A DNA stretch of 38,455 nucleotides. It comes from a virus. The notes below the pieces were generated by a model. It was not told the origin of the DNA. It made no database searches and worked only from the letters and a program-made list of their open reading frames with translations. The DNA is taken from positions 1-38,455 of IMG/VR virus record IMGVR_UViG_3300017781_000040, one strand, 5' to 3'. This document shows positions 1-38,455 of the stretch, piece by piece (within the stretch, counting starts at the first letter, position 1; every line of letters begins with the position of its first letter). Position numbers and translations under genes: made by a program.

Positions 1-2
1 AA

Positions 3-188
3 GAGACGTACAAAGAAATGATGCAAATGCGTCGGGACATCAGAGCTAAACGTGAACAGTTGATCTACCGACAGAGACGAAGACAACGAAAAATGCTAGA
101 TGTATCAGCAATAGTTACGGGGTTACTTGTTTCTGCTGGGATTGTCTGGACTACCATTAGTATTATACAGGGGTTGAATAATGGATGA
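3..188 (+). CDS. C-terminal fragment of a small membrane-anchored phage protein (5' end cut by window edge)
   Basis: The frame is open from base 3 to a TGA at 186-188 and encodes about 61 residues. A strongly basic helix (MRRDIRAKREQLIYRQRRRQ) is followed by one hydrophobic segment (AIVTGLLVSAGIVWTTISII), so the protein probably sits in the inner membrane with a positively charged cytoplasmic arm. It overlaps the next gene by 8 bases. The order basic helix then C-terminal membrane segment matches the end of a conserved phage protein whose N-terminus begins MDP and which is also present at the right edge of the window (38349 onward). I infer that both pieces belong to one gene split by the ends of the assembly. 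Function is unknown; its place beside holin-like genes suggests the lysis cassette. Confidence 0.6.
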   Translation, partial: ETYKEMMQMRRDIRAKREQLIYRQRRRQRKMLDVSAIVTGLLVSAGIVWTTISIIQGLNNG

Positions 189-345
189 GTCTGCAAAACA
201 AATAGTTGATGTCATGAGTGTTGGTACTATGCTAGGCACTCTTGGTGCAATGCTACCGCCTATATCTGCTCTGTTTACTATTGTATGGGTAGGTATACGT
301 ATATGGGAAACAGACACAGTACAGAACTTTAGGAACAAAAACTAA
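181..345 (+). CDS. Small holin-like membrane protein (54 aa)
   Basis: ATG at 181 opens a 54-codon frame that overlaps the preceding gene by 8 bases and ends 1 base before the next ATG at 347. The product has a short polar N-terminus (MDESAKQIVD), a hydrophobic central stretch (roughly residues 14-41, including LPPISALFTIVWVGIRIW) and a short charged tail. Size, one or two membrane passes and tight linkage to a second holin-type gene fit a class II-type holin, which would form the inner-membrane lesion that lets the endolysin out. No direct sequence signature proves this. The endolysin of this phage is encoded far away at 23348. The alternative is a small membrane protein that regulates lysis timing. 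Confidence 0.6.
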   Translation: MDESAKQIVDVMSVGTMLGTLGAMLPPISALFTIVWVGIRIWETDTVQNFRNKN

Positions 346-346
346 C

Positions 347-724
347 ATGTGGACAGCACTTATTGGCCCTATAGCTGGACTTGCTAAGAACTGGATTAAC
401 AACAGACACGAGCAGTCACAAGCTAAACACGTAGCTAAGATGGAAGTTATTAAGAACACGGCTACGTGGGAACAAGAGATGGCTGCTGCCAGTGCTACTT
501 CGTGGAAAGACGAGTGGTTTACTGTGGTACTGTCGTTACCTCTGTTAGCTGTGTGTTACGGAGTTGCTATGGATGACTTGAGTATTATGCAACGTGTAGG
601 TTTAGCTTTTGTTGAACTAGATAAATTACCTGAGTACTACCAGTACTTGTTGTACGTTGCAGTCACAGCCAGCTTTGGCATACGTGGTGCTGACAAGCTG
701 ATGCAAATAAAGGGTGGTAAGTAA
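347..724 (+). CDS. Holin of the GTA-holin 3TM-like family (125 aa)
   Basis: The protein opens with an amphipathic region (MWTALIGPIAGLAKNWINN), then a charged helix with a WEQEMAAASATSWKDEW motif. A strong membrane segment follows at about residues 57-75 (VVLSLPLLAVCYGVAM), and a second hydrophobic segment lies near residues 95-113 (YYQYLLYVAVTASFGIRG), followed by GADKLMQIK. This order (N-terminal helix, the W..SWKDE motif, two membrane passes, FGIRGADK end) is what I recall of the 'holin of 3TMs, for gene-transfer release' family. It would permeabilise the inner membrane or help to. It starts 1 base after the small holin-like gene, so the two probably act as a pair, for example holin and antiholin. 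Family assignment is from memory. Confidence 0.75.
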   Translation: MWTALIGPIAGLAKNWINNRHEQSQAKHVAKMEVIKNTATWEQEMAAASATSWKDEWFTVVLSLPLLAVCYGVAMDDLSIMQRVGLAFVELDKLPEYYQYLLYVAVTASFGIRGADKLMQIKGGK

Positions 725-726
725 CA

Positions 727-3700
727 ATGGTTATGGAAACGTATTACCCTTCAGACTTTGAGGATCAGGACGATTTTGATAGCTTTTTACGAAGGTTTAT
801 AGATCAGTGGCACGCCGGGGTGCCTTCTTCTCAATACTTTGACGCAGCGCCGCCACGAGAATATCTTGAATCTATATTAGGTCCACTCCCAGCGGGTGCT
901 GAGGAGTACCGCTATAGTGACTTAAATGATAACGGAACAAACGACCTTTATGCCGTAGATGCTAACGGTGACCCACATACTGTTTATTCGTACGATGACA
1001 ATAACGAGGTTGAATCAACAGTCTACACCGACTACCTCAGAGACACTATTTACGGCGGTGTTGCACCACAGACTTGGGAAGACGTAGAAAGAATACTTAA
1101 GGCAGAGGGTTACGACGACGAAGCCATAAAAGAAGTTAGAGGTAGCATCAAATGCCTCACCAAGGCTAATGAAATAAAATGCGACACCGAAAAATTCCAA
1201 GGAAGCGTAGTTCTAGCAGGAATTCTTAATAACAGCGGTTACGACGGAAGCTGGTGGGACGTAAGACCTACAGCGGGTCAGCCGTGCCAAACTGATGACG
1301 GAAAGCAAGGAGAGTACGACACAAATGGCGGCTGTACTCCTAATGAGTATCAGGAAGGGGATAGCTGCCCTACGGTTCCTAACGGACCTAAAGATGGTAT
1401 TATAGAAAACGGTGTGTGTGTTGGCGGCGATGATGATGACTCCGACACTAGTTGTATAGTTATTAATCAAGAAAACGCTGACGAGTGTGGATTTGTAATT
1501 GACGAAAACGGAAACTTACTAGACAAGGGGGATAGAGACCCTGACGAAGACTCTGTAGCACCTTTTTACACTAATTGCGGGGGTGGCATTTTTGCAGAAA
1601 CAAAAGAAGATTGTCCTGAAATGGAAGGAACAGGAACTGGAATTGGGAACTGTTCAACCATTAATGCTGAAAACGCTGACGAGTGTGGTTACGAAATAAC
1701 CAGCGATGGACAGCTAATTCCTAAAGATTTAAGTGGTGCTCCAGGAGATTACCCTAATTACGATAATTGCGGTAATGGTGTTTTTGTACTTGAAGGTACT
1801 GAGTGTCCTGATGTTCCAATAACTTACTCAGAAGAAGAACAAAACACAGCAGAAGCCATCAGGGATTGGGTTGAAGGCAAGATAGGCGAAGTCAAGGACA
1901 TGACTGTAGATGACGTTTTAGACGTTATCTTTGGTGGTGACGCTTGGGACCCTCAGTGTAAAGACGAAGGTGATCTTTCAAATTGCACAGGCACTGACGG
2001 AACTCAAGGAAACAAGTGTTGGAAAGACTGTGTAAACATTAGTGTTCTTGCCGGTATTCCCGGCTTGCCTATGCCTCCCGGCGCTGTAGACATTGGTACG
2101 GTTAGAGACTTAGAAAACACAGCAAACGACATAGGCACTACTATTGGAAACATTTTAAACCCCGACACAACCGACGAAAGTTTTATACAGCAAGTAAAAG
2201 ATTGGGTTACTGGTAAAATTGACGGTATTTTTGGTAACGTAGACGATGTAACCCTTGAACAAATTACCGGATGGATTACAGGAACTTTAGGTAGTGTACT
2301 TGGTAGTTTAATACTAATTGAAACAGCAGATGCAACAAACACAGTTACTACCAAAATTAATGAAATATTAGGTCTTCCTTTAACAGACCCTGAAGACGAA
2401 AAATGCATTGAAACAGAGTACTTTGAAGCAAACAAAGAAAAGTGTACTGCTTTGGGTTATGTTGACTGTGATGGCGCTTTAGGCGAACAAGGTCAAGAGT
2501 TAACTGGTGGAATAATAGGGCCAAACGAAACAACGCAAGGTTGTTCTGAAATACAAAACCCAGACATTGACACAACAAAATGTACAGAAGGAAGCCCTGA
2601 TAACGATGGAAACTGTATTTGTTCAGATGGTACACCAGAAGACGAAGATGGTAATTGTCTAGACGATACTCCACTAACCCCAGAACAAATCTGTGAGGAA
2701 AAAGGTTTAACTTACGATCCTAGTGACTTAAACGCAGACCCTGATGGTTGTGTTAGAGTAGGCCCAGAAGTAAACCCAGAACAAATCTGTGAGGAAAAAG
2801 GTTTAACTTACGCTCCTACCGCTCCTGAAGAAGACAGAGATGAAGACGATTGTGTTTCTACTGTTATTTCTGATCAAAGATGTAATGACCCTAACGCTAA
2901 AAACTACAATGAGTTAGGAGAATGTGGCGAATGTGAATCAGGGTTTAGAAAAGACCCAAACACGAATGAGTGTAAACCTGACGGACCAACTCTTGATTGT
3001 ACAACCATAACTTCAGAAAACGCAGCCGGTTGTAAAAAGAAGGACTGTGGGGGCGGTGTCTTTGTAGACGAGGGGGAAGATTGTCCAACTACAGTAAACC
3101 CTTGTGACAACCCACAGACAGACCAAGAAAAAAGAAACTGTAGTTGGGTTGCGTGTCCCGACACAGGTGCTTTACACCCGCCGGGAACAGATTTAAATAC
3201 AGTTTGTGGTGAAAAACGAAAGTGCATAGACGGAAAAGAGCCAGATCCACAAAAAGGATGCCCAGAAGATTGGTGTGACGCTGCGATGACTATAGCACCA
3301 GACGAAAACGGTCAGTGTCCTTCAGACCCTCCGTTAGTAAAGTGTCCAGATGGTAGTATGGTCGCTAATGAAAAGGATTGTTACAAAGATACACTAATAG
3401 AGTGTCCCGTTAAAAGCGACAGACCCGGAACTATGGTTGAAAACATAGAAGACTGTTATGACTCTGTTACACTAATAGAGTGTCCAAAAGGTACTCCTAA
3501 TGAAGGGCAAATGGTTGATGATAAAAGTAAGTGTGGTACTACTACTCCTTACACCTGCCCAGACCCTAACGCTACCACAAACGAAGACGGAAGCTGTGGC
3601 CCGTGTAAAACTGGGTACGCATACGACGGTGCTGCAGAACGCTGTGTACAGAGTACTACACCAGACCCTTGTTTAAGCGCAGACTACGCCGCAGCTAACC

Positions 3701-3978
3701 CAGAGCAGTGTGGCACTGGTGATTGTGTTGACTGTACTTGTGCTGAGTACGCCGCAGCTAACCCTGAAGAGTGTGGCACTGGAGGCGGCGGTGATGGCGG
3801 CGGCGATGGCGGTGGCGGTGGCATGTTCCGACCACAAGCAGGTGTTCCTCCGACACTAGGTGATCCACAGCTTCTCGCTAGAATGGAGTTTCCCATTGAA
3901 AACTTTTTACAACAATATATTGATGGACCTGATAATCAAGACATCAGCATAACCGGATTGTTTGAGGGCTTAGTATGA
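727..3978 (+). CDS. Giant cysteine-rich, acidic repeat protein (1083 aa), function unknown
   Basis: No known family is recognised. The N-terminal ~135 residues are Asp/Tyr-rich and cysteine-free. From about residue 140 to 1000 I count roughly 60 cysteines in short modules. Examples are a repeated NADEC/ENAAGC...NCGGGIF...EDCP unit (near residues 240, 310 and 760), two EQICEEKGLTY units, LIECP units, and CNDPNAKNY...GECGEC, which resembles the DP-A-NY-DGSC motifs of bacterial surface proteins. A cysteine-free middle region (about residues 440-555) holds two DWV-GKI repeats and a hydrophobic helix (GTLGSVLGSLILI). A glycine/aspartate linker (about residue 1020) leads to a conserved-looking C-terminus (MFRPQAGVPPTLGDPQLLAR). 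It lies between the holins and the tail-tube gene and overlaps the latter by 4 bases, so a virion (tail or receptor-interacting) role is likely. ATG at 733 is an alternative start. Confidence 0.75.
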   Translation: MVMETYYPSDFEDQDDFDSFLRRFIDQWHAGVPSSQYFDAAPPREYLESILGPLPAGAEEYRYSDLNDNGTNDLYAVDANGDPHTVYSYDDNNEVESTVYTDYLRDTIYGGVAPQTWEDVERILKAEGYDDEAIKEVRGSIKCLTKANEIKCDTEKFQGSVVLAGILNNSGYDGSWWDVRPTAGQPCQTDDGKQGEYDTNGGCTPNEYQEGDSCPTVPNGPKDGIIENGVCVGGDDDDSDTSCIVINQENADECGFVIDENGNLLDKGDRDPDEDSVAPFYTNCGGGIFAETKEDCPEMEGTGTGIGNCSTINAENADECGYEITSDGQLIPKDLSGAPGDYPNYDNCGNGVFVLEGTECPDVPITYSEEEQNTAEAIRDWVEGKIGEVKDMTVDDVLDVIFGGDAWDPQCKDEGDLSNCTGTDGTQGNKCWKDCVNISVLAGIPGLPMPPGAVDIGTVRDLENTANDIGTTIGNILNPDTTDESFIQQVKDWVTGKIDGIFGNVDDVTLEQITGWITGTLGSVLGSLILIETADATNTVTTKINEILGLPLTDPEDEKCIETEYFEANKEKCTALGYVDCDGALGEQGQELTGGIIGPNETTQGCSEIQNPDIDTTKCTEGSPDNDGNCICSDGTPEDEDGNCLDDTPLTPEQICEEKGLTYDPSDLNADPDGCVRVGPEVNPEQICEEKGLTYAPTAPEEDRDEDDCVSTVISDQRCNDPNAKNYNELGECGECESGFRKDPNTNECKPDGPTLDCTTITSENAAGCKKKDCGGGVFVDEGEDCPTTVNPCDNPQTDQEKRNCSWVACPDTGALHPPGTDLNTVCGEKRKCIDGKEPDPQKGCPEDWCDAAMTIAPDENGQCPSDPPLVKCPDGSMVANEKDCYKDTLIECPVKSDRPGTMVENIEDCYDSVTLIECPKGTPNEGQMVDDKSKCGTTTPYTCPDPNATTNEDGSCGPCKTGYAYDGAAERCVQSTTPDPCLSADYAAANPEQCGTGDCVDCTCAEYAAANPEECGTGGGGDGGGDGGGGGMFRPQAGVPPTLGDPQLLARMEFPIENFLQQYIDGPDNQDISITGLFEGLV
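2679..2812 (+). repeat. Exact 38-bp direct repeat with 96-bp period inside the cysteine-rich gene
   Basis: The 38 bases at 2679-2716 recur without change at 2775-2812. They start cccagaacaaatctgtgagg and encode PEQICEEKGLTY both times. The offset is 96 bases (32 codons), so the reading frame is kept. Weaker in-frame repeats in the same gene include gaaaacgctgacgagtgtgg (around 1471 and 1667) and the tacgccgcagctaaccc units near 3686 and 3749. Identity at silent positions points to recent duplication or gene conversion. Confidence 0.9.
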
Positions 3979-4622
3979 CATATTTAAACATAGTAAACAA
4001 CGTACTGAGGCGTTTACGTGAAGATACAGTAACTACTATAAGCGCCAACACGTACAGTGCTATGGTTGGTGACTTTATTAACGACGCAAAACAACTCGTG
4101 GAGAACGCTTGGGATTGGTCTAATCTCAGGTCTACCCTTACGATTACTACGGCTGCTGATGACTACACGTACTCACTGACGGGCTACCAAGACCAAGGTA
4201 AAGTACTCAGTGTTATTAACGACACATCTAACCTCGTGATGCAGTATCAGTCTAAGGATTGGTTTGACGATAAGTACTTAATTAACACACCTGCTTCTGG
4301 GGAACCTCAGTACTACACCTTTAGCGGCATAGATGGTTCTGGTGACGCACAGATTGATGTGTACCCTAAGCCTGACGGTGTGTACTCTCTGAAGGTGCAC
4401 AGTGTAATCAGAAACGTAATCTTGAGTAGCGACTCTGACACACTGGCTATTCCTAATCAGCCTGTGATACACATGGCAGTAGCTCTGTTGGCTCGTGAAC
4501 GTGGTGAAACAGGCGGTACATCTACACCAGAGTACTTTGCTCTTGCTGACAAGTATTTGTCTGATGCAATTGCTCTGGACGCACAGAAGCACCCTGAAGA
4601 AACTATTTGGTACACACCCTAG
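3975..4622 (+). CDS. Tail tube/head-tail adaptor protein, T7 gp11-like (215 aa)
   Basis: The protein starts MTYLNIVNNVLRRLRED, the amphipathic N-terminal helix typical of podovirus head-tail adaptors. It continues with an aspartate/asparagine-rich helix (VGDFINDAKQLVENAWDW) and a beta-rich middle ending in a helix (AVALLARERGE). Length (215 aa) and position directly before the nozzle gene match tail tubular protein A of T7-like phages (gp11), which forms the ring between portal and nozzle. ATG at 3975 overlaps the preceding stop by 4 bases (ATGA). No catalytic function is expected. Assignment rests on helix pattern and gene order, not on a strict motif; a P22 gp4-type adaptor is the alternative. 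Confidence 0.75.
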   Translation: MTYLNIVNNVLRRLREDTVTTISANTYSAMVGDFINDAKQLVENAWDWSNLRSTLTITTAADDYTYSLTGYQDQGKVLSVINDTSNLVMQYQSKDWFDDKYLINTPASGEPQYYTFSGIDGSGDAQIDVYPKPDGVYSLKVHSVIRNVILSSDSDTLAIPNQPVIHMAVALLARERGETGGTSTPEYFALADKYLSDAIALDAQKHPEETIWYTP

Positions 4623-4630
4623 GAGTACGT

Positions 4631-6151
4631 ATGGCACAGCCACTACAAAGTATTAACTTAGTTGCTCCTGCGTTCCAAGGGATCAACACAGAAGACTCTC
4701 CGCTTGCACAGGATACGTCTTTTGCTGAAGTTGCCGACAACGCAATTATTGACAGGCGTGGACGTTTGGCGTCACGTAAGGGTAATGCTGTTGTTACTAC
4801 AAACAAGACTGTACTAGGTGCTGACTACCTGCACAACGTACACGAGTTCTACGACAGTGCTGGTAACGAAGTAATCTTTAGCACTGGTAACAACAAAATT
4901 ATGACAGGCACAACTACACTGGTTGACGCTACGCCGGGGTCATATACGATCAGTGCTAACGATTGGAAGATAGTTAACTTTAACGACAAAGCGTACTTTT
5001 TCCAGCGTGGTTACGATCCTTTGGTATACGACAACGCTAACGGGTTACGGACGTTTACTGTAGCAAACAGTAGTTCAACAAACGCCACGTTTAAAGCACA
5101 CGAAGCTATTGCGGCATTTGGTAGGTTGTTTATTGTTGGTAACGCAACTGATTACAACACTATTTACTGGTCTGATTTACTAGACGGCACTAAGTTTACT
5201 GGAGGGTCTAGCGGATCTATTGACGTATCTAAGGTGTGGCCTAACGGGTTTGATAAGGTAGTAGCTCTAGCGGCACACAACGGTTTTCTAGTTGTCTTTG
5301 GTGAAAACAACACAATAGTCTACGGTGGTGCAGACAGCCCTGCGTCTATGACGTTGCAGGACACTATTCCGGGTGTTGGCTGTGTAGACAGAAAGAGTGT
5401 ACAAAACATAGGAACAGACTTGTTGTTTCTAACACAGACAGGACTAAGGAGCTTGGGACGGGCTGTTCAAGAGAAGTCCTTGCCTATTACTGATCTGAGC
5501 AGAAACATCAAGCAGGAACTGATTGCTAACGTACTGGCTAAAACAACGCCTGTTAGCACAGTGTATAGTCCTGAAAACTACTTCTATCTTTTGTGCTTTC
5601 CTGACCTAAACCTCGTGTACTGCTTTGATGTACGAGGCAAACTGGAGAACGGTGCGTACAGGGTAACACGGTGGCCTAGTGTAGACTTTAAGTCTTTTCA
5701 CAGGGACAGAAACGGTGATGTATACATAGGCACTACGGCTGGCCTAGGAAAATATGACAACTACTTTGACAACGGTAGCATCTATAGATTTAGGTACTTT
5801 AGTCCTGGCTTGAGCTTTGGTGACCCATCTAAGATTAAGATGCTAAAGAAGATTAGACCTACGATCATTGGTGGTAACAACGCAGACATCTTTCTCAAGT
5901 GGTCTTACGACTTTGAGACAGCAACTAACACTAGCACTTTTAGAACTAGTAGTGCTACTCCCGGTTTCTTTGGGCAGTCTGAATACAACGTAGCTGAGTA
6001 CTCTGAAGAAGGAACAGTTATTAGTCGTTCTTCTATTAACACAACAGGCTACGGTTCAGTAATCAGCGTTGGTCTTGAGACAGACATCAACGGTTACGCA
6101 CTGTCCTTACAGGAAATGAATGTACTAGCACTAATAGGTAAAACGCTATGA
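4631..6151 (+). CDS. Tail nozzle protein, T7 gp12/tail tubular protein B-like (506 aa)
   Basis: I choose ATG 4631 because it has an AGGAG 7 bases upstream (4621-4625); the open frame reaches back to 4607 over the end of the previous gene. The protein begins MAQPLQSINLVAPAFQGIN, then LAEVADNAIIDRRGRLASRKG-like text (ADNAIIDRRGRLASRKG), a pattern I associate with phage tail nozzle/stabilisation proteins. The rest is rich in beta-strand segments of beta-propeller type (FIVGNATDYNTIYWSDLLDG, FLVVFGENNTIVYGG). It would form the distal tail tube of the virion and bind the fibres. Its place after the gp11-like gene and before the ejection proteins matches T7-like order. A P22 gp10-like packaged-DNA stabilisation protein is a related alternative. 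Confidence 0.8.
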   Translation: MAQPLQSINLVAPAFQGINTEDSPLAQDTSFAEVADNAIIDRRGRLASRKGNAVVTTNKTVLGADYLHNVHEFYDSAGNEVIFSTGNNKIMTGTTTLVDATPGSYTISANDWKIVNFNDKAYFFQRGYDPLVYDNANGLRTFTVANSSSTNATFKAHEAIAAFGRLFIVGNATDYNTIYWSDLLDGTKFTGGSSGSIDVSKVWPNGFDKVVALAAHNGFLVVFGENNTIVYGGADSPASMTLQDTIPGVGCVDRKSVQNIGTDLLFLTQTGLRSLGRAVQEKSLPITDLSRNIKQELIANVLAKTTPVSTVYSPENYFYLLCFPDLNLVYCFDVRGKLENGAYRVTRWPSVDFKSFHRDRNGDVYIGTTAGLGKYDNYFDNGSIYRFRYFSPGLSFGDPSKIKMLKKIRPTIIGGNNADIFLKWSYDFETATNTSTFRTSSATPGFFGQSEYNVAEYSEEGTVISRSSINTTGYGSVISVGLETDINGYALSLQEMNVLALIGKTL

Positions 6152-6186
6152 TGACAAATTACAATAAAAACAAAGGTACTTACTAA
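6151..6186 (+). CDS. 11-codon coupling mini-ORF between nozzle and ejection-protein genes
   Basis: The nozzle stop (TGA 6149-6151) overlaps an ATG at 6151. That ATG opens an 11-residue frame (MTNYNKNKGTY) ending with TAA at 6184-6186, and the TAA overlaps the ATG of the next gene at 6186. The TGATG and TAATG junctions would let a terminating ribosome re-initiate twice. The peptide itself is probably not functional; it may be a translational bridge or simply chance, since an AAAGG also precedes 6186. Confidence 0.35.
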   Translation: MTNYNKNKGTY

Positions 6187-7211
6187 TGAGTCTTTTAAGT
6201 GATCTTATCCCCAGTGACATTGAAGACCTGCTGACTGCTGACGTTACTCAAGCAACAGCGCCTGATGTATCGTTCCAACCGTTTACTGTAACTGGTCCGT
6301 CAGGAACGATTAAAGCAGATACTGAAGGAACCCAGTATTCTCTAGGAACCACAGGTCAAGCACTACAGAGTGCGCTAGAATCTCAGGCACTCTCTAGGTT
6401 TACTGGGCCTAATGTTGGTCTTGGCTTAGACGCCGCTGGTCAACAGTTGTTAGGCATGGGCCAACAACAGCTAGGTATGTCTCCTTTTGGTCTCGCTGGT
6501 CAACAACAGGCGGCACAACAAGCGTTTGGCTTAGGTGGTCAGTTCATGGGCCAAGCTGGTATGCCTATGGCTGGCAGAGAACAAGACGTCTATGATCGCA
6601 TTAGAGCTACACAGCTTGGTGAAGAAGAGAGACAGAGGCTTGCCTTAGAAGAGCGTTTGTTTAACCAAGGTCGTGGTGGTGTACGTACAGCTATGTTTGG
6701 CGGCGCACCAGAGCAAATGGCGTTAGCTAAGGCTCAAGAAGAAGCACAGAACCAAGCGTCTCTCATGGCTATGCAACAGGCACAACAGGAACAACAACAA
6801 CAAGCGGCTATGGGTGCACAGTTTGCTGGCTTAGGCTCTGGCCTAGCGTCACAACGGCAAGCACTAGATGTAGCACAGCAAGCTAGGGCTATGCAAGCAC
6901 TACAAGGCGGTATGGGACTGATGACAGGTGGTCTTGGGTTAGAACAGGGTCAGCAACAGATAGGCTTAGGAGCGCTTCAGGGCGCTTACGTGCCACAGGC
7001 GGCTATGCTCTCTGCGTTCTCTCCTGCACTCAACGTGGCTAGTTTGTCTGACGTTGCACGTAGGCAGCAAGGTGAGCTTGGTCTGGAAACACAGATGGCT
7101 AACATTTCTGGTGACGTAGGCCACAGGACAGCACTAGCTAATATGTACGCTGGTTTGTACGGTGGTCTTTTGTCTGCTGGTGGTAGTTTGCTTGGCAAGA
7201 TTTTTGATTAG
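6186..7211 (+). CDS. Gln/Ala/Gly-rich internal virion (ejection) protein candidate (341 aa)
   Basis: The protein is strongly enriched in glutamine, alanine, glycine and methionine (for example QQAQQEQQQQAAMGAQFAGL) and has long helical stretches between about residues 85 and 270. It ends in a glycine-rich hydrophobic segment (MYAGLYGGLLSAGGSLLG). It is the first of three consecutive genes after the nozzle gene, the place of T7 gp14-gp16, whose products sit in the head as a core and are ejected to extend the tail through the cell envelope. Composition and size fit the gp14-like member. No motif is diagnostic, so the assignment rests on position and composition. An AAAGG lies 9 bases before the ATG. 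Confidence 0.6.
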   Translation: MSLLSDLIPSDIEDLLTADVTQATAPDVSFQPFTVTGPSGTIKADTEGTQYSLGTTGQALQSALESQALSRFTGPNVGLGLDAAGQQLLGMGQQQLGMSPFGLAGQQQAAQQAFGLGGQFMGQAGMPMAGREQDVYDRIRATQLGEEERQRLALEERLFNQGRGGVRTAMFGGAPEQMALAKAQEEAQNQASLMAMQQAQQEQQQQAAMGAQFAGLGSGLASQRQALDVAQQARAMQALQGGMGLMTGGLGLEQGQQQIGLGALQGAYVPQAAMLSAFSPALNVASLSDVARRQQGELGLETQMANISGDVGHRTALANMYAGLYGGLLSAGGSLLGKIFD

Positions 7212-7223
7212 AGGATAAATAAG

Positions 7224-8456
7224 ATGGCTTACAATACTGGTGGAATGTTAGCTGAAACAGGACTAAACGTAGGGAAACTGATCGGAGGAGGCTTTGCTGA
7301 CTTAGGTGCTGGCATAGGCACTGGCGTCGGCGGCATGATGACTCGTCGCAGGGAAAGACAGGGAGCGCAGAACGCACAACAGCAGTTCCAGCAGATTGTT
7401 GGCGCTTATAAAGATGATCCTGTTGGAATGATGCGTGAAGCTCAGAAAGCAAAGCTGGATCCTGATACAAACATTCAACAAATGGGTGATATGTTGATGG
7501 AAGAGGCCAAGCGTTTGACAGCTTCACAGACTAAAGCTAAAGAAAAAAAAGTAGCGGATACAACGGGAAGAGGCGAAGGAGAGTTAATGGCTCTCGCTAA
7601 TGATCCTAAGTTTAATTTGAATGACCCAAAGATGCGTAGTGGTTTTATAGGAATGGCTGATTCTTTTGGTGTTTCTCGTAAAAGGGCGATGGAGATTGCT
7701 TTAAAAGCCCGTGAAGACGCCGAAAAAGGACAGAGCGACAGCGATTACCGCAAATCTGACGAAGTTATTGTAAGGGACTCAAAAGGTAATAAGTTTATTC
7801 AGTACAGCATACAAGACATTAGTGACCCAACCTCCACGCCTGTTATAAAATACGTGCCTATTGGTGATGGGCCAGACAAACCAGTAGGGGACACTACTAT
7901 AATAAGCATAAGAACAGGTGCTGGTGCTTTTGATAAGCCGGGGATAGCTGGAGAGGTTAGGACAGAACAGCAATTTGCTGATTTAAAAGTAGACGCTACC
8001 GCACAGCTTCCAGAGTTAATATCGCAATCACGTATCTTAGATGACGCCGTAGCTGCGTTAGATACAATGGAATCTCAAGGTCTTCCAGAGGTTGTTGTAA
8101 ATACAATACGGAAAGAATTTGGTGTCCAAGACCCAGACATTGCTGAGTACGAAATGCTAGTAGGTGAGTTGATGTTTTCTCGCTTGAAGCCTTTATTTGG
8201 CGGTGTTATTAGTGAGGGCGAAAGAGAAGCTATTATGGGCTTGTACAACAACATGAAAAGAGGTAACCCCGCCAACAAAAGAATTTTAATGCAGCTTCAG
8301 GAAAAAGTTAAAGAAACTATTGTTAAATCTAATCTAATACGAAGAGCAGGTTCTTTTGACGATTATAATATGTCACTAGATCGTATGTATCCTACAGAAG
8401 AAGAAAAAACAGAACAAAACGTAGTAGACTTTAGCGCTCTGCCCACTCAAGGATAA
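7224..8456 (+). CDS. Internal virion (ejection) protein candidate (410 aa)
   Basis: The start region holds a glycine-rich amphipathic segment (LIGGGFADLGAGIGTGVGGM) followed by a basic patch (MTRRRERQGAQNAQQQFQQ). Long charged helices fill the remainder, including a C-terminal part (ISEGEREAIMGLYNNMKRGN) rich in Lys/Glu. I do not recognise an enzyme motif. Its place between two other ejection-protein candidates suggests it is part of the internal core delivered with the DNA. A GAGGATAAATAAG leader precedes the ATG, close to the leader of the next gene (AAGGATAAATA at 8449-8459), so both may be translated at similar levels. Codon 1 lies 12 bases after the preceding stop. Confidence 0.55.
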   Translation: MAYNTGGMLAETGLNVGKLIGGGFADLGAGIGTGVGGMMTRRRERQGAQNAQQQFQQIVGAYKDDPVGMMREAQKAKLDPDTNIQQMGDMLMEEAKRLTASQTKAKEKKVADTTGRGEGELMALANDPKFNLNDPKMRSGFIGMADSFGVSRKRAMEIALKAREDAEKGQSDSDYRKSDEVIVRDSKGNKFIQYSIQDISDPTSTPVIKYVPIGDGPDKPVGDTTIISIRTGAGAFDKPGIAGEVRTEQQFADLKVDATAQLPELISQSRILDDAVAALDTMESQGLPEVVVNTIRKEFGVQDPDIAEYEMLVGELMFSRLKPLFGGVISEGEREAIMGLYNNMKRGNPANKRILMQLQEKVKETIVKSNLIRRAGSFDDYNMSLDRMYPTEEEKTEQNVVDFSALPTQG

Positions 8457-8459
8457 ATA

Positions 8460-10508
8460 ATGGAAACTTATACTGTTACTTTACCTAGCGGGTTACAAAT
8501 TCAAAATGTGCCTGCAGGAACAAGCCAAGAGGTTTTGAAAGATAGGTTAATTTCGGCAGGAAAAGCTACACTTGCTGATTTTGAAGTTCCTTCTGAAACA
8601 CCAGACCCTGCGCCTTTCCCTACACTAGAACCTAATTCAGTTGATAGTGAAAGAAAACGAGGGTCTACGGTAGGGACTACCGGAGATGGTACGTCTATTG
8701 CGGATGTTGGTCAGTACTTAAAAGAAAACTTAGAGTTAGCTGGTGGAGTCGGAGGCGGTGTTGCGGGAGCAATACTAGGATCACCTGCTGGTCCTATCGG
8801 GTCTATGGCGGGTTCTATGCTTCTAAGTGCTATAGGAACTGGTGCTGGATCTCTTGCTTCTGACGAGCTAAAAGGAGAAGACCTTAACTACGCTGAAGCT
8901 ATGAAAGAAGCCGCAATATCCTTAGGATTTGACGTAGCTACTTTAACGGCTGGTAAAGTTCTTAAGCCTGCTTACGTTTTGGCTAAGAAAAAATTAGGGT
9001 TTACTCCAAAAGAAGCCGCAGAGCAGTTGGTTAAGGAGCTAGAGCCAGCAGTCGGTACACAGGCGTCATTAAAGGCTTCTCAAGAAATACTTGAGGAAGG
9101 GGGTGCTACCCTTACGCCTTCACAAGTAGGCGCTACTGGTCTTCAGCTAATCTCAGAAAAAATTGGGAGGATCGGGATAATTTCTGGTGGTAAGTTTGAC
9201 GCTAATGCTAAGTTGGTAAACGAGGCTGTTCAAGACGGGTTAAACGAAGTTGTAAACCGATTAAGCGTTAACTCTTCAGGCACTCCTATTGAGTTAGCAG
9301 AGAACCTAATGAGTGTTATTGACGCAGGAAAACAAGCACTAAACAAAAACTATGGGGATGGGCTAGACGAACTTGCGGCACTAGCACCCTCAGGCGCTCG
9401 TTTTAACGTGGGAGAGCATATTTCAGCAATAGATAGATTTTTGGCTACAAGAACTAAAGACGGAATTGTGGATTTAGATCCAGCGGCGGTGGCTTTTATT
9501 GAGCAAAACCTGCGCCCCATGACGGGAAATAATCTAGCAAGAGGTGTCGGCCTAGATGCGCTGGTTATATTAGATAAACAAATGACTGCACAAATTCGTC
9601 AGAAATTTGGTACTCCGGGAACACAATCGTTTAACGCAGATGCGGAACGCCAGTTAGCACAGTTAGCTGAAGAAATGCGTAACGCAACATATAACTCCTT
9701 ACAAAAAGTAAATCCTGAGTTAGCTTCTCAATATAAAACTTTAAAGGAGGCTTTCGCTTCTGGGAGACAGGGACTATTACCCAAACTTAATGACAACTTT
9801 GTAAATCAGGCCGCAAAAGGCAATTACTCCGCTTTAGGAAATACCTTAGCTAATGCAGGAAACGCCAGCCAGATTTTAGCTTTTAAGAAAAGTATGCAAG
9901 AGGCTTTTAAGCAAATAGAGAAATCAGGTGCAAAAACAGCAGGACAGTTTATCGCATATGAAGAAGCTGAAGCTCTTTTAAAGAAAGGTTTTTTGGAAAA
10001 GTTATTTCCTGAATTAAGCACTGAAGCGTTTAACATTGATAAATATAGTAACTTGGCTCGTAGACTGTCTTCAAAAGGTGAACAAGAAAGATTTAGGGCT
10101 GTGCTGGGTTCTGACTTTCCTAGGGTAAAACAGCTTATCAACCTAATGGCAGAAGCCTCAACTAAGCCGTCTGGGAACATTGGCGAATTAGCAATGCGCT
10201 CAAAAGAATATCAAGCAGGACGAACGGTAGCTCAAACAGCACTTGGTATTGGCACAGCGGCCCAAGTAGGAGGAGGCATGGGGATGGGTGCTGGTGCTGC
10301 CATAATCTTAACACCCATGTTTCTTGCTAAGGCGGCTTTGAATCCAGCCCACGTAAATCGGTTAATCGCTTTTCATAACAAAGAGTTCAAAGACAGTGCC
10401 GCTATGGAAGCCGCCGCCTATAGCATCATGGGTAGTGTATTAGACGCTATGACTGATGAAGAGCAAGCAGAGTTTAGAAATGCTATACGAGAAGGTACAT
10501 TACAATGA
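8460..10508 (+). CDS. Large ejection/internal virion protein candidate (682 aa)
   Basis: The first 45 residues (TVTLPSGLQIQNVPAGTSQE) match an N-terminal module I have seen on phage injection proteins: a 'TLPxG..I.NVPxGTS' beta segment followed by a helix. A proline-rich linker follows, then a long Gly/Ala hydrophobic segment at about residues 95-138 (GGVGGGVAGAILGSPAGPIG) able to insert in a membrane, a long helical body, and a second small-residue hydrophobic stretch near residues 590-625 (GGGMGMGAGAAIILTPMFLA). Two membrane-active segments on a large helical protein fit a translocated core protein (T7 gp16-like position). I see no transglycosylase motif. ATGA links it to the next gene. Confidence 0.6.
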   Translation: METYTVTLPSGLQIQNVPAGTSQEVLKDRLISAGKATLADFEVPSETPDPAPFPTLEPNSVDSERKRGSTVGTTGDGTSIADVGQYLKENLELAGGVGGGVAGAILGSPAGPIGSMAGSMLLSAIGTGAGSLASDELKGEDLNYAEAMKEAAISLGFDVATLTAGKVLKPAYVLAKKKLGFTPKEAAEQLVKELEPAVGTQASLKASQEILEEGGATLTPSQVGATGLQLISEKIGRIGIISGGKFDANAKLVNEAVQDGLNEVVNRLSVNSSGTPIELAENLMSVIDAGKQALNKNYGDGLDELAALAPSGARFNVGEHISAIDRFLATRTKDGIVDLDPAAVAFIEQNLRPMTGNNLARGVGLDALVILDKQMTAQIRQKFGTPGTQSFNADAERQLAQLAEEMRNATYNSLQKVNPELASQYKTLKEAFASGRQGLLPKLNDNFVNQAAKGNYSALGNTLANAGNASQILAFKKSMQEAFKQIEKSGAKTAGQFIAYEEAEALLKKGFLEKLFPELSTEAFNIDKYSNLARRLSSKGEQERFRAVLGSDFPRVKQLINLMAEASTKPSGNIGELAMRSKEYQAGRTVAQTALGIGTAAQVGGGMGMGAGAAIILTPMFLAKAALNPAHVNRLIAFHNKEFKDSAAMEAAAYSIMGSVLDAMTDEEQAEFRNAIREGTLQ

Positions 10509-10687
10509 ACGACGATAAGCACACAGTAAGCTACACACCCCACGACTACCACAGTATGTGTCAGAAGTCAAAGGACAGGGTACGTAAGATGCAACAAATG
10601 GGAATGACTACGCCCCATGACCCAAAAGACAAGCCAGAGGACGTAGCCAAAGAGGACAGAGGTTACTCAATATTCTTCATGTCATAA
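10505..10687 (+). CDS. Small hypothetical protein (60 aa), last gene of the rightward block
   Basis: The ATG overlaps the preceding stop (ATGA). The product is polar and histidine/lysine-rich (NDDKHTVSYTPHDYHSMCQK) with no membrane segment or known motif, and ends FFMS. It is the last gene of the rightward transcription unit, and its stop codon overlaps that of the leftward nrdJ gene (6-base tail-to-tail overlap, 10682-10687). Functional guesses are not supported. The tight coupling to the ejection-protein gene argues that it is real. Confidence 0.6.
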   Translation: MNDDKHTVSYTPHDYHSMCQKSKDRVRKMQQMGMTTPHDPKDKPEDVAKEDRGYSIFFMS

Positions 10688-12553
10688 CTCACAGTTGTTC
10701 CCTGTGCAAGCCAGTTGTTGTGACCCCTCAGTCATATCGCTGGCCTCTTCTATATCCCACGATATTTCCTTTGGAAAGTCCTTGACAAGCTGGTTGTACG
10801 TCTTCTTGTCCACAGGCTCATAAGGTGCTTGCTGGTACGTGTGGTCTGAGTAGGGCAGGAAGCTAATCCCTGACACCTTATCAAACTTGTTGTACAACCA
10901 CTGTCCCACCTCCAGAAACTCATCGTCACGGTAGTAGCAAGTCATTGACGGCTTGTGTTCACACCACTCATCCTGGTATATCTCCCACAGATCCAACTGC
11001 TCCATAGCACCCATGTCTGAGGCTGTCACAGCGCCATCAGGAGACGCTATAGGGAAGCTGAATACCCTAGTACTGGGGGACATAACATCGTCCTCCACAG
11101 GGACACCAGCGGCCTCTAGGACAGCGCAAAGCGGGTCACGAGAGTCTGCCCTAACTCTGCGTATGTATTGAGCAGAATAACGAGGATGAATCCCACTAGC
11201 AGAATCAACCAACTGACTAACAGTGCCTGAAGGCTTAACAGCAGTGATAGCGGTAGATACGTTGATACCTAATCTATCAGCCCATACTTTGTTAGTCTTG
11301 ATTGCTTCTTGTCGCATGGTTCTGAGCCACTTTTTGAGTTCATTTTTGTCTCCTCTACCTGAGAGCGTTGGGTGGTCCATGATACCCGTTAGTGACACCC
11401 CTAGTAACGCCTCATCTTCTGTGTTAGCTCTCCAGATGCTTCTCAGGTATCTGAAGTCAGTGAGGGTAGATTGAAGAGTCCCAAGGATAGTCGCAACCCG
11501 GACCTTTCGCTTGAGGCTGTTGAGTGTATCTTGTGGCCTAACAACAACCTCTGATAAGTTACAGAACTGGTAGGGTCTGAGGATGATTTCACTGCACGGG
11601 TTAGTTCCAAAATCAAAGGTAGCATCTCTTCTGTCATTTCTTGCAGCTTGTTTTTGACTTGCCACTCTGCTAAAGACACCTCGTTCGCCAGATCGTGATT
11701 CATATAAGCTGGTCCATTCATTTAAAAATGCCTCAAAGTCTGGTTTCTCTGTGTAACACGCTGAGTTGTTCGCTAGACCACGCTGGGGATTATCTACCCA
11801 CCACTGTCCGTGCTTGCAACGTCGGAGTCTATCGTCTGTGAGGTTACTGAGGCTGATGAGGGCGCTTCTCCTGACTCCTCCGACGACGACGATTTGAGCA
11901 ATCTTGCAGCAAAGATCGTGGCACTCAATGGAGCTAAGTTTTCGTCCAGATGCTGCCTTAAAGAGTTCAACTGTAAACTTGAAGAGATCAACGAGAGGTT
12001 CTGGACCACTTGCACGACCTCCGAAAGTTTTAAGTGCGGCACCTGCAGGTCGTACTCTACTAATGTCCCACTGGGGAACTTGACCTGAATACAGCAGTGA
12101 TACCAGTTCCCTAAACGATTTCGCCCATCCGATCTTTGAATCCGCAACATTAATAACTGTATCGGTTGCATGAAACTCCTCCGCTACCTCCGGTAACTTC
12201 TGTACGTACTGTCGTTCTACTGAGTACCCCACACCTGTGCCACACATGAGCACGTACATCATCTCATCAAATGCTTTAGGGTGGTCAATAGGTAGGTAGC
12301 TACAGTTAAACCCTGCTACGTTGTCACGGTCCAACGCCTCTCCTGCGGTCATCAGTGCTCGCATAGAGGGCATTACGTCTAGGTCGTGTATAGACTTGAA
12401 TATCTCTGATACTTCAAAATCGTCTAGGCTCGCACGGTCTACCCAGTAGTTGACGTAACGGTTGACTGTTTCCTCCCACGTTTCCCTACGCTTTTCTTCT
12501 GGGTTGTACCTAGCGTACCGTGACTTGTGTATGTACTGTTGGTATGCGTCCAT
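10682..12553 (-). CDS. nrdJ: Adenosylcobalamin-dependent (class II, monomeric) ribonucleoside-triphosphate reductase (623 aa)
   Basis: This enzyme reduces ribonucleotides to deoxyribonucleotides using a cobalamin-generated thiyl radical, supplying dNTPs for phage replication. The cysteine pattern matches the Lactobacillus leichmannii RTPR type. C84 (GFNCSYLPID) is the N-terminal redox cysteine. C320 in NPCSEI is the thiyl position with E322 two residues on, and C331 (QFCNLSE) is 11 residues on, the same spacing as C408/C419 of RTPR. The C-terminal shuttle pair C616/C621 (CTGNNCEL) has the C-x4-C spacing. PSGTVSQLVDSASGIHPR lies in the phosphate-binding region. At 623 aa it is shorter than RTPR (about 740), so part of the allosteric or insertion region may be reduced. 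It is last in the leftward replication operon. A phage glutaredoxin (23691) could re-reduce it. No metallo-cofactor subunit gene is present, consistent with class II. Confidence 0.92.
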   Translation of the reverse strand: MDAYQQYIHKSRYARYNPEEKRRETWEETVNRYVNYWVDRASLDDFEVSEIFKSIHDLDVMPSMRALMTAGEALDRDNVAGFNCSYLPIDHPKAFDEMMYVLMCGTGVGYSVERQYVQKLPEVAEEFHATDTVINVADSKIGWAKSFRELVSLLYSGQVPQWDISRVRPAGAALKTFGGRASGPEPLVDLFKFTVELFKAASGRKLSSIECHDLCCKIAQIVVVGGVRRSALISLSNLTDDRLRRCKHGQWWVDNPQRGLANNSACYTEKPDFEAFLNEWTSLYESRSGERGVFSRVASQKQAARNDRRDATFDFGTNPCSEIILRPYQFCNLSEVVVRPQDTLNSLKRKVRVATILGTLQSTLTDFRYLRSIWRANTEDEALLGVSLTGIMDHPTLSGRGDKNELKKWLRTMRQEAIKTNKVWADRLGINVSTAITAVKPSGTVSQLVDSASGIHPRYSAQYIRRVRADSRDPLCAVLEAAGVPVEDDVMSPSTRVFSFPIASPDGAVTASDMGAMEQLDLWEIYQDEWCEHKPSMTCYYRDDEFLEVGQWLYNKFDKVSGISFLPYSDHTYQQAPYEPVDKKTYNQLVKDFPKEISWDIEEASDMTEGSQQLACTGNNCEL

Positions 12554-12814
12554 TTACTCTGTTACTCCTAGTGTCTCGTTGATGATTGCTTGTGATGCCA
12601 TTTGTAACAGCATGTAAACCCCATCAGGGTACTGCTCGTTGGACGCTACTTCAAACATCTCTCCGTCCTCGTACATTACAACAGCTACCTTTACCTTACG
12701 TCCCTCCTCCTCGTGTTGTAACGCTTTGACTACAAAAGCCGACAGAAACTCTGACGTTGTGATTTCGTCCTTCCCTTCGTCTTTGTTACCAAACTTGCCT
12801 TCTACGACTTTCAT
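12554..12814 (-). CDS. Hypothetical protein (86 aa) upstream of nrdJ
   Basis: The ATG (12814) overlaps the stop of the DUF3310 gene upstream, and its own stop directly abuts the nrdJ start codon, so it is part of a coupled operon. The product is mixed alpha/beta, with a lysine/glutamate-rich N-terminus (KFGNKDEGKDEITTSEF), then beta segments (VKVAVVMYEDGEMFEVAS) and a C-terminal helix (LLQMASQAIINETLG). No known motif is visible. Linkage to nrdJ and the DUF3310 gene suggests an accessory role in nucleotide metabolism, but this is only an inference from position. Confidence 0.7.
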   Translation of the reverse strand: MKVVEGKFGNKDEGKDEITTSEFLSAFVVKALQHEEEGRKVKVAVVMYEDGEMFEVASNEQYPDGVYMLLQMASQAIINETLGVTE

Positions 12815-13143
12815 GCGATCTCCTTAATTAACCATCCCAAATAGACTTGTGCTTTCTTGAGATCCTCTATGCCGTTCTTGTACTCGTATCTCCAGAGGTA
12901 CTTTAAACAGTTGCCCTTGAGATAACCCTTGTACTCTTGTGGGTGCATAGACGCCTTGATTGCTTCAATGGCCTCAATAGCTCCCTTGTTGTAGTGATCT
13001 GGCTGCGCCACAGGATCGTGAGTATCTTGAGGGTGGTGCAGTTTACCGTAAACAGTTTTACTCGCTTTGTTCCACTCCTCTGGCGTTGCGTCGTTTAGAG
13101 ATCCGTAGTCTGTCCATTCATTTTCACCACTGCTCTTCTGCAT
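12811..13143 (-). CDS. DUF3310-family phage protein (110 aa)
   Basis: The C-terminal 65 residues carry the DUF3310 pattern: DPVAQPDHYNKGAIEAIEAI, then YKGYLKGNCLKYLWRYEYKN, then DLKKAQVYLGWLI. Members are common in phages, often labelled 'nucleotide kinase' without firm proof, and usually lie among DNA-metabolism genes as here. The N-terminal 45 residues are polar and probably flexible. The start overlaps the end of the upstream gene by 20 bases and its stop overlaps the next start. I am confident of the family and not of a biochemical activity. Confidence 0.85.
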   Translation of the reverse strand: MQKSSGENEWTDYGSLNDATPEEWNKASKTVYGKLHHPQDTHDPVAQPDHYNKGAIEAIEAIKASMHPQEYKGYLKGNCLKYLWRYEYKNGIEDLKKAQVYLGWLIKEIA

Positions 13144-13309
13144 ATTCTTCTTCCTCTAGCTCCTCTTGAAATTCGTCAAGTCTGCGTATGAGTTTGTCTT
13201 CAAATCTGTCCAGTATTTCTTCTGATGAAATCTGTAAGGACTCCAGAAGATCGTCAGGATCATACAACCGCAACAGCTTCTCCTTAATTTCTTCTAGTGT
13301 CAGAGACAT
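13124..13309 (-). CDS. Small acidic helical protein (61 aa)
   Basis: I choose ATG 13309, which has AGGAG 10 bases upstream; a TTG two codons earlier (13315) is possible. The protein is almost entirely helical and very acidic. It begins MSLTLEEIKEKLLRLYDPDD and ends in a run of Glu residues (EELEEEEYAEEQW). The TLEEIKEKLLRLYDPDDLLE element looks like a conserved small phage protein I have seen in marine phages, of unknown role. It overlaps the end of the endonuclease gene by 26 bases and the DUF3310 gene by 20. A promoter-like sequence lies just upstream, inside the endonuclease gene. Confidence 0.65.
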   Translation of the reverse strand: MSLTLEEIKEKLLRLYDPDDLLESLQISSEEILDRFEDKLIRRLDEFQEELEEEEYAEEQW

Positions 13310-13694
13310 AATCAACCAACTCCTTAAGTGTATCTATATTATACCATAAAATTTCGTGTTTGTCACACCACTCAGCCATAGTAAGTTTGGTGCTTTTGTT
13401 TACTTTCTGGTTAGGCTTCATCAGTACAAAGATGAGTTCTTGCGTCTCTGGGAGACACTTAGACACTGCTCTATACTTCTGCGTGTCTCCTGCACGAAAG
13501 TATCCTTTGCACTCAATGAGGTACGATCTACCTCTGTACTCGTACACAAAGTCTGGTGTGTACTTTCGTTCAATCCTGTACGGTACTTGGAACGGTTCGT
13601 AGCTAAAGCCAAATGGTTGTAACTGAGTTGCGACATCTTTTTCAAACCCCGACCTAAAGTTACCGTGCTTGGATTTCCGTGACTTTCGGCTCAT
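13284..13694 (-). CDS. T7 endonuclease I-type Holliday junction resolvase (136 aa)
   Basis: The product resembles T7 gp3, which cuts branched DNA so that replicated concatemers can be packaged and which helps break down host DNA. Catalytic residues are in place: E18 (RSGFEKDVA), D48 (KYTPDFVY), and E61-x-K63 (YLIECKGYF). They correspond to E20, D55, E65 and K67 of T7 endonuclease I. A basic N-terminus (SRKSRKSKHGNF) fits DNA binding, and the length matches T7 gp3 (149 aa). It overlaps the upstream exonuclease gene by 35 bases and the downstream acidic gene by 26. It belongs to the leftward replication operon. Confidence 0.9.
   Translation of the reverse strand: MSRKSRKSKHGNFRSGFEKDVATQLQPFGFSYEPFQVPYRIERKYTPDFVYEYRGRSYLIECKGYFRAGDTQKYRAVSKCLPETQELIFVLMKPNQKVNKSTKLTMAEWCDKHEILWYNIDTLKELVDYVSDTRRN
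13338..13366 (-). promoter_or_regulatory. Putative internal sigma70 promoter within the endonuclease gene
   Basis: Read on the minus strand there is GTGACA (13361-13366), a 17-base spacer and TATAAT (13338-13343). The 14-base string TATGGTATAATATA around the -10 is identical to that of the strong rightward promoter at 22694. It would start a transcript about 20 bases upstream of the 61-aa acidic gene and give extra expression of the DUF3310-nrdJ part of the operon. The bases also encode ILWYNI of the endonuclease, so the match may be partly coincidental. Confidence 0.45.
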
Positions 13695-14523
13695 TGAACA
13701 CCTCTGTTAAATATCTTGGACCACTTGAGTACAGGAATGTTCTTACTCCGGGCCAGCAGGTAAACTTGTAGGGACAGTAGGAACAACCAACAGCGAGCTT
13801 TCTGTTTCCACTTTTGCCATCTGGTACGGTCTCGTGACAAACCTCCGGCCACTCTGGTTGCTCCACGAGCTTTTTTACGTGCTTAATGCGCTCCTCTATG
13901 TCGTAACCTATCTTCTCGTACACCGGAGCCTGTGTGTCAGCAGAGTCGTACATGAGGTACGTTAGGTGTCCGTTCTGCTTGTCCATTGCCAGCCATCCAA
14001 ACTTTGTCTCGCCTTCTGAATGTGCATATCCCTTAATTTGAGCAACGTACCCAAACGGGTCATCATAAGCCAAACTTCCGTCTTTGAATTTTTTAAACCC
14101 AAAAGTGGAAGTACTTTTAATATCAGTGACGACACCATCAATTTTGCAGTCCATAGAGCCTGTAATACCTTGAACCTCACATTTCTTTTGTTCATCTGTA
14201 ACCTCGTGTCCTGATAGTCTAGTGAGAAACAACAGCATCTCCTCAATCAGATGCCCGTACATAAACTTGACGTAAGTATTAGGGGTCATGTCCTCCTGTA
14301 CGTCAGAGTTATTCACAGCGTTCCACAGGTAACGATCATCACGCCCGATGTTAGACATTCGTAACTTACGACCGTCACGCTTCTCTGTGAACAAGTTTGA
14401 CATGAGTTTCTTACAGTTCTCACCAAAGCGGTCTATCTCTTCGTAGAGATCAACGTCCTCTGGTACTTCTTTGGTAGACACTACAGAGTAGATGTCGTCT
14501 ACCAGTGAGTAAAGTTTTTTCAT
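13660..14523 (-). CDS. PD-(D/E)XK (RecB/Cas4-like) exonuclease with C-terminal cysteine cluster (287 aa)
   Basis: The nuclease core is visible. A histidine lies in MYGHLIEEM (H91), D125 in GSMDCKIDG, D134-x-K136 in VVTDIKST, and Q162 in GYVAQIKGY, the order typical of RecB/Cas4-type nucleases. Near the C-terminus, C247, C250 and C256 (VGCSYCPYKFTCWP) look like most of an iron-sulfur or zinc cluster as in Cas4/AddB. The fourth ligand could be C229 or C115. It takes the place held by the gp6 5'-3' exonuclease in T7-like genomes, between DNA polymerase and endonuclease I, so I infer roles in recombination, host DNA recycling and primer removal. ATGA overlap links it to the gene upstream. Confidence 0.8.
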   Translation of the reverse strand: MKKLYSLVDDIYSVVSTKEVPEDVDLYEEIDRFGENCKKLMSNLFTEKRDGRKLRMSNIGRDDRYLWNAVNNSDVQEDMTPNTYVKFMYGHLIEEMLLFLTRLSGHEVTDEQKKCEVQGITGSMDCKIDGVVTDIKSTSTFGFKKFKDGSLAYDDPFGYVAQIKGYAHSEGETKFGWLAMDKQNGHLTYLMYDSADTQAPVYEKIGYDIEERIKHVKKLVEQPEWPEVCHETVPDGKSGNRKLAVGCSYCPYKFTCWPGVRTFLYSSGPRYLTEVFNEPKVTEIQAR

Positions 14524-15047
14524 TTGTGTTGCTCCATGAGTTCAGACATAGCTGCCTGTGCTTGATCTGGTGTGCAGTTGAACCACTCACCTTTACGACC
14601 ATACGTTTTCTCTAACAGGCTGTGTGCCGCTGACTCAGCAGATCGTCGGTCAGCCACAGACCAACAGGTGAACAACTCGTAATCTCTGAACGGTGAAGAC
14701 GTTTGGTAACCGTTGAGTCTGTCCTCTGAGTCTATCGCCATGCCTACCTTGATCCACTCAGGAAAGTTAGGGTTGGTTATGATATACACCTGTCCTTCCT
14801 TGCTTAACTCGTACTTCGCTAGACTGTCAAAAGCTGCGTCAGTGAACGTCTTGTAGCGTCCGGGTTTGTGTAGCGGATGAGACTTTGGAATACGCTTTCC
14901 ATTAACGTACATGGCTTTTTTGCTGTTGATTCTGCTGTTCTCGTTTTGACACGGTTTGCAGTAGGTTTCGTAACCTACTATTTTATGCTTATAAAACTCC
15001 TCCACTGGTTTTACTGTGTTGCACTTAGAGCAATGTTTTTCTTTCAC
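14520..15047 (-). CDS. Zinc-finger plus GIY-YIG (T5orf172/MUG113-like) nuclease (175 aa)
   Basis: The frame is open back to 15212, but the polymerase gene ends at 15058. I therefore prefer the GTG at 15047, which is preceded by GAGGA and gives MKEKHCSKCNTVKP. The N-terminus has a C-x2-C...C-x2-C finger (HCSKCNTVKPVEEFYKHK, then YCKPCQ) like those on phage homing-type nucleases. The C-terminal half fits a GIY-YIG domain of the T5orf172 type: VYIITNPNFPEWIKVGMA (GIY- and YIG-equivalents), an Arg in RLNGYQ, AAHSLLEKTYG, and the catalytic-type glutamate in GEWFNC. It may be a free-standing homing endonuclease next to polA or a recombination nuclease. Start choice is uncertain. Confidence 0.75.
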   Translation of the reverse strand: MKEKHCSKCNTVKPVEEFYKHKIVGYETYCKPCQNENSRINSKKAMYVNGKRIPKSHPLHKPGRYKTFTDAAFDSLAKYELSKEGQVYIITNPNFPEWIKVGMAIDSEDRLNGYQTSSPFRDYELFTCWSVADRRSAESAAHSLLEKTYGRKGEWFNCTPDQAQAAMSELMEQHK

Positions 15048-15057
15048 GTTAATATCC

Positions 15058-16704
15058 TCAGTGGGTATCAGCCCAAGTTGCTCCCACTTTGTACTCTCCG
15101 TCAAGGGGGCATCTGAGGTCAAATGATAGGCCAGCCGCCTTGATGCACTCAACTGCGAGCCAACCGTACTTCTCTGCTTGTTCTGTAGCCACCTCCGATT
15201 GTATTTCGTCATGTACGTTCCCTATAAACTTGTAGTCAATCTTGTGCTGAGTAGCGTAATCATCTAAGAGAACCAAAGCCCTCTTCATAATGATTGCACC
15301 AGCGGCCTGTAGTAGCGTGTTCAGTGCACTATGTTCTGATCTGACCCAGAGTTTTCTTCCGTCAAGTCCAACGAGATAACCTTTCCTAGCAGCTTGTCCA
15401 ACTCGTTCTCGTAGAGTTTCAAGAGAAGGTGTGTTTCGTAAAAAGCGCTCCCTAAGTTTGTTACCATCTTTAGCAGATCCTCCGACGATGCTTCCAATCT
15501 TTGCTGCTCCTGCTCCGTAGAGGAAAGCATATATGAAAGTCTTTGCCTGAGGTCTTGTTGAAAGCCCTGCAGCCTGTTGATTTCTGGTGTGAATGTCGTC
15601 TCTAAGCAAGACATCTGTAAACTCCTCATCGCCCATGTAGTGTGCGAGCATCCGTAGTTCTAGTCCACTAGCGTCAACACCCACTAGCCTCCGTCCTTCT
15701 GGTACAATCCAGCAGTCACGGCACTCTTTACCAAACTGTGAGTTAACTGAAGGAACCTGTGCCATGTTAGGTGTCTGGTGTGTCATGCGTCCTGTAACAG
15801 CACCGTTAGTTATTACTCTTCCGTGGACCCTGCCGTCCTCCTGTACGTGTTCTATCCACGACGATACTTGTGCGTAGCGCTTCTGTAGCAACAGGTACTC
15901 TAAGACCTGCACAGCCTCCGGTACATGTTTGTTCTCTGCCAGCGTTTTCTCGTCCACCTGCGGCCTGCCACTAGGCGTGAGTTCCGACCATACAGCACCC
16001 TTAGCTTCAAGTCGTTCAGCCACTTGCTGCCTTGAGCCGGGATTGAAGACCGTAACCTTATCCTTAAGGCGCTTGCCTGTCTTCTCAGACCACCTTTCCT
16101 CAACAATCGGTGGGAACACCCTCTGGAGTTCTTCCTCAATAGCATACATACTCTCCTTAAACTTGGCACACAGGATGTGGCACAGTCGCTGATCTAGTAG
16201 CCAACCGTTACGCTCCTGTCCCTGTATGACCCACTGTACCTCGTGTTCTAGATTAATGCTGTCCTGAGAAAACCCGTGTAGCTCCACCTGTAGCCGCTTG
16301 TACACCGCCTCAGTCAACTCTACGTCACGTATGCAGTAGTCAATCATCTGTGGTGTAAGCTGTGACCAATCCTCGTGGTCTCCCTTGGCGAAACCTAGGG
16401 TGTTTCCCCAGTTACGCAGAGAGTGTCCACCAGACCTGCTAGGGTCAGCTAGTCTAGAGAGGATTAGAGTGTCAGTGACCATGCTCCTGTCACAAGTAAA
16501 GTTCCAAAGACGCTCAAGTACAGGAACATCAAAACTAATTCCGTTGTGGAAAACAAACGTAGATTCTGCTTTACGTTGTACGTAATCCTTGAAATCTTGC
16601 TCATTACATATTACCTCCGATTCTCCGTTGTGTCGGCACACTGCACACCAGATGACACTAGCGTCCAGACCGTCTGTCTCTATGTCACAGAAGACTAGGT
16701 TCAA
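15058..16704 (-). CDS. polA: Family A DNA polymerase with 3'-5' exonuclease (548 aa)
   Basis: This is the replicative DNA polymerase of the phage. Exonuclease motifs: ExoI D7/E9 (FCDIETDG), ExoII D59 (NGISFDVP), ExoIII Y123/D127 (DYCIRDVE). Polymerase motifs: A with D344 (GVDASGLELR), B with R384, K388 and Y392 (RPQAKTFIYAFLYG), C with H498-D499-E500 (NVHDEIQSE). The residue equivalent to E. coli Pol I F762 is tyrosine (Y392), as in T7 (Y526). At 548 aa it is shorter than T7 gp5 (704), and I see no obvious long thioredoxin-binding loop, so processivity may come from another source. It overlaps the primase-helicase gene by 4 bases (ATGA) upstream. Confidence 0.97.
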   Translation of the reverse strand: MNLVFCDIETDGLDASVIWCAVCRHNGESEVICNEQDFKDYVQRKAESTFVFHNGISFDVPVLERLWNFTCDRSMVTDTLILSRLADPSRSGGHSLRNWGNTLGFAKGDHEDWSQLTPQMIDYCIRDVELTEAVYKRLQVELHGFSQDSINLEHEVQWVIQGQERNGWLLDQRLCHILCAKFKESMYAIEEELQRVFPPIVEERWSEKTGKRLKDKVTVFNPGSRQQVAERLEAKGAVWSELTPSGRPQVDEKTLAENKHVPEAVQVLEYLLLQKRYAQVSSWIEHVQEDGRVHGRVITNGAVTGRMTHQTPNMAQVPSVNSQFGKECRDCWIVPEGRRLVGVDASGLELRMLAHYMGDEEFTDVLLRDDIHTRNQQAAGLSTRPQAKTFIYAFLYGAGAAKIGSIVGGSAKDGNKLRERFLRNTPSLETLRERVGQAARKGYLVGLDGRKLWVRSEHSALNTLLQAAGAIIMKRALVLLDDYATQHKIDYKFIGNVHDEIQSEVATEQAEKYGWLAVECIKAAGLSFDLRCPLDGEYKVGATWADTH

Positions 16705-18317
16705 AACTCTGTCTCCGGCGGCGTAGGGTTAGCACACTCGTGGATACGTCCGGTAAACTTGTCGTACCGTAGCCAGCAGGCGGGGCCAGTTTCACCAGAG
16801 TAGCGATTCTTGAGTATTCTCACTGTCGTAGTGTTCCTGATGTCCTCATCTGGGTTTTGCTGGTCACGTTCCATACCTATGACAATATCAGACAACTGTG
16901 CGATGGACTGAGATCCACGCAAGTCCTGTAGACTGATGCGTCCACCGTCCTCGTGTGCTGTACCAGAGCTACGCCGTAGGTGCGACACTAGGAACAAAGT
17001 AATTCCTGTCTCTGCCACCAGTGTGCGTAGCTTTGTCATGATCTCATCTATAGCTTTTCGTTCGTCTCCGTTTTCTTGAGAAGAAACCACGATAGACAGG
17101 TGGTCAAGGATGATGTACCGACAGTCACAGGCTTTTGCCATGTGCCTGACTCTTGATAGTAACTCATCCGCTGAAGTTGACCCCCAGTGGTCAAAAAGAT
17201 AGTACCTTCCAGATCCCATCGTTGCTTCCCAGTGCGGTCTAAGCTCATCAACAGGTGTATCCTCTTCCAAGTGTAGTCGTCTAGATGATGCCACCGACAT
17301 AATTCCCAAAGCTGTTGTTGCGACGTCCTCCTCCAGTGCAAGTACACCGATGTTAGCGTCTGTGCGTTGGAGCAAGTCGTACTCAAGCTCTCTGATAAAC
17401 TGGGATTTTCCCATACCAGAACCGCTGGTGATAGTAACGAGTTCGTGCGGTCTATGTCCCCTTGTAATTGCATTTAGTCCATCCCACGGGTACGGTATGC
17501 TCTGTACCTGTCTTTTGTTTACTAGTGCGTCCCATGTCTCTGATCCAGCTATGATGCCGTCAGGCCGGTACACCTTTGCGTCCCACCAGTGCTGTATGAA
17601 CTCCTGCACTCTGTTGGACTTCAGCATGTCGCTGGCGTCCTTCATGGGTAACACACATATCTTTAGCTTGTTAGGACTGAACAAGTGTTTGACCTGATCT
17701 ATGGCTATCTCTCCCGCCTTATCCTGGTCAAAACACAGCACTACGTTATCGTAACCCTCAAGCCACTCTAGGTTCTTCTTGATCTCTCGTGCGGCACTAC
17801 TAGCGCCTGACCTGAGACTGACTACATCGTACCGCTGTCCGAACATTTCGTAGACAGCCATTGCATCTAGTTCACCCTCAGTTATCGTCAGGTACTTACC
17901 TGTACCACGGCACTGCTTCTGACCAAACAGACCTACGTTGGTCATGTTGCCAGAACACACAAACTGCTTGTTACTGACGTACCTCTGCTTTGCTCCTACT
18001 AACTCGCCTGTGTCCTTGTCAAAGTACGGGTAGTAGTGTGTAGCTATCTTACCGTCTGGTGCGTAGTCTACGGTAACCTGATACTTTTGTGCTGTTACCT
18101 TTGAGAGCCTCCTGTCGCTTATCTCAGCAACAACACCACCCATTCTCAGGTTAGACGTTGGTTGCACAGTTTCTTCCTCCTGTGGTGCTCCTGTCCCTTG
18201 TACGTGGTATCCACAATTAGGGGTGAAACAATGGCGGCCCCCGTCAGAGTAAACCGCCACGTTATCCCTACTTCCACACTTAGGACATTCCTCTTTGTAT
18301 AGGAAAGTAGGCTTCAC
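16701..18317 (-). CDS. Fused DNA primase-helicase, T7 gp4-like (538 aa)
   Basis: This protein makes RNA primers and unwinds DNA at the fork. An N-terminal zinc-binding domain has C11, C14, C30 and C35 (EECPKCGS, HCFTPNCGY). The TOPRIM primase core has E147 (TITEGELDAMAVYE) and D197/D199 (LCFDQDKAGE). After a linker, the DnaB/RecA-like helicase domain has Walker A GSGMGKS (299-305), a catalytic Glu region (LALEEDV), Walker B ending at D405 (YIILDHLSIV), and a motif with HLRRS and GSQSIAQLSD. The length matches T7 gp4 (566 aa). It lies directly downstream of the ssDNA-binding protein candidate and upstream of polA, the usual replisome order. It is transcribed from the promoter at 18746-18774. 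Confidence 0.95.
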   Translation of the reverse strand: MKPTFLYKEECPKCGSRDNVAVYSDGGRHCFTPNCGYHVQGTGAPQEEETVQPTSNLRMGGVVAEISDRRLSKVTAQKYQVTVDYAPDGKIATHYYPYFDKDTGELVGAKQRYVSNKQFVCSGNMTNVGLFGQKQCRGTGKYLTITEGELDAMAVYEMFGQRYDVVSLRSGASSAAREIKKNLEWLEGYDNVVLCFDQDKAGEIAIDQVKHLFSPNKLKICVLPMKDASDMLKSNRVQEFIQHWWDAKVYRPDGIIAGSETWDALVNKRQVQSIPYPWDGLNAITRGHRPHELVTITSGSGMGKSQFIRELEYDLLQRTDANIGVLALEEDVATTALGIMSVASSRRLHLEEDTPVDELRPHWEATMGSGRYYLFDHWGSTSADELLSRVRHMAKACDCRYIILDHLSIVVSSQENGDERKAIDEIMTKLRTLVAETGITLFLVSHLRRSSGTAHEDGGRISLQDLRGSQSIAQLSDIVIGMERDQQNPDEDIRNTTTVRILKNRYSGETGPACWLRYDKFTGRIHECANPTPPETEF

Positions 18318-18318
18318 C

Positions 18319-18693
18319 TCAGAAGTCTACCGCTTCTTCTGACACCTCTGCTAACTCTAGTACCTTGACAGCTTCCAGATACACCGGATTACCGTGTACT
18401 GGGTGTGCTAAACCTATCTTGTACTTCAAGCGTACACGGGAGTTGTACGGTACTTCACCCTTGTAGCGGTCACCCTCAGCAGTATACATACCGATGTCGT
18501 ACTTGGTTGTAAACTTGCGTTGCTTGTTGCCCTTGTAGTCCCTGATCTTTACACCCTGTGCCTCCAGAGTAGCTGCATCATCCTCCGACATGGTAATGGT
18601 CAGACTAAACCTTTCAGTGTCTTTCCCCTCGTATATATCATGTTTGGTGACGTTTGAGAAGTTCACCGTTCCTTCAATTACTTGACTTGACAT
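18319..18693 (-). CDS. Probable single-stranded DNA-binding protein (124 aa)
   Basis: I choose ATG 18693 (MSSQVIEGTVNFSNVTKHD), with GAGG upstream; the frame stays open to 18741 but those codons lie in the promoter leader. The sequence is beta-rich with alternating strands (FSLTITMSEDD, VRLKYKIGLAHPVHGNPVYL), as expected of an OB-fold. It ends in an acidic tail terminating in phenylalanine (LAEVSEEAVDF), the feature by which T7 gp2.5 contacts polymerase and helicase. It is the first gene after a strong promoter and sits directly before the primase-helicase. Homology to gp2.5 is not obvious by eye, so the call rests on fold pattern, tail and position. Confidence 0.65.
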   Translation of the reverse strand: MSSQVIEGTVNFSNVTKHDIYEGKDTERFSLTITMSEDDAATLEAQGVKIRDYKGNKQRKFTTKYDIGMYTAEGDRYKGEVPYNSRVRLKYKIGLAHPVHGNPVYLEAVKVLELAEVSEEAVDF

Positions 18694-18745
18694 AATGAGA
18701 TAATCCTCGTTCGTTAACATTAACTGTACCCGAAAGTACACCTAT

Positions 18746-18774
18746 AGTATACCACACTGTTTTTGGTATTGCAA
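18746..18774 (-). promoter_or_regulatory. Sigma70 promoter for the leftward replication operon
   Basis: On the minus strand, TTGCAA (18769-18774) is followed by a 17-base spacer and TATACT (18746-18751). Transcription would start near 18739 and reach the ssDNA-binding protein ATG at 18693 after a leader of about 45 bases. A run of AGGGGGTTGC spans the -35. This is the best leftward promoter in the window and precedes SSB, primase-helicase, polymerase, nucleases and nrdJ. Confidence 0.75.
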
Positions 18775-18784
18775 CCCCCTGTAA

Positions 18785-18857
18785 CTTTAGTTTCAACTAT
18801 AGTAGTATTCATTAGTATTTATTCTTTAGTTTAATTCTTTAGTTAATAATCTTTAGT
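18785..18857. repeat. Four CTTTAGT direct repeats in an AT-rich intergenic tract
   Basis: CTTTAGT occurs on the plus strand at 18785-18791, 18824-18830, 18837-18843 and 18851-18857. The last three are spaced 13 and 14 bases apart, in an extended form ATTCTTTAGTT. The tract is very AT-rich and lies just upstream of the replication-operon promoter; the last copy runs into the end of the next gene. It may be an operator, an UP-like element or an auxiliary melting or origin element. Function is inferred only from repeats and place. Confidence 0.5.
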
Positions 18858-19085
18858 AATACTTAAGTATATATTATCATAGTTCTCCTGTAGTGCCAAG
18901 ACATCATCCTGTGTAATAGTACCAGAAGCATCCTCCTGGTCAACCTCTGCCATGTTTTCTAGTTCCCAATTGGCGGCAATAGATACTGTCAAACAATCTG
19001 TACACAAATCGTAGTGTATACCCCTTGAGTCTTTCTTTAGTGTCTCTAGATCGTCTAGAAGCACGTCACACGCCTTACATCTCAT
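18843..19085 (-). CDS. Small zinc-ribbon protein (80 aa)
   Basis: I choose ATG 19085 (MRCKACDVLLDD), which overlaps the end of the upstream gene by 11 bases; an in-frame ATG at 19100 is possible. Two C-x2-C pairs (RCKACD near the N-terminus and LCTDCL about residue 30) form a likely zinc ribbon. The C-terminal half is acidic (MAEVDQEDASGTITQDD). Such short zinc-ribbon proteins are common among early phage genes and often bind nucleic acid or host polymerase, but nothing here proves a target. It is the last gene before the replication-operon promoter. Confidence 0.65.
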   Translation of the reverse strand: MRCKACDVLLDDLETLKKDSRGIHYDLCTDCLTVSIAANWELENMAEVDQEDASGTITQDDVLALQENYDNIYLSITKDY

Positions 19086-19275
19086 CTGGATACCCTCCAA
19101 ATACTTGGTTGTATGCCTTGACTAGCTGATTGTAGCTCATGTCCCTGTACTTTTGACGCAACACAGTACGTGCTATGTTTAGTGTCTCAGCAAAGCCAAT
19201 GAAGCCTAGCTCGTACTCTGAAATATCCTGTATCATCTGTTCCTGTGACAAGTCTGGTTCTTTGTAGTCATCCAT
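19075..19275 (-). CDS. Hypothetical acidic protein (66 aa)
   Basis: ATG 19275 overlaps the TAA of the upstream gene by one base (TAATG), which decides the start over the longer frame to 19326. The product is helical and acidic at its N-terminus (MDDYKEPDLSQEQMIQDISE) with a second helix (LNIARTVLRQKYRDMSYNQL). No motif is recognised. It belongs to the tightly coupled series of small leftward early genes. Confidence 0.6.
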   Translation of the reverse strand: MDDYKEPDLSQEQMIQDISEYELGFIGFAETLNIARTVLRQKYRDMSYNQLVKAYNQVFGGYPDEM

Positions 19276-19748
19276 TATACTGCCTCCCTTCCGTACCACT
19301 TCATAGGTATACCTCGTGTGTCCCAATCGTCTGCCTTGTAGTTGTAGTATACCTGATAGCCCTGTACAGCGTCAACCCTCTTACACTCGTCTGGCATACA
19401 CTGTGGTGGATCAGTGAAACCACCATCAGGGATGGCGTTAGGAGGCCACAGGAGGCTCTGTGAGTGCTTTTGTATGGTCTTGTGTACCTTACCATAACGT
19501 CTGGTGTATTCGTCTCCTAGAGCCATCAGGTGCTTCCTGAGCCATGTGTAGTTTTTACGGTTAGCCCTAGCCCAGACAGCACTAGGGTGATTTTTGTGGG
19601 TGCTCTTGTACGCCACCTGTTCCCCGTCTAGCTCGTTGTGTGCTGTACTGAGTAGCTGTGCTGTCTCTAGTATCATTTTGACTACGTGACGATCACACTG
19701 GAGCCTAGCGGCCTCGTGTGGATCACTTGACAGGTAAAATATGTTCAT
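19275..19748 (-). CDS. Conserved phage protein of the 'MNIFYLSxDP...CDRHVVKMILE' type (157 aa)
   Basis: I choose ATG 19748, which overlaps the upstream stop as ATGA; this gives the conserved-looking start MNIFYLSSDPHEAARLQCDR. It is followed by HVVKMILETAQLLSTAHNEL, THKNHPSAVWARANRKNYTW and EYTRRYGKVHKT. I recall this sequence type as a conserved phage protein with several invariant His, Lys, Trp and Tyr residues, which suggests a nucleic-acid or nucleotide enzyme. I cannot name its activity. It sits among small early genes. Conserved polar residues (H in CDRHVVK, H in THKNHPS, W in AVWAR) are the obvious candidates for an active site. Confidence 0.75.
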   Translation of the reverse strand: MNIFYLSSDPHEAARLQCDRHVVKMILETAQLLSTAHNELDGEQVAYKSTHKNHPSAVWARANRKNYTWLRKHLMALGDEYTRRYGKVHKTIQKHSQSLLWPPNAIPDGGFTDPPQCMPDECKRVDAVQGYQVYYNYKADDWDTRGIPMKWYGREAV

Positions 19749-19966
19749 AACTCTGTACCCCATTCATCCGGTGAATACTTGTAAAACTTGTTCATCTGGT
19801 CCTCGTACGTGCAATTGTCGCATAGTCCCGTGTCAGTGTCTACAGCGTTCACAATCTCGTGGCAACCGTCGCAGACGTGGGTGTACTCTATTTCCCTCAG
19901 AGTCTCGTATGGTCCCGTGCGGTCGTGCCAGTGGCTGTAATCGTTTAGTACGTCGCTCTCGTTCAT
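19745..19966 (-). CDS. Small zinc-ribbon protein (73 aa)
   Basis: ATG 19966 overlaps the stop of a 30-codon membrane-protein gene (ATGA). The product has C-x2-C pairs VCDGCHE (about residue 32) and LCDNCTY (about residue 49), 17 residues apart, typical of a small zinc ribbon. It has an acidic N-terminus and an aromatic-rich C-terminus (NKFYKYSPDEWGTEL). It is one of two such zinc ribbons in the leftward block; a DNA- or RNA-polymerase-binding role is possible but not shown. Confidence 0.65.
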   Translation of the reverse strand: MNESDVLNDYSHWHDRTGPYETLREIEYTHVCDGCHEIVNAVDTDTGLCDNCTYEDQMNKFYKYSPDEWGTEL

Positions 19967-20055
19967 CTGTGTTTGATCTCCTCGCTAAAGATTAACCATG
20001 CGGTCACCACTAAGCAACCCATGCCCCATAACCATATTACATCAGTCTCGCACAT
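19963..20055 (-). CDS. 30-residue single-pass membrane micro-protein
   Basis: ATG 20055 follows a GGAGG (in ggaggttactagc) and opens a 30-codon frame with a short polar start (MCETD), one hydrophobic segment (VIWLWGMGCLVVTAWLIF) and a charged tail (SEEIKHR). The stop overlaps the start of the zinc-ribbon gene (ATGA). The ribosome-binding site, the membrane segment and coupling at its 3' end support it as a real gene. It would sit in the inner membrane; its role is unknown. Confidence 0.55.
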   Translation of the reverse strand: MCETDVIWLWGMGCLVVTAWLIFSEEIKHR

Positions 20056-20056
20056 G

Positions 20057-20179
20057 CTAGTAACCTCCGGTCAATATTATACTTAAGTCTTGGTCGTCTG
20101 CCTCAAATGTTAACCCTAACATAACTAGCCTGTAGATGCCAGCGTAAAACGCATCGTCTGTCTTGTAACATATTACCAT
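20057..20179 (-). CDS. 40-residue hypothetical protein
   Basis: ATG 20179 overlaps the TAA of the methyltransferase-like gene by one base (TAATG), and the frame ends at a TAG at 20057, one base before the next micro-gene start. The product begins MVICYKTDDAFYAGIYRLVM and ends LSIILTGGY, with mixed hydrophobic and acidic residues and no motif. The end of its coding sequence also supplies the GGAGG ribosome-binding site of the next gene. The continuous chain of overlaps supports translation. Confidence 0.5.
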   Translation of the reverse strand: MVICYKTDDAFYAGIYRLVMLGLTFEADDQDLSIILTGGY

Positions 20180-20904
20180 TAGTCAATCCCCCTGTCTATT
20201 GTGTCAAAGTTGTGGAGGTATACAGCCATCGCAAACCCACGTGGTGTCAAACTGCGTATGTACTTGGTACGTGCTGACTTACCGCCCAGCTTAACGTGAC
20301 CAGGATTATCGTGAGCAAGTGCTGGTAACCCTGACTTCTGGGGTAGTATAAACCCGTTACCCGTCCACAAGCAAGTCTTTTTGTTGTACAAATCTTTCTC
20401 TGGAATGACGCCAGGAAACTCTGGGTGTGGACCGTCAGGACAGTAGTTCGCAAAGTCGCAAGGGTGAAACGTAAAGTCAGGTTTACGCCACAAGGTCGCC
20501 AGAACGCTCACAGGGTTCTCCACTGCGTAAGGTACTCCCCATTGCTCCGCTAGTCTCGCCATGCGTACAGCCTTAGTTTGAAACTCTGGGTCTGCCTGTC
20601 TCTTACGCTCAAAGTGAGCCGCACCAGACACCGCCAGATCAGTACACGGGGCAAACGAAATGACAACGCTGGGCGAACGAAAGCTAAGGCCAGACAGTTC
20701 AGCGTCTACCTCTTGTTTTGCGTCAGTCCTGCTTAGGTCAATGTTCAGACGCATGAACCCGTGACCGTGCGTCTGCATTAGGTGGTGACCGGAGTGGTCT
20801 GTGTCGCTGTAGTCCACAGTCACCACGTTGTAGCGCTCGCTCTGCAACCACGGGAGCATGGCGTAGTGACTGTGATTGAACAGAAACAAAACTGTGGGTT
20901 TCAT
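20179..20904 (-). CDS. DNA cytosine-C5 methyltransferase-like enzyme (241 aa)
   Basis: The first 45 residues form a Rossmann-type start (VLFLFNHSHYAMLPWL, then YNVVTVDY) suited to S-adenosylmethionine binding. The C5-methyltransferase PC catalytic motif appears as ISFAPCTDLAVSGAAHF, and the ENV-type motif VI as PYAVENPVSVLATLW. A C-terminal TPRGFAMAVY segment follows. At 241 aa it is shorter than typical Dcm enzymes (320 or more) and I see no clear target-recognition domain. Similar short phage proteins are annotated as Dcm-like. It could methylate phage DNA to evade host restriction, or act on nucleotides; the substrate is not deducible. The start overlaps the upstream micro-gene stop. Confidence 0.75.
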   Translation of the reverse strand: MKPTVLFLFNHSHYAMLPWLQSERYNVVTVDYSDTDHSGHHLMQTHGHGFMRLNIDLSRTDAKQEVDAELSGLSFRSPSVVISFAPCTDLAVSGAAHFERKRQADPEFQTKAVRMARLAEQWGVPYAVENPVSVLATLWRKPDFTFHPCDFANYCPDGPHPEFPGVIPEKDLYNKKTCLWTGNGFILPQKSGLPALAHDNPGHVKLGGKSARTKYIRSLTPRGFAMAVYLHNFDTIDRGID

Positions 20905-21056
20905 CAGTCCATTACCTCCAGCTCGTCAAGGTCAACAAATTCAAACTCTTTTTCCATCTCAAACTTTTCCCGCTTGGCATCTTCCAGATACCTAAAAACC
21001 AGGATTCTTGTGTCACCGCCAAAGTCGTACCCTTGCACTACAAATACCGTTTCCAT
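20904..21056 (-). CDS. 50-residue acidic hypothetical protein
   Basis: ATG 21056 overlaps the TAA of the upstream gene by one base, and the TGA shares its final A with the ATG of the methyltransferase-like gene at 20904. The product starts METVFVVQGYDFGGDTRILV (beta strands) and ends in an acidic helix (EKEFEFVDLDELEVMD). No motif is recognised. Junctions on both sides and a good codon pattern support a real gene that is translationally coupled to the methyltransferase-like enzyme. Confidence 0.55.
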   Translation of the reverse strand: METVFVVQGYDFGGDTRILVFRYLEDAKREKFEMEKEFEFVDLDELEVMD

Positions 21057-21283
21057 TAAAATATCCTCCCCTCGCCTGTTGCGAAACCCTTAGCGGCGTT
21101 CATGGCGTAATATATATTTGGGCAGAAGCACTGAAACGCATCTATTTCCACCCCGTCATCAAAGAAACGCACACGGTACGGGTAACGCTCGTTGTCATTG
21201 CGTACAATGTAGGCGCTCAAGCCCTCGTAATCTGTACCGTCTGCACCGATGAACGGCTCGCACACTTCGTTTTCTAAGTCCAT
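21056..21283 (-). CDS. Hypothetical protein (75 aa)
   Basis: The product is acidic and beta-rich (MDLENEVCEPFIGADGTDYE, YRVRFFDDGVEIDAF) with a short C-terminal helix (NIYYAMNAAKGFATGEGR). It resembles small early phage proteins of unknown role. Its stop overlaps the next start (TAATG). It is the first gene after a 76-base gap containing an inverted repeat and a weak promoter-like sequence, so it may begin a separate mRNA. Confidence 0.6.
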   Translation of the reverse strand: MDLENEVCEPFIGADGTDYEGLSAYIVRNDNERYPYRVRFFDDGVEIDAFQCFCPNIYYAMNAAKGFATGEGRIF

Positions 21284-21316
21284 AGTATTACCCTCTGTTG
21301 GTTGGTTGTTTTAGCA

Positions 21317-21355
21317 GTGAACCCAGAGCGTACCCTAGGTTCACCACTAACGCAA
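21317..21355 (-). promoter_or_regulatory. Inverted repeat and weak promoter-like element in the early leftward block
   Basis: A perfect 7-base inverted repeat (GTGAACC 21317-21323, GGTTCAC 21338-21344) lies between two small genes. On the minus strand, TTGCGT (21350-21355), a 17-base spacer and TACGCT (21327-21332) give a weak promoter match. The -35 is preceded by AGGGGG, the same AGGGGGTTGC decamer as in the strong replication promoter at 18769. No U-run follows, so this is unlikely to be a terminator; an RNA-processing hairpin is possible. Confidence 0.3.
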
Positions 21356-21359
21356 CCCC

Positions 21360-21548
21360 CTATTTGTCAGTAATTGAAATGTTTACCTTGCGCTGTGGCT
21401 TGCGTACGCTGACGCTGAAGTACCAGTACCCAGCGTTAACGATGTGGAAACAAGGTCCACGGGTGTAGCTGAACGGCTTACTGTCTCGCGTACGCTTACG
21501 AATGATGAACGAACGGCCTAGGATTTTCTTGTGTGTTACATTTTCCAT
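21360..21548 (-). CDS. Small basic hypothetical protein (62 aa)
   Basis: The product is rich in Lys and Arg (KKILGRSFIIRKRTRDSKPF) and aromatic residues (FHIVNAGYWYFSVSV), with predicted beta strands and no membrane segment. A basic beta-rich protein of this size could bind nucleic acid. ATG 21548 lies 15 bases after the upstream gene, with GAGAGT-type ribosome-binding sequence between (ggagagtaaaact). No family is recognised. Confidence 0.55.
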   Translation of the reverse strand: MENVTHKKILGRSFIIRKRTRDSKPFSYTRGPCFHIVNAGYWYFSVSVRKPQRKVNISITDK

Positions 21549-21563
21549 AGTTTTACTCTCCGT

Positions 21564-21809
21564 TTACACTAGGTTATCAAAGAACGCTTGTGGGCGCTCT
21601 GTTGCTGTTAAACCGTCCAACCACTTGTTGATATGTCGGCTTGTGGTTTGACTCCACTTGTGGCTAGTCCTGACCACTGTGCACCATTCGTCTAAGCCTT
21701 CCGGAGCTTTACATAGAATAGCCGCCACTGGTGTCTCATATGAAAACAGTATCTGTCCTTTTTCTGTGGTGACTTCTGTCATGTTGCTTGCTATCTGTCG
21801 TAGTTTCAT
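21564..21809 (-). CDS. Conserved small protein of the 'MKLRQIxxNMTEV...HINKWLDG' type (81 aa; DUF8033-like)
   Basis: The sequence MKLRQIASNMTEVTTEKGQI, then LFSYETPVAAIL, then TSHKWSQTTSRHINKWLDG follows a conserved small-protein pattern I have seen in many phages and haloarchaeal viruses (DUF8033-like, from memory). The invariant-looking core is FSYETPVAA and the Ser/Thr-His-Ile-Asn-Lys-Trp-Leu segment. Its function is not known to me. It is the second gene of the leftward block, with a 3-base gap from the first, so it is probably expressed immediately after infection. Confidence 0.7.
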   Translation of the reverse strand: MKLRQIASNMTEVTTEKGQILFSYETPVAAILCKAPEGLDEWCTVVRTSHKWSQTTSRHINKWLDGLTATERPQAFFDNLV

Positions 21810-21812
21810 GGT

Positions 21813-22112
21813 TTAACCCTCCAAGGTCAATTTGAATACGTTGATGGTGTCGGAGTTTACATGGTACGCAACCTGTACGCAACCCTCAAACACCTGTGCA
21901 ATTTTCTTTGACTCCAGATCAATCACACCGCCTTTGCTTGGCGTCACTTTACGCTTGCCATCTGCACAGCGTGAGAGGGTCACGTAACCCTCGTGAAACT
22001 CCACGTTGTACCGTGTACCGCCAGCCCATCCCAGAAACTCAAGTCCCTGTAGCCAAACCCGAGCGCCTTTCTTTGTTGGCGCTACAACTGTACGCCCTGC
22101 TTGTTTACACAT
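21813..22112 (-). CDS. First gene of the leftward early block, hypothetical (99 aa)
   Basis: I choose ATG 22112, which has AAGGAG about 9 bases upstream; the frame stays open to 22220 but those codons cover the leader and promoter area. The product begins with a basic segment (MCKQAGRTVVAPTKKGARVW) followed by a beta-rich body (YNVEFHEGYVTLSRC, VIDLESKKIAQVF). No motif is recognised. As the first gene downstream of the origin region it is likely to be the earliest leftward product; such phage proteins often redirect host functions, but that is only an inference. Confidence 0.65.
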   Translation of the reverse strand: MCKQAGRTVVAPTKKGARVWLQGLEFLGWAGGTRYNVEFHEGYVTLSRCADGKRKVTPSKGGVIDLESKKIAQVFEGCVQVAYHVNSDTINVFKLTLEG

Positions 22113-22178
22113 TGCTGTGTCTCCTTTATGGTGCGTTGGTTTAATCGTGGACACCGTAGCAGATGCCCACTGGTAACT

Positions 22179-22206
22179 ACTATACGCGAATCTCTGGGGA
22201 TGTACA
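22179..22206 (-). promoter_or_regulatory. Weak candidate promoter for the leftward early block
   Basis: On the minus strand, TGTACA (22201-22206), a 16-base spacer and TATAGT (22179-22184) lie about 70 bases upstream of the first leftward gene. The match is modest, but some promoter must serve this block and I see no better one in the region. AT-rich bases (aatattta) lie just upstream of the -35. Confidence 0.3.
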
Positions 22207-22378
22207 GTAAATATTACCACTGTTTAACTGTTGACTGCCCAACCTGTTGTATGCTTGCGGTGTGCCATAGGCACCTACACTGGTTCACACACTCGTGTCT
22301 ACGTGAATATTCACATGTTACATCTCCCCGTGTTGGCATGAGTTTTGCCTATGCAATAAGTGTGCCAACTCTGGAGCC

Positions 22379-22438
22379 TGTGGATAACTTATGTTGGCCC
22401 TGTGGATAACTCTGCGCCTGTGTGTAACCTGTGGATAA
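22379..22438 (+). promoter_or_regulatory. Cluster of DnaA boxes (three perfect, one degenerate)
   Basis: TGTGGATAA, the complement of the consensus DnaA box TTATCCACA, occurs at 22379-22387, 22401-22409 and 22430-22438, all in one orientation and each followed by C. A degenerate copy TGTGTGTAA lies at 22419-22427. Box starts are 22 and 29 bases apart. Four boxes within 60 bases next to AT-rich sequence are unlikely by chance and suggest binding of host DnaA. Confidence 0.8.
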
Positions 22439-22537
22439 CTTGGGGTGGGCCTCGTGTTGACACGGGGGGAGGGGATTGACTTGTGTTAATTATTGTTGTA
22501 CCTACCTCTGTACACCAAAAGGTTAAATTAGCTAAAA

Positions 22538-22579
22538 ATAGGGTAAAAACAGGTGTATTTAACTACTGTTTAACCCTAT
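22538..22579. repeat. Imperfect inverted repeat in the origin region
   Basis: The left arm ATAGGGTAAAAACAG (22538-22552) pairs with the right arm CTGTTTAACCCTAT (22566-22579). The ATAGGGT/ACCCTAT and AAACAG/CTGTTT parts match perfectly, with one extra base in the left arm. The 13-base centre is AT-rich. There is no U-run typical of a terminator. It may be a protein-binding dyad or part of the origin. Confidence 0.5.
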
Positions 22580-22670
22580 GTTTTACCTCGTGTTTACCCA
22601 GAGGCGGGGCAACAAAGGTAAATCTTAGGTGTCCATAGTATACTTTGTGTAATATTAACATAAATAATGC

Positions 22671-22699
22671 TTGACTTTTGAGTAAAAGTATGGTATAAT
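22671..22699 (+). promoter_or_regulatory. Strong sigma70 promoter of the rightward (packaging/structural) block
   Basis: TTGACT (22671-22676), a 17-base spacer and TATAAT (22694-22699) give a near-consensus promoter with predicted start near 22706 and a leader of about 135 bases to the first gene. The -35 lies in an imperfect dyad (TTGACTTTTGAGTAAA). The same promoter sequence, with a perfect dyad, recurs at 31100, which argues for a shared regulator or a phage-specific promoter class read by host polymerase. Confidence 0.85.
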
Positions 22700-22749
22700 A
22701 TACAGTATATACTAGGTTGTATTTAGTTACACAGATGCGGGTCTCAGTT

Positions 22750-22814
22750 AACTATTAATAGTTCGTATAGATCCCCTCTTATGTGACACCTAGATATGGG
22801 GACTCATGCGAACT
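22750..22814 (+). promoter_or_regulatory. Structured 5' leader with two mutually exclusive hairpins
   Basis: A perfect 14-base palindrome AACTATTAATAGTT (22750-22763) overlaps the left arm of a longer hairpin: AGTTCGTATAGATCCCC (22760-22776) can pair with GGGGACTCATGCGAACT (22798-22814) over 17 positions with two mismatches and two G-U pairs around a 21-base loop. The two cannot form together, which is the form of an attenuator or switch. The structure ends 26 bases before the first late ATG (22841), which has its own CAGGAGA ribosome-binding site outside it. No U-run follows. Confidence 0.45.
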
Positions 22815-22840
22815 AGCGTTAAACACAAGGAAACAGGAGA

Positions 22841-23293
22841 ATGTCAACTGAAAACGAGAGTGACTCTCAGACTGACACCCTAGAAGCCCAAGCAGCAGCT
22901 AGAAAAGAGATAAACCTACGTAAGAGGTCTAGGGGTAGACCAAAAAAGAAAGAGATATCAGCTAAATCTAAGGGTGGTAGAGGTGTCAGAGGCCGACCCA
23001 AGGGTGACGCAGCGATAATTAACGAGTACAAGGCTCGTATGTTAGCAAGTCCTAAGTCAGCAAAGGTCTTAGAGACCATATTTGATGCTGCTCTGGACCA
23101 CGACCACAAGAATCAAGCAGCAGCTTGGAAACTAGTAATGGACAGGGTACTACCTGTTGGTGCATTTGAGAGGGAGGTCACCAAAGATGGAGGCAGAAGT
23201 GCGATCCAGATTAATATCACTGGGGTTGGAAGCGCAACAGTTGATGATGGCTATCCAGAGAGTAGCACAATTGAGGGTGAACTCGTTGATTGA
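22841..23293 (+). CDS. Putative small terminase subunit with two AT-hooks (150 aa)
   Basis: The protein starts acidic, then carries two AT-hook motifs, RGRPKK (31-36) and RGRPKG (50-55), in a very basic region (LRKRSRGRPKKKE, KGGRGVRGRPKGD). Such motifs grip the minor groove of AT-rich DNA. The C-terminal half is helical (SAKVLETIFDAALDHDHKNQ, AAAWKLVMDRVLPVG), followed by a short beta end (SAIQINITGVG), a pattern I associate with small terminase-like proteins in marine podophages. It is the first gene after the strong late promoter, with endolysin, redox and large-terminase genes behind it. It may recognise the packaging site; a DNA-binding regulator is the alternative. Confidence 0.6.
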   Translation: MSTENESDSQTDTLEAQAAARKEINLRKRSRGRPKKKEISAKSKGGRGVRGRPKGDAAIINEYKARMLASPKSAKVLETIFDAALDHDHKNQAAAWKLVMDRVLPVGAFEREVTKDGGRSAIQINITGVGSATVDDGYPESSTIEGELVD

Positions 23294-23351
23294 CGAAGCA
23301 GAGGATCAATCTTCACTGTTCTTTGAGTACTTGAGGACTAAGACCTCTTGA
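23244..23351 (+). CDS. Possible 35-residue overlapping micro-gene
   Basis: ATG 23244 opens a 35-codon frame in another frame inside the end of the small-terminase gene. It ends at TGA 23349-23351, overlapping the TTG start of the peptidase by the TTGA arrangement. The product (MMAIQRVAQLRVNSLIDEAE then DQSSLFFEYLRTKTS) is helical and charged. The only support is that it fills the 54-base gap and couples to the next start. It could easily be chance. Confidence 0.25.
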   Translation: MMAIQRVAQLRVNSLIDEAEDQSSLFFEYLRTKTS

Positions 23352-23689
23352 GATACTTCACAGTAGCTGAGTTCAACTGTCAACACACAGGTGAGAACAA
23401 CATGGAACCTGAGTTCATGGAACTAGTAGATGAACTCAGGGATCGTTGTGGTTTTCCTTTTGTTATCACTAGTGGCTTTCGTAGCCCTACCCACCCCATA
23501 GAAGCTAAAAAAGATGTACCGGGTACTCATTCGCAAGGAATAGCAGCAGACATAAAAATAACTAACTCTGCTCAACGGTACAGTATAATAAGAGAGGCGC
23601 TTCAGATGGGCTTTACGGGTATAGGCGTTGCTAGTGACTTTATTCACGTAGACACACGGGGTTCTGCTCCGGTGATCTGGGTATACTAA
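23348..23689 (+). CDS. Peptidase M15-type endolysin (113 aa)
   Basis: The zinc peptidase signature of the M15 (D-Ala-D-Ala carboxypeptidase/VanY-type, Peptidase_M15_3) family is present: SGFRSPTH (R45, S46), H61 and D68 in GTHSQGIAAD, and H100-x-D102 in DFIHVDT. It should cleave peptidoglycan cross-links during lysis. I choose TTG 23348 because the N-terminal RYFTVAEFNCQHTGENNM segment matches the usual family start; the first in-frame ATG (23402) would remove it. The TTG overlaps the preceding micro-frame stop. No signal peptide is visible, so release would depend on the holins at 181-724, far away in this linear view. Confidence 0.85.
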   Translation: MRYFTVAEFNCQHTGENNMEPEFMELVDELRDRCGFPFVITSGFRSPTHPIEAKKDVPGTHSQGIAADIKITNSAQRYSIIREALQMGFTGIGVASDFIHVDTRGSAPVIWVY

Positions 23690-23690
23690 C

Positions 23691-23930
23691 ATGATTACTT
23701 TTTTAGGTGCTGATTGGTGTCCCGCTTGTACGAGAACCAAGAAGACTTTAAAACAACTCAACATGGACTACAAGTACGTTGAGATACCTCCCGGTCAAGC
23801 TGGGTGGGACTTGGTAGAAACGATGACAGGTAAGCGTTCTATACCTCAAGTATTTTACCACTTTGGTGGATCTAAGGATTTTACAGAAGCACTAACATCT
23901 CTAAACCTCTTAGGAGAAACAACCCAATGA
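23691..23930 (+). CDS. Glutaredoxin (79 aa)
   Basis: This is a short thioredoxin-fold protein with the redox motif WCPACTRTK at residues 9-17 and the cis-proline motif RSIPQVFYHFGG at about residues 49-60, both characteristic of glutaredoxins. It probably reduces disulfides using glutathione or a host reductase. A clear partner is the phage class II ribonucleotide reductase (nrdJ at 10682), whose C-terminal cysteine pair needs a reductant each cycle. The gene lies in the late rightward block, away from nrdJ. Its ATG follows the peptidase stop by 1 base, and it overlaps the next gene by 4 bases (ATGA). Confidence 0.92.
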   Translation: MITFLGADWCPACTRTKKTLKQLNMDYKYVEIPPGQAGWDLVETMTGKRSIPQVFYHFGGSKDFTEALTSLNLLGETTQ

Positions 23931-24304
23931 TTAAATATTTATTAGCCTCTCTTTTTCTGTTTTCCTCTATGGCTTTTGGTCAAACAGTTATTAACTACGA
24001 GGACGGCTCTACGTACACAGTAGAAAAAGGACAAGAAATTTACATTAGTAACAGTTCTATGTTTAGCAAACAGGAAATGAACAACGACGACGTAATCTTT
24101 CGTGCTCAGTCTCCTTGGTCTACAAGAGACTACGTTCCAGATGAAGACGGTACTGACGAAGTAGAGCAAGGTTCACACGAGTGGTGTAAGGCTTACGTAC
24201 CGTGGCACGAAGGTTTGACCTTTGACATGATTATGTGGAGACGAGTGTGTGACACCAACAACGACGGTGTTTACGACGAAGAAGACAGGAAGTGGGTAGA
24301 CTAA
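23927..24304 (+). CDS. Secreted/periplasmic protein with signal peptide and a calcium-loop-like motif (125 aa)
   Basis: A clear Sec signal peptide starts the protein: MIK, a hydrophobic core YLLASLFLFSS, then MAFGQ with likely cleavage after AFG or close by. The mature part is acidic, with two cysteines (HEWCKAYVPWHEG and RRVCDTNNDG) that could form a disulfide after export. The loop DTNNDGVYDEED is an EF-hand/dockerin-like DxNxDGxxxxxD motif suited to calcium. The gene sits between glutaredoxin and the large terminase, overlapping the former. An exported phage protein in this place could act in lysis or superinfection exclusion; no family is recognised. Confidence 0.7.
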   Translation: MIKYLLASLFLFSSMAFGQTVINYEDGSTYTVEKGQEIYISNSSMFSKQEMNNDDVIFRAQSPWSTRDYVPDEDGTDEVEQGSHEWCKAYVPWHEGLTFDMIMWRRVCDTNNDGVYDEEDRKWVD

Positions 24305-24307
24305 CGG

Positions 24308-25558
24308 TTGACAGACCTAAACGTACAACTGTTGCCGTGGCAGCAGGAAGTTTACTCTGACCCAACAAGGTTCAAGGTAGTAGCCGCTGGACGAAGGACA
24401 GGGAAGTCTCGTCTAGCAGCGTGGATGTTAATTATCAGCGCCCTACAGACAGACAAAGGGCAAGTTTTTTACGTTGCGCCCACACAGGGACAAGCCCGTG
24501 ACATCATGTGGCAGACCCTGATGGAGCTAGGACACCCTGTAATCTCAGGTTCTCACATCAACAACCTGCAGATCAAGCTGGTCAACGGGGCCACGATTAG
24601 TCTCAAAGGAGCCGATAGGCCAGAGACAATGCGTGGTGTGTCCTTGAAGTTTCTCGTGATGGACGAGTACGCAGACATGAAGCCTGACGTATGGGAGCAG
24701 ATCCTCCGTCCAGCACTAGCTGACCAAAAGGGTTCAGCGATGTTCATAGGTACGCCTATGGGACGTAATCACTTTTACGAATTGTACAAGTACGCAGAGT
24801 TAGGTGACGATGAGACTTACAGGGGCTGGCATTTCACCAGCTACGACAACCCAATCTTGGACCCGTCTGAAATCAACATGGCGAAGAAGTCAATGTCAAG
24901 TTACGCCTTCAGACAAGAGTTTATGGCCTCGTTTGAAGCCAGAGGCTCAGAGATGTTCAAAGAAGAGTGGGTCCAGTTTGGAGAAGAGCCAGACGAAGGA
25001 GACTACTACATCGCAGTTGACCTCGCTGGATTTGAGGACGTAAACAAGAAACGGACGAAGAACAGTAAACTTGATGAAACCGCAATCGCTGTTGTTAAAG
25101 TTGGTACTGATGGTTGGTACGTTGATAACATTATACATGGGAGGTGGGATCTTAACGAGACTGCCACCAAGATTTTTCAGGCCGTTAGAGACTACAGACC
25201 CCTCAGCGTTGGTATTGAACGAGGAATCGCAAAGCAAGCCGTGATGAGTCCTCTGATGGACCTCATGAAGCGCTACGGGCAGTTCTTCAGGGTAGAAGAG
25301 TTAACCCACGGTAACAAAAAGAAGACTGACAGGGTTATGTGGGCGCTACAGGGGCGATTTGAAAACAACTTTGTAACCCTAAAGAAAGGAGATTGGAACG
25401 CTAGGTTCTTGGACCAACTGTTCCAGTTTCCTGATGCCCTGACTCACGATGACTTGATTGACGCCTTAGCGTACATAGACCAAGTAGCTAAAGTAGCGTA
25501 CAGTTACGAATTTGAAATAGATGACCACGAAGTACTAGACGTAATAGCAGGATACTAA
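24308..25558 (+). CDS. terL: Terminase large subunit (416 aa)
   Basis: This is the ATP-driven DNA packaging motor and nuclease. Walker A is AAGRRTGKS (27-34), Walker B and the catalytic Glu are LKFLVMDEYAD (D119, E120), and the coupling-type motif is FIGTPMGR. The RNase H-like nuclease domain follows with D238 in YIAVDLAGFED, a central acidic segment (VGIERGIAKQ) and DDLIDALAYI near the end. TTG 24308 is taken as the start (MTDLNVQLLPWQQEVYSD) because no ATG lies before the Walker A motif. It is shorter than T7 gp19 (about 586 aa), nearer to HK97/SPP1-type lengths. Confidence 0.95.
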   Translation: MTDLNVQLLPWQQEVYSDPTRFKVVAAGRRTGKSRLAAWMLIISALQTDKGQVFYVAPTQGQARDIMWQTLMELGHPVISGSHINNLQIKLVNGATISLKGADRPETMRGVSLKFLVMDEYADMKPDVWEQILRPALADQKGSAMFIGTPMGRNHFYELYKYAELGDDETYRGWHFTSYDNPILDPSEINMAKKSMSSYAFRQEFMASFEARGSEMFKEEWVQFGEEPDEGDYYIAVDLAGFEDVNKKRTKNSKLDETAIAVVKVGTDGWYVDNIIHGRWDLNETATKIFQAVRDYRPLSVGIERGIAKQAVMSPLMDLMKRYGQFFRVEELTHGNKKKTDRVMWALQGRFENNFVTLKKGDWNARFLDQLFQFPDALTHDDLIDALAYIDQVAKVAYSYEFEIDDHEVLDVIAGY

Positions 25559-25651
25559 ATGAGAGTTTTCAGACCGTTCAATACCTACGGAATATACGCA
25601 ATCAGTGCTCTAGTGTTTTTTACACTAGGGTACACTATTGCCGTACTTTAA
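25559..25651 (+). CDS. 30-residue single-pass membrane micro-protein between terminase and portal
   Basis: ATG 25559 overlaps the last base of the terminase stop (TAAATG arrangement) and runs 30 codons to TAA 25649-25651. The product has a basic start (MRVFRPFNTY) and one hydrophobic segment (GIYAISALVFFTLGYTIAVL). The TAAGGAAC around its stop also supplies the ribosome-binding site of the portal gene. It is short, but the membrane segment with positive-inside start and the lack of any other content in this gap support it. The role is unknown; a lysis or membrane-exclusion function is possible. Confidence 0.5.
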   Translation: MRVFRPFNTYGIYAISALVFFTLGYTIAVL

Positions 25652-25661
25652 GGAACCCAAG

Positions 25662-27635
25662 ATGGCAGAAGATATTTACAGCCCAGACCCTCTGATGATT
25701 GAGGAGTCTCTGGAAGAGTGGGTGATGACCAAGTGTGAAAACTGGCGTGACCACTACGAGTCAAACTACGAGCAAAAGTTTGAAGAGTACTACAGGCTCT
25801 GGCGAGGACAATGGGATCCTACTGACTCTGAGAGAGGTTCTGAGCGGTCTAGGATAATATCTCCTGCACTACAACAGGCTGTAGAGTCTAACGTAGCAGA
25901 GCTAGAAGAAGCCACGTTTGGTAGAGGCAAGTGGTTTGACATAAAAGACGACGCTAACGACCAAGACCCTCAAGACATAGTTTACCTCCGTAAGAAGCTC
26001 ACAGAAGACTTTGAGTCTTGTAAGGTACGTAAGGCTGTCGCTGAGTGCTTGATTAACTCTGCTGTGTTTGGCACAGGCATGGGTGAAATAACGCTAGAAG
26101 AAATTAAGGAAATGGCTCCGGCTACTCAGCCACTCATGGACGGACAGTTGACCGCAGTGGGTGTCAACATTACCGACAGGGTTGTAGTTAAGCTAAAGCC
26201 TGTGTTGCCTCAGAACTTCCTGATTGACCCTGTAGCTACGTCTGTGGAGGACGCCCTAGGTGTCGCTATAGACGAGTTTGTGTCTAAGCACAGCGTAGAG
26301 ATGCTACAGGAGCAAGGAGTATACAAGGAGGCTGTGATTGAGTCTGCTGCTCCCGACAGTGACCTAGAGCCTGACCAAGATATGTCTCTGTACAACGACG
26401 ACAAAGTGAGGTTAACAAAGTACTACGGACTCGTGCCTCGTGAGTTGTTAGAGGCTGAAGACGTAGACGTAGAAGAAGACTCACGTTACGTTGAGGCTAT
26501 AGTCGTTATAGCCAACGGTGGTACTCTTCTGAAGGCAGAAGCTAACCCTTACATGATGAACGATAGACCTATTGTTGCGTTTCCCTGGGACGTAGTACCC
26601 GGAAGATTCTGGGGCCGTGGTGTGTGTGAGAAGGGCTATAATTCTCAGAAAGCTCTAGACACAGAGCTACGAGCACGTATTGACGCCTTGTCACTCACTA
26701 TTCACCCCATGCTGGCTATTGACGCTACTAGGCTCCCTAGAGGCGCTAGACCAGAAGTACGCCCCGGTAAAATGATACTAACTAACGGAGATCCTCGTGA
26801 AGTACTGCAACCTTTCAACTTTGGTCAAGTGGGTCAAATTACCTTTGCACAAGCTGCAAGCCTTCAACAAATGGTGCAACAAGCAACTGGAGCCGTGGAT
26901 TCCGCAGGTATTGCAGGGCAAGTCAATGGCGAAGCAACCGCTGCTGGTATTAGTATGTCTCTTGGTGCTATTATTAAGCGTCATAAGCGTACTCTAATAA
27001 ACTTTCAACAGTCGTTCCTGTTACCGTTTGTAACCAAAGCTGCACACAGGTACATGCAGTTTGACCCTGATAACTACCCCGTAGCTGACTACAAGTTCAA
27101 CGCTACGAGTACTCTAGGTATTATTGCCCGTGAGTACGAGGTTACACAGTTGGTGCAACTCTTGCAGACCATGCAACAAGACAGTCCACTGTACCCTGTG
27201 CTTATCCAGAGCATCATTGATAACATGAACCTCAGTAACCGTGAGGAGCTTATAGCAGCGATGCAACAAGCAGGTCAGCCTGATCCACAGGCACAGCAGA
27301 TGGCTCAAGTGGCACAACAAGCACAGCTTGAGTTCCAGCAAGCACAGACCGCAGCACTACAAGGACAAGCGTCAGAGTCTCAGGCAAGAGCAGGTAAGTA
27401 CTCTATTGAGTCTCAGCTTGCACCACAGGAGCTTGAGATTGAAAAGATTGAGGCAATCACACGCAACTTGAAAGAGGGTGACGCAGATGACAAAGAGTTT
27501 GAGCGCAGGCTAAAGATTGCTGAGGTAGCGTTAAAAGAAAAAGAACTTTCTGATAAAAACAAACCAAAAGAGTTACCTAAAGAAAATCCTAACGCACAAA
27601 TTGAACAGCGTCTTTTAGACCAGTTGGTGGGGTAA
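25662..27635 (+). CDS. Portal (head-tail connector) protein (657 aa)
   Basis: I choose ATG 25662, with AAGGAA 8 bases upstream, rather than the TTG frame start at 25638. The N-terminal helical region (WVMTKCENWRDHYESNYEQK) is followed by RSRIISPALQQAVESNVAEL, a region with YMMNDRPIVAFPWDVVPGRFWG, then IHPMLAIDATRLPRGARPEVR and FNFGQVGQITFAQAAS. This order fits podovirus portal proteins. The C-terminal ~130 residues are Gln/Ala-rich helices (QQMAQVAQQAQLEFQQAQTA), consistent with the barrel or a coiled coil pointing into the head. Location after the large terminase is as expected. It forms the DNA gate of the capsid and anchors the tail. Confidence 0.9.
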   Translation: MAEDIYSPDPLMIEESLEEWVMTKCENWRDHYESNYEQKFEEYYRLWRGQWDPTDSERGSERSRIISPALQQAVESNVAELEEATFGRGKWFDIKDDANDQDPQDIVYLRKKLTEDFESCKVRKAVAECLINSAVFGTGMGEITLEEIKEMAPATQPLMDGQLTAVGVNITDRVVVKLKPVLPQNFLIDPVATSVEDALGVAIDEFVSKHSVEMLQEQGVYKEAVIESAAPDSDLEPDQDMSLYNDDKVRLTKYYGLVPRELLEAEDVDVEEDSRYVEAIVVIANGGTLLKAEANPYMMNDRPIVAFPWDVVPGRFWGRGVCEKGYNSQKALDTELRARIDALSLTIHPMLAIDATRLPRGARPEVRPGKMILTNGDPREVLQPFNFGQVGQITFAQAASLQQMVQQATGAVDSAGIAGQVNGEATAAGISMSLGAIIKRHKRTLINFQQSFLLPFVTKAAHRYMQFDPDNYPVADYKFNATSTLGIIAREYEVTQLVQLLQTMQQDSPLYPVLIQSIIDNMNLSNREELIAAMQQAGQPDPQAQQMAQVAQQAQLEFQQAQTAALQGQASESQARAGKYSIESQLAPQELEIEKIEAITRNLKEGDADDKEFERRLKIAEVALKEKELSDKNKPKELPKENPNAQIEQRLLDQLVG

Positions 27636-27638
27636 GTT

Positions 27639-28778
27639 ATGTCTGAGTTAGTTGTTGCAGCGGCGTTAGCTAAAATTGCTACAGAACTAGGATCAATTAA
27701 AGGAGATCCCGGACCGACAGGCGATAAAGGCCCAAAAGGAGAGGCAGGGGCTAAAGGGGACAAAGGCCCAGCCGGTCCTAAAGGCGAAAGAGGGGCGCAA
27801 GGTCTTGAAGGCAAAAAAGGAGACACTGGTCTACAAGGAAAAAGTGGCGCTAGTGTTTCAAAAATAGAAAGCGACAAAATTGATGGCAGTCTAACCTTTA
27901 ACTTATCAGACGGCACCTCTCAAACTGTTTCGTTGCCACTAGCTAAGGTTGAAAAAGGCAACGGCAAAGGAAGTAACATTGTTTTACACCGTGGTGCTAC
28001 TTCAGTTAGTGATTTAACTGACGTGGCTACAGGTGGTATTTCTAATGGTCAAGCTCTTATTTGGAACACAACAAATAACAGATTTGAGCCGGGGTCGGTA
28101 TCTGGAGGAGGCGGTGGAGGTGGTAGCGGTATTGCTTTAACAGACCTTTCTGTAGGGGCAGAAGCCTCAGCAAGTGGTGACGGAGCTATTGCGTACAACA
28201 ACAGTAGTGGGGTTTTTACTTATACGCCGCCTGATCTGTCAAGTTATTTAACAAGCTACACAGAATCAAACAACCTTACGTCAGCAGTAACGTGGGCTAA
28301 TGTGCCTAATGCTAACATTACACAAGCGTCTGTTACCCAGCATCAAGCGGCCTTATCAATTACAAAAAGCCAAGTTAGCGATTTTGGGTCATACCTTTCT
28401 AACTTATCTGAAGACTCAACGCCTCAGCTAGGAGGAGACCTTGACCTCAACGGTAACGATCTTGTTACTACGAGCAACGCAGACATTGATTTAGACCCTA
28501 ACGGATCAGGTGTTGCTGTGTTTAAGGGCAACGCTACCCGTGGCGCAGGGCAGTTTAAACTTAACTGCGAAAATAATAGTCACGGCATTACAATTAAAGG
28601 GCCGCCACACAGTGCTGCTGCGTCGTACACGTTAACACTTCCCAATGATGATGGTAGTGCAGATCAAGTTCTCAAAACAGACGGGTCAGGAACCTTAAGC
28701 TGGGTGGCGCAGAGCGGCGGTGGTAGCGGGATTAATACAGGCAAAGCCATCGTAATGGCTATGGTTTTTGGAGGATAA
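27639..28778 (+). CDS. Collagen-like fibre protein (379 aa)
   Basis: After a short helical start (MSELVVAAALAKIATELGSI), residues 22-69 form 16 consecutive Gly-X-Y triplets (GDPGPTGDKGPKGEAGAKGD and onward), a collagen-type triple helix. This leads into a beta-rich region with a glycine spacer (SGGGGGGGSG, about residues 154-163) and a C-terminal domain like those of phage fibre proteins (DIDLDPNGSGVAVFKGNA, then YTLTLPNDDGSADQVLKTDG). It is probably a trimeric virion fibre or spike. It is unusual to find such a gene directly after the portal and before the scaffold and capsid. It starts 3 bases after the portal stop, so it is in the same transcription unit. Confidence 0.85.
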   Translation: MSELVVAAALAKIATELGSIKGDPGPTGDKGPKGEAGAKGDKGPAGPKGERGAQGLEGKKGDTGLQGKSGASVSKIESDKIDGSLTFNLSDGTSQTVSLPLAKVEKGNGKGSNIVLHRGATSVSDLTDVATGGISNGQALIWNTTNNRFEPGSVSGGGGGGGSGIALTDLSVGAEASASGDGAIAYNNSSGVFTYTPPDLSSYLTSYTESNNLTSAVTWANVPNANITQASVTQHQAALSITKSQVSDFGSYLSNLSEDSTPQLGGDLDLNGNDLVTTSNADIDLDPNGSGVAVFKGNATRGAGQFKLNCENNSHGITIKGPPHSAAASYTLTLPNDDGSADQVLKTDGSGTLSWVAQSGGGSGINTGKAIVMAMVFGG

Positions 28779-28781
28779 AAA

Positions 28782-29135
28782 ATGTCAGCACCTAATCTAG
28801 CAGGCGTAGCAACAATCACAGCAAAAACAGCGGTTCAGGCTGTTGGAACTAGTGCAGCCGCTATTGTCACTAATTCGTCAAGTTCTGGTAAAGTGTTTAA
28901 AGTTAATGCTTTGTACATTTCAAACATTGACGGAACAAACAACGCAGAAGTTAATGTAGATATTTATAGGTCATCTACGGCGTATCACATAGCAAAAACA
29001 ATTGTGGTGCCTGCTGATGCTACGCTTGATATGCTTTCTAAGTCTGTGTATTTGGAGGAGGGTGATGCTCTACGTTTAACAGCAAATGTGGCGTCTGACC
29101 TTGAAGCCGTGTGCAGTTATGAGGAGTTAAGCTAA
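28782..29135 (+). CDS. Small beta-rich virion protein (117 aa)
   Basis: The product begins MSAPNLAGVATITAKTAVQA and continues with alternating beta strands (FKVNALYISNIDGTNNAEVN, HIAKTIVVPADATLDML, DALRLTANVASDLEAVCSY). Such proteins are common next to structural genes of marine phages and may decorate the head or fibre. No enzyme motif is present. Its stop overlaps the ATG of the glycine-rich adhesin gene by one base (TAATG), and it lies 3 bases after the collagen-like gene, so the three are expressed together. Confidence 0.7.
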   Translation: MSAPNLAGVATITAKTAVQAVGTSAAAIVTNSSSSGKVFKVNALYISNIDGTNNAEVNVDIYRSSTAYHIAKTIVVPADATLDMLSKSVYLEEGDALRLTANVASDLEAVCSYEELS

Positions 29136-30073
29136 TGGCTCAGTTTCCTGCACCGGGGGGTGCCAGCGGTATTTGGAGTTTAACAGACGCAAACCGTGCT
29201 ACGCAGGGATCAAACTGGCCGATATATTCTCCACCTGTTCTTGAAGTTGAGTACTTGGTTATTGCTGGAGGAGGTGGTGGGGCTGGTGGATCAGCCGCTG
29301 GAGGTGGAGGAGGTGCTGGCGGTTATCGTACTGCTACTGGCTTTACTATATCCACAGGACAAGCTTACACCGTTACCGTAGGCGCAGGTGGCGCTGGCAA
29401 CACAAGCCCTGACAACAATAACGCTTCAAATGGAAGTGACTCTGTATTTTCTACCATTACATCCGCAGGCGGTGGTGGGGGAGCGGGTACCGGCCCTGCT
29501 AACCAATCTTATCGGGGAATTGGACTAGACGGCGGCTCAGGCGGTGGCGGTCGTTATGGAGGTGCTGGTGGTAGTGGTAACACCCCAAGCACTTCACCCT
29601 CCCAAGGTAATGACGGTGGCGCTAGTTATGCGGGTACTAACGCAAGAGGCGGTGGTGGAGGTGGGGGCGCAGGAGCGGCTGGAGCAGATGGTACAAACAC
29701 CGTAGGCGGTAACGGTGGGGATGGCACAGCTTCTTCTATAACCGGATCTTCTGTGACAAGAGGCGGTGGTGGAGGCGGTGGCGTTTACAGTGGTGGTGGC
29801 GCTTCAGGATCCGGTGGTGCAGGCGGTGGAGGTGCAGGAGCGCCTTCAGGCGGTAGCGCTAGTGGCACTGCTGGAACAGCTAATACTGGAGGAGGCGGGG
29901 GCGGTCATGGAAATCTTAACACTTCTGCTGGTGCTGGGCCTGCGGGAGGTTCAGGTGTGGTAATCCTTAGAACTACACTTGCGGCGGCGGCAACAACCGG
30001 CTCTCCAACTACAACAACTGACGGTTCTTACAATATTTTTACCTTCACAGGATCAGGGAGTATAACTTTCTAA
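29135..30073 (+). CDS. Glycine-rich adhesin-like protein (312 aa)
   Basis: The N-terminus (MAQFPAPGGASGIWSLTDAN) probably anchors the protein. From VEYLVIAGGGGGAGG onward there are many polyglycine stretches alternating with variable loops, closing with SGVVILRTTLAAAATTGS and a beta end (YNIFTFTGSGSITF). This is the composition of phage tip adhesins such as Salmonella phage S16 gp38, where polyglycine type II helices form a sandwich and the loops contact the receptor. By analogy this may be a receptor-binding tip. Simple codon repeats (ggaggtggtgg) make the DNA prone to slippage and recombination, useful for host-range change. Confidence 0.8.
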   Translation: MAQFPAPGGASGIWSLTDANRATQGSNWPIYSPPVLEVEYLVIAGGGGGAGGSAAGGGGGAGGYRTATGFTISTGQAYTVTVGAGGAGNTSPDNNNASNGSDSVFSTITSAGGGGGAGTGPANQSYRGIGLDGGSGGGGRYGGAGGSGNTPSTSPSQGNDGGASYAGTNARGGGGGGGAGAAGADGTNTVGGNGGDGTASSITGSSVTRGGGGGGGVYSGGGASGSGGAGGGGAGAPSGGSASGTAGTANTGGGGGGHGNLNTSAGAGPAGGSGVVILRTTLAAAATTGSPTTTTDGSYNIFTFTGSGSITF

Positions 30074-30432
30074 TGGCACATTTTGCTGAAATTGGACTAA
30101 ACAACGCCGTTTTGCGTGTAGTTGTTGTGAACAACGCAGAGCTTCTTGATGGAGACGGAGTAGAGCAGGAGTCGCTAGGTGTTGACTTTTGCCGTGATTT
30201 GTTTGGCGGGACGTGGGCGCAGACCAGTTACAACGGGAACTTCCGAAAAAACTTTGCTGTGAAGGGGTCTACTTACGATTCAACCAGAAACGCTTTTATA
30301 CCTCCCAAACCTTTTGCAAGCTGGGCGCTAAACGAAACAACTTGTCGGTGGCAAGCCCCAGCGTCTTATCCTGACGACGGACAACAATATTTTTGGGACG
30401 AAGACTCTACTTCTTGGGAACTGGTGACTTAA
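30073..30432 (+). CDS. Conserved phage structural protein, cyanophage-like (119 aa)
   Basis: The sequence MAHFAEIGLNNAVLRVVVVN, GVDFCRDLFGGTWAQTSYNG, NFRKNFAVKGSTYDSTRNAF, IPPKPFASWALNETTCRWQA and YPDDGQQYFWDEDSTSWELV follows a pattern I recall from small virion proteins of T4-like cyanophages, usually encoded near fibre genes. The role is unknown, possibly an accessory or chaperone for the adhesin. Start and stop overlap neighbours closely (TAATG with the adhesin gene). It completes the four-gene adhesin block. Confidence 0.75.
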   Translation: MAHFAEIGLNNAVLRVVVVNNAELLDGDGVEQESLGVDFCRDLFGGTWAQTSYNGNFRKNFAVKGSTYDSTRNAFIPPKPFASWALNETTCRWQAPASYPDDGQQYFWDEDSTSWELVT

Positions 30433-30438
30433 GTGATA

Positions 30439-30627
30439 ATGACACAAGTAGAAATGACTAAGTTTTTAGAGCAAATTAACCAAGCCTTTAAAGACCAGTT
30501 TGATAAATTAGAAACCTTACAGATTAAACTAAATGAACTGGAGGCCAAGGTCAATGAGCAAGGAAAAGGATCCAAGACTAGCACGAGCAGGAGTAAGCGG
30601 CTTCAACAAACCAAAGAGGACTCCTAG
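30439..30627 (+). CDS. Small coiled-coil protein (62 aa)
   Basis: I prefer ATG 30439 (MTQVEMTKFLEQINQAFKDQ); a GTG at 30433 in the same frame directly follows the preceding stop. The product is a heptad-like helix (FDKLETLQIKLNELEAKVNE) followed by a basic Ser/Thr/Lys tail (GKGSKTSTSRSKRLQQ). It overlaps the next gene by 74 bases in another frame, an unusually long overlap. It could be an oligomerising accessory of the virion or scaffold. No family is recognised. Confidence 0.55.
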   Translation: MTQVEMTKFLEQINQAFKDQFDKLETLQIKLNELEAKVNEQGKGSKTSTSRSKRLQQTKEDS

Positions 30628-30841
30628 TCACCCTACAAAGTCACACGTAGTTGTGGCTAAGTGTGACGACGGGAGTGTTAAGACTATACGATTTGGACAA
30701 CAAGGAGTTAGTGGTGCTGGGAAAGATCCTAAGAGCGCTAAGGAGAAGGCGAGGCGTAAGTCCTTTAAGGCTCGTCACGCTAAAAACATAGCCAAGGGCA
30801 AATGCTCTGCGGCTTATTGGGCAAACAAAGTAAAATGGTAA
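30554..30841 (+). CDS. DUF6321-family basic protein (95 aa)
   Basis: I choose ATG 30554 (MSKEKDPRLARAGVSGFNKP), preceded by AAGG. The conserved text KPKRTPSHPTKSHVVVAKC, VKTIRFGQQGVSGAGK, and RRKSFKARHAKNIAKGKCSA with AYWANKVKW at the end matches a small family (DUF6321, from memory) widespread in tailed marine phages and always near structural genes. It is very basic and likely binds DNA or an acidic virion protein. The start lies 74 bases inside the preceding coiled-coil gene, in another frame. Confidence 0.8.
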   Translation: MSKEKDPRLARAGVSGFNKPKRTPSHPTKSHVVVAKCDDGSVKTIRFGQQGVSGAGKDPKSAKEKARRKSFKARHAKNIAKGKCSAAYWANKVKW

Positions 30842-30851
30842 GGAGATAGCT

Positions 30852-30929
30852 ATGCCAAAAGGACCGGGAACATACGGAAGTACAGTAGGAAGACCTCCCA
30901 AGAAGAAAAAGAAGAAGGTTAAAAAGTAG
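30852..30929 (+). CDS. 25-residue poly-lysine micro-protein
   Basis: AAGGAG 7-8 bases upstream supports ATG 30852. The product begins MPKGPGTYGSTVGRPP and ends in a run of lysines (KKKKKKVKK). The GRPPKKK element resembles an AT-hook core. Similar tiny 'MPxGxGTYGxxxGRPPKKK' proteins occur before capsid modules of many phages, so conservation from memory supports it. It may bind DNA or the head interior. It is too short for automatic detection in many pipelines. Confidence 0.65.
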   Translation: MPKGPGTYGSTVGRPPKKKKKKVKK

Positions 30930-30931
30930 CC

Positions 30932-31081
30932 ATGCCTAGGGGACTATACAGTAACATCAACGCTAAACGCAAGCGTATTGCTGCTGGTTCTGGAGAAAAG
31001 ATGCGTAAACCCGGAGCTAAAGGTGCTCCTAAAGCCTCAGCGTTCAAAAAGGCAGCGAGGACTGCTAAAAAGAAACGGTAA
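30932..31081 (+). CDS. DUF5872-like small basic protein (49 aa)
   Basis: ATG 30932 follows the previous stop by 2 bases. The sequence MPRGLYSNINAKRKRIAAGS, GEKMRKPGAKGAPKASAF, KKAARTAKKKR matches the short 'GLYxNIxAKRKRIxAGSGEKMRKPGxKGAP' family (DUF5872, from memory), common in phages and some bacteria. It is highly basic and probably binds DNA or RNA. It is the last gene before the second strong promoter at 31100. Confidence 0.8.
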   Translation: MPRGLYSNINAKRKRIAAGSGEKMRKPGAKGAPKASAFKKAARTAKKKR

Positions 31082-31099
31082 TAATACCAATAAAAACAC

Positions 31100-31128
31100 T
31101 TGACTTTTAGTCAAAAATATGTTATAAT
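31100..31128 (+). promoter_or_regulatory. Strong sigma70 promoter of the scaffold-capsid module, with palindrome over the -35
   Basis: TTGACT (31100-31105), 17 bases, TATAAT (31123-31128). The -35 is half of a perfect dyad TTGACTTTTAGTCAA (31100-31114). Compared with the promoter at 22671, the CTTGACTTTT, AGT, AAAA, TATG and TATAATA blocks agree at the same spacing. Transcription would begin near 31135, only about 14 bases before the ATG at 31149, so the first gene may have a very short leader. Confidence 0.85.
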
Positions 31129-31148
31129 AAGGATATAGAGACAACCAC

Positions 31149-31394
31149 ATGGCCTCATTAGATCAAGAGACAGAACAGTATTACAACAAGTACTTTGACC
31201 TGTTTAACAACGATGGTTGGAAACAGCTAATTGAAGAACTACAACAAAACGCTCTCGTAATAAACAGTGTAGAAGCAACCAAAGATAAGAACGATTTGTA
31301 CGTACGTAAGGGGCAACTCAACGTACTTGCTTATATGATTAACTTTGAATCTACTATTAATAATAACTACGAAGAGATAGTTAGCGATGATTAA
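31149..31394 (+). CDS. Conserved small phage protein upstream of scaffold (81 aa)
   Basis: The product is acidic and helical: MASLDQETEQYYNKYFDLFN, NDGWKQLIEELQQNALVINS, then NDLYVRKGQLNVLAYMINFE. The YYxxYFDLF...GWKxLIEEL...LYxRKGQLxVL pattern is one I recall from small proteins next to head genes of marine podophages. The function is not known. It is the first gene after the promoter at 31100, with little leader and no strong ribosome-binding site. It overlaps the next gene by 8 bases. Confidence 0.7.
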   Translation: MASLDQETEQYYNKYFDLFNNDGWKQLIEELQQNALVINSVEATKDKNDLYVRKGQLNVLAYMINFESTINNNYEEIVSDD

Positions 31395-31608
31395 AGTATT
31401 TGATTTTCGCTGTACCAACGGACATATCTTTGAAGAATTTGTAGAGGGCCATACTACATCCAGTAGGTGCGGATGTGGAGCCAACGCTACAAAAATTGTC
31501 TCAGCTACTAAACACGTACTTGACGGTGCTTCTGGGGACTTTCCCGGTAGGCACATGAAGTGGGTACGTGAACACGAAAACGCTGGACGATCTAGTCGGG
31601 AACCCTAG
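31387..31608 (+). CDS. FmdB-like zinc-ribbon protein (73 aa)
   Basis: The protein opens MIKVFDFRCTNGHIFEEFVE, then RCGCGANATKIVSATKHVLD. This arrangement, a cysteine before a NGHxFE stretch, then CxCGxxA, is that of the FmdB/'putative regulatory protein' zinc ribbon, though only three cysteines are evident and a histidine may supply the fourth ligand. The C-terminal part (FPGRHMKWVREHENAG) is basic. Similar proteins lie before scaffold genes in marine podophages. It may act in regulation or head assembly; this is not shown. Confidence 0.7.
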   Translation: MIKVFDFRCTNGHIFEEFVEGHTTSSRCGCGANATKIVSATKHVLDGASGDFPGRHMKWVREHENAGRSSREP

Positions 31609-31671
31609 TCCTAGGTCATTTCCCATTTTAATCCTCCACAACCTTAATAATAGGCGGGGTAAGTTTACATT

Positions 31672-32466
31672 ATGTCACGAGCACAATTACTTGAAGAGCG
31701 TCCTGAAGAGGAAGCAACGGAAACAACAGAAGAACTGACCACAAACACTGTAGAGACTCCTGAAGAGGAACAACCTCAAGAAACAGATGTTCCCGAAAAG
31801 TACCAAGGTAAGTCTGTAGAAGACCTTGTACAGATGCACCAAGAGCTTGAGAAGTTTTCAGGCAAACAGAGTACGGAAGTAGGTGAGTTACGGAAAGTCG
31901 TTGATAACTACATTCAGACACAACTCTCAGACCAACAAGCACCTCAACAACAGCAACAAGAAGACGATGACGTAGATTTCTTTGTAGATCCACAGAACGC
32001 TGTTAACAGAGCTATAGACAATCACCCTAAGATCAAAGAGGCACAAGCCTACACACAACAAGCAAAACAACAAGCTACTCTTTCACAGTTAAAATCCAAG
32101 CATCCTGATATGGAGAGTATACTGCAAGACGCTAAGTTTGCTGAGTGGATCAAGGGGTCCAAAGTCCGAACAAAGTTGTTTGTTCAGGCAGACCAAAGTT
32201 ACGATTACGATGCTGCACACGAGTTGTTTTCTCTCTGGAAAGAAAGAAGCCAAGTAGTACAGCAGACCGCCAACGTTGAAAAACAGGCACGTAAGAACAC
32301 TCTGAAGTCAGCCAGTACAGGCAACGCTCGTGGAACAGCAGAGGGATCACGCAAGAAAGTTTATCGTCGTGCTGACATTATTAAACTTATGCGAACAGAC
32401 CCAGAGCGTTACCAAAGCCTATCAGATGAATTACTGAAGGCATACGCAGAGGGTCGTGTACGATAG
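31672..32466 (+). CDS. Capsid scaffolding protein (264 aa)
   Basis: This is a highly charged, low-complexity protein with an acidic N-terminal half (EEEATETTEELTTNTVETPE, PQQQQQEDDDVDFFVDPQNA), helical central segments (SVEDLVQMHQELEKFSGK) and a basic C-terminus (GSRKKVYRRADIIKLMRTD, ELLKAYAEGRVR). This layout, with a C-terminal helix-turn basic domain that contacts the coat protein, is typical of T7 gp9/P22-like scaffolds. The gene directly precedes the capsid gene. It guides procapsid assembly and is then lost. No protease motif is visible, so it is probably released intact. Confidence 0.85.
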   Translation: MSRAQLLEERPEEEATETTEELTTNTVETPEEEQPQETDVPEKYQGKSVEDLVQMHQELEKFSGKQSTEVGELRKVVDNYIQTQLSDQQAPQQQQQEDDDVDFFVDPQNAVNRAIDNHPKIKEAQAYTQQAKQQATLSQLKSKHPDMESILQDAKFAEWIKGSKVRTKLFVQADQSYDYDAAHELFSLWKERSQVVQQTANVEKQARKNTLKSASTGNARGTAEGSRKKVYRRADIIKLMRTDPERYQSLSDELLKAYAEGRVR

Positions 32467-32489
32467 CCTAATCTTTAAGGAGAATTAAA

Positions 32490-33482
32490 ATGGCTAATGA
32501 AACCTCTGGTGCCTACTTTACAGCCCATGCTGTAGTAGACAAAACTGCTGCGGGTACTTTTATCCCCGAAATTTGGTCCGATGAAATTATCGCAGCATAT
32601 CAAAAGAACCTGAAGATGGCTCCCCTTGTCAAGCGTCTGTCTATGACCGGCAAGAAGGGTGACGTTATTCACATTCCTAAGCCTATCCGTGGCTCTGCGT
32701 CTGCTAAATCAGAAGCTGTTGCAGTCACTATTCAGGCTAACCTTGAGTCAGAGTTGACTGTCACTGTTGACCGTCACTTTGAGTACTCACGTCTGATTGA
32801 GGACATCGTAGAAGTACAGGCTCTGTCTTCTCTGCGACAGTTCTACACTGAAGACGCTGGTTACCAACTGGCTCACCAAGTTGACACTGACTTAATTAAC
32901 GCTGCTACTGGCTTTGGAAACGGTACTCGTACTGCTTCTCCTGCTGTTACTGGCGCTAACTGGGTTAACACCCACAGCTACTACTTCAATGCCGCTGCTG
33001 GCCTTGCTACGTATGCTGCTGACACTGTTACTAGCGGTGACAACTTTACCGATCTGGGTTTCCGTGAGGCTATCAAGCTGATGGATGACGCTGACGTACT
33101 TATGGACGGACGATGCCTTGTTGTTCCTCCTGCTGTACGTAAGTCGTTGATGGGCATTGATCGTTACGTGTCTTCTGACTTTGTTGGAGGCCGTAGCGTT
33201 GAGTCTGGCTTGATTGGTAACTTGTACGGTGTAGACATCTACGTTTCTAGCAACGCTCCTGTAGTTGAGAACGCTGCTTCAAACTCTGCGTCTACCGCTG
33301 ATACTCGTGGTTGCTTGTTCTTCCACAAGGACGCCTTGGTAATGGCAGAGCAACTGGCTGTACGTTCTCAGACTCAGTACAAGCAGGAATACCTGTCTAC
33401 GCTGTTTACGTCTGACACGCTGTACGGTGTTCAAACTTACCGTCCTGAAGCAGGATTCATCCTTTCTGTCTGCGACGAGTAA
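32490..33482 (+). CDS. Major capsid protein (330 aa)
   Basis: The strong ribosome-binding site TAAGGAG before ATG 32490 and the optimal-looking codon use fit the most abundant virion protein. Features of the HK97 fold can be traced: an N-terminal arm (MANETSGAYFTAHAVVDKTA), FIPEIWSDEIIAAYQKNLKM, an E-loop-like part (KKGDVIHIPKPIRGSASAKS), the spine helix region (LSSLRQFYTEDAGYQLAHQV), and P- and A-domain strands (DGRCLVVPPAVRKSLMG, LYGVDIYVSSNAPV). Length (330 aa) fits podovirus coat proteins. It follows the scaffold gene and is followed by a strong terminator, isolating the capsid transcript. Confidence 0.93.
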   Translation: MANETSGAYFTAHAVVDKTAAGTFIPEIWSDEIIAAYQKNLKMAPLVKRLSMTGKKGDVIHIPKPIRGSASAKSEAVAVTIQANLESELTVTVDRHFEYSRLIEDIVEVQALSSLRQFYTEDAGYQLAHQVDTDLINAATGFGNGTRTASPAVTGANWVNTHSYYFNAAAGLATYAADTVTSGDNFTDLGFREAIKLMDDADVLMDGRCLVVPPAVRKSLMGIDRYVSSDFVGGRSVESGLIGNLYGVDIYVSSNAPVVENAASNSASTADTRGCLFFHKDALVMAEQLAVRSQTQYKQEYLSTLFTSDTLYGVQTYRPEAGFILSVCDE

Positions 33483-33490
33483 ACTCTACT

Positions 33491-33515
33491 GGGGTCAGCA
33501 ATGGCCCCTTTTATT
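33491..33515 (+). terminator. Rho-independent terminator after the capsid gene
   Basis: GGGGTCA (33491-33497) pairs with TGGCCCC (33502-33508), with one U-G pair, around the four-base loop GCAA, a GNRA-type tetraloop. TTTTATTT follows. It lies 8 bases after the capsid stop codon. This is the clearest terminator in the window. Confidence 0.85.
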
Positions 33516-33569
33516 TAAACGTCTTGACTACAGGGCATTTAACTAAAAGATAACGGATAGGGAAGCCTT

Positions 33570-35783
33570 ATGTCCAACTACACAAAGTCAACAAACTTTA
33601 CTGCCAAGGACTCTTTGCCTACAGGCGATACTAATAAGGTTGTCCGTGGTTCAGAGTTTGATACAGAGTTCAACGCTCTTGCAACAGCGGTAGCTACAAA
33701 AGCAGACCTTGCTGGGCCTACGTTTACTGGCACTGCTACGTTTGCCAATGTTACGGCTACGGGAACAGTTAACTTTAACGGCGCTACAATCAGCAATCTC
33801 GGAACTATTACTACTGCTAACTTAGATGGTGGCACTGTTGACGGCGCTGTTATTGGTGGCGCTAGTGCGGCGGCAGGATCGTTTACTACGTTATCTGCTT
33901 CTAGCACTTTTAGCTTAGGTGGGGTTGCAGTAACTTCCACAGCCGCAGAACTAAACATTCTTGACGGTGTAACAAGCACTGCCGCAGAGTTAAATATTTT
34001 AGATGGCGTCACTAGTACTGCCGCAGAATTAAATATTCTTGATGGGGTTACATCAACCGCCGCAGAACTTAATATTCTTGACGGCGTTACATCTACAGCG
34101 GCAGAGCTTAATATTTTGGATGGCGTGACTAGCACTGCGGCAGAGTTAAATATCCTTGATGGCGTTACCGCTACTGCTTCAGAGTTAAATATCCTTAGTG
34201 GAAAAGCATTTGTAGATGAAGACGACCTTAGCAGTAACTCTGCAACCGGAATACCTAGTCAGCAATCTGTAAAAGCATATGTAGACTCACAAACAGGACT
34301 AGGTGGCGCTACGCTTGCAGGTCTTGCTGATACTACTGTTACGTCTCCTGCTGATGCGGCTCTTTTGTTTTACGACACAGGAACATCTAAGTGGATTGAC
34401 AATGTTGTTTCTGGCGACGTTACTATTGCCGACACGGGTGTAGCCTCTATTGGCTCTGGCGTTATTGTTAATGCTGACATTAACGCTAGTGCCGCTATTG
34501 ATATATCTAAACTAAACGGCATCACATCTACAGCGGCAGAACTCAATTACACAGACGGCGTTACATCAAACATCCAGACACAGTTGGATTCCAAGGTAGG
34601 AGCTAACTACACAGGCGACGTAAACATTACAGGCGAACTGCTGGTTGATAGTTACAACGAGACTTTTAAAAAGGTTTCTAGTGTTTCTTCTGTTAGTTAT
34701 TATCAGATTGCTAGTGCATCTCATACAAGAGACCTTTCAGTGTCTTCTCAAGAACCCTCTCCTACTGATCTGGCGTTTAACGCTGACGGTACTAAAATGT
34801 TTGTTGTTGGATATCACGAAGATAGAGTAAACGAATATGCTTTAACTACGGGATTTGATCTTAGTACATCCTCTTTCACAAGATACTTCTCAGTAGCTTC
34901 TCAAGACACACAGCCAGAAGGATTAACATTTAATAACGATGGAACTAAAATGTTTGTTTTGGGAAATTCCGGTACAGATGTAAATGAATATGCTTTAACT
35001 ACGGGGTTTAACATAAGCACTGCGTCTTATACTCAAAACTTTTCTGTATCGTCCCAAGAAGCCGCCCCAGAAGGAATAACTTTTAATAACGATGGGACTA
35101 AAATGTTCATTGTTGGGCGCACCGATGATGAGGTAAACGAATACGCCTTAACTACGGGATTTGATATTAGTACAGCTTCTTATACTCGGAATTTTTCAGT
35201 AGCCCCTCAAGACCTTACCCCTACTGGATTAGATTTTAATAGCGACGGAACTAAAATGTTTGTTATTGGAAGAACTAATGATTCCGTGTATGAATATACC
35301 TTAACGACAGGGTTTAATATTAGTACGGCTTCTTATACAAGAAGCTTGTCAATATCTTCTAAAGACACTAGCCCTTCTGGGATACGTTTTAGTTCTGACG
35401 GCGCAAAAATGTTTATTTTAGGCATGAGTAGTACAAAGGTACACGAGTATTCAACAAGCGCCACAGCCCATAGCACAACCTTTGACTGCGAAAACGCTAA
35501 CGTCTTTGAAACTGTATTAAGCGCAAACACCACTGTAGTCTTTAGCAATCCGCCAACGGCAGGAACAGCTACGGACAGCACAGCCTACGCAATGTCACTC
35601 AAAGTTGTCCAAGACTCTGGAGCCTCTGGGTACACTGTAACGTGGCCTACGTCTGTTGATTGGCCTGCGGCTACAGCGCCTACCCTGACAGCTACAGCAA
35701 ATGCTGTAGATCAATTCGTGTTCTACACATATACCGGCGGTACAACTTGGTACGGCTTTACAGCGGGGCAAGCACTAGGATGA
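33570..35783 (+). CDS. Tail fibre protein with STAAELNILDGV repeats and a five-unit propeller-like domain (737 aa)
   Basis: The N-terminus MSNYTKSTNFTAKDSLPTGD with ...GSEFDTEFNALATAVATKAD is the virion-attachment start seen on marine podovirus fibres. Residues ~122-211 contain seven 13-residue repeats (T-S-T-A-A-E-L-N-I-L-D-G-V, the last degenerate), and an eighth-like copy (STAAELNYTDGV) is near residue 319, probably a fibrous beta-helix stalk. Residues ~390-630 contain five 51-residue repeats (AFNADGTKMFVVG...NEYALTTGF) like NHL/SGL-type beta-propeller blades. A C-terminal domain (GYTVTWPTSVDWPAATAPTL) closes the protein, probably for receptor contact. It overlaps the next fibre gene by ATGA. 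It starts a unit behind the capsid terminator; only a weak promoter-like TTGACT (33524) is seen. Confidence 0.88.
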   Translation: MSNYTKSTNFTAKDSLPTGDTNKVVRGSEFDTEFNALATAVATKADLAGPTFTGTATFANVTATGTVNFNGATISNLGTITTANLDGGTVDGAVIGGASAAAGSFTTLSASSTFSLGGVAVTSTAAELNILDGVTSTAAELNILDGVTSTAAELNILDGVTSTAAELNILDGVTSTAAELNILDGVTSTAAELNILDGVTATASELNILSGKAFVDEDDLSSNSATGIPSQQSVKAYVDSQTGLGGATLAGLADTTVTSPADAALLFYDTGTSKWIDNVVSGDVTIADTGVASIGSGVIVNADINASAAIDISKLNGITSTAAELNYTDGVTSNIQTQLDSKVGANYTGDVNITGELLVDSYNETFKKVSSVSSVSYYQIASASHTRDLSVSSQEPSPTDLAFNADGTKMFVVGYHEDRVNEYALTTGFDLSTSSFTRYFSVASQDTQPEGLTFNNDGTKMFVLGNSGTDVNEYALTTGFNISTASYTQNFSVSSQEAAPEGITFNNDGTKMFIVGRTDDEVNEYALTTGFDISTASYTRNFSVAPQDLTPTGLDFNSDGTKMFVIGRTNDSVYEYTLTTGFNISTASYTRSLSISSKDTSPSGIRFSSDGAKMFILGMSSTKVHEYSTSATAHSTTFDCENANVFETVLSANTTVVFSNPPTAGTATDSTAYAMSLKVVQDSGASGYTVTWPTSVDWPAATAPTLTATANAVDQFVFYTYTGGTTWYGFTAGQALG
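33932..34204 (+). repeat. Seven tandem 39-base (13-codon) repeats in the tail fibre gene
   Basis: The GC(A/T)GAR codons for the A-E of STAAEL recur every 39 bases (first copies at 33945, 33984 and 34023, continuing to 34179). Six copies encode STAAELNILDGVT exactly and the seventh is ATASELNILSGK. The DNA copies differ at many third-codon positions, so the protein repeat is conserved more strongly than the DNA. Confidence 0.92.
34729..35450 (+). repeat. Five 153-base (51-codon) repeats encoding propeller-like blades
   Basis: The string for (G)TKMF, act-aaa-atg-tt, is found at 34791, 34944, 35097, 35250 and (as gca-aaa-atg) 35403, exactly 153 bases apart each time. Each unit encodes F-N-x-D-G-T-K-M-F-V-x-G ... 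N-E-Y-A-L-T-T-G-F-D/N-I-S-T-A-S-Y-T-R-x-F-S-V. Limits are approximate. Confidence 0.88.
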
Positions 35784-37711
35784 GCGCAAGTAGGTTTTTA
35801 CAACAGGCGGCGGCTGGCAACGCTGGCGGCCCAGTTTACGTTGACGATGTGTTTTCTACGTATTTGTACGATGGCGATGGTTCTGCGCGGAGCATTACAA
35901 ACGGCATAGACCTTTCTGGCGAAGGCGGTTTGGTTTGGGTTAGACAACGTGACACAACCCGAAATCACTTTTTGGTAGATACCGAAAGGGGCGTTAATCA
36001 AACCTTAAATTCAGACAGGGATAATACGCCGCAGAATACAGCAAACTCCGTAACTGCTTTTAACTCAAACGGTTTTTCACTGGGCAGTGAGGCCGGTGTA
36101 AATGAAAGTTCTGGTGATTACGTTTCTTGGACATTCCGCAAGCAACCGGGCTTCTTTGATATTGTTACTTACACAGGGAATGGCTCTGCTAGAACAATAA
36201 GCCACAATTTGGGTTCGGCTCCCGGAATGATTATTGTTAAAAACTTAAATGGAGCATATCACTGGACTGTCTATCATAATGGTATGGGTGGGTATAATTA
36301 CTATAACCATTTAAACGAGGCAGACGCTCGTTACAACAATACAGCCATTTGGAATGCCGCGCCAACGAGTTCAGTTTTTAGTGTAGGAACCAGCGCTAAC
36401 ACGAATAATAACGGAGATAGTTACGTAGCCTACCTATTCGCCCACGATGCCCAAGACTTTGGTACAGACGAAGACGAAGCAATTATTAAGTGTGGGACTT
36501 ACACGGGTAACAATTCCTCGTCCACGCCCGTTACCGTAGATCTTGGGTTTGAGCCTCAATTTATTCTTGTAAAAGACGCACAAGCATCTAGGGACTGGCA
36601 TATTGTAGATAACATGAGGGGAATGGTTGTTGACCCCTCTGGCCTTACCGCAACTTATTTAAGGCCCAACCAATCTGCCAGCGAAACAAACACAAGCGGT
36701 AGTAGCTCCTTAATACCAACAGCTACTGGATTTTATGCTTTGGGTGGCGGCAACACATTTAATGAAAATAACCAGTATATCTACATGGCTATCCGCAGGC
36801 CCCACAAGCCAGCAGAAGAGTTTGCGGCTACTGATCTGCTTGGAATAGATAACAATACGGGCCAGACAGGACACACTACTGGGTTTGCTACAGATTTTGG
36901 ATTTACGAGTCATAGAACGGTTACTGATCAGTGGTATGTTAGCTCAAGGCTTACTCAAGGAAAGTATAATAGTTTTACTAGTTTGAACGCTGAAAGTACT
37001 CAGGCCGCATTTAAATTTGACGAAATGGAGGGCTTCTTTAGTGCGTCAGGATCGTGGAATGGGTATATAGGCTATGGATTCCGCAGAGCGCCGGGATTCT
37101 TTGATGTGGTGGCTTATACAGGAACAGGATCAAACAGAACGGTGTCGCATAATTTAGGCGTTAAGCCTGAGTTAATTATTTTTAAAAACAGGGATCGCTC
37201 AACTAACTGGACGGTTTATTCTTCTGACCTAGCCGTTACAAAGTTTATGTTTTTAAACACAGCGGCGGCGGCAAGCGCAAACGGAGATTCTGTTTACTAT
37301 TTTAATAATACAGAGCCTACTGAAAGTGTTTTTTCTGTTGGTACAGGGGGTTATACAAACGAAAACAATGAAGGAATTATAGCCTATCTATTTGCCACAG
37401 TTGCCGGTATTTCAAAAGTCGGAACGTACACAGGCACAGGCTCTGATGTAAATGTTGACTGCGGTTTTAGTGCTGGCGCTAGGTTTGTGTTGGTAAAGCG
37501 TACAGACTCTACAGGCGATTGGTACTTGTGGGATTCTGTGCGGGGTGTCGTGGCGGGTAATGATCCCTATTTCCTACTGAACTCTACCGCCGCAGAAGTT
37601 ACCAACACAGACTACATAGACCCCCTGTCTAGCGGGTTCACGATTACATCATCGGCACCGGCGGCACTTAATGCCTCTAGCGGTACTTACATCTTTTTAG
37701 CAATCGCATAG
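35780..37711 (+). CDS. Second tail fibre/receptor-binding protein, DUF7483-like (643 aa)
   Basis: ATG 35780 overlaps the previous stop (ATGA), which decides the start over the longer frame from 35660. The N-terminal part (SRFLQQAAAGNAGG) is followed by DVFSTYLYDGDGSARSITNG and GLVWVRQRDTTRNHFLVDTE, a pattern I recall as DUF7483 in marine phage tail proteins. A unit of about 40 residues is duplicated: PGFFDIVTYTGNGSARTISH (near 123) and PGFFDVVAYTGTGSNRTVSH (near 437), each followed by a beta region ending in WTVY. Lectin-like beta folds are likely. It would bind host surface polysaccharide or protein. No catalytic depolymerase motif is clear. Confidence 0.82.
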   Translation: MSASRFLQQAAAGNAGGPVYVDDVFSTYLYDGDGSARSITNGIDLSGEGGLVWVRQRDTTRNHFLVDTERGVNQTLNSDRDNTPQNTANSVTAFNSNGFSLGSEAGVNESSGDYVSWTFRKQPGFFDIVTYTGNGSARTISHNLGSAPGMIIVKNLNGAYHWTVYHNGMGGYNYYNHLNEADARYNNTAIWNAAPTSSVFSVGTSANTNNNGDSYVAYLFAHDAQDFGTDEDEAIIKCGTYTGNNSSSTPVTVDLGFEPQFILVKDAQASRDWHIVDNMRGMVVDPSGLTATYLRPNQSASETNTSGSSSLIPTATGFYALGGGNTFNENNQYIYMAIRRPHKPAEEFAATDLLGIDNNTGQTGHTTGFATDFGFTSHRTVTDQWYVSSRLTQGKYNSFTSLNAESTQAAFKFDEMEGFFSASGSWNGYIGYGFRRAPGFFDVVAYTGTGSNRTVSHNLGVKPELIIFKNRDRSTNWTVYSSDLAVTKFMFLNTAAAASANGDSVYYFNNTEPTESVFSVGTGGYTNENNEGIIAYLFATVAGISKVGTYTGTGSDVNVDCGFSAGARFVLVKRTDSTGDWYLWDSVRGVVAGNDPYFLLNSTAAEVTNTDYIDPLSSGFTITSSAPAALNASSGTYIFLAIA

Positions 37712-37722
37712 GAGAATCAACT

Positions 37723-38220
37723 ATGTCGGAATATCGCATTAGATCAACGGGGGAGGTCAAATCTCAAGGCCAACTCCGCAGTATGCACCCTAATGTTTCA
37801 CTACCTAAAGTGTGGAATACAAATGTTAATGAGGCATTAGGCATTGATCCTGTACTAGCGTCACCTAAGCCTAACCCTTCTGGAGACTATAAGGTTGTTG
37901 TACGCAACGGCGTAGAGCAGGACGCCAACGGTAATTGGGTATGGGCTTGGACAGAACAAGATATGTTCACTGAGTACACGGATGACGATGACAACGTAGT
38001 AACCGTACAGGCTCAGAAGGACGCTAAGACTGCCGCTGACAATGCCGCCCTAGAAGCCACAGAACGCTCTACAAGAGATAATCTGCTGAAAGCTACTGAC
38101 CACTACGGGTTGTCTGATGTGACCATGACAGAGGCTATGACAGCCTACAGACAGGCTCTACGTGATGTACCACAGCAGACAGACTTCCCCGGAACTATCA
38201 CATGGCCTACGAAACCATGA
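37723..38220 (+). CDS. Tail fibre assembly chaperone-like protein (165 aa)
   Basis: AGGAGAATCAACT before ATG 37723 supports the start. The N-terminal part is a small beta domain (VVVRNGVEQDANGNWVWAWT). The C-terminal helix-rich end carries the text RDNLLKATDHYGLSDV, then YRQALRDVPQQTDFPGTITW and P. This 'LLxxTDxxxL...YRQxLRDVPxQ..FPxxIxWP' motif is typical of phage tail-fibre assembly/XkdW-like proteins. It is located right behind two fibre genes. It may help the fibres to trimerise or attach. The stop overlaps the next start (ATGA). Confidence 0.78.
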   Translation: MSEYRIRSTGEVKSQGQLRSMHPNVSLPKVWNTNVNEALGIDPVLASPKPNPSGDYKVVVRNGVEQDANGNWVWAWTEQDMFTEYTDDDDNVVTVQAQKDAKTAADNAALEATERSTRDNLLKATDHYGLSDVTMTEAMTAYRQALRDVPQQTDFPGTITWPTKP

Positions 38221-38348
38221 AAAAAAACAATGTAGTGCCGTTGCCAGAGTTATCGCCTATAGATAAACAGTTTCTAAAACTAGAAAAACAACGAGAAGAA
38301 ATTTTAGAGCAACAGGAAAAAATTAAAAAACTTTTAGGTCAAAAATGA
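38217..38348 (+). CDS. Small coiled-coil protein (43 aa)
   Basis: ATG 38217 overlaps the preceding stop (ATGA); an in-frame ATG at 38202 is also possible. The product is MKKNNVVPLPELSPIDKQFL followed by a Glu/Lys/Gln-rich helix (EKQREEILEQQEKIKKLLGQ), so a short coiled coil. Its TGA lies directly before the next ATG (38349). No function is known; the place suggests an accessory of the tail or lysis cassette. Confidence 0.55.
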   Translation: MKKNNVVPLPELSPIDKQFLKLEKQREEILEQQEKIKKLLGQK

Positions 38349-38455
38349 ATGGATCCTTTATCTTTAGTTGCTATGGCGTCTACTGCGTTCAAGGGTGTAG
38401 AAGTTCTTGTATCTAGAGGCGCTGAAATTGAACACGTAGCTAAGAAGCTAGGCCA
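38349..38455 (+). CDS. N-terminal fragment of the split membrane-anchored phage protein (3' end cut by window edge)
   Basis: ATG 38349 opens a frame that continues off the right end after about 35 codons: MDPLSLVAMASTAFKGVEVL then VSRGAEIEHVAKKLG. I recall this MDP...GVEVLVSxGxEIExVxxxLG start in a conserved phage protein that ends with a basic helix and a C-terminal membrane segment, as found at 3-188. Direct joining of the two window ends puts the pieces in different frames, so some sequence between them is missing. The gene would precede the holins, as seen on the other side. Confidence 0.6.
   Translation, partial: MDPLSLVAMASTAFKGVEVLVSRGAEIEHVAKKLG

Follow-up and report, generated by a model that had tools for sequence, protein, structure and literature searches.

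A DnaA-box array in a T7-type phage appears to be a docking cassette for host proteins at the genome ends rather than an ordinary replication origin

Phages T7, T3 and their relatives carry tandem arrays of short repeats (SRL and SRR) within or adjoining the direct terminal repeat (DTR) of their genomes. What such arrays do at T7-type genome ends is, to our knowledge, still an open question. Clusters of DnaA boxes are familiar from bacterial oriC with its basal unwinding system (BUS), and from datA, a DnaA-titration locus that uses an IHF-type site. Binding sites of a host cell-cycle regulator are concentrated in the DTRs of phiCbK-like phages, where the host protein CtrA was proposed to act on transcription from the DTR sites and DnaA sites had no positional bias (PMC9437464). 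The locus described here resembles the phiCbK-like phages in this concentration of host regulator sites; however, in those phages the regulator is CtrA, the DTRs are very large and contain genes, and binding was demonstrated experimentally (PMC9437464), whereas the sites in our locus are predicted. We found no description of DnaA boxes in phage terminal repeats in the literature, of which subscription papers were incompletely covered.

The window, i.e. the whole stretch of DNA analysed, is a 38,455-bp IMG/VR virus record. A preliminary description had noted three perfect copies of TGTGGATAA in one orientation within 60 bases of a non-coding region, accompanied by a degenerate copy. Exact search confirmed all of this: the three copies occupy 22379-22387, 22401-22409 and 22430-22438 on the + strand, the extended repeat unit is CCTGTGGATAACT, present three times, and the non-coding region is a 620-bp divergent gap, with leftward early genes that end at 22220 on one side and a rightward gene at 22841 on the other. 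The features of the array are as follows.

22379 to 22387, - strand: DnaA box 1, TTATCCACA, exact match
22401 to 22409, - strand: DnaA box 2, TTATCCACA, exact match
22419 to 22427, - strand: degenerate DnaA box with two mismatches (TGTGTGTAA on the + strand), 11 bp before box 3, at a spacing peak (11 bp) of 45 arrays
22430 to 22438, - strand: DnaA box 3, TTATCCACA, exact match

An equal density of the word elsewhere in the genome had been named as an observation that would refute the candidate origin; no further exact copy of TGTGGATAA was found on either strand of the whole window. Shuffled sequences contained 0.34 copies on average, and a simple base-composition model predicts about 4e-8 triplets within 60 bp. 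Together with the 572-fold enrichment of boxes across relatives described below, these values rule out the explanation that a common word clustered by chance, which we regard as practically impossible.

The window encodes a T7-type replication set (primase-helicase, family A polymerase and endonuclease I), as well as a portal of the SU10/P22 kind and a capsid of the Phage_capsid_2 family. The genes and signals relevant to the array are listed below.

13284 to 13694, - strand: T7 endonuclease I homologue
15058 to 16704, - strand: family A DNA polymerase
16701 to 18317, - strand: T7-like primase-helicase
21813 to 22220, - strand: first leftward (early) gene, without a family match
22671 to 22699, + strand: near-perfect sigma70 promoter, TTGACT-17-TATAAT, conserved in relatives
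22755 to 22830, + strand: 5' leader hairpin upstream of the small-terminase candidate, fold z-score -3.0
22841 to 23293, + strand: candidate small terminase (TerS), proposed from its position and two AT-hook-like motifs, with no family match
24308 to 25558, + strand: terminase large subunit (TerL)

The RNA hairpin GUUCGUAUAGAUCCCC...GGGGACUCAUGCGAAC (22759-22815) in the leader of the TerS candidate is similar in close relatives and has no Rfam match; searches returned no Rfam family, no tRNA and no phage DnaA homologue. The window also encodes a class II (B12-dependent) ribonucleotide reductase (10682-12553), a pyrimidine-dimer glycosylase-like protein (19275-19763) and a collagen-repeat protein (27639-28778). 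A single-subunit RNA polymerase, whose presence is the hallmark of Autographiviridae, was not detected in the window or in five relatives (G001, G003, G015, G018 and G019) by a search that was positive in the phages phiEap-1 and ZK1, which bears out the earlier statement that this phage lacks its own RNA polymerase. The phage has hundreds of environmental relatives and no close cultured one: TerL matches had below 45% identity and below 80% coverage, and the best primase match (47%) was to Pelagibacter phage HTVC115P. Two small contigs from GTDB genomes (a Sphingobacteriales MAG and a Verrucomicrobiales MAG), considered for host assignment, were possibly mis-binned and were set aside.

The position of the genome ends was approached through complete relatives. 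G015 (38,605 bp) has an exact DTR of 257 bp, with its first base at CCTACACTGG, and G026 (36,338 bp), a clade member from the box scan described below, has an exact DTR of 221 bp with seven boxes per copy; the two DTRs are bounded at homologous points. In G001 (40,151 bp), approximately 295 bp starting at CCTACACTGG are common to both ends and 99% identical. A contig with three boxes (L034) begins at the same base as G001 and G015, i.e. at the left edge CCTACACTGG, and 5 of approximately 63 contigs start within about 20 bp of this edge, where 0.25 are expected. A T7-type DTR, with the same sequence at both ends, was thus seen directly in G015 and G026 (exact) and G001 (99%), and in the window it was assigned from homology of the edges. 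Since both window edges are homologous to the DTR edges of relatives, the DTR of the window is placed at 22274-22497, and the short direct-repeat array therefore lies inside it:

22274 to 22497, no strand: inferred DTR, 224 bp, by homology to the DTRs of G015, G026 and G001
22274 to 22293, no strand: conserved left edge CCTACACTGGTTCACACACT, with the presumed terminase cut at 22273/22274
22463 to 22474, no strand: G-rich block CGGGGGGAGGGG at the inner right DTR edge, conserved in relatives
22498 to 22560, no strand: conserved AT-rich element immediately outside the DTR

Both ends of the virion genome would then carry 22274-22497. In the window contig the linear genome is circularly permuted and its ends are not displayed, the outcome expected of an assembler that collapses the terminal repeat. 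Another copy of the box array, diverged in sequence, lies at 34.1 kb of G026 (L432:92-213), about 2 kb inside the right end of that genome.

The expectation that the boxes would be conserved at the same syntenic place in relatives was borne out in part of the clade: some relatives carry boxes at a distance of 1.3-2.5 kb upstream of the gene for the large terminase. When 2.9 million viral contigs were scanned without bias for pairs of boxes separated by 5-35 bp, at least 28 clade members (TerL identity 52 to 89%) were present among the 120 stretches listed, and in nearly all clade members among the matches listed the boxes were near a small-terminase homologue. We then counted boxes in the DTR interiors, hereafter cassettes, of unselected relatives, delimited by sequence anchors (automated ORF-gap detection was unreliable). 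The 58 cassettes (19.5 kb) contained 40 exact boxes, as compared with 2 in the remaining 699 kb of these loci, a 572-fold enrichment; only about one fifth of these relatives have two or more boxes. Altogether, 45 distinct arrays comprised 180 exact box copies and 50 copies with one mismatch, and 34 of the 50 mismatches were at the N and W positions of TTWTNCACA, the E. coli DnaA consensus in which these two are the loose positions (PMC5835720). The spacing of boxes in these arrays peaked at 11-12, 20-23, 29 and 32-34 bp. Boxes in the clade are predominantly oriented one way (62 vs 11), a bias that may stem from tandem duplication or from an oriented function such as initiation. The enrichment in cassettes, the degeneracy pattern and the spacing support the identification of these sites, predicted from sequence, as DnaA boxes. 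Clustered DnaA boxes on both strands were also observed in a 130-kb record in which no clade gene was detected (L110, IMGVR 2706796291), possibly with a different use.

The cassettes were also enriched in a second type of site. The sigma54 -24/-12 element TGGCAC-N5-TTGC occurred 40 times, in 17 of the 58 cassettes, vs 4 times in 699 kb (approximately 320-fold enrichment), so that the DTR concentrates the consensus of a host regulator for DnaA (40 vs 2) as well as for sigma54-type sites (40 vs 4). The same element with altered spacings (N3, N4, N6 and N7) was not found in the cassettes, indicating that the spacing is specific. Sites of this type often form facing pairs, with a 54-bp period in two cassettes (L223 and L228), and one facing pair (22334-22367) is located beside the DnaA boxes of the window:

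22334 to 22348, + strand: sigma54-type -24/-12 site TGGCATGAGTTTTGC
22353 to 22367, - strand: facing sigma54-type site TGGCACACTTATTGC

Facing pairs could also be a palindromic operator, and we therefore regard sigma54 as a putative ligand. Arrays of sigma54-type sites inside the DTR were observed in the cassettes L066, L075, L077, L082, L223, L228 and L255. In the L023 cassette the same slot of the DTR contains GAGAATCGTTATC (twice) and AAATCATTATC, which are similar to Fur 6-1-6 boxes, and other repeat arrays (AAACAATC; TTGCATTTTGC; GTTTTGGAACC) occupy this slot in the L021, L080 and L058 cassettes. Sites of other host regulators (CRP, FNR, IHF, CtrA, ArgR, MetJ and others) were not enriched in the cassettes, and LexA-type sites, which were weakly enriched, were rejected, as the reversed control was enriched more.

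Comparison of close relatives revealed that the interior of the DTR has a history different from that of its surroundings. Contigs L010 and L011 share 96-97% identity in TerL and in the right flank, vs 65% in the cassette, while L010 and the window are 95% identical in the cassette vs 79% in the right flank. On a TerL tree (a quick tree with several open forks), having two or more boxes is a state that was gained or lost at least 14 times. As these comparisons read, the DTR interior in this clade is an exchangeable cassette of predicted DnaA boxes, sigma54-type sites or other repeats, which moves between lineages.

Box arrays were also found in the DTRs of three cultured T7/SP6-type phages. 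Each DTR copy contains 5 exact boxes in Enterobacter phage phiEap-1 (KT321314, DTR of 195 bp), 6 in Klebsiella phage ZK1 (OK625527, 292 bp) and 4 in Shigella phage A7 (MK685668, 177 bp), with 1, 1 and 0 boxes elsewhere, respectively. Many of the steps between these boxes are 21-22 bp, and the boxes are unannotated in the phage records. The same 9-mer is the repeat unit in Studiervirinae, Molineuxvirinae and the window clade. All three phages encode an RNA polymerase according to their annotation, which for phiEap-1 and ZK1 was also detected by our search. Since they were found via sequence similarity, they give no frequency. The DTRs of T7, T3 and SP6, taken as controls, contain no DnaA box, indicating that a DTR can do without the array.

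We consider a host-DnaA landing array that serves genome ends or concatemer junctions to be the best reading of these observations, and a reasonably probable one. The three boxes would be host DnaA sites within the 224-bp DTR of a T7-type linear genome, in which fixed edges (the presumed terminase cuts) would enclose an exchangeable interior in which DNA-binding proteins of the host find their sites. On boxes stepped by approximately 11 bp and largely co-oriented, DnaA from the host would assemble wherever a genome end or a concatemer junction occurs, and the array would take the position of the short-repeat arrays of T7. Its likeliest job would be linked to the ends, which it might shield or hold, or it might serve as a roadblock or landmark while concatemers are processed. 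We infer this DnaA occupancy and end-related function from sequence comparison; the role at ends or concatemer junctions is favoured for two reasons: the array stays with the DTR even where lineages differ in their transcription systems, and the DTR slot accepts sites for different host proteins. A broader proposal, for which our confidence is somewhat short of even, is that T7-type podoviruses have in their DTRs exchangeable cassettes on which DNA-binding machines of the host dock. Arrays of DnaA boxes and of sigma54-type sites would share one slot, would have arisen or moved repeatedly, and would give host-protein complexes at ends and concatemer junctions for end protection, concatemer processing or replication start.

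Origin activity, capture of DnaA and local control of transcription are possible alternative roles. According to the preliminary description, the boxes mark a candidate DnaA-dependent origin, which would compensate for the missing RNA polymerase; DnaA bound to the array would open nearby DNA, where the phage primase-helicase and polymerase would enter. This proposal is consistent with the presence of three or more perfect, helically phased and mostly co-oriented boxes, with the conserved AT-rich element and the strong promoter approximately 60-240 bp to the right of the array, and with the RNA polymerase not being found in the clade. The GC-skew minimum is indeed located here, at about 22.0-22.5 kb, but it coincides with the switch of the coding strand, and skew therefore cannot separate replication from transcription. 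The AT-rich flanks noted earlier hold only beyond the G-rich block, outside the DTR, where the AT-rich tract of the window begins, on the side opposite that of E. coli R1; the AT content of the 60 bp adjoining the array is 0.50 and 0.47, vs 0.54 for the genome. Similarly, the two sides of 18 arrays had a mean AT content of 0.48 and 0.44, vs a genome mean of 0.55. Within approximately 16 bp on the TGTG side, no unwinding element or DnaA-trios were found (AT 0.48 vs 0.55, 18 arrays), and an unwinding element was missing on both sides; the DnaA-trio score was 0 in the window, whereas the E. coli oriC control (sequence verified) was positive in the same script. Moreover, phages of the T7/SP6 type that encode an RNA polymerase have the same array in their DTRs, so the boxes cannot be put down to a missing RNA polymerase, and close relatives carry sigma54-type or other repeats instead of the array, which argues against a DnaA-marked internal origin. 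Given the GC-richer flanks, the lack of DnaA-trios and the confounded skew, origin activity at the array is possible, without specific support, and we deem it unlikely.

We also hold it unlikely that the array is a sponge that titrates host DnaA in the manner of datA and so keeps the host from starting further replication rounds while the phage genomes multiply. Plasmid-borne boxes titrate DnaA, and E. coli has approximately 307 consensus DnaA boxes (PMC5835720), a number that 3 boxes in each of about 100 phage genomes would roughly match; the perfect boxes, 2-10 per repeat, are of the high-affinity type. However, titration leaves both the confinement to the DTR and the sigma54-type sites in the same slot of close relatives unexplained, and the IHF-type site WATCAANNNNTTR, of the kind used by datA, was absent from all 58 cassettes. 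Control of transcription, in which host DnaA or sigma54 polymerase bound at the DTR tunes the flanking divergent early and late promoters, has a precedent in the CtrA sites that alphaproteobacterial phages carry in their DTRs (PMC9437464), and the array has the leftward early operon on one side and, on the other, the near-perfect sigma70 promoter at 22671. Yet the boxes are about 230 bp from this promoter, no clear early promoter abuts them, and array type and copy number vary freely among close relatives; we find this role quite unlikely. The repeats might instead be bound by a phage protein such as the small terminase, with a coincidental match to the DnaA consensus. Arrays adjoin the terminase genes at the packaging site, and unrelated repeats occupy the same place in other relatives, but such a coincidence appears very improbable, as the exact consensus recurs in unrelated lineages (Studiervirinae, Molineuxvirinae and the window clade) and mismatches concentrate on the known loose positions.

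The array thus looks like a host-protein docking cassette at genome ends, not an ordinary replication origin. It resembles bacterial oriC and the BUS in having clustered DnaA boxes in one non-coding gap, and differs from them in lacking an adjacent unwinding element or DnaA-trios and in its predicted placement at genome ends. Clustered DnaA boxes, which origin-prediction software reads as origins, may therefore instead mark phage terminal repeats. With datA it shares a strong DnaA-box cluster away from oriC; unlike datA, it lies in a phage DTR without an IHF-type site, and titration by it is putative. The array is also like the SRL and SRR arrays of T7, T3 and relatives, in which tandem short repeats are likewise in or next to a podovirus DTR with terminase genes beside one end and early genes at the other. 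The units of T7 and T3 are of the CCTAAAG type, with no DnaA box, and CCTAAAG is absent from 22274-22497 of the window, whereas the unit here is formed by an exact DnaA box, for which units of the sigma54 type can stand in. Perfect DnaA boxes in several lineages, and DnaA or sigma54-type sites in the marine clade, suggest host proteins as candidate ligands of such arrays, a question that becomes testable in the cultured phages phiEap-1, A7 and ZK1. Although these members of Autographiviridae encode an RNA polymerase and are distant relatives, they are like the window clade in carrying an array of exact TGTGGATAA in the DTR, in one orientation and almost nowhere else.
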